A stretch of DNA of 36,409 nt from Chitinophagaceae bacterium (GTDB lineage: Bacteria > Bacteroidota > Bacteroidia > Chitinophagales > Chitinophagaceae). Location of the stretch: the NCBI GenBank assembly GCA_021738605.1, contig JAIPBY010000002.1, positions 1-36,409 of the forward strand. Reading direction: 5' to 3'. A model generated the notes under the pieces. It searched no databases. It saw nothing but the letters and a program-made list of their open reading frames with translations, and was not told the origin of the DNA. Made by a program: the position numbers and the translations under genes. Below are positions 1 through 36,409 of the stretch, piece after piece (the first letter of the stretch is position 1; each line of letters starts with the position of its first letter).

Positions 1-43
1 TTTTAGGAAAAAAGAAACAGTTCAACTGGAAGACCTGAATTGA

Positions 44-844
44 TCATTTGAAACTGATCATGGACTGCATGGGAAACCGAAGGTTCCTGTATCCCATCAT
101 GTCTACCTTGACACTGCCTACCGTTATCGGGCTTTCAATTCGCAAAGGAACATGGTTACCATCATCAGAAACCCATACACTCATGAGCTCCCCGCCTTCA
201 AAAATAGTACCACTGATCAACATGGGCTTGAACTTTATGGCCCTGAATTTACCATAGCGGGTCTTGATGACTTCTTTTCCCATGTATCGGATATAGATGT
301 TGTGGACCTCATCGTCCAAGAACATCTTAAAAGGAATTTTCTCTCCCACCTTGTATTTTGAGAAATTGATGTTGCGTGCATAGTAAATGGAACTCAGCAC
401 ATCCTGCATGCAATCTTCAATCGGAAAGGTACCTTTGGTGCTTACAGCCTTGTTCTCTGCATGGTTGAAAAGCACGAGCTCATCTTTCCTGAAACCACCC
501 TCTTCCACATGCCTTACAAATTTATAAGGCTTCAGTGTTGCGGTATCGATATAGGTTTCATACCGGTCACGCACTTTAAAAATCCAGTCATAGGATGGAT
601 TGGAAGTACCCAGGCCTACCACATGGTAAACAGGCCTGGCATTGAGCTTTTCATTAGACACGGTAAAAGAAGCCGTTCCAGCGTCTACATAAAGACCAAT
701 CACGTTGTAGAAAATTTTAAACGTGATCACTTCTCCTGCATTAAATGACATGTTGCTCAATCCACAAAAATCATTTCCAGCACTCAACCTGATCAGGCTG
801 AGGGAGAAAATGGAGACAAGTAGTATTTTGTGGAAACGTCGCAT
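44..844 (-). CDS. DUF3108-like exported protein
   Basis: ORF 44..895; likely start MRRFHKILLVSIFSLSLIRLSAG (signal peptide) at 844; body (FNAGEVITFKIFYNVIGLYVDAGTASFTV...) resembles Bacteroidota DUF3108 proteins. Confidence 0.75.
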   Translation of the reverse strand: MRRFHKILLVSIFSLSLIRLSAGNDFCGLSNMSFNAGEVITFKIFYNVIGLYVDAGTASFTVSNEKLNARPVYHVVGLGTSNPSYDWIFKVRDRYETYIDTATLKPYKFVRHVEEGGFRKDELVLFNHAENKAVSTKGTFPIEDCMQDVLSSIYYARNINFSKYKVGEKIPFKMFLDDEVHNIYIRYMGKEVIKTRYGKFRAIKFKPMLISGTIFEGGELMSVWVSDDGNHVPLRIESPITVGSVKVDMMGYRNLRFPMQSMISFK

Positions 845-933
845 GCTGCAAATATAAAACCATTCGCACTTGGATTTTGTTCTGCGAATTACCACAAGAA
901 TAAAGTTTTCTTAAAAAGAGGATTGGATAATTT

Positions 934-1908
934 TTATCTGGATCGGTAACGCAACAATCCAATGGCGCCAACCGCAGCGGGCAACATCAGGTTGATCAGC
1001 CAAACGGCAGTTACAGAAACCGCTATTCCCAATGCATTACCCGTCAGTGACCCCATCAGCAGCAGGGCAAATTCCCAACGCAGCCCCAGTTCCAAAAAAG
1101 AAAAAGTAGGTACAATAGCAAGCCACAACAGCATGATGGAGATGGCTGCAAATGTATCACGGAAGCCAATCCCGGTATTGGTCAGCTTAAAAAGCAACCA
1201 GTATTGGAGGATGAAAAAAGCAAACCGAAGGGATGAGAGCAGCAATACTTTCAAGAGGATACTGTTGGGTATGGTATTCAATGTCCCAAGCTTATCCCGG
1301 AATTTTCCGAGCATGCGCAGCGAGAGAATCCAGTTGAAAACCATGCCTGCCTTGAAATACAGCAACATAAAAAAAATGATGGTCAAAGGAGTGGCCCATA
1401 ACAGGATGGTTTGTACCGCCTGCAGTCCTGCACCTGTGGGGTATAGATGCTGATCCTGCCATTCCATGCAAAGGGCAATGCTTCCGGCGATGCAGGTTAT
1501 GATCAGCTGTGCAAAATTGCCAATGACAGTATAAGCAGTACCCTGCAAGCGCTGTCCACCGGGAAGATGCATCACCCTTCCGGCAAATTCACCCATCCGA
1601 TTGGGTGTAGCAATGGACAAGGCAATGCCCGATAAAATCATCCTGAATGCCTCAGGCAGTTTGATGGGATGCGCAGTGCTCAACATGACCTGCCATTTCC
1701 TGGCCTCCAACAACCACTGCACCAACATGATTACCAAGACCAATAACAACAACAAAGAACCCCATCCCCGAAGCGATACAAGGAGGGAAGAGAAATGCAA
1801 AGGCAAGTCTTTCTGTCCGGTCACCTGCTTGAATACATTGTAGCTCAATAGCATGAAGAGAGCCGGCCCAAGCAGGTAATTGAGTAATATTTTGATACTT
1901 TTGTTCAG
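934..1908 (-). CDS. Flippase-like / lysylphosphatidylglycerol synthase TM-domain family membrane protein
   Basis: ORF 934..1854 extends in frame upstream (LNKSIKILLNYLLGPALFM...) to a possible CTG start at 1908; multiple TM segments; family assigned by recall. Confidence 0.7.
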   Translation of the reverse strand: MNKSIKILLNYLLGPALFMLLSYNVFKQVTGQKDLPLHFSSLLVSLRGWGSLLLLLVLVIMLVQWLLEARKWQVMLSTAHPIKLPEAFRMILSGIALSIATPNRMGEFAGRVMHLPGGQRLQGTAYTVIGNFAQLIITCIAGSIALCMEWQDQHLYPTGAGLQAVQTILLWATPLTIIFFMLLYFKAGMVFNWILSLRMLGKFRDKLGTLNTIPNSILLKVLLLSSLRFAFFILQYWLLFKLTNTGIGFRDTFAAISIMLLWLAIVPTFSFLELGLRWEFALLLMGSLTGNALGIAVSVTAVWLINLMLPAAVGAIGLLRYRSR

Positions 1909-1941
1909 TGTGATTGCTTATCCCTTCAAAAATAAACCCAG

Positions 1942-2526
1942 TTGACGCAGAAAAGTAAAATTATTTTAGGGATTGATCCGGGAACCGTGATCATGGGCTA
2001 TGGAATCCTGTCTGTGACGGGTAAGCAGATCAAGATGCTCGAGATGAATGTGATCAAGTTGAATGGGAAAAAGGACATGTTTGAACGCCTGGGCACCATC
2101 AACACAGTCATTCAGGAAATCATCGATAAATACAAGCCAGACGACATGGCCATTGAAGCCCCCTTCTTTGGGAAAAACGTACAAAGTATGCTCAAACTCG
2201 GACGGGCACAGGGTGTAGCCATTGCGGTTGCCATGTCTAATGGCTTGGCGGTAGCAGAATATTCACCCAAAAAAGTCAAACAGTCGATTACCGGCAATGG
2301 CAATGCCAACAAGGAACAAATCTGGAAGATGCTCAACAGCATCATGCCGCTCACCAATACCATCAAATACTTTGATGCATCAGATGCACTGGCGGTGGCA
2401 GTTTGCCATCATTTCAACGCACATGGCCTGGTTACAACCGTTGCTGCAACAAAGAAAAACAGCCGAACCAAAAAATCAGGAGGTTGGGAGGATTTTATCA
2501 AGAACAATCCTGGAAGGATTGGATAA
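1942..2526 (+). CDS. ruvC: Crossover junction endodeoxyribonuclease RuvC (TTG start)
   Basis: ILGIDPGTVIMGYGIL, IEAPFFGKNVQSMLKLGRAQG, DASDALAVAVCH: RuvC motifs with acidic catalytic residues. Confidence 0.95.
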   Translation: MTQKSKIILGIDPGTVIMGYGILSVTGKQIKMLEMNVIKLNGKKDMFERLGTINTVIQEIIDKYKPDDMAIEAPFFGKNVQSMLKLGRAQGVAIAVAMSNGLAVAEYSPKKVKQSITGNGNANKEQIWKMLNSIMPLTNTIKYFDASDALAVAVCHHFNAHGLVTTVAATKKNSRTKKSGGWEDFIKNNPGRIG

Positions 2527-2539
2527 AACCCAGAAAGAT

Positions 2540-2869
2540 TTACTTCAACTTGATGAGAAAATAAATGGCGGGGAGAAACAAAATCAGCTTGAGAAACTCA
2601 AATGCCCCCACAGCAAGGTCAAGCCCCATGTGTGCCACCACAATTCCCAGAAACAACCATGCCGCCCATTTTTCTTTTGACCAAATAAAAGAGAGGGCAA
2701 GAAAAAGGATGATGTTCAACAACGCATGCGCTGAAGGATACAGGATACCAAATATTGCATAGGCCCCAGTGAAAGAATAAACAAGGTCAAATAAACCCAG
2801 TGCAAACAAGCATCCGAGGAGGATCATTAAAAAATATTCTTTGTTGGCTGCCTTGGATGGATGGGTCAT
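2540..2869 (-). CDS. Small hypothetical membrane protein (109 aa)
   Basis: Hydrophobic ORF; start overlaps the HIT gene stop by 4 nt. Confidence 0.6.
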   Translation of the reverse strand: MTHPSKAANKEYFLMILLGCLFALGLFDLVYSFTGAYAIFGILYPSAHALLNIILFLALSFIWSKEKWAAWLFLGIVVAHMGLDLAVGAFEFLKLILFLPAIYFLIKLK

Positions 2870-3273
2870 TGTTGGAGTGCTTGAAGAATTTTCTGTTGCG
2901 CTTCCTTCAATTCATCCTGAGAAGGCTTCAGCTTGGGTCTTGTAAAATTCAGGTCATCTGCTGTATCAATAGGCACCAAATGGACATGGGCATGCGGCAC
3001 TTCCAATCCAACCACCGCCATTCCACAGCGCTGGCAAGGAAAAGCTCTTTCAATGGCCTTGGCAATGGGTTGGGCAAATTGTAAAACAGCCCCTAGATCA
3101 TTTGCATCCATGTCAAACAACTTGTCTGTCGCCTTTTTCGGAACCACGAGGGTATGACCGGGCACAAGAGGAAAAACATCCAAAAAAGCATAGAATTGAT
3201 CATTCTCGGCAATTTTGAAAGAAGGAATATCCCCTGCAATGATTTTTGAAAAAATGGTTGCCATGGTTATCAA
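2866..3273 (-). CDS. HIT (histidine triad) family protein
   Basis: FSKIIAGDIPSFKIAE... and HAHVHLVPI histidine triad motif. Confidence 0.93.
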   Translation of the reverse strand: MITMATIFSKIIAGDIPSFKIAENDQFYAFLDVFPLVPGHTLVVPKKATDKLFDMDANDLGAVLQFAQPIAKAIERAFPCQRCGMAVVGLEVPHAHVHLVPIDTADDLNFTRPKLKPSQDELKEAQQKILQALQQ

Positions 3274-3740
3274 ATCGCAATATGATCAATGGTAAATACC
3301 ACCTTGCCATTGGGTGCAACAATCTCCGCCTCTTCACCCACTTTTTTCCCAAGCAACCCTTTGCCAATGGGAGAAGTAACGGATATTTTCTGCATTTTCA
3401 AATCCGCTTCTTTTTCAGATACAATCTGATAGGTAACCGATTTTTTGGTAGCCTTGTTGGTGATGGTAACCTTGGTCAGGATGGATACCTTGCTGGTATC
3501 TATCGTAGATGCATCAAGGATGCGGGCACTGGCCAATTCTGTTTCCATGCGGTTGATCTTGGCTTCAAGCAAACCCTGTGCTTCTTTGGCAGCATCGTAT
3601 TCTGCATTTTCCTTGAGATCACCTTTTTCCCTTGCCTCAGCAATGGCGCGGGAAGCGGCAGGGCGTTCAACACTTTTCATGTGTTGCAGTTCAACCTTCA
3701 TTTGCTCAAGGGTTTCTTTGGTTACGTACATTATACTCAT
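3270..3740 (-). CDS. greA: Transcription elongation factor GreA
   Basis: MYVTKETLEQMKVELQHMKSVERPAASRAIAEAREKGDLKENAEYDAAKEAQ is diagnostic; the ORF-track start at 3842 is upstream of a terminator hairpin, so the start is 3740 or 3731. Confidence 0.95.
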   Translation of the reverse strand: MSIMYVTKETLEQMKVELQHMKSVERPAASRAIAEAREKGDLKENAEYDAAKEAQGLLEAKINRMETELASARILDASTIDTSKVSILTKVTITNKATKKSVTYQIVSEKEADLKMQKISVTSPIGKGLLGKKVGEEAEIVAPNGKVVFTIDHIAI

Positions 3741-3767
3741 ATGGACATCTTTCAGTTGGTCGGTTTG

Positions 3768-3809
3768 AAAAAAAATGAGCAACGCCTCAGTTGGTGCTGA
3801 AGCGTTGCT
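3768..3809 (-). terminator. Intrinsic terminator upstream of greA
   Basis: Minus strand AGCAACGCTTCAG-caccaa-CTGAGGCGTTGCT (13-bp stem, one G-U) followed by CATTTTTTTT. Confidence 0.85.
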
Positions 3810-3815
3810 GCATTG

Positions 3816-3823
3816 CAAAGGTA
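3816..3823 (-). promoter_or_regulatory. Candidate Bacteroidota -7 element for greA (TACCTTTG)
   Basis: Exact match to TAnnTTTG; predicted TSS near 3810, just before the hairpin; -33 match is weak. Confidence 0.5.
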
Positions 3824-3838
3824 AATAATTTTTGTAAA

Positions 3839-4777
3839 TCAAGGCCAGGGCAACAAATCCAGCTTTTTGAGCAGGCTTTGGGCCAATTTGACCAACGACT
3901 CATGACTGGAGCCCGCAATGTGTGGGGTAACGATCACATTCCTGCGCCTCAACAGTTGTTGCAACATGTCGGTTTCATGGGCTGCATAGCTTGCAAGATC
4001 CTCATTTTCAAGCACATCCAAGCCTGCGGCAGCAACCAGGCCTTGGTCCAATGCACTGATCAGGGCAGTTGTGTCTACCACCCCACCCCTGCTGGCGTTG
4101 AGAAAATAAGGTCTTTTTTTGAGGGATGAGAAAAACTGCTTATTGGCATAATGATGCGTTTCCGCATTTAAGGGCAGGTGGAAGCTGATGACATCAGCTG
4201 ATTCCTGGATGGCTCCAAGTGTGGATTCAATGATATGACCACCACTGAAACCTGTCTTGTATTTGTCGTGCGCAAGCACAGTCACACCAAAGGGTGAAAG
4301 CAAATGGGCAAAGGCCGATCCGGTATGCCCCAAACCAATGATCCCAACTGTTTTTCCGCCCAGCTCAAATCCCCTGTTGGCCTCTCGCAGCCATTTTCCT
4401 TCCCTTACTTCATCCCTGGAGCTGCTGATGTTGTGCAGCAGGGAAAGCAACAAACCAAGACAATGCTCACCAACAGATTCACAGTTGCCATCCGGGCTGC
4501 TCATGCAAACGATCTGCTGTGCAGTGGCTTGTTCAACATCGATGATTTCCATGCCACTGCCCAATCTCCCGATCCATTTCAAGGATTGGGCGGCTGCCAG
4601 GATTTCCTTGTCAATTTGGATCCTGCTGGCCACAATCAATCCCGCATAGGCAGGAATCAATTCTTTCAACTCCTGATGGCTTATTTTTTCCAGAGTATCC
4701 ACCTGGTATCCCCTTTGCTCCAGCCCTTCTTTGAGACAGGAATGGGCAGGGGCAGTGATCAACACTTTTGACATCAA
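3839..4777 (-). CDS. D-2-hydroxyacid / phosphoglycerate dehydrogenase family protein
   Basis: GKTVGIIGLGHTGSAFA Rossmann motif, NASRGGVVDTTALISAL, GLDVLENE, VTPHIAGSS. Confidence 0.9.
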   Translation of the reverse strand: MMSKVLITAPAHSCLKEGLEQRGYQVDTLEKISHQELKELIPAYAGLIVASRIQIDKEILAAAQSLKWIGRLGSGMEIIDVEQATAQQIVCMSSPDGNCESVGEHCLGLLLSLLHNISSSRDEVREGKWLREANRGFELGGKTVGIIGLGHTGSAFAHLLSPFGVTVLAHDKYKTGFSGGHIIESTLGAIQESADVISFHLPLNAETHHYANKQFFSSLKKRPYFLNASRGGVVDTTALISALDQGLVAAAGLDVLENEDLASYAAHETDMLQQLLRRRNVIVTPHIAGSSHESLVKLAQSLLKKLDLLPWP

Positions 4778-5526
4778 TTCATCTTGTTTAGGAGTTCGAC
4801 AAAATCCAGTACAGACAACTGTTCTGCACGTTTTGTAAATATGGGATCCAAGAGATCTTCCTTTTTAAAATAGGGCTTTAACGGATTCCTCAACTGCTTT
4901 CTTCGTTGACCAAATGCCAGCTTCACCAACAGCATGAATTTCTTGTGGTTGGTGATCCCAAAAGGATTGCCGGCATCTTCAAACATAATGACGCCACTTT
5001 TCACTTTTGGGGGTGGATTGAAGCAGTTTTCATCCACATCAAACAAGTATGTCGTTTTATAATAGGCCTGGGAAATGACACTCAAAATGCCATACTCTTT
5101 TGATCCAGGACCCGAACAGATCCTGACAGCAACTTCCTTCTGGAACATGCCAATCATGGTCTCGACCTGTTCTCTCCATTCAATTACTTTGAAAACAATC
5201 TGAGTGGAAATATTGTAAGGGAAATTCCCGATCAGGGTAAAGCGTCCGCTGAAGGGGGCATCAATCTCAAGAATATCTGCTTCGATAATTTTACCCCGCA
5301 CATGAGGATAAGCTTTCAGCAGAAATACCACCTTCTCTGCATCAATTTCCACCAACTTGAGGTCTACGCCCTCCAACCCTTTCAGGTACTTGGTCAGTGC
5401 GCCACCACCCGGACCCACTTCCAGCAACTGGCTGTATTGGTGCGCATTGAGGGCCTCAATGATGCGGATACAGACTGTTTCATCTTTCAAAAAGTGTTGT
5501 CCTAGCGATTTCTTGAGGGTGTACAT
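4774..5526 (-). CDS. rsmA: 16S rRNA dimethyladenosine transferase
   Basis: KKSLGQHFLKDETV, LEVGPGGGALTKYL, LIGNFPYNIST; KsgA/RsmA motifs. Confidence 0.95.
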   Translation of the reverse strand: MYTLKKSLGQHFLKDETVCIRIIEALNAHQYSQLLEVGPGGGALTKYLKGLEGVDLKLVEIDAEKVVFLLKAYPHVRGKIIEADILEIDAPFSGRFTLIGNFPYNISTQIVFKVIEWREQVETMIGMFQKEVAVRICSGPGSKEYGILSVISQAYYKTTYLFDVDENCFNPPPKVKSGVIMFEDAGNPFGITNHKKFMLLVKLAFGQRRKQLRNPLKPYFKKEDLLDPIFTKRAEQLSVLDFVELLNKMN

Positions 5527-5579
5527 TGCGCCAAAATTAAGACAAAGATCCCCGTTTTCCTTGTACCTTTACTGTTCAA

Positions 5580-6680
5580 ATGAAAGCAGAAGAGATGAGT
5601 GCTCAAAAAAGACCGGTAATTGGAATTTCAATTGGAGACCTGAATGGGATAGGAATCGAGCTGATTCTCAATACCTTTTCAGACGGACGCATCCTTGAAT
5701 TCTGTACCCCAGTAGTTTTTGGCAACAACAAGGTGCTCAACTTCTACAGAAAGCTGATGCCAGAATTGAACATCAGTTACAACAACATCAAAGACATCGC
5801 CAAGGCCAATCCAAAACAACTCAATGTATTCACCGTTTGGGAAGAGGATGTGGACATACAGCCCGGTCAAATGACCGATACAGCTGGCCTGTATGGAGTA
5901 AAATCATTGCAGGCAGCAGTGAAGGCACTGAAAGAAAATGCAATTGATGCCTTGGTTACAGCACCCTTGCACAAATATGCCATGCAGAGCAGTGAATTCA
6001 ATTTCACAGGGCATACTCCTTATCTCAAGGAAGTGTTCAAGGCAGATGAAGTGCTGATGCTGATGGTGGCAGAGAACATGCGGGTTGCCTTGCTTACTGA
6101 ACATGTAGCCATAGGTGATGTTGCCAAAAACATTACCAAAGAACAGATCATCAAAAAAATCAACCTGCTCAAAGCCAGCCTTAAAAAAGACTTTGGCATC
6201 GATAGGCCAAAGATTGCCGTCTTGGGCCTTAACCCCCATGCAGGCGATGAAGGATTGGTGGGAAGAGAGGAGAAAGAAATTATTCGTCCGGCAGTGATGG
6301 AGGCAAAGAAAAATGACTGTATCGTTATGGGCCCATACAGTGCAGATGCATTTTTTGCCAGGGGAAGCCATGAAAAATTTGATGCAGTGCTGGCTATGTA
6401 CCACGACCAGGGACTGATTCCTTTCAAGTCGCTTGCGCTGGGCGAAGGCACCAATTTCACTGCTGGCCTACAAGTCATCAGAACATCCCCAGATCATGGA
6501 ACTGCCTTTGATATTGCAGGAAAGAATATTGCCGATGAATCCTCCTTCAGGGCTGCAGTATTCGCAGCAGTAGACATTTTTGATACAAGAATGGGCTATG
6601 CAGAAATGAGAAAAAATCCGCTGCGAAAAATTTCTGCAAGGGTAATGGCCAATGCAGAGGACGAAAAAATTGACGAATAG
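5580..6680 (+). CDS. pdxA: 4-hydroxythreonine-4-phosphate dehydrogenase
   Basis: GISIGDLNGIGIELIL, VTAPLHKYAMQ, GHTPYLKE, LGLNPHAGD, AMYHDQGLIPFK. Confidence 0.95.
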   Translation: MKAEEMSAQKRPVIGISIGDLNGIGIELILNTFSDGRILEFCTPVVFGNNKVLNFYRKLMPELNISYNNIKDIAKANPKQLNVFTVWEEDVDIQPGQMTDTAGLYGVKSLQAAVKALKENAIDALVTAPLHKYAMQSSEFNFTGHTPYLKEVFKADEVLMLMVAENMRVALLTEHVAIGDVAKNITKEQIIKKINLLKASLKKDFGIDRPKIAVLGLNPHAGDEGLVGREEKEIIRPAVMEAKKNDCIVMGPYSADAFFARGSHEKFDAVLAMYHDQGLIPFKSLALGEGTNFTAGLQVIRTSPDHGTAFDIAGKNIADESSFRAAVFAAVDIFDTRMGYAEMRKNPLRKISARVMANAEDEKIDE

Positions 6681-6682
6681 CT

Positions 6683-7381
6683 TTATTTGGTACCGAAAAT
6701 ATCTGCGGCCAATCCTTTGTTGATCTCGTAAGAAGCATAAGAAATCTCTATCCTTCCCTGCTTGCTCAAAGGCTTCTTTTCTTTTGATTTCTGGGAGATA
6801 CTTGCATCATACTCAAAAGTTATTCCCTTGGGTAATTTGTAATCCTTTGTATTAAAAATCATGATGGCCTTGTCTGGCAAACCCCACTTGGCATATTTCC
6901 CATATTCCATTTCCATTTCGTAGGTACCGTTGTCTTTGGTAGTGGTGATTGCTCTTCTGATCAACATGGCCTTGTCATCAACATACAAGGTTGTCAAGAC
7001 GATATCAGAAGATTCACCATTGGGGATGAGTTTCAAAACAGCGAGATCAGCACCCTTCCACAAGATACGACCTGCGGAGAGTGAAGTATAGTTGCCTTCG
7101 GTGATCAAAGAATTCATGTTGATGCGGATACCTCCTTTAGGCAATACAGAAATACCCCCATCTTTTTTAATCCTGAAAAGATCAGGGAATTTGTAGAAAA
7201 TACGCACTGTAGAAATGGGTAATTTAAGAAAAGCCACATCGGTTTTCAGCATCCCTTTTGCCTCGTAATCCTTTACAGACAATAACTTGGACTTGAGCTT
7301 GGCAGCCATCTCTTCAGCAGATTGAGAAAATGACAATCCAACAGAACACACACCAATCAAGAGCAACAAAAACTTCTTCAT
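6683..7381 (-). CDS. LolA-like outer-membrane lipoprotein carrier protein
   Basis: Signal peptide; AAKLKSKLLSVKDYEAKGMLKTDV..., FYKFPDLFRIKKDGG; LolA-like pattern. Confidence 0.65.
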   Translation of the reverse strand: MKKFLLLLIGVCSVGLSFSQSAEEMAAKLKSKLLSVKDYEAKGMLKTDVAFLKLPISTVRIFYKFPDLFRIKKDGGISVLPKGGIRINMNSLITEGNYTSLSAGRILWKGADLAVLKLIPNGESSDIVLTTLYVDDKAMLIRRAITTTKDNGTYEMEMEYGKYAKWGLPDKAIMIFNTKDYKLPKGITFEYDASISQKSKEKKPLSKQGRIEISYASYEINKGLAADIFGTK

Positions 7382-7423
7382 GGAATTAAAACAACCGCCC
7401 TGCTTAAATGTTCAGCGCCAATG

Positions 7424-8341
7424 CTATAGAAAAGAGTCAGATTCCCTGTAGGCCTTGATCAGGGCCAACTCCCCTTCTGTGCCAGGTTTTGAATTTCCAT
7501 GTTCCATTCCCATCACACCACGATATCCTTTGTTGTAAATATGCTTGAAAATATTCTTGTAGTTCATTTCCCCGGTGGTGGGCTCCTTCCTTCCTGGGTT
7601 GTCGCCAATCTGGAAATAGCCAATCTCTTCCCAGGTCCGGTTGATATTGGTAATGATGTTTCCTTCATTGCGCTGCATGTGGTACATGTCAAAAAGGATC
7701 TTGCAGGATGGGCTGTTCACCGCCTTACAAATCATATAGGTTTGGGTGGAGTAGCGCAAGAACAGGTCGGGGTTATCACTTAAAGGTTCCAGCACCATCA
7801 CCAGTCCATGTTTTTCAAGGACTCCCGCACCGCCTCTTAACGCTTCAATGACATTGGCAGTTTGGATGTCCATCGGTAAACTTCGGTCAAAATTTCCTGG
7901 CACAACGGTCATGTGTTTGGCATTGCAACGCTTGGCCACTTCAACAGCGGTTTTGCAATCGCGGATGATCAGGTCCTTGAACTCCTGCTTTCCTGTGGCA
8001 AGGCTCATCTTCCAATGCCAACCATCGGTGGTGATCACAAATACACCCATTTGCATGCCCAGTTTAGCAAGGGTGTCACCAATCTTGGACTGCATTTCAG
8101 GCGTACGGTTCATCATGCCATTGTCTTCAATGGACCTGAAGCCCTGATCATGTGCCCACTTGATCTGATCAATAAAATCCTTTCCTGCATGAGCAGCGAA
8201 CATCCCGTCATGAAATCCATAGTTGAGGTTGAATGTTTTGCCTGGTTCATTTACTGGTTGATATGCTGAAAATGCGGCTAATCCCGGTATCAATGCGGCT
8301 CCTGCCATGGATGATCTTTTGAGAAATCCTCTGCGTTCCAT
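7424..8341 (-). CDS. Tat-exported sugar phosphate isomerase/epimerase-like TIM barrel (hydroxypyruvate isomerase family)
   Basis: N-terminal MERRGFLKRSSMAGAAL Tat-like signal; VLEPLSDNPDLFL, ILFDMYHMQRNEGN, FQIGDNPGRKEPTTGEMNYKNIF. Confidence 0.9.
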   Translation of the reverse strand: MERRGFLKRSSMAGAALIPGLAAFSAYQPVNEPGKTFNLNYGFHDGMFAAHAGKDFIDQIKWAHDQGFRSIEDNGMMNRTPEMQSKIGDTLAKLGMQMGVFVITTDGWHWKMSLATGKQEFKDLIIRDCKTAVEVAKRCNAKHMTVVPGNFDRSLPMDIQTANVIEALRGGAGVLEKHGLVMVLEPLSDNPDLFLRYSTQTYMICKAVNSPSCKILFDMYHMQRNEGNIITNINRTWEEIGYFQIGDNPGRKEPTTGEMNYKNIFKHIYNKGYRGVMGMEHGNSKPGTEGELALIKAYRESDSFL

Positions 8342-8415
8342 ATGAAAAGAAATTTAATCGTTTGAAAAATGAAAACTAGGAACAATTTAGTTAAAATTGC
8401 ATCAAATCAAATGCA

Positions 8416-9366
8416 TTGAAAAAAATTATTCTAGCGCTCTGCTTTCTGCAATGGATATCAACGGAAGCTGGTTTTGCGCAAACCAATGTTTCCAAAACAG
8501 AAGAAATCAACATGCCCTTGTCGGAATTGAAAATCAAAATGGTTTCCATCCCCGAAGGAACTTTCTTAATGGGAAGCAACAGCTCCACCAAGCCCAATGA
8601 AAAACCTGCCAAAACAGTCAAGCTTTCTGCATTTTGGATGGGCGCATGTGAAATTACCCATGACCAGTTTGATGTTTTTTTCAAGGATGAAAATACTTCA
8701 CAAGGGTCAAAGGTAGATGCGGTCACAAGACCCACTGCACAGTACATAGACCTGAGTTGGGACATGGGAAAAGGTGGTGGGTTTCCGGTTAACAGCATGA
8801 GTGTGGATGCGGCCATGATGTTTTGCAGGTGGATGTACCAAAACACAGGCGTTTTCTACCGGCTGCCGACAGAGGCTGAATGGGAATATGCTTGCAGGGC
8901 GGGCAGCAAGACCAATTATTTTTTTGGGAATGATGCTGCCCAGTTGGGTCAATATGCCTGGTTCAAGACCAACAGCAAAGAAAAATACCAGCGGGTGGGG
9001 ACCAAGAAACCAAATGCCTGGGGATTGTACGATATGTTGGGCAATGTTGCCGAGTGGACAATGGATCAATATGCTCCCGATTATTTGAAGCAGATTACGG
9101 ATGGCCAGTTGGACCCCACCAATCCACCCGCTGCAAGGTATCCAAGAAGCATCAGGGGCGGTTCTTATCTTGATATTGCCACAGACCTTAAGGTATATAC
9201 ACGCAAGTTTTCTGAACCATTTTGGAACCAGCGCGATCCGCAAATCCCCAAAAGCAGGTGGTGGCTCACAGACGGAATGTTTGCCGGTTTCAGAATTGTT
9301 CGCCCTGTTAAGCAACCAACTGCGGAAGAAGCCGAAAAATTTTATAAATTGTATCTCGGTAAATAA
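8416..9366 (+). CDS. SUMF1/FGE-domain secreted protein (TTG start)
   Basis: Signal peptide from TTG; MVSIPEGTFLMGS, LPTEAEWEYACRAG, WGLYDMLGNVAEWT, RGGSY, GFRIVR. Confidence 0.92.
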   Translation: MKKIILALCFLQWISTEAGFAQTNVSKTEEINMPLSELKIKMVSIPEGTFLMGSNSSTKPNEKPAKTVKLSAFWMGACEITHDQFDVFFKDENTSQGSKVDAVTRPTAQYIDLSWDMGKGGGFPVNSMSVDAAMMFCRWMYQNTGVFYRLPTEAEWEYACRAGSKTNYFFGNDAAQLGQYAWFKTNSKEKYQRVGTKKPNAWGLYDMLGNVAEWTMDQYAPDYLKQITDGQLDPTNPPAARYPRSIRGGSYLDIATDLKVYTRKFSEPFWNQRDPQIPKSRWWLTDGMFAGFRIVRPVKQPTAEEAEKFYKLYLGK

Positions 9367-9384
9367 CATCTTAAAACAACAACG

Positions 9385-10725
9385 ATGCAAAACAACATGC
9401 CATTTTCCGGCAAGAGTCGAAGAGACTTTGTAAAACAGACCGGAATCATCTCAGGTGGAGTACTTGCTGCACCACTGATTACCAATGCAAATTTTCATTC
9501 CGGAGCCAGTGACGAAATCAAGGTTGCCTTGATTGGTTGCGGCGGACGTGGCACCGGTGCTGCAGTTCAGGCACTGCTCAGTAAACAAAATGTCAAACTT
9601 GTTGCCATGGCGGATGCCTTTCGCGACAGGCTGGATGATGCTTACAAAAGCATCACCGGTGACCTTACAGAGGCAGGTATTGCGGGTGACATCAAAAAAT
9701 TGATTGATGTACCGGAAGAAAGAAAATTTGTTGGATTTGATGGATATAAAAATGCCATTGCTCTTGCTGATGTGGTGATCCTGACAACGCCTCCTGGCTT
9801 TAGGCCCATTCACTTTGAAGAAGCGGTAAAGCAAGGAAAACACATCTTCATGGAAAAGCCCGTTGCGACTGATCCGGAAGGAGTCAAGCGTGTATTGGTT
9901 GCTGCTGCAGAAGCAAAAACAAAAAAACTCAATGTAGTTGTAGGTCTTCAGCGCCACTACCAAAACTCCTACCGTGAGTTGTTCAAACGCAAGGACATGA
10001 TCGGCGATATCACTTCAGCCCAGGCCTGGTGGAACAATGATGGTGTTTGGGTTAAACCAAGAACAGCTAGCCAAACCGAAATGGAATACCAGATGCGCAA
10101 TTGGTATTATTTCAACTGGCTTTGTGGCGATCATATCACCGAACAGCATATCCACAACCTTGATGTAATCAACTGGTTCAAGGGTGGCTATCCCGTGAAA
10201 GCACAGGGATTGGGTGGAAGAGAAGTCAGGAAAGGAAAAGACCATGGTGAGATCTTTGATCATCACTTTGTGGAATTCACCTACGCCGATGGTTCCATCC
10301 TCAACAGCCAGTGCCGCCATATCCCCAAGACATCAGCCAAAGTGGATGAGTTGCTGATTGGAACCAAAGGAAAGATATTCTGCGGTGCTGCCAACATCAG
10401 GGACCACCAGGGCAATGTGATGTACCAGTTCGACAAGAAAACAGAAAACAACGGATACCAAAACGAGCATGTGGAACTTTTTGCAGCCATTGCAAAAGGA
10501 GAATACAAGTTCGCTGACGCAGAAAATGGCGCCAAAAGCACCATGACCTCCATCCTCGGAAGAATGGCTACCTACAGCGGACAGGTAGTGGAGTGGGACA
10601 AAGCGCTTAACTGCGGTTTGAACCTTCAGCCAACTGCCTACACCTGGGACACCCTGCCAAAATCACTTCCGGATGCTGATGGTAAATACAAGATTGCCGT
10701 TCCGGGTGTGACCAGGTTTTATTAA
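9385..10725 (+). CDS. Gfo/Idh/MocA family oxidoreductase with Tat signal
   Basis: SRRDFVKQTGIISGGVLAAP; KVALIGCGGRGTGAA; GKHIFMEKPVATDPEGV. Confidence 0.95.
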   Translation: MQNNMPFSGKSRRDFVKQTGIISGGVLAAPLITNANFHSGASDEIKVALIGCGGRGTGAAVQALLSKQNVKLVAMADAFRDRLDDAYKSITGDLTEAGIAGDIKKLIDVPEERKFVGFDGYKNAIALADVVILTTPPGFRPIHFEEAVKQGKHIFMEKPVATDPEGVKRVLVAAAEAKTKKLNVVVGLQRHYQNSYRELFKRKDMIGDITSAQAWWNNDGVWVKPRTASQTEMEYQMRNWYYFNWLCGDHITEQHIHNLDVINWFKGGYPVKAQGLGGREVRKGKDHGEIFDHHFVEFTYADGSILNSQCRHIPKTSAKVDELLIGTKGKIFCGAANIRDHQGNVMYQFDKKTENNGYQNEHVELFAAIAKGEYKFADAENGAKSTMTSILGRMATYSGQVVEWDKALNCGLNLQPTAYTWDTLPKSLPDADGKYKIAVPGVTRFY

Positions 10726-10747
10726 TCAAGAAACCAAGTTCAATGAT

Positions 10748-10782
10748 AAAAAGAAAGGAGGGATAAACCCTCCTTTCTTTTT
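10748..10782. terminator. Bidirectional intrinsic terminator between convergent genes
   Basis: Perfect 15-bp inverted repeat AAAAAGAAAGGAGGG-ataaa-CCCTCCTTTCTTTTT; overlaps the stop codon of the minus-strand esterase gene. Confidence 0.92.
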
Positions 10783-12163
10783 ATTTATCCGTTCTAAATA
10801 AATTTACCGGTAACCCTTCTGCTGAGAACAAATTGGGCATGGCTGTATTGGTGAATCCAAACCTTACATACACTGGATCTTTGACCGTTTTGGCAGATAC
10901 CAACACGGTTTTTTCTTCTATCTTGGCCTTAGCAGGAACAAAGACACCATCTGCTCCTGCAATGAAAAAGTCGGTCAATTCTCCTCCTTTGCTCATCAGT
11001 GTTGTGGGTACATCCTTGAACTGAATCCTGATGCTTCCTTTTTCAACAGCATGTGCAGCATAGGTTGGGCTCTTGTAGGTCAATCCTTTTATACCATAGG
11101 TTTCAGCGAGTGCATAGTTGGAAAGCCTTGTCGCAACTTCTTTTTTGAGGTTGGGATGGATGTTTTTCACATCGTCTACCAAGTCGCTGATCACCACCAT
11201 CCCGGTCTTGGGATGTGCTGCAGATGCTGTTTGCGCTTCACGAAGAAAAGCTCCATTGATATGGGTATCACCATAAGTATAGGGTGCGATTTGCACAAAA
11301 TAAAAAGGAAAGGTTTTTCCCCAAGCCTTTCTCCAGCTATCGATCATGCTGGTAAAGAGACGCTGGTACATGAAGTGTGTACCCACATTGCTTTCCCCCT
11401 GGTACCAGATGCCGCCAGCAATTGAAAATTGCGTCAACGGGTAGATCATGGCATTGTAGGCTTCACCCCTGATATGCGGCCACCAGGCTGCTGGAGTCAA
11501 TTTTTCAGCAGCATGCAAGAGGTCTGGATCATGGGTGATGATCTCTTCCGGCGTCCATACTTCGGCAGGTGTACCACCCCAGTTGCTGTTGATCAATCCC
11601 ACAGGAAAGCCTGTACTGGCATTGACCTCTTTTCCAAAAAAGTACCCGATGGTACTGAAATGCAGCATGTCTTGCGGATTGCAAACAACCCACTTGGCAC
11701 TCACATCATCCTGCAGCGTGGCAGAAGTGGATTTGGGCACATAGAAAAAACGGATCTTCTGATTGGTTGCATTGGGAGATTCTTCTTTTGCCTGCTTCAA
11801 CCCCTGATCAGCAGACCATTCCATATTGCTCTGTCCACCGCATACCCAAACTTCCCCTATCATTACATCCTCCAGCTGTATCTCATTTCGTCCTTTGATG
11901 GTGATGGTATAAGGACCTCCGGCTGCTGGTGTTTTAACCTCAGCCACCCACCTTGCTCCTCGACTGGCTACAACCTTGTAGGTAGTGGTATCCCATCCCA
12001 GTTTGATCGTGATATTTTCGGCAGGTCCTGACCAGCCCCATAGTTTAACGGTAGATTTTTGTTGCAAGACCATGTGTGAGCCAATGATTGCCGGGAGGCG
12101 AACATCAGCCATGGTGATTGAAGCGGAGAGCAGAAAAGATATGAAGAAGATGCTTTTTTTCAT
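10781..12163 (-). CDS. Sialate O-acetylesterase
   Basis: Start MKKSIFFISFLLSASITMA at 12163; VWVCGGQSNMEWS, INSNWGGTPAEVWT, GGIWYQGESNVG. Confidence 0.93.
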   Translation of the reverse strand: MKKSIFFISFLLSASITMADVRLPAIIGSHMVLQQKSTVKLWGWSGPAENITIKLGWDTTTYKVVASRGARWVAEVKTPAAGGPYTITIKGRNEIQLEDVMIGEVWVCGGQSNMEWSADQGLKQAKEESPNATNQKIRFFYVPKSTSATLQDDVSAKWVVCNPQDMLHFSTIGYFFGKEVNASTGFPVGLINSNWGGTPAEVWTPEEIITHDPDLLHAAEKLTPAAWWPHIRGEAYNAMIYPLTQFSIAGGIWYQGESNVGTHFMYQRLFTSMIDSWRKAWGKTFPFYFVQIAPYTYGDTHINGAFLREAQTASAAHPKTGMVVISDLVDDVKNIHPNLKKEVATRLSNYALAETYGIKGLTYKSPTYAAHAVEKGSIRIQFKDVPTTLMSKGGELTDFFIAGADGVFVPAKAKIEEKTVLVSAKTVKDPVYVRFGFTNTAMPNLFSAEGLPVNLFRTDK

Positions 12164-12246
12164 GTAGATCGTTTTAAAAAATGAAAATAAGCAATTTATT
12201 TTACCCTTTTTCACCAACGATCTAATGAGAAGCTTAGGCGATACCT

Positions 12247-13128
12247 TCAGGACAAGATATCCTTGCGCCTGAAAACCAGGATGGAAGCAGAAAGAAATCC
12301 AATAACATGTAGAAACAATACCCCTGCTGACAAAAGCACGGCAGGAAGGTTCTCAATGGATCCGATGATTTGCTCGTTATTCTCATTTACCGTCACATCA
12401 AAAAAACCTTTCCAACCAAGCATGTGGCTGGTAAAAAGGTAAGGCTTGACCATATTGAAAATGGGTAAATCCAATGTATTGAGGATGGTAAATACGATGA
12501 TGATGCTCATGGTGGCCATGATAGGGCCAATGGAATTTTCAGCAAAAAGGCTCAGGAAAAAACTGAGTGCAGATACGGTCAACATGGCGAGTGCCGCAAA
12601 GCCAAAAGCTGCAACATAACGCCACATCACATCAGATGCTAGGATTTGGGTCACCATATCACTTTTCATGATCAACATATCATCAGCACCAAAAATAAAA
12701 ATGGATATGGCAAGGGCCCATACTGCCATCCAGAGCAACAATACAATCGTATAGATAGATGAAGCGATGAATTTCCCAATGATCAGGTTGGCCCTGCTCA
12801 CCGGCTTCGTCAGCAACAACCTTAGTGTGCCCTGGTTTGCCTCACCAGAGATCATATCTCCGGCTACCAATGCAATCAAGAGCGGCACATGCACCAGCAA
12901 AGTTTGCAAGATGATGAAGGCCATCAGATATCCATTCATGATGTTGCCATTCACATCAAAGGAATCAGACAGAGACTGCATCCCAAATTTCATGTAGCTC
13001 TCACCATCTGCATAGAACCCCAGCTGAATCAACCCGACAATGGCCGCGATCGCACCAAAAGCGATATAGGTCCGCGGCTTGCGAAATATCTTGTACAACT
13101 CAATATAAACAATACTACTCAACCTCAT
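12247..13128 (-). CDS. ABC-2 type transporter permease
   Basis: Six-TM pattern; GDMISGEANQGTLRLLLTKPVSRANLIIGKF. Confidence 0.92.
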   Translation of the reverse strand: MRLSSIVYIELYKIFRKPRTYIAFGAIAAIVGLIQLGFYADGESYMKFGMQSLSDSFDVNGNIMNGYLMAFIILQTLLVHVPLLIALVAGDMISGEANQGTLRLLLTKPVSRANLIIGKFIASSIYTIVLLLWMAVWALAISIFIFGADDMLIMKSDMVTQILASDVMWRYVAAFGFAALAMLTVSALSFFLSLFAENSIGPIMATMSIIIVFTILNTLDLPIFNMVKPYLFTSHMLGWKGFFDVTVNENNEQIIGSIENLPAVLLSAGVLFLHVIGFLSASILVFRRKDILS

Positions 13129-14029
13129 TGCCAGATGTTAAAGAAAGAAAATAAGCTTCCAAAGAATTCATGGACCGTAGGCTGGAAATACCAATGTGAT
13201 GTTCAACCAGGTACTTGGCCAGCAAAGGAACTGCATCAGCTGTGGTGTCAACCAGAACCTTTTGATCAGGAGAATTTCTCAGCCCCTTAGCCCACACTGA
13301 ATTTGCCAACAAATCTTTGACCAATGGATTATTGTCTGTAATGATTTCCAACTGCACTTTGTCTGGATTCAACAATTCGTTCACCCTGCCTTCCACCAGT
13401 TTTTTTCCTTTGTTGATGATGACCATGCTGTCTGCCACTTGCTCTATCTCAGACAAGAGATGGGAAGAAACCAGCACCGTTTTTTTCTGTTCTTTGCTCA
13501 ACATCAGGATCAGGTTCCGGATATCAGCAATACCCTGTGGGTCCAAGCCATTGGTAGGCTCATCAAGGATGATGAGCGATGGATTGTGCACCAGGGCAAC
13601 CGCTATGCCCAGCCTTTGCTTCATGCCCTGCGAATATACCCTCACGGGGTCTTTGGCCCTTTTGTCCAGCCCCACCAATTCCAGGCATTTCATTACCTCT
13701 GCCTTGCTGATGTGCTTGTTGCTGAGCCTTGCAAAAACATTCAGGTTCTCATACCCTGTCATGTAGCGATAAAGATCCGGCTTTTCCACTACCGCACCCA
13801 CCTGCTGCAAAATCTTCTCGCGTTCTTTTTCGATAGACATGCCAAAGATGTTGATGCTTCCTTTTGTTGGCCGAATCAAGGACAGGATCATCCGAATGGT
13901 TGTTGATTTCCCTGCGCCATTTTGCCCCAGGAAACCATATACCTCCCCTTCTTTCACCGAGAAAGAAAGATCGTCGACAGCGGTGAAGCTGCCGAATGAT
14001 TTGGTGAGGTGGGAGATTTCGAGGAGCAT
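13115..14029 (-). CDS. ABC transporter ATP-binding protein
   Basis: GQNGAGKSTTIRM Walker A, SQGMKQRLGIA signature, LIILDEPTNGLDP Walker B; overlaps permease start by 14 nt. Confidence 0.96.
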   Translation of the reverse strand: MLLEISHLTKSFGSFTAVDDLSFSVKEGEVYGFLGQNGAGKSTTIRMILSLIRPTKGSINIFGMSIEKEREKILQQVGAVVEKPDLYRYMTGYENLNVFARLSNKHISKAEVMKCLELVGLDKRAKDPVRVYSQGMKQRLGIAVALVHNPSLIILDEPTNGLDPQGIADIRNLILMLSKEQKKTVLVSSHLLSEIEQVADSMVIINKGKKLVEGRVNELLNPDKVQLEIITDNNPLVKDLLANSVWAKGLRNSPDQKVLVDTTADAVPLLAKYLVEHHIGISSLRSMNSLEAYFLSLTSGNEVE

Positions 14030-14050
14030 TTTTTTATGAGATTGAGGGAA

Positions 14051-14105
14051 GTTGAAGGGGTTGAAGAGGTTGAACTTGCCAGCCGTAGGCTGGGGGGTTG
14101 AAGTG
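14051..14105. repeat. GTTGAAGNG 9-mer repeat cluster plus CCAGCC-gta-GGCTGG palindrome
   Basis: GTTGAAGGG GTTGAAGAG GTTGAACTT then palindrome 14079-14093, then GTTGAAGTG at 14097. Confidence 0.7.
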
Positions 14106-14149
14106 CCTGTTCATACAACAAGATCAAGTGACATTGGTTGGAAAATTAT

Positions 14150-14186
14150 CAAATAAAAAAGGTCCGAAAGCAATCTTCCGGACCTT
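14150..14186 (-). terminator. Intrinsic terminator of the atp operon
   Basis: Minus strand AAGGTCCGgaag...CGGACCTT stem followed by TTTTTTATTT, downstream of the atpA stop. Confidence 0.88.
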
Positions 14187-14224
14187 GGATATGTATGGAT
14201 AGGGGCTGATGTCAACCCTAAACC

Positions 14225-15802
14225 TTATTTGTATTGGGGCATGATGCCTTGTGCAAGCGCAACCATGGCTTTGAGCCCATCTTCTGGAAGGTTTCCCTTC
14301 TTGAATGCTGCCAAAACTTCTGGAAGTTTGTTTTCCATTTCAAGCAGGAAATGTTCTTCAAAGTCTTTTACAGACCTTACTGCTACATCTTTCAACAAAC
14401 CTTGTGTACCAAGATAGATGATCGCCACTTGCTTTTCTACAGAGGCGGGCTGGTATTGGCCTTGTTTCAGGATTTCCACGTTGCGTGCACCCTTGTCGAT
14501 TACAGACTTGGTTGCAGCATCAAGGTCTCCACCAAATTTAGAGAATGCCTCAAGTTCACGGTAAAGGGCTTGGTCAAGCTTCAAGGTACCGGATACTTTT
14601 TTCATTGACTTGATCTGTGCATTACCACCCACACGGCTTACAGAGATACCTACGTTGATCGCAGGACGAATACCTGCGTTGAACAGGTTCGACTCAAGGA
14701 ATATCTGACCATCAGTGATGGAAATTACGTTGGTAGGGATATAGGCAGAAACGTCACCCGCTTGGGTTTCAATGATGGGCAATGCAGTCAATGAACCACC
14801 ACCTTTCACCAAGTGTTTGATGGAGTCTGGAAGATCGTTCATCTTGGCAGCAACTTCATCCTTGGCGATAACTTTTGCAGCACGCTCAAGCAAACGGCTG
14901 TGCAGGTAGAATACATCACCAGGATAGGCTTCACGTCCCGGAGGGCGGCGAAGCAACAATGAAACCTCACGGTAGGCAACAGCCTGCTTTGAAAGGTCAT
15001 CATAAACAATCAGGGCAGCATTTCCGGTATCGCGGAGGAACTCACCAATGGCAGCACCAGAGAAGGGTGCATAGAATTGGAGTGGTGCAGGATCAGCAGC
15101 CGGAGCAGCAACGATGATGGTATATTCCATTGCACCATTGTCTTCCAAAGTTTTCATCACACCTGCAATGGTAGATGCTTTTTGTCCGATGGCTACATAG
15201 ATACAATAAACAGGCTTGCCTGCTTTGTAAAATTCTTTTTGGTTGATGATGGTATCAATGGCAATGGCTGTCTTACCGGTCTGGCGGTCTCCGATGATCA
15301 ACTCACGCTGTCCCCTTCCGATAGGAATCATGGCATCAATGGCCTTCAAACCAGTCTGCAGTGGCTCTTTTACCGGCTCACGGAAAATAACACCCGGCGC
15401 CTTACGCTCCAGTGGCATTTCATACAGCTCTCCTGCAATAGGACCTTTGCCATCAATGGGTTCTCCCAAGGTGTTGATCACACGACCCACAAGACCCATA
15501 CCGGCCTTGATGGAGGCAATCATGCCTGTTCTTTTTACTTTTGAACCTTCCTTGATGCCGGCGCCATCACCCATCAATACTACACCCACATTATCTTCTT
15601 CAAGATTGAGTGCAATGGCTTTCACACCATTTTCAAACTCAACAAGCTCTCCTGATTTTACATTGTTCAAACCGTAGATACGGGCAATGCCGTCACCTAC
15701 CTGAAGTACAGTGCCCACTTCCTCCAGCTCTGCTGATGTGTTGAAGTTGCTCAGCTGCTGGCGGAGTATCGCTGAAATCTCATCGGGCTTAATGTCTATC
15801 AT
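14225..15802 (-). CDS. atpA: F0F1 ATP synthase subunit alpha
   Basis: [46 protein letters not shown]. Confidence 0.98.
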
Positions 15803-15835
15803 AACTGCTGATTTAAATTGTAATCTGTTTATTGA

Positions 15836-16399
15836 TTATCCTAACTGGCTTACGTACATGTTTTTGATGAACTGGCGCTTGATGTGCTGGAGGTCATGCC
15901 TGATGCTGGCATCAAACAAATTATCATCCACTTGAACAATCAAACCACCAATGATGGAGGCATCTACTTTTTCTTTCAGTTGGATGGTCTTTCCTGCCAG
16001 CATTTTATTGTCCTTCAGTTGCTCGGCAACTGCCGCACGAACAGCATCGGTAGCTTCAACCGCTGTGGTCAATTCGACCACTTTGATTCCTTTGTGTTCC
16101 CTGTATTTATCTGCATAAGCTTCAATGATCTCATTGATGGCAACAGACCTTCCTTTGGTAAAAACCAACTTGAAAAAGGATGCAGTGAGGGGTTGAACAT
16201 GCTTGGAGAAAATAGCATCGAAAATGGCCGTTTTCTTGTCTCCTGAAACGACAGGAGAGACCAGCAAAATGCTGAGGTCCTTGTGACCAAGCCCTTTGAT
16301 CAAATCAAGGTCATGCTTAACCTCTTCAATCTTTCCTGTTTCGAGGGCAAGATCGAACAGGGCTTTGGAATAACGCTGTGCAACTTTTGTTTGACGCAT
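15836..16399 (-). CDS. atpH: F0F1 ATP synthase subunit delta
   Basis: QRYSKALFDLALETGKIEEV...; C-terminal IIGGLIVQVDDNLFDASIRHDL. Confidence 0.93.
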   Translation of the reverse strand: MRQTKVAQRYSKALFDLALETGKIEEVKHDLDLIKGLGHKDLSILLVSPVVSGDKKTAIFDAIFSKHVQPLTASFFKLVFTKGRSVAINEIIEAYADKYREHKGIKVVELTTAVEATDAVRAAVAEQLKDNKMLAGKTIQLKEKVDASIIGGLIVQVDDNLFDASIRHDLQHIKRQFIKNMYVSQLG

Positions 16400-16401
16400 G
16401 T

Positions 16402-16905
16402 TTATTGGTTTCCGAACTGATGAAGTTCACCAGCCATTTGCTGAATATATTTTTCCTGCTCTGCCTTGTTATCGAGTTGCTTGCGGATCACTTTTTCAGA
16501 AATCTCAATGACCATGCTTCCAATCTGGTTCTTGACATCTGTAAGGGCCGCCATTTTCTGGGCCTGAATGGCTGCCTGTGCATCGGTTACAATCTTGGCA
16601 GCTTCAGCCTTGGCCTGCTCTTTGGCCTCATTGATCATCTTGTCCTTGGTTTCTTTGGCTTCCTTGATCAATTGGGCACGTTCTTCACGCGCTTGGGCCA
16701 TCAGGGCCTCGTTCTCATTCTTCAGCTGGGCCATTTCTGCCTTTACTTTCTTGGCCGTATCCAACGCATCGGTAATGCCTTGCTCACGCTCAGAAAGAGA
16801 CTTGATGATGATACCCCAGGCAAACTTCTTGAGAATGAAAAATACAATCAGGAAGGCCAACAGGGTCCAAACCAAAAGACCAATACCGGGTAATAAAAGA
16901 TCCAT
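16402..16905 (-). CDS. atpF: F0F1 ATP synthase subunit b
   Basis: N-terminal TM then long charged coiled coil; operon position. Confidence 0.95.
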   Translation of the reverse strand: MDLLLPGIGLLVWTLLAFLIVFFILKKFAWGIIIKSLSEREQGITDALDTAKKVKAEMAQLKNENEALMAQAREERAQLIKEAKETKDKMINEAKEQAKAEAAKIVTDAQAAIQAQKMAALTDVKNQIGSMVIEISEKVIRKQLDNKAEQEKYIQQMAGELHQFGNQ

Positions 16906-16986
16906 GTTCTATATTTTGAATAACAAAGTTAAAAGTACTGCATCCTCCGCCCTGTGCATTGGATGCAGTGTTTTTTGGCGAAACGA

Positions 16987-17265
<279 letters not shown>

Positions 17266-18360
17266 TTAGTGATGCCCCTCTTCATGACCACCTTCAAGAG
17301 CCTGACCAATAAAGACTGCAGTCAGGTTGGTGAAGATGAAGGCCTGAATAAAGGCAACCATTATTTCAATCATATAAATGAAAACGGCAAATGCGATGCT
17401 AAGTGGAGAAAATCCCCAGCCTGCAACAGCACTCATCGATCCAAAGATGAAAATCAACGTAATAAAGCTCAAAATGATGATATGTCCTGCCACCATGTTG
17501 GCAAAAAGACGGACAATCAAAGCGAAAGGCTTGGTGAATACACCCAAAAGTTCAACCGGTAACATGATGAAGATCCTCACCGGTGTAGGAACACCCGGGA
17601 ACCAGAAGATATGCCCCCAGAAATGCTTGTTGGTGCTGAATAGGATTACAAAAAATGAAATCACACCCAATACCACAGTGAATGCGATATTCCCTGTAAC
17701 ATTTGCAGAACCCGGTATCAAACCGAAAATATTGTTGATCAGGATAAAAAAGAAAACAGTCAACAGGTAAGGCAGGTATTTCATGTATTTCTTTCCAAGA
17801 TTGGGTTTTGCCACCTCATCCCTTACGAAAGTAATGACCGGCTCGATGGCATTCTGCCAGCCTTTGGGTGCTGAGGTAATGCCCTGTCCTTTTTTGTATT
17901 TGTTGGCTACGCTGATCATCAGCACCACAAGAATAATGAGAGCAAGAAACATCTGTACTACATTCTTGGTCAGTGAAATGTCGTAAACATGGACTGATTC
18001 ATCCAGCACCTCAACCCCATTCTCGAGTTTTATTGCATGGATTTTATCGTGTTCCATCTTATAGCCATCATGAGATGCATGGCCATGGTGAAACTTAGAG
18101 GAAGAAAATGAAACCAGCCCTCTCTCTTTGCTCCAAAGGATGATGGGCAGGGGTATTGTAGCATGAAATTCCTCTCCATGTTCCTTCTTGAGCGTAAAAA
18201 AGTGGAACTCATGGGAGTCCTGGATATGCTCCATGATGACTTTTGCTGGGTCAAGCCTTTCGCTACCCGGTTCCTCATTCGCCTTTACGGAAGTGGAAAC
18301 CAGTGCCAAAAAAAGGCCCAGGGTCGCTACCAGCAAAGATTTTAGCCTATGTACACGCAT
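17266..18360 (-). CDS. atpB: F0F1 ATP synthase subunit a with N-terminal signal peptide and His-rich extension
   Basis: C-terminal PFALIVRLFANMVAGHIIIL; likely start MRVHRLKSLLVATLGLFLALVSTSVKA at 18360. Confidence 0.96.
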   Translation of the reverse strand: MRVHRLKSLLVATLGLFLALVSTSVKANEEPGSERLDPAKVIMEHIQDSHEFHFFTLKKEHGEEFHATIPLPIILWSKERGLVSFSSSKFHHGHASHDGYKMEHDKIHAIKLENGVEVLDESVHVYDISLTKNVVQMFLALIILVVLMISVANKYKKGQGITSAPKGWQNAIEPVITFVRDEVAKPNLGKKYMKYLPYLLTVFFFILINNIFGLIPGSANVTGNIAFTVVLGVISFFVILFSTNKHFWGHIFWFPGVPTPVRIFIMLPVELLGVFTKPFALIVRLFANMVAGHIIILSFITLIFIFGSMSAVAGWGFSPLSIAFAVFIYMIEIMVAFIQAFIFTNLTAVFIGQALEGGHEEGHH

Positions 18361-18380
18361 ATACGCCTTGAAATTTTGCG

Positions 18381-18388
18381 CAAAGATA
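18381..18388 (-). promoter_or_regulatory. Candidate -7 element of atp operon promoter (TATCTTTG)
   Basis: TAnnTTTG match about 20 nt upstream of the atpB ATG, in the gap after the upstream ABC gene. Confidence 0.5.
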
Positions 18389-18427
18389 GCACGGAGTGGG
18401 TTAAAATTGCCCGAAAATCTTAAAAAT

Positions 18428-20233
18428 CTATTCCCCATTTTTCTGTTGCTGCAATGAGATCATTTGTGCATAATTCCCTCCGAGGGCAAGAAGTTCCTCA
18501 TGTTTTCCCATTTCTATCCTTTTACCCTGATCCATGACCAAAATCTGGGTAGCCTGACGGATGGTGGATAACCGATGTGCCACAACAATAGAAGTCCTGC
18601 CCTTGGTTAGCACCGATATGGCCTGCTGGATCAGTTGCTCGGTATGGGTGTCGACTGAAGAGGTTGCTTCATCAAGGATCAGGATAGCGGGATTAAAGAG
18701 CAAAGCCCTGATAAAGGAAAGCAACTGCCTTTGGCCCATGGAGAGGGTGCTTCCTCTTTCCATCACATCATAATCATATCCACCAGGAAGTTGCTCAATG
18801 AAGGCATGAATGCCTATCATTTTGGCTGCTTCCACCACCTCCTGCCTGCTGATGGATGGATCACGAAGGGTTACATTGTCATGAACAGATCCCGGAAAAA
18901 GAAAAACATCCTGCAACACAACAGCTGTTCCTGCACGCAAACTATTGATGGTGAAAGCTTCTATCGGCAAGTCATCAACCAGGATTTCGCCAGATTGGTG
19001 TTGGTAGAGCCTGTTGATCAGGCTGATGATGGTTGACTTGCCGCTTCCGGTATGCCCTACTATAGCAAGGGTCTCCCCTTCGTTGAGCTTGAAATTAAGG
19101 TTCGAGAGTACAGGATGTCCATCTGTATAGTGAAAACCAACATGCCTGAATTCAATCTTCCCTCGAATCTTCATGTCCCTTGCTCCGGGAGCATCTGTCA
19201 ATACATCTGTGTTATCAAGTACAGCCAGTACCCTTTCGCCTGCCACCATGCCCATCTGAAGTACATTGAATTTATCGGCAATGACCCTGAGGGGCCTGAA
19301 CAAAAGGTTCAACAAGAGGATAAAGGAAACAATATTTCCCGCTACCTGAACAGCTTGTTCCCGGTTCAAGTGGTAGGCATCCTTGGCTGCAAACCAAACC
19401 AATATGCCCATGGAAAAGGCCAATACAATCTCCACCACTGGAAAAAAAACAGAATAGGCAAAAATTGCCTGTATGTTGGCATCCCGGTGCTTTCTGTTGA
19501 TGGCCTCAAACCTTTCCTGTTCTCGTTTTTCTGCGGTAAACGCCTGAATAATTTGCATGCCGGAGAGATGCTCTTGCACGAATGCATTCAATGCCGCAAT
19601 CGCGTTTCGGACATTGGTAAATGATTTGTTCACACTCTCTTTGAAAAAATAAGTGGCCATGATCAGGAGAGGGAAAGGAATGATACAAACCAGGGTCAGT
19701 TGCCAGTTGGTATAGAACATAGCAGAAAGAATGGCAACGATAGAGAGAAAATCTGCCAGAATCGGCACCATGCCTTCTGAAAAAATATCATTGATGGATT
19801 CGATATCATTGATTGTTCTGGTGGTCAATGTACCAATGGGCGTTTTGTCATATTGCTTCAAATTGTAGGAAAGCACCTTTTCATAGACCTTTACCCGCAT
19901 GTCTTTTACCACTCGGTGGCCGAGCCAGGAGGTGGTATAAGAAAAGAAAAAACGCATGGCTGTCTCAGCCAGCAAGAGCCCTACCTGCAGCAGGCTGATC
20001 CACAACAGGAAATCCAACACCATTTGGGATCCAGTAGCGCCGGACGCATTGACCCGTTTGAGTGTCAGGTTGATCATCATAGGCCGCAAGGGCGATGCCA
20101 TCGCCAACAACAATGCCAGGGCAATTGACAGGTAAAATTTTCCTGCATAGGGTTTTGCAAAGGCAAAAATCCTGGCCAGCAATGGCCAATCGAATATTTT
20201 TTTCCGGTTTTCTTTCTTTTTATTTTCCATCAT
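18428..20233 (-). CDS. ABC transporter, fused permease/ATPase (MsbA-like exporter)
   Basis: Six-TM domain plus GHTGSGKSTIISL, LSMGQRQLLSFIRAL, LILDEATSSVDT. Confidence 0.96.
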   Translation of the reverse strand: MMENKKKENRKKIFDWPLLARIFAFAKPYAGKFYLSIALALLLAMASPLRPMMINLTLKRVNASGATGSQMVLDFLLWISLLQVGLLLAETAMRFFFSYTTSWLGHRVVKDMRVKVYEKVLSYNLKQYDKTPIGTLTTRTINDIESINDIFSEGMVPILADFLSIVAILSAMFYTNWQLTLVCIIPFPLLIMATYFFKESVNKSFTNVRNAIAALNAFVQEHLSGMQIIQAFTAEKREQERFEAINRKHRDANIQAIFAYSVFFPVVEIVLAFSMGILVWFAAKDAYHLNREQAVQVAGNIVSFILLLNLLFRPLRVIADKFNVLQMGMVAGERVLAVLDNTDVLTDAPGARDMKIRGKIEFRHVGFHYTDGHPVLSNLNFKLNEGETLAIVGHTGSGKSTIISLINRLYQHQSGEILVDDLPIEAFTINSLRAGTAVVLQDVFLFPGSVHDNVTLRDPSISRQEVVEAAKMIGIHAFIEQLPGGYDYDVMERGSTLSMGQRQLLSFIRALLFNPAILILDEATSSVDTHTEQLIQQAISVLTKGRTSIVVAHRLSTIRQATQILVMDQGKRIEMGKHEELLALGGNYAQMISLQQQKNGE

Positions 20234-20249
20234 TCATGCATCCCACCGC

Positions 20250-22436
20250 CTATTGGTCCCTGTTGGAAAAAGCCTTGATGAACAAGGCCCCTAGGTTCTT
20301 GTGTGGGGGTATATAATTATCGAACCGTTCTTTTGCCACGCCTGTATTGAATTGCTTCTCCAGTTGATGCCAGATGCTGATCCAGTCTACCCCTTGCCCT
20401 AACCTGACGGACTCATTGATCATTTTCAATACCGGCTCATTGACAAGCTTGGTACCCACTTCTTTCGATGAAACGATATGGGCATCAGGGCAAATATTCA
20501 GCACAGTATTTAGGTTCTGGAAACTGCCGCAAGATCCCAAAACAATGATCTTGGCAGATGCAGGAAGCTGGTTGACTGTATACTTGAGGTGATAACTATG
20601 GCCGCGGTGAATAACAATTGTCGGCTGGAGGTTTTGAGCACGCAAATAACCAATCAACAAGGCCTGGGCCTTTGCATCAGGATCATCCCCCATCGAATTA
20701 TCCAAGGGGAGATTGGCAAATATCCATACGGGCCTGCCCACCAAAGACTTGATTTCAACCCAGTTCTCCTCTTGCACAATTTGCCATTCTTTTTTTCCCC
20801 GGAACATGGACATGAAGTTGGCAAATGACTCCTTTCCATCTTTGTCTCCGTAGTAAAAAACCTGTTGTACAATACGCCCGGCAGTGTCAGAAAGATTGGA
20901 CAAGGGAAGCGCATAAACAGGAGGAATACCATACTTCTGGGAAAGCAGCTGGGAGCTATCTGAGGCAGACATGAACAGCAGTTTGAGGATGTCATAAATG
21001 GCCACACCTCTTCCATTGCCAAGTGATTGTTGTTGTTTGAGGTTGTTCTCAATTTCAACCTTGACCAAATCCCTTATGGCTGTGTTGCTGATGCTCCCAT
21101 AAGAATCGGCCACATCTACAGCATCTTCAAGGTTTAGGTTTTTTTCCAATCCACGCACAAATCCCTTGATCAGGAGTTTTGCATTTTCTGCTGGCATGCT
21201 GGACAAGAAAAGATCGAGCTTGTTGTACGCAGCGGCCATCCTGACAAATTTCTTGAATCGGTCAAACCTCACTTCCATCAGCAGTGCATCTCCCCCACGC
21301 TTTTGCATGCGTCCCATCATCCGGTTGTATACACCCGTGTAGCTGGAGGTATAGATGACCTCTTCGCCAGTTACAATGATATAATACAATTCTGCGGCCC
21401 CAAGCGGTTCTAGAATCTTGAAGCGAACTGCTTCTGGCTCATCATGCAAGGCGTTGATCTCATTGATAAATATTTCCTCAGCCTTGCGTTTGATCATGAT
21501 TCCCATTTCCTCAAAAAGGATAGGCGTATCCTTTGCAAGCATATCATCCATGAACTGGATCTGGTTCTTGACCAACAACCGGTAGTAGGCGAGATTGTCT
21601 GTGGCAGTAGATTTGATGCTATCAACAGAAATTCTTCCTTTGAGGATGGAATGCAAAAACGGGAAAATCAATCTTCCTGAACTTTCATCAGCAATACCAG
21701 TGATCAGTTTCACCAGGGTATCGTCAATTGACCTTATCTTTTTCCCAATGGGTGTAGCAGCAGCAGCTGCATAATTGTAAAAGCTGGAGGGAAAATGATG
21801 TGCAGCAAGGATGATGAGGCTGTCTGCGAATGAAGCTTGAAGATAAGGTTCAATCCGGGAAAGGACCAGCTCTGGATGCAGTACAGCAAACTGCTTGAAC
21901 ATGATTATTCTTGATGAATCCAATGCTAGGTTTTCAAAAAAAACTGAATTTTCTCCCAGCAGCAACTTGTTGATGGTGTATGGAAAATAATCCACAATCC
22001 CAGCAATACCCATTCCCCTGATGTCCAGCCGCATGTATTGCCTATACGCTTCCAGCAAGGTTGCAGCTTCAGTGGCAGGCAGGGTATTGGAACGGAATGA
22101 CCGCAGTAAATCTTCAAGCAGGATGTTCAAACCAGACAAATATTTGACCTTGATCCGGTGGTCAGCTGCACCGTTTTTTTCAATTTCCAGCTGGAGTGCA
22201 TCGGTTTGTCGGGTATAGATATCGGTCAGCAACAGATCAAGATCCTGGTCCCTGCTGATGACAATCATTTTATCTGGCTTCCCGTCCAGCGCACAAATCC
22301 TTGATTGCAAGCCGTCAATATCCTCATGCAATTTTACCCTCCTGATGTCAATAACGGTATGGCTGCTGTCTTGGCCAGCAGCTGAAAAAGCCATAAACGG
22401 TAATAAAATCCATATAAACCTACGCAAAAGGAACAT
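20250..22436 (-). CDS. Secreted hypothetical protein (728 aa) with C-terminal caspase-fold/CHAT-like signature
   Basis: Signal peptide; C-terminal PTIVIHRGHSYH ... AKIIVLGSCGS (His and Cys after hydrophobic strands). Confidence 0.6.
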   Translation of the reverse strand: MFLLRRFIWILLPFMAFSAAGQDSSHTVIDIRRVKLHEDIDGLQSRICALDGKPDKMIVISRDQDLDLLLTDIYTRQTDALQLEIEKNGAADHRIKVKYLSGLNILLEDLLRSFRSNTLPATEAATLLEAYRQYMRLDIRGMGIAGIVDYFPYTINKLLLGENSVFFENLALDSSRIIMFKQFAVLHPELVLSRIEPYLQASFADSLIILAAHHFPSSFYNYAAAAATPIGKKIRSIDDTLVKLITGIADESSGRLIFPFLHSILKGRISVDSIKSTATDNLAYYRLLVKNQIQFMDDMLAKDTPILFEEMGIMIKRKAEEIFINEINALHDEPEAVRFKILEPLGAAELYYIIVTGEEVIYTSSYTGVYNRMMGRMQKRGGDALLMEVRFDRFKKFVRMAAAYNKLDLFLSSMPAENAKLLIKGFVRGLEKNLNLEDAVDVADSYGSISNTAIRDLVKVEIENNLKQQQSLGNGRGVAIYDILKLLFMSASDSSQLLSQKYGIPPVYALPLSNLSDTAGRIVQQVFYYGDKDGKESFANFMSMFRGKKEWQIVQEENWVEIKSLVGRPVWIFANLPLDNSMGDDPDAKAQALLIGYLRAQNLQPTIVIHRGHSYHLKYTVNQLPASAKIIVLGSCGSFQNLNTVLNICPDAHIVSSKEVGTKLVNEPVLKMINESVRLGQGVDWISIWHQLEKQFNTGVAKERFDNYIPPHKNLGALFIKAFSNRDQ

Positions 22437-22532
22437 TCAATGTAAAATTAAGACTTAATTTCCAGCACCACCTTTGTAGATCGCTTAACAATTTAATAAT
22501 CCAGCTTGAAGGTGTTATCCTGATCCTTAAGT

Positions 22533-22540
22533 TAACTTTG
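22533..22540 (+). promoter_or_regulatory. Candidate -7 element (TAACTTTG) for the response regulator
   Basis: TAnnTTTG match 18 nt before ATG 22559; overlaps the TTG used by the ORF track. Confidence 0.45.
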
Positions 22541-22558
22541 TGTAAACAACCCTTTATC

Positions 22559-23239
22559 ATGGCGCCAGCCGCAAAAAAAATCCTGATTGCAGATGATGAA
22601 CCCGATATTCTGGAAATCATCACCTACAACTTGCAGCTCCATGGATATGATGTGGTTACTGCCAAAGATGGAGACCAGGCCCTGCAAAAAGCCCGGGAAA
22701 CCAATCCAGACCTGATCATCCTCGACATCATGATGCCCAAGAAAAATGGCATTGAGGTCTGTAAAATACTAAGATCTCAACCAGCATTTGAAAATACACT
22801 GATTGTTTTCCTTACTGCCTTGAACGACGAACTCTCCCATGTAAAAGGACTTGAATTTGGGGCTGACGACTTTATCAGCAAACCAATCTCACCGAAAGTA
22901 ATGGTTTCAAAAGTGAACGCATTCTTCAGAAGGGTTGCCAAGCCTGAAGACTCCAAGGCGGTTGAGCTGGGTGATCTCAGGATTGAACCTGAAGAATACA
23001 TGGTCTATTACAAGGGACAACCCATCAGCCTTGCCAAAAAAGAGTTCGAATTGCTCAATTACTTGGCCTCAAAGCCCGGAAGGGTCTTTTTGCGCAATGA
23101 GATCCTGAACCAGATCTGGGGCAGCGAGGTGATTGTTGGAGACAGGACTATTGATGTACACATTAGAAAAATAAGGCAAAAACTGGGCGTAGATTGCATT
23201 ACTACGGTCAAAGGTGTTGGCTATAAATTTGACATCTGA
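22559..23239 (+). CDS. OmpR/PhoB-family response regulator
   Basis: KKILIADDEPDILEIITYNL, LIILDIMMPKKNGIEV, winged helix DRTIDVHIRKIRQKLG...TVKGVGYKFDI. Confidence 0.95.
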   Translation: MAPAAKKILIADDEPDILEIITYNLQLHGYDVVTAKDGDQALQKARETNPDLIILDIMMPKKNGIEVCKILRSQPAFENTLIVFLTALNDELSHVKGLEFGADDFISKPISPKVMVSKVNAFFRRVAKPEDSKAVELGDLRIEPEEYMVYYKGQPISLAKKEFELLNYLASKPGRVFLRNEILNQIWGSEVIVGDRTIDVHIRKIRQKLGVDCITTVKGVGYKFDI

Positions 23240-23278
23240 GTTAGGCCTAAATAAGCGTTGAATACTGTAGATTGCAGC

Positions 23279-24334
23279 ATGTTCGATTCTAAGAACTATT
23301 CTCCCCAAACTATTGCTTTGTTTTCAGCCACCTCGGTTGGCCTGATGGCTGCATTGATCGGTGGATGGATGTCCAACAGCATGGTTGGTGCCCTTGTTAG
23401 TTTATTGATCATTTTTTGTTTCACATTTTGGGTTGTACGCTTCTTGGTTGAAAAATTTATTCACCGGCAGATCAAATTGATTTATAAATTCATCAACCAA
23501 ACAAAAGCGTCAAAAAGAGAGGAGTTTTTTCAGAAAAAAATATTGCCCATGCAAAGACTTGAAGATGTTGGTGAAGAGGTTTTGCAGTGGGCTGACCAAA
23601 GAAAGGTGGAGATGGAATTGCTTGAAAAAAATGAAGCCTTTAGAAAGGAATTCCTTCAGAACCTCTCCCATGAATTCAAAACGCCAGCATTTGCCATACA
23701 GGGTTATCTGGAAACCCTTTTGGCGGGAGCCCTCGATAACCCTGAAGTCAGTCACAAATTTCTTACCAACGCTTTCAAGAATACAGAACGGTTGATCAAC
23801 CTGATTTCAGACCTCGACGAAATCACAAAACTCGAAAGCGGCAAACAAGAACTCCATTACCAGAATTTTATCATTCAAGACCTGATCAATGACGTGTATG
23901 AATCATTGACCATCAAGTCCGTGGCCAAAAACATCCATTGCCAGATCAAGAAAGGATGTGAGCAACCCATCAGGGTCTATGCAGACAAGGAAAAGATCAG
24001 GCAGGTATTGATCAACCTGGTTGACAATGCAATCAAGTACGGTAACCAAGAGGGAAAAGTTGAAGCAAGCGTTTACAAGACAGATGACAAAACCGTTCTA
24101 GTGGAAATAACAGACGATGGCATTGGCATTGCAGAAGAGCATATCTCAAGAATCTTTGAAAGGTTCTACAGGACTGACTATGGCAGGAGCAGAAACATAG
24201 GAGGAACAGGACTAGGCTTGGCCATCTGCAAACACATCGTTGAAGCCCATGGGCAATTCATTCAAGCAAGAAGCACACCGGGCATTGGCACTACCTTTGG
24301 CTTTACCCTGAAGAAAATAAAAGAACAGGTTTAA
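23279..24334 (+). CDS. Sensor histidine kinase (PhoR-like)
   Basis: Two TM segments; NLSHEFKTPAFAIQGYLE H-box, LVDNAIKYG N-box, DDGIGI, GGTGLGLAICKHIVEAHG. Confidence 0.95.
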   Translation: MFDSKNYSPQTIALFSATSVGLMAALIGGWMSNSMVGALVSLLIIFCFTFWVVRFLVEKFIHRQIKLIYKFINQTKASKREEFFQKKILPMQRLEDVGEEVLQWADQRKVEMELLEKNEAFRKEFLQNLSHEFKTPAFAIQGYLETLLAGALDNPEVSHKFLTNAFKNTERLINLISDLDEITKLESGKQELHYQNFIIQDLINDVYESLTIKSVAKNIHCQIKKGCEQPIRVYADKEKIRQVLINLVDNAIKYGNQEGKVEASVYKTDDKTVLVEITDDGIGIAEEHISRIFERFYRTDYGRSRNIGGTGLGLAICKHIVEAHGQFIQARSTPGIGTTFGFTLKKIKEQV

Positions 24335-25365
24335 GCCGACGCAATCAAGTCCATTGGTGCTTCAACGAGGCTAGACAACTTACCATGAACCACTGACTCG
24401 ACTATTTTTTCAACTGGTGTTGACAAAGAGAATGGCAAAGATTGTCCACCATCAAAAATCCACTTGTTAAAATATGCAGGGAAATAATCATCAATGGCAT
24501 CAACTACTGCTACATTAAATTCCTTCAAAGCGGCAGCATTACAGGCCTGCTCATATTGCCCATGCATAGGTAATACCATCAACTGCTTACCCAAATACAG
24601 CGCTTCAGCAGGGGTCTCAAACCCTGCTCCAGTAATCACACCATGAGATCTGATCAGGCTATCATCAAACATGGCTTGACTCAAAGGCAAAAATTTTATA
24701 TTGTCTTCCTGAACCACAGCATCGACCTTCTTTGAAAAAAGATGAAACTTAAAATTTTTTAATCGTTGCAGCTGCTTGACTACCACATGATCTGCATAGT
24801 GCCCAAGATAGACGGTTATATGCCCCTCATTGACGGGTGTGGCATTCAGGATGGAAGGTTTGATAACAGGAGAAAATATATTGTTATCATACTGTTTGAA
24901 ATGAAGCCCTACAGATCTTGTTCCTGTCGCATAGTTGGACAATACCCATTCTCCCAGTGGATTTTTCACTTTGGGCCGAGGCACTTTTTTACTTACAAAA
25001 CTTGCCTGATGCCCAAAATGGACAGATGGAATACCTTTTAATTTGCATGACAAAGACGTGATGCATTCAAAATCATTGATGACCAAATCGTATTTTTCAA
25101 TGGGAAGAAATCTTGCTTCACTGAATATCTTTCGAAACCGTACTCCAACAATAGTCTTCATCACATCTATACCCCCTGACTGCTCATCATACTGCAAACT
25201 GACCCCTTTGCTTCTGTATGCAACAGGCATTGACGTTTTTAATGCACTGTTGTTACCGCTGAGAAAAATATCAACATCGCCGTATTTTTGCAACAGCGGT
25301 ACAATTGCGTTTGCCCTGCTGATATGGCCATTTCCGGTGGCCTGAACTGCATAAAATATTTTCAT
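24331..25365 (-). CDS. GT-B (MurG-like) glycosyltransferase family protein
   Basis: FYAVQATGNGHISRANAIVPLL; ITGAGFETPAEALYLGKQLMVLPMHGQYEQACNAAAL. Confidence 0.82.
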   Translation of the reverse strand: MKIFYAVQATGNGHISRANAIVPLLQKYGDVDIFLSGNNSALKTSMPVAYRSKGVSLQYDEQSGGIDVMKTIVGVRFRKIFSEARFLPIEKYDLVINDFECITSLSCKLKGIPSVHFGHQASFVSKKVPRPKVKNPLGEWVLSNYATGTRSVGLHFKQYDNNIFSPVIKPSILNATPVNEGHITVYLGHYADHVVVKQLQRLKNFKFHLFSKKVDAVVQEDNIKFLPLSQAMFDDSLIRSHGVITGAGFETPAEALYLGKQLMVLPMHGQYEQACNAAALKEFNVAVVDAIDDYFPAYFNKWIFDGGQSLPFSLSTPVEKIVESVVHGKLSSLVEAPMDLIASA

Positions 25366-25370
25366 CAGGA

Positions 25371-26231
25371 TCAGTGTGTTGCAGTGGCAATTGAAGTAAA
25401 GAACAATGCCACTTCATCAGTAAGTACGTTGAGCATGGGAATCCGATTGTTGCTGCGCATCTGAATTACTTCCGGGACAGCATGCTCTTTTTCATTGAAT
25501 GCATGGATGCTCCAGGCCCCTTCGTTATACTCCAGTGTTGTCAGATTTTCAATCCAATCTCCACTATTCATGTAATTGACAGAACCCAACCCCGTAGAAA
25601 TGGTTCGTATTTGTGGCTGATGAATATGACCACAAATCACCGTATCATATCCTTTGGCGATGGCCAACTCTGCTGCAGTTTGCTCAAAATCACCTATCCA
25701 TGCAACGGCCTTTTTTACACCATTCTTGACCTTCTTGCTAAGACTCATTTTCTCACGGCCCATTGTCTTGAGCACCCAGTTGATGGCCCTGTTCACCAAA
25801 ATCAAAAGGTCATAACCATGCCCACCCAATTTTGCAATCATTTTGGCACTCCCCTTGGTTGTTGCATCAAATACATCCCCATGAAAAATCCAGGTTTTTT
25901 TACCGTCAATTTCAATCACCAACTTATCAACCATTTGAAAATTACCCAATTGTATACCACTATATCTCCTGAGCGATTCGTCATGGTTTCCCGTGATGTA
26001 CACTATTTGTGTTCCTCTTGCAATCATGCCAAATATTTCCTTGATAACCTGCATATGGGAAGCCGGAAAATAGTGCTTTTTGAACTGCCATATATCAATG
26101 ATATCGCCATTCAATACCAACAGTTTTGGGGAAATACTTCTGAGATAAGATACCAGTTCTGATGCATGGCATCCAAAAGTGCCAAGGTGAACATCACTGA
26201 TTACGGCAACTTCTAGCTTTCTCTTGTTCAT
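25371..26231 (-). CDS. Metallophosphoesterase, PlcP/LpxH-like
   Basis: ISDVHLGTFGCHA, NGDIIDIWQFKK, ITGNHDESLRRYSG, HGDVFD, VICGHIHQP, YMNSGDWIE. Confidence 0.88.
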   Translation of the reverse strand: MNKRKLEVAVISDVHLGTFGCHASELVSYLRSISPKLLVLNGDIIDIWQFKKHYFPASHMQVIKEIFGMIARGTQIVYITGNHDESLRRYSGIQLGNFQMVDKLVIEIDGKKTWIFHGDVFDATTKGSAKMIAKLGGHGYDLLILVNRAINWVLKTMGREKMSLSKKVKNGVKKAVAWIGDFEQTAAELAIAKGYDTVICGHIHQPQIRTISTGLGSVNYMNSGDWIENLTTLEYNEGAWSIHAFNEKEHAVPEVIQMRSNNRIPMLNVLTDEVALFFTSIATATH

Positions 26232-26258
26232 GATTTATGGGTTTTATAAAATTCCCTT

Positions 26259-26291
26259 TATACCATTAACCGAATGTTAGCAAGGCGTAAA
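26259..26291 (-). promoter_or_regulatory. Three tandem 11-mers TTTACGCCTTG/CTAACATTCGG/TTAATGGTATA (candidate PhoB-type box)
   Basis: 11-bp phased YTAACRY-like repeats ending 27 nt before the metallophosphoesterase ATG. Confidence 0.55.
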
Positions 26292-26320
26292 TAAATCTTG
26301 ATGTAAACCTGAAGGAATTG

Positions 26321-27202
26321 TTATGTAGTGGCCTCAGCATAGAGATGCTGAACCAGTCCATCCGCCAGCCCAATTTTGGGAACCAGCATCTCTTCCATGT
26401 TGCCCCATTTCATGATTTGAAGGTAAATCATCAGTGCAGGAACAATCACATCAGCCCTGTCTGGCCGGAGGTTATAGAGGCGTATTCTGTCTTCTACTGT
26501 GCAAGATGAAAATTCTTTGTAATAATCTTTGAGCACATCGATGTGCAGGGGCTTGCCATCTTTTTTCTTGCTGAGAGAAAATATCTTGTTGATATTGCCT
26601 CCGGTTCCTATGGCAATGGTATTTTTTTGACCGCGTAAATTATCACGCAGTGCCTCTTTCATTTCTTGCCAATCAGCATCTGTAACCATGTTCTTGAGCA
26701 AACGAATGGTCCCAATGTTGAATGAATGCTTGTATACCAGGGCATTGTTGGAAAAAAAGGTGAGTTCGGTGCTTCCCCCACCCACGTCTACGTAAAGGTA
26801 ATTGTTGCTGGCGTTGAGGTTTTCTGCCACATGTGATTCATAAATCAAAGACGCCTCAAAATCACCTGAGATTACTTTTATGTTGATACCAGTTTCAAGA
26901 AATATTTTTCTTACAACCTCATCTCTGTTCCTGGCATCTCTCATTGCACTGGTGGCAACAGCGATTGACTTTTCAACCCCATAGGCATTCATGAGGTGAG
27001 CATAGGCCTTCATGGTTTGAAGGATCATGTGCTTTTTTTCCTTGGAGATCTCGCCGGTTTCAAACACATCAAATCCCAAACGCAGGGGAACCCTGATCAG
27101 ATTGAGTTTATTGAAGTTAGCAATACCATTTCCATCCACCGTAACCTCGGAGATCAGAAGCCTGCTTGCATTGGTTCCAATATCAATTGCCGCCAGTCGC
27201 AC
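26321..27202 (-). CDS. Ppx/GppA family exopolyphosphatase-like protein
   Basis: AAIDIGTNASRLLI, VDVGGGSTELTFF, IGTGGNINKIF. Confidence 0.93.
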   Translation of the reverse strand: MRLAAIDIGTNASRLLISEVTVDGNGIANFNKLNLIRVPLRLGFDVFETGEISKEKKHMILQTMKAYAHLMNAYGVEKSIAVATSAMRDARNRDEVVRKIFLETGINIKVISGDFEASLIYESHVAENLNASNNYLYVDVGGGSTELTFFSNNALVYKHSFNIGTIRLLKNMVTDADWQEMKEALRDNLRGQKNTIAIGTGGNINKIFSLSKKKDGKPLHIDVLKDYYKEFSSCTVEDRIRLYNLRPDRADVIVPALMIYLQIMKWGNMEEMLVPKIGLADGLVQHLYAEATT

Positions 27203-29282
27203 GTTGCTTTAAGGGTTGTTTTTTTACCAGATAGTTATAAATCTCCTGCTGTGAACGCATTCGTTTTTTCCCAGGTGAAGATACATAGTTGTTGATAAAC
27301 TCAGGATCCAAAATTCTTGCTTTTACATTGTCAGACAGTTGGATTTTCAATACTTCCAACAACTCCTTCTTCAAGTCGTTATCGACAATTGGACATGCTG
27401 CCTCTACACGATGATCAAGATTCCTCACCATCCAATCTGCACTGGAGATATACACCAAAACATTCCCCCCGTTATGAAAAACCAAAATCCTGGCATGCTC
27501 CAAATACTCATCGACGATGCTGATCGCATAGGGCGATGCCTGCTTTTTCTTTATTTGCGTTTTAGCAGAATATATACCACGAATAATGAGGTTGACTTCA
27601 ACGCCAGCCACAGAAGCCTGATTGAGTTTTTCAATCAGGGAAACATCACTGAGCGAGTTCAACTTAAGAGTAATGGAGGCAGGAAATCCCTTTTTTGCTT
27701 CCTTAATCTCCTTGTCAACAAGCTCAGTTATTTTCTTCCGCATGCCGACCGGACTTACCAACAAGGTTTTGCACTCTTCAAGGGTACCTGCGTGTGAGAC
27801 TGGATTCTCAAGATAGTAGAATATCCTGTTGATATCCGCCATGATGTTCCTGTTGGAAGTAAGCAGGCAATGATCGCCGTAAAAATGAGCCGTTTTTTCA
27901 TTCAGGTTTCCTGTACTGACAAAGCCATATTGAATGGTTTTGTTTTGCACACGCTTGTTGATGATACATACTTTTGCATGTACTTTCATGTTTGGAATGC
28001 CTAAAATAACTTTTACACCCTCCTCCTCTAACACTGTTTTCCATTCGAGGTTTGCCTCTTCATCGAATCTGGCCTTTAACTCCAACATCACTTCCACTTT
28101 TTTACCATTGCGGGCTGCATTGACCAAGGCATTGATCACCTTGGATTCTGAAGCAAGCCTGTAGGCAGTAATTTTGATGGACTTAACGTCAGGATCGATG
28201 GCGGCTTCTCTTAGTAAGTCAATGATGGCATTAAATGAATGATAGGGAAAATGCAACAACACATCTTTTTTGCCGATTACATCCGTTACCCTTATGGCGG
28301 AATTCAAATCTGGATGAGGGATAGCGGTCATTTTCCCTTTGGTTGCTGGAAACACATCAGGAAAATCCATAAAATGTTTAAAATTATGGATGCGTCCACC
28401 TGGAATGATGCTTGATTTACTGTTGAGCTTCAACTTCTTTGTGAGGTAGTTCAATAGCCCGCTGTTCATCTCCTTATCATATACGAAACGAACAGGTTTC
28501 CCTTTACGTCTTTTCTTGAGCCCTTTCTGCATCTTTTCTACCAGCGATGTACTGATATCGTTATCAAGGTCTAATTCAGCGTCCTTGGTGACCTTGAAAA
28601 TATGCGCTTCAAAATGGTCATACCCAAAATAGGAAAATATATAGGGAAGATTGACCCTTACAATATCTTCAAGGAGAATGATATGTGTTTCTTTTTTGTC
28701 TGTGGGCAATTTGACAAACCGTCCAAGGGTTTTGGAGGGAATCTCAATCAGCGCATATTGCTGCTTGTATGCAGAGTTCTTCTTCTGCATCACCACGCCA
28801 AGATAAATACTCTTGTCCCGCAAATAAGGGAGTTCTGGCAAACTCTCAATCATCAGGGGGATGATATTTGAACGAACTTCTTTCTCAAAAAAATCAATGA
28901 CAAAGGACTTTTGATCCCTTGTGAGTTGTTGATCATTCTTAAGAAAGACCTTGTTTTTTTTCAGTTCAGTCTGAATATTGACCCAGATCCTGTCAAATTC
29001 ACTTTGTTGTTTCAAGACAATATGGAGTAAATCAACCAAAATTTCTGAGACGGCATCTTCCATGTGGAGATTGAGTTTGGTTTTGGACGAACGAAATTCT
29101 GCCATCCTTTTCAATGTAGCCACGCGTACACGAAAGAATTCATCCATGTTGTTGGAAAAAATCCCAAGGAAACGAATTCTTTGATTGATTGGAACAGTAG
29201 GGTCGTTGGCTTCCTGTAAAACCCTTGCGTTAAAACTCAGCCAACTGATATCGCGCTGTACAAAAGTCGACTTATTGACCAT
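27183..29282 (-). CDS. ppk1: Polyphosphate kinase 1
   Basis: RDISWLSFNARVLQEA, NMDEFFRVRVATLKR, LLHFPYHSF, TAYRLASESKVINALVNAARNGKKVEVMLELKARFDEEANLEW. Confidence 0.97.
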   Translation of the reverse strand: MVNKSTFVQRDISWLSFNARVLQEANDPTVPINQRIRFLGIFSNNMDEFFRVRVATLKRMAEFRSSKTKLNLHMEDAVSEILVDLLHIVLKQQSEFDRIWVNIQTELKKNKVFLKNDQQLTRDQKSFVIDFFEKEVRSNIIPLMIESLPELPYLRDKSIYLGVVMQKKNSAYKQQYALIEIPSKTLGRFVKLPTDKKETHIILLEDIVRVNLPYIFSYFGYDHFEAHIFKVTKDAELDLDNDISTSLVEKMQKGLKKRRKGKPVRFVYDKEMNSGLLNYLTKKLKLNSKSSIIPGGRIHNFKHFMDFPDVFPATKGKMTAIPHPDLNSAIRVTDVIGKKDVLLHFPYHSFNAIIDLLREAAIDPDVKSIKITAYRLASESKVINALVNAARNGKKVEVMLELKARFDEEANLEWKTVLEEEGVKVILGIPNMKVHAKVCIINKRVQNKTIQYGFVSTGNLNEKTAHFYGDHCLLTSNRNIMADINRIFYYLENPVSHAGTLEECKTLLVSPVGMRKKITELVDKEIKEAKKGFPASITLKLNSLSDVSLIEKLNQASVAGVEVNLIIRGIYSAKTQIKKKQASPYAISIVDEYLEHARILVFHNGGNVLVYISSADWMVRNLDHRVEAACPIVDNDLKKELLEVLKIQLSDNVKARILDPEFINNYVSSPGKKRMRSQQEIYNYLVKKQPLKQRATGGN

Positions 29283-29377
29283 GTGATGTTATTATTTAGT
29301 ATTTATTCAGGTGAAAATTAAAACATTATAACACAAGTTGTTTGATTTGATTTTTGTTTACAGTAACTTAATACAGC

Positions 29378-30592
29378 ATGAAAACCATGAGGATAGTCAT
29401 AACCATATGTTTTTTGGCTTTTGGGGGGTCAATTTCTGCCAAAGCTGATGCCTATGCCGAAACCCATGAGATTCGCTTTTCCTTTCTTGGAAATGAACAT
29501 ACCATTGAATACCAGGAACCACCCAAGGGATTCCCCAACAGCTTCAATAAAGCCAGCACCTTCCCCAACATGGTAAAGCTGCTGGATGCCTATTGCACTG
29601 ATATAATTCCCGAATTGTCAACCATCAGGAAAAGGCTACATTTATCAGACTGGTATTACTATCAACTGATCAGAAAGGTGTCTCAACAGCTCGTTCCCAA
29701 AGAGAAAGACTATTGGGGATACACCTATTGCAAATGGTTTTTCCTGGCCAGAAGTGGATTCAATCCTGTGTTGTGCACCATGGATGACAAATTATTGCTT
29801 TACATCAAAAGCAATTCAACCATCTACAATATCCCCATCAAAGTAATTGGAGAAAAGCAATATGTATGCATGAACTATCATGACTATAACCATGATATAC
29901 CCATTGAAAAAACAACTCCTCAACCCGTTCAGCCATCCTTCGTTGAAAATAGCGAGGATTTTAACTATATGATTGCTACCATGCCCGATTTCCCAGAAGA
30001 AAAATATGTCAACAAAACCATTGAATTCAAATACAAAGGGGAGACCGCAAAACATGACATAAAGGTATTCCCCGAGATCAAGGATTATTTCATCAACTAC
30101 CCGGTAACAGACTACAGATTTCAATTCAATATACCCTTCAGCAAACTGACTTATTCATCGCTTATACCATCTTTACAATTAAAACTCAAGGACAAAACAA
30201 AGGAAGATGGAGTAGAATACATCATGTTCTTTGTAAGGAACGCATTTGGGTATGAAGCAGACTCGCTGATGTATGGTAGAGAAAAAAGATTTTCACCAGA
30301 AGAAACTTTGGCCTCAGATTGGAGTGATTGTGAAGACCATGCGGGATTATTTTTTTCACTGGTCCGTGAGGTGTATAATCTTCCCATGATCGTACTCAGC
30401 TATCCAGATCATATCAATGTAGCAGTAAAACTTGAAAAGTTCAAAGGAAAGACCATCCTGCACAATGGCAGCATATATACCATTTGTGAGCCTACACCAC
30501 AAAAAAAAGTATTTTTCCTGGGACAGATGGAGAAGAAATTAAGCAAACAACCCTATGAAGTTGTCTATGAATATGTTCCAAGTAGATTTTGA
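29378..30592 (+). CDS. Exported transglutaminase-like / cysteine peptidase-like protein
   Basis: Signal peptide; SDWSDCEDHAGLFFSLVREVYNLPMIVLSYPDHINVAV resembles a transglutaminase-core Cys...His arrangement. Confidence 0.6.
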   Translation: MKTMRIVITICFLAFGGSISAKADAYAETHEIRFSFLGNEHTIEYQEPPKGFPNSFNKASTFPNMVKLLDAYCTDIIPELSTIRKRLHLSDWYYYQLIRKVSQQLVPKEKDYWGYTYCKWFFLARSGFNPVLCTMDDKLLLYIKSNSTIYNIPIKVIGEKQYVCMNYHDYNHDIPIEKTTPQPVQPSFVENSEDFNYMIATMPDFPEEKYVNKTIEFKYKGETAKHDIKVFPEIKDYFINYPVTDYRFQFNIPFSKLTYSSLIPSLQLKLKDKTKEDGVEYIMFFVRNAFGYEADSLMYGREKRFSPEETLASDWSDCEDHAGLFFSLVREVYNLPMIVLSYPDHINVAVKLEKFKGKTILHNGSIYTICEPTPQKKVFFLGQMEKKLSKQPYEVVYEYVPSRF

Positions 30593-30613
30593 TTCAGCCC
30601 TATTGAATCGCTT

Positions 30614-31072
30614 CTATTTAGCATATACATTGATAGAATCAATCAATTGTTGAGACCGCTCTCCCATCCGTGTAAAATATTTTTCACCATTCTTGATAAA
30701 CGAAAAAGTATTGCAAGAATCAGCGTTAGAAAAGTATACCACATCAACAATATCACCTTTCCCATAGAAATACAATTTACCCAGGGATGGACAGTTGTTA
30801 TTAGCGGCAATTGGGGCACTGTTGACATCTTCAATGATTGGCTTCAATAATTGAAGATCTAAAATTTTTAAAACCCTGTAAAAACGAGGATTAGCAGGCG
30901 TTTTATAATAAATAACCGCAGCACTGTCCGCAGCATTGATTTGATCCATCTTTCCTTTGGGGACGATCGGCGTATATTGCCTGGAAGCAAGATCTTCTGA
31001 TTTATTTTCCTCTCTGCTTTTACATGAGTTCAAAAATGAAACCAGCAATAAAAAATATAAATAATGTTTCAT
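30614..31072 (-). CDS. Hypothetical lipoprotein
   Basis: MKHYLYFLLLVSFLNSCKS lipobox. Confidence 0.65.
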   Translation of the reverse strand: MKHYLYFLLLVSFLNSCKSREENKSEDLASRQYTPIVPKGKMDQINAADSAAVIYYKTPANPRFYRVLKILDLQLLKPIIEDVNSAPIAANNNCPSLGKLYFYGKGDIVDVVYFSNADSCNTFSFIKNGEKYFTRMGERSQQLIDSINVYAK

Positions 31073-31086
31073 GGTAAGTCAATAAA

Positions 31087-31113
31087 AAAGCCACTTCTTT
31101 ATGAAGTGGCTTT
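31087..31113 (-). terminator. Intrinsic terminator after the beta-helix-like lipoprotein
   Basis: AAAGCCACTTC-tttat-GAAGTGGCTTT, A/T runs on both sides. Confidence 0.9.
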
Positions 31114-31131
31114 AAAAATACTATTTTTTGT

Positions 31132-32523
31132 TTAGTAAGCCTTGTTTTGAGGATCCCAGTTTGTCCAACCAGTGGTCCAATCAGCAGTACCCATGGCACC
31201 ACGGAAAGTGGTAGCAACAAAATATGAATTCATTCCTGTGAAGTTTACACCAGTAAGGGCAGGTGATCCGGTTCTAGGAAGGAAGTTGGGTGCTGTAGAA
31301 TAAAAAGGAGCGTTCAACATGGCTGCGTCAGCATTAGCCAAGGTAACAGTACCTTCAGCTTCAGCCTTTGTCTTCATCTGTGCTGGTGTTACAATGGCCA
31401 AAGCAGCTGCATCAGTCCTGTATATGGCTGCTGCATCGTTAGAATGAAGCAGATTGTTTCTGAATTCTGAAGTGTTATCAACAAAGAATGCCTTCGCAGT
31501 AGCAGCAGATTCGAATGAAAGTCCACCTTTAGGCCATCCGATGATAATAGAATTTCTCAAAACAAACTGAGTTGCTCTTCTCCACCTGTTTCCAAAATTG
31601 TGGTTCGCTGCAGTTCCAGTTGCATTGTTGGCACCCACAAAGGTAAAATTACTCAATTGAGGCCTTGTAAAAGGAGCAGCAGTTGTGCCTGTACCATCAT
31701 TATCACACTCAATACCATTTGCTGCGTCACCACCATCTACAAAATCAGGTTTGCGACATGCAATACCGTACTGTATTTTACCAGTGTATCCAAAATCGAA
31801 ATCATAGTCGTCATCAGCAGTCGCAAAAGCTACAAGGTTCTTGCAATTTACTGTACCGCCAAAAAACTCATAGGCATCATCATTACCAAAAGAAACCTGA
31901 ACATTTTCAATGATGGTGCCAGAGCCAACACCACCCATGGTAAGTCCATTGATTTCAGAACCGGGCTCTGCTGCAATACCAGCATATTCAATACGAACAA
32001 AACGCAGGATTCCACTTTCATCATTGGCTACAGTACCACCATACTTACGGCCAACACCACCTTCAACGACAGGAGCCGGATCCTGAGGGCGGTTTGTCGG
32101 AGCCTTACCCAAGAGGATAATGCCACCCCAGTCACCAGGCGTTCTTTGTCCGATTGCTTTTCCGCTGGTGAATACAATGGGTTCTGTAGGCCTTCCGTCA
32201 GCAATCAACTTGGCACCCCTTTCAATGATCAAGGCACCTTTCTCGGTGATGTCACTGACAACAACACTTCCAGGAGCTAAGGTAAGGGTATTCCCTTCGG
32301 TGATATAAACATAGCCTTTGAGCGTATATTTACCCTTGGGCAAGTAGTAACTTTTGCTCAATATACCCTGGATTATACGTCCGTTGGTAGCAGGATCCTG
32401 AGGATCTGTACCTACAGCTCCGCCACCGGTTGTATTGTTGATGGTTTCCTCGAAATTAACCTTGATACAAGAACTGAAAGAGAGCATTGCGATGGAGAAA
32501 AGTCCAAAAAGGATTTTTTTCAT
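31132..32523 (-). CDS. Outer-membrane lipoprotein, parallel beta-helix-like
   Basis: MKKILFGLFSIAMLSFSSC lipobox; repetitive YVYITEGNTLTLAPGSVVV...LIIERGAKLIADG...GGIILLGKAP pattern; 34 nt downstream of the TonB receptor gene. Confidence 0.8.
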   Translation of the reverse strand: MKKILFGLFSIAMLSFSSCIKVNFEETINNTTGGGAVGTDPQDPATNGRIIQGILSKSYYLPKGKYTLKGYVYITEGNTLTLAPGSVVVSDITEKGALIIERGAKLIADGRPTEPIVFTSGKAIGQRTPGDWGGIILLGKAPTNRPQDPAPVVEGGVGRKYGGTVANDESGILRFVRIEYAGIAAEPGSEINGLTMGGVGSGTIIENVQVSFGNDDAYEFFGGTVNCKNLVAFATADDDYDFDFGYTGKIQYGIACRKPDFVDGGDAANGIECDNDGTGTTAAPFTRPQLSNFTFVGANNATGTAANHNFGNRWRRATQFVLRNSIIIGWPKGGLSFESAATAKAFFVDNTSEFRNNLLHSNDAAAIYRTDAAALAIVTPAQMKTKAEAEGTVTLANADAAMLNAPFYSTAPNFLPRTGSPALTGVNFTGMNSYFVATTFRGAMGTADWTTGWTNWDPQNKAY

Positions 32524-32557
32524 AAACTGTGTTTTGTCTGTTTGTTGCTAAAGATTT

Positions 32558-35377
32558 TTATTTATTTTTTTTGCTGATGTTGAAGTCATAAGTGAAACCA
32601 ACTGTAATGGTAGAACCCGGCTTATAGGCATTGAAAAGCCTGTCCACACCCTCTTTGTATGCAGTAGCTTCATCAACGTTTTCATAGAAATAAAATGCAT
32701 TGTTGAGGATATCTGCGAAATTGATTTTCAACTCTCCCTGACCAGCCAATACTTTTTTGGACAACTGCAAATCCAACTGGTTTCTTGGACGCTCAAATAC
32801 GTTGGGGAACTCATCATTTCCAACAAGTGTCAATCTCTCACCAACCCTGTTGTAGAGCAAAGAAGCATTGAATGAAGAACCATTGTATTGAAGACCAGCA
32901 TTGATCAAGTACGGAGACTGACCTTGCAATGGCCTGTTGGCTTTTATTTCCTTGTTTCCAGCACTCAGGTCTTTGAAAACAACCTCTGACTGAATGAAAG
33001 TATAGTTACCAAAAAAGCTGAGGTTTTTCAAAGATGGGGACAGAAACTCAAGTCCTTTCCTAACCTCGAGCTCAAAGCCAAGAGTGGTAGCACTTACAGC
33101 GTTTTGGTAGAAATATCGGCGAGAATCAGCATTGCTGGATGGATCAAGCCTGAATTCAATTGGATCAGTAAAATCTTTGTAGAAGGCACCCAACGTTATC
33201 GCCTCTCCAGCCTTGGGGTACAATTCATAGCGAACATCATAATTGAGAATCGAACTTCTCAGAAGGCCAGTATCACCCTTTACACCATAGTTCATTTCAT
33301 AATCATAGAACGCAAATTCTGCAATTTCTCTGAACTCAGGGCGGGCAACCGTTCTGCTGGCAGAAAGCCTGACATTCTGTTTATCGCCAGCGTTGATGAC
33401 CATATTAATAGAAGGAAGATAATCCCACTTCTCAGTAAGCTTTGTATTTCTCAAACCAGTCTGGTCTTTTGATGTAAGCAACTGCTGAAAATTTTCAGCA
33501 CGCAATCCCCAAATGAAACGAAAAGGTCCAACCTTGTTATCCAACATTCCATAGGCGGCATTCAAAATGGATACTCCAAAATACCTATCCTGGTTGTTGG
33601 TAAACTCATCAAGGATATACCCGTTTTGACCCATGTTATCATAGAAGAAAGCAGATTCAACAGGCTTGTAGGCATTGGCAGCTACAAAAGAGTTGAGGTT
33701 GGTTGTAACGTAACGGAAAATCCGGCTTTTGAAATCACGAACCCTGGCAAGGCTGGAGCCACCAAGCTTCAGTGTTTGTTTATCCTTGCCACCCCAGTTC
33801 ATCGGTACAATAAACTGTCCACCACCACCAAAACTATAATCACTCAACTCACTGTGAAATCTTCTGGTATCGTCCGGATCAATCTCAAACTTTTCATTGG
33901 TATTGATGGACCTGGCGTATAAGGCAGTCCGAAGGTCTGGCTGCTTTTTCAAGTTGTAACCAGCATTTCCATTCCATTTGAACTTGATGCCCTTGGCAGT
34001 GAGCTGGTGCTCTCCCTCAAGCTGAGCACTGTAGAGTGACCGCTGGTTGAGGTAAGAGGAATAAAATTGTATATCATTCAGCCTGCTGGTATTGTAGCCA
34101 TTTCTGGTGTAATAATTGTCTTCAAACAATTGATTGAAAAGGTTTTTCAATGAAACCTTGTGTTTCCCCTTTACCCATGTAATATTGGCCACTGCACCAA
34201 GATTGGTCTGGTAGCGGTTCTGGTTGTCATTGAAGTTGAATATCGTTGTCCCATTTGCCTCATAAAAAGAACGCTCCACGTTGTAAACCAACATCGAATT
34301 CCTATAATTCGCTGCAATCAGGACACCAAGGTTTGCACCATTTTTTAAGCTATGGTTTTTGGCATATGTGATGTTGAATGTTTTGATGGGAGCTGCGTTG
34401 GTAGACACTTGCTGGTAAACATCTCCCCTGAAGAGCTTAGTCAACTCAACTTGCTTGTTAAGTCCTGCAGCATCCTTTCCCAAGACCCTGTATAATTGTG
34501 CAGTAGCTGGAAAACTATCTGGCAGGCTTCTGGTGCCATCATCAAAACCAAGCCAATCATATTGGTTGCGCTGATTGCTGATAAAGGGCTTGAAAGTTGA
34601 TTGGGTATTGTATCCAAGGCCAAATCCTACCGTAAGTACATCTTTTGTAGGAATATCTTTTGTATTTACTTGTACAAGTCCACCCGAAAACTCACCGGTA
34701 AATTCAGGTGTAGCTGTTTTGTTGATGATAACATTGTCTATCAACGCGGCAGGGAACATATCAAATGAGAAAGCTTTTTTGTCTGGTTCGCTGCTGGGCA
34801 AGAGGGCTGAATTCAGCATGGCAGAATTGTAACGATCGGACAAACCGCGAACAATGACAAACTTGTTATCCTGCACTGAAGCACCACTTACACGCTTCAA
34901 GACCTCTCCAGTATTCTTATCTGGTGTTCTCCTGATAAAATCAGCAGCCAATCCACTGGACATCGCTGTATTGCTTCTTTGAAAAGTCAACAAGGCAATG
35001 CTGCTCTCTTGGCGACGGGTAGACTTGATGACGATTGCGTCACTGTTTTTGGTTTGTGGATCCAAGACAACTACCATAGCGTTGTCCCCATTGATGCTGA
35101 CTTCGATTTCAGCAATTGATTTGGTATTGTAACCAACACTGGAAACAGTGAAACTGTATTTTTTGCCAGTCTCCAATGAGATGCTGAAATTACCTTCTAC
35201 ATCTGCAACAACCACTTTTTTTGTTTCTTCAACCAAGATAGAGGCCCCAGCAATAGGCTCATTTTTTGTATTGACAACCTTACCAGATATTTTCTGTACC
35301 TGCGCAAAAACAGATCCAGACAACAAAATGGTTATGACCAATAAAACAGATATCCTTAATTGTGAGAGCTTCAGCAT
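32558..35377 (-). CDS. TonB-dependent outer-membrane receptor with CarboxypepD_reg-like N-terminal domain
   Basis: Likely start MLKLSQLRISVLLVITILLSGSVFAQ; ISGKVVNTKNEPIAGASILVEE, plug VSGASVQDNKFVIVRGLSDRYNSAMLN, C-terminal ITVGFTYDFNISKK. Confidence 0.94.
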   Translation of the reverse strand: MLKLSQLRISVLLVITILLSGSVFAQVQKISGKVVNTKNEPIAGASILVEETKKVVVADVEGNFSISLETGKKYSFTVSSVGYNTKSIAEIEVSINGDNAMVVVLDPQTKNSDAIVIKSTRRQESSIALLTFQRSNTAMSSGLAADFIRRTPDKNTGEVLKRVSGASVQDNKFVIVRGLSDRYNSAMLNSALLPSSEPDKKAFSFDMFPAALIDNVIINKTATPEFTGEFSGGLVQVNTKDIPTKDVLTVGFGLGYNTQSTFKPFISNQRNQYDWLGFDDGTRSLPDSFPATAQLYRVLGKDAAGLNKQVELTKLFRGDVYQQVSTNAAPIKTFNITYAKNHSLKNGANLGVLIAANYRNSMLVYNVERSFYEANGTTIFNFNDNQNRYQTNLGAVANITWVKGKHKVSLKNLFNQLFEDNYYTRNGYNTSRLNDIQFYSSYLNQRSLYSAQLEGEHQLTAKGIKFKWNGNAGYNLKKQPDLRTALYARSINTNEKFEIDPDDTRRFHSELSDYSFGGGGQFIVPMNWGGKDKQTLKLGGSSLARVRDFKSRIFRYVTTNLNSFVAANAYKPVESAFFYDNMGQNGYILDEFTNNQDRYFGVSILNAAYGMLDNKVGPFRFIWGLRAENFQQLLTSKDQTGLRNTKLTEKWDYLPSINMVINAGDKQNVRLSASRTVARPEFREIAEFAFYDYEMNYGVKGDTGLLRSSILNYDVRYELYPKAGEAITLGAFYKDFTDPIEFRLDPSSNADSRRYFYQNAVSATTLGFELEVRKGLEFLSPSLKNLSFFGNYTFIQSEVVFKDLSAGNKEIKANRPLQGQSPYLINAGLQYNGSSFNASLLYNRVGERLTLVGNDEFPNVFERPRNQLDLQLSKKVLAGQGELKINFADILNNAFYFYENVDEATAYKEGVDRLFNAYKPGSTITVGFTYDFNISKKNK

Positions 35378-35405
35378 ACTTAAAATTGATATGCAAAGAA
35401 ACAAT

Positions 35406-35471
35406 CCCGGCATTAAGCAAGCGTTAGCACTATGTTAACCAATTGCAATGCGTATGTTACCGTAATGTTAA
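35406..35471 (-). promoter_or_regulatory. Six consecutive 11-mers upstream of the TonB receptor (candidate PhoB-type box)
   Basis: Minus strand TTAACATTACG GTAACATACGC ATTGCAATTGG TTAACATAGTG CTAACGCTTGC TTAATGCCGGG; five of six fit NTAAYRY; ends 28 nt before the ATG. Confidence 0.6.
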
Positions 35472-35522
35472 GAAGGGAAAATCTTGTTAAAATTTCCCAT
35501 CTTTGTTAAATAAAACCATCGT

Positions 35523-36383
35523 ATGAAAGGAATCATTTTGGCTGGAGGTTCAGGCACAAGGCTCTACCCGATTACATATGCCATCAGCAAGCAGATCATG
35601 CCGGTATATGACAAGCCAATGATCTATTATCCCTTGTCAACCCTGATGTTATCAGGGATCAAGGACATCCTGATCATATCTACCCCTCAGGACCTCCCCC
35701 AATTCAGAAAATTGTTTGGTGATGGAAGCCATATTGGCTTGAACATGAGCTATGCAGAACAACCCCTTCCGAATGGACTGGCGCAGGCTTTTGTGATTGG
35801 AGAGGAATTTATTGGCAACGACCCCTGTGCGTTGGTCTTGGGAGACAACATATTTTATGGTACAGGATTGGGGAAAACACTGGAAAAAAATGCCCACCCA
35901 AATGGGGGAATTGTATATGCCTACCAGGTCAGCGACCCGGAACGCTATGGGGTGGTTGAATTTGATCAAAACATGAAGGCCATATCCATTGAGGAAAAGC
36001 CAGAAAACCCCAAGAGCAAGTTTGCCGTACCTGGACTCTATTTTTATGACAATGAAGTGGTAGAAATTGCAAAAAATATCAAACCATCACCAAGAGGAGA
36101 ATACGAAATCACAGATATCAACCTTGAGTACCTCAACAGGGGTAAGCTCAGTGTTTCTGTGTTAGACAGGGGAACAGCCTGGCTGGATACCGGAACCTTT
36201 GATTCGCTGATGCAGGCCTCTCAATTCATCCAGGTAATCGAGCAGAGACAGGGAATCAAAGTAGCCTGTATTGAAGAAATAGCCTGGAGAAAAGGATTTA
36301 TCAATACTGATCAACTGGTCAAACTTGCCCACCCGTTGCTCAAAAGTGGATATGGAAAATACCTAATGGATTTGATCAATTAA
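35523..36383 (+). CDS. rmlA: Glucose-1-phosphate thymidylyltransferase
   Basis: [54 protein letters not shown]. Confidence 0.97.
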
Positions 36384-36389
36384 GCTGAA

Positions 36390-36409
36390 ATGAAAAAAAT
36401 ACTTGTTAC
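36390..36409 (+). CDS. Start of next CDS, probably dTDP-glucose 4,6-dehydratase (truncated by window end)
   Basis: ATGAAAAAAATACTTGTTAC = MKKILVT, a typical Rossmann start directly after rmlA. Confidence 0.5.

Follow-up and report, generated by a model that had tools for sequence, protein, structure and literature searches.

An 11-bp repeat array, very probably a PHO box, precedes the plcP-agt and TonB receptor operons of a Chitinophagaceae bacterium

The window analyzed here is the whole stretch of 36,409 nucleotides at positions 1 to 36,409 of contig JAIPBY010000002.1 (Chitinophagaceae bacterium, assembly GCA_021738605.1). Positions 20250–35413 are a conserved phosphate cluster, made up of 728aa-phoBR-404aa-agt-plcP-ppx-ppk-lipoprotein-receptor, which a genome of the same genus (L031) retains except for a relocated 404-aa gene and which is rearranged in two others (L050 and L068). 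The genes and promoter elements discussed below are:

22485..22503, plus strand: two-unit box upstream of phoB, TTAACAATTTAATAATCCA, at -51/-40 from the TTTG at 22537–22540
22559..23239, plus strand: PhoB-like response regulator, which probably starts at the in-frame ATG 22559 (listed ORF start 22538)
23258..24334, plus strand: PhoR/PnpS-like histidine kinase (model matches)
24331..25365, minus strand: Agt-like glycosyltransferase (pairing with plcP)
25371..26231, minus strand: PlcP-like metallophosphoesterase, of the phospholipase C type of phosphate-starvation lipid remodelling (gene pairing with agt, model scores)
26247..26250, minus strand: TTTA, degenerate -7 box of the plcP promoter, TTTG in relatives (alignment of 53 orthologs)
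26259..26324, minus strand: predicted PHO-box array of the plcP-agt operon, six units at 11-bp spacing (sequence, matrix scan, spacing statistics)
31132..32523, minus strand: lipoprotein with a predicted beta-helix fold, kin to the Flavobacterium phoBR-locus lipoprotein, FII type (PMC8115612, sequence comparison, structure prediction)
32558..35377, minus strand: TonB-dependent receptor, start at 35377
35394..35397, minus strand: -7 box of the receptor promoter, reading TTTG and lying 18 nt past the T of the last unit (sequence)
35406..35472, minus strand: six-unit array upstream of the TonB receptor, with two degraded units reaching ~35494 (sequence, matrix scan)

The glycosyltransferase adjoins the metallophosphoesterase in 39 of the 40 neighbourhoods compared, as in the PlcP-Agt lipid-remodelling pair, and the two products are putatively a phospholipase C and a diacylglycerol glycosyltransferase. 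LpxH, the lipid A diphosphatase, was rejected as an identity for the metallophosphoesterase, because its scores of 50.1 and 43.9 bits are below the NCBIfam equivalog cut-offs of 134 and 190, respectively. The adjacent regulator and kinase have PhoB and PnpS/PhoR as their best models, with the regulator scoring 228.7 against an NCBIfam equivalog cut-off of 296.2 for PhoB and the kinase likewise falling below the PhoR cut-off. In Flavobacterium a single clear ortholog of the regulator stands out, at 1.5e-74, the next match reaching 7e-38. For the receptor, the start is taken at 35377 and not at that of the longer reading frame, 35413, a position within the array. The lipoprotein is 30–36% identical to the Flavobacterium phoBR-locus lipoprotein, and its predicted structure is a beta-helix (mean pLDDT 87). 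The fold search gave weak, low-TM-score matches, mostly beta-helices, the best being tailspike and pectate lyase-type proteins, and no relative was found among solved structures by sequence search.

On the minus strand, positions 26291–26259 read TTTACGCCTTG CTAACATTCGG TTAATGGTATA, which are the three 11-mers of the original prediction, with the sequence and coordinates it had given. Its distances also hold, the plcP array ending 27 nt before the ATG at 26231 and the receptor array, whose last unit is TTAATGCCGGG (35416–35406), ending 28 nt before the ATG at 35377. The extent of the plcP array was underestimated, however: the three units are real, but they are the last half of an array of six (TAACAAT, TCAGGTT, TCAAGAT, TTACGCC, TAACATT, and TAATGGT; 26259–26324), which fills the gap between ppx and plcP, its first unit overlapping the ppx stop codon. 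The TTTA box follows 18 nt after the T of the last unit and lies 19 nt before the ATG. By itself, the three-unit observation is weak (p=0.011 at a spacing of 11, and 0.065 over spacings 8–14, in ~280 dinucleotide shuffles). The six units score 22.8 at a spacing of 11, against at most -4.9 at the other spacings from 8 to 14 (p<0.004).

The original prediction was to fall if footprinting found no conservation of the 11-bp-phased cores. PlcP orthologs are present in 154 of the 198 genomes of the family, and 53 plcP upstream regions were aligned solely on the TTTG box near the ATG. In these, TWA(C/T)AT units stand at an exact 11-bp spacing, the last one 18 bp before TTTG, and the box is ~19 nt before the ATG. 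A T is found at -51, -40, -29, and -18 from TTTG in 45–49 of the 53 regions, followed by conserved A positions; these core positions carry near or above 1 bit, whereas most letters between the cores are near background. Core-to-core distances in 50 of the upstream regions peak at 11, 22, 33, 44, and 55 bp (z of 62, 51, 37, 17, and 13). With a leave-one-out matrix, 48 of the 53 plcP orthologs reach at least 16 bits and five fall below, as opposed to 11 of the 407 other genes; most of these eleven encode SusC/Oar-type receptors, a porin-like protein, or phosphodiesterase-like proteins. No array of at least 16 bits was found before agt (0 of 37) or before phoB and phoR (0 of 8). Because ppx is directly upstream of plcP in close relatives only, the upstream gene varying between genomes, the conservation of the array belongs to plcP. 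Receptor orthologs mostly have arrays as well, of up to six or seven units, with the last unit 18 bp before a CTTTGC-type box; their selection permitted offsets of 52–54, and 53 was found every time. The cores are thus conserved before both genes, at an equal distance from the -7 box.

The relationship between the two promoters was also seen with a matrix trained on the plcP promoters of other genera only, so that receptor promoters were outside the training set. On the window (~73,000 positions), this matrix placed the receptor promoter first, with 22.4 bits, and the plcP promoter second, with 20.2 bits. Outside the two arrays the window did not exceed 9.4 bits, 3 Mb of simulated sequence gave no score of 18.6 or above, and column-permuted matrices peaked at 16.1 bits. 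In the 40 neighbourhoods it picked out ~925-aa receptors, with up to 34 bits, and it also matched receptor promoters of relatives and porin-PstS operons. Since a matrix that never saw a receptor promoter finds them, the plcP and receptor operons share one operator, and the proposal that both belong to one regulon is supported.

The same promoter array had been described as missing upstream of ppk1, the two-component genes, the 728-aa gene, and the gene at 29378. The matrix scan of the window found none before ppk1, ppx, or the 728-aa gene, and upstream of the gene at 29378 there is only a sub-threshold match of 8.8 bits. For the two-component genes the absence is not complete, because phoB is preceded by a two-unit box that keeps the phase of the arrays and is conserved in two other genomes (L031 and L060), which suggests a weak autoregulation. 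The gene at 29378 (29378–30592, plus strand) is the 404-aa gene, and its orthologs in four genomes (L031, L062, L066, and L068) have a four-unit array upstream, reversed with respect to the gene and without the activating geometry. Searches of the own genome with exact and near-exact strong-core patterns gave nothing useful, the units being too degenerate for them.

Whole genomes were scanned with a profile built from 64 sites; its training set includes plcP, receptor, and pst promoters, and it is therefore independent for other genes only. New sites were found before Porin_O_P with PhoU_div, PHO4 with PhoU_div (PiT/DUF47), phytases, and a His_Phos_2 operon. Further sites precede agt alone, PF22494 proteins, many outer-membrane receptors, and porin-PstS operons in genomes not used for training, the porin-like gene upstream of pstS having no Pfam match and being called a porin by length, position, and N-terminus only. 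The PstS loci with arrays are L102, L103, L106, L108, and L112. PF12849 was discarded as a marker for PstS, as it mostly retrieved binding proteins of 300–340 aa without arrays (19 loci, one at 18.7 bits), which were used as a negative control. The own genome, 74% complete, yielded no PstS. There, both window promoters and a site preceding a SusC-SusD pair are among the seven best profile sites, with modest E-values (0.03). Other candidate arrays in the own genome (G000:C163:2411, G000:C76:5273, G000:C28:4537, and G000:C43:22757) precede a PF22494 (choice-of-anchor I) protein, a SusC-SusD pair, a gene with a GH116 N-terminal domain, and a DUF2490 gene. Across relatives, arrays also precede phosphodiesterases and SusC-type receptors. 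SusC-type receptors of ~1070–1150 aa with arrays of their own lie near plcP in six loci (L041, L047, L061, L062, L066, and L070), several of them divergent from plcP, and these are probably phosphate-utilization receptors.

Published expression data are available for Flavobacterium johnsoniae, in which phosphate depletion induced the receptor (log2 8.02), lipoprotein (9.91), glycosyltransferase (5.42), PlcP (8.59), and PhoB (3.06), while the porin, the oprP ortholog, was not significantly changed (PMC8115612). Two Flavobacterium genomes, from relatives of that strain and not the strain itself, have phoB-phoR-porin-glycosyltransferase beside the receptor and lipoprotein, arranged as in the F. 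johnsoniae phoBR locus. In both, the best matches of the matrix within 20 kb precede the receptor (22.0 and 18.6 bits), porin (16.2 and 15.6), and lipoprotein (13.6 and 12.6) of this locus, the glycosyltransferase reaching ~10 and 8 bits. The array before oprP is an exception, given that its ortholog was uninduced. The family matrix transfers poorly to Flavobacterium plcP, where the repeats come in pairs, the upstream one shifted, although the -29/-40 phase is kept. Several low-scoring matches over the whole genome of F. johnsoniae CI04 are not before phosphate genes and are probably noise. The window cluster resembles the PhoBR-linked PUSIV cluster of F. johnsoniae (PMC8115612) in having a TonB receptor and a related FII lipoprotein near phoBR, and the same array fronts the Flavobacterium version; it differs in adding ppk1-ppx and plcP-agt and in the modest identity of the lipoproteins given above. 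The terms 'Pho box' and 'binding site' do not occur in the main text of PMC8115612.

The arrays have the features of the PHO box bound by PhoB or PhoP in E. coli, B. subtilis, and Streptomyces, namely direct repeats close to the promoter, each of 11 nt of which seven are conserved and four loose, before phosphate-starvation genes (PMC4415409), here porin-PstS, PHO4/PhoU_div, porin, and phytase genes. The core is different, TWA(C/T)AT in place of the CTGTCAT of E. coli or the GTTCACC of S. coelicolor; PHO-box consensus sequences vary between species, and CTGTCAT is not a defining feature of them. Also different are the number of units, four to eight instead of the basic two, and the constant 18 bp that separate the last T from the Bacteroidota TTTG -7 box. 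The main sigma factor of flavobacteria recognizes a TAnnTTTG -7 box (PMC9723704), and a PhoB mutant of B. fragilis retained only a trace of pstC expression (PMC3547664). Putative Pho boxes have been marked near plcP in marine bacteria, including Alphaproteobacteria and Flavobacteria (PMC4796936), and the plcP-agt operon described there is similarly a metallophosphoesterase and glycosyltransferase pair with a PhoB site upstream, although the family is different here, the boxes are likened by description and not by letters, and the enzyme roles are putative. Judging from these sequence features, the 11-bp arrays are very probably a PHO box, through which PhoB would bind and activate, and which would place the plcP-agt and receptor operons under one control. 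The low-phosphate reading is supported by the array-bearing genes (porin-PstS, PiT/DUF47, porin, phytase) together with the published Flavobacterium induction, and the adjacent PhoB-PhoR pair is the most likely candidate for the regulator.

PhoB-type proteins bind tandem 11-nt direct repeats head to tail in other phyla (PMC4415409). By analogy, phosphorylated PhoB, probably the product of 22559–23239, would occupy the four to eight tandem TWA(C/T)AT units in the same manner, with one DNA-binding domain per 11-bp unit. As the array ends 18 bp before TTTG, where the -7 box of the sigma-A promoter begins, its last units would overlap the -33 region, and PhoB would thus most naturally activate by substituting for the missing -33 contact and recruiting RNA polymerase. 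Under phosphate shortage, plcP-agt would be switched on to strip the head-group phosphate from phospholipids and rebuild glycolipids, and the TonB receptor and lipoprotein would take part in cell-surface scavenging of phosphorus compounds.

It is unlikely, in our view, that the arrays are instead bound by a different OmpR/PhoB-family regulator, or that a second regulator shares the site, with phosphate as an indirect signal. Such a reading could appeal to the sub-cut-off scores of the window regulator, to the tandem repeats read by OmpR-family proteins in general, and to arrays before many SusC/Oar-type receptors and dnaB, which are not obvious phosphate genes; against this, arrays precede the porin-PstS, PiT/DUF47, porin, and phytase genes and the phosphate-induced Flavobacterium cluster, and at a threshold of E<=1e-15 the PhoB-like protein has a single other match among the regulators of the own genome (1.5e-27). 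Very improbable is a purely structural role, as phased bends or as an extended -33/UP element: the array does abut the promoter and is phased near one helical turn, but its core is sequence-specific and confined to a functional class of genes, being absent before agt and nearly all other genes. A chance likeness of two promoters in AT-rich intergenic DNA, for which the p value of the three plcP units over any spacing might be cited, has practically no probability left: conservation in many genera and the 16.1-bit peak of column-permuted matrices speak against it, and the blind recovery with a foreign matrix has already refuted it.

As a kind of switch the PHO box is already known, but no description was found of how it is spelled and laid out in this bacterial group. 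A literature search, which did not cover subscription papers, found no sequence definition of a PHO box for Bacteroidota or for this family. Bacteroidota are abundant in soil, water, and gut, and work on their phosphate response has so far relied on expression and mutants. With a consensus of fixed geometry, the regulon can be predicted from sequence; such a consensus also links unnamed receptors and lipoproteins with the scavenging of phosphorus and lends support to lipid remodelling under phosphate control in the family.

The replicative helicase gene dnaB carries an array in 12 of 30 genera, against 11 of the 407 other genes (Fisher p ~9e-10; L345, L346, L348, L349, L351, L352, L355, L358, L359, L363, L367, and L368), mostly without TTTG at the activating position. 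In the own genome, dnaB (G000:C150) has a TA(T/A)ATTCG element, and no array was found. A tentative idea, which we hold to be somewhat doubtful, is that one PhoB array works from two opposite positions in this family, activating scavenging genes from upstream of the -7 box at a fixed -18 and, just downstream of the putative dnaB promoter, acting as a roadblock that would lower the helicase in phosphate starvation. If the dnaB arrays are functional, phosphate supply would be linked to chromosome replication. At a 13-bit threshold, 13 loci have the TA(T/A)ATTCG-type element near a dnaB array, and in all of them the element is 21–26 nt upstream of the array, which would accordingly sit just after the start of transcription.
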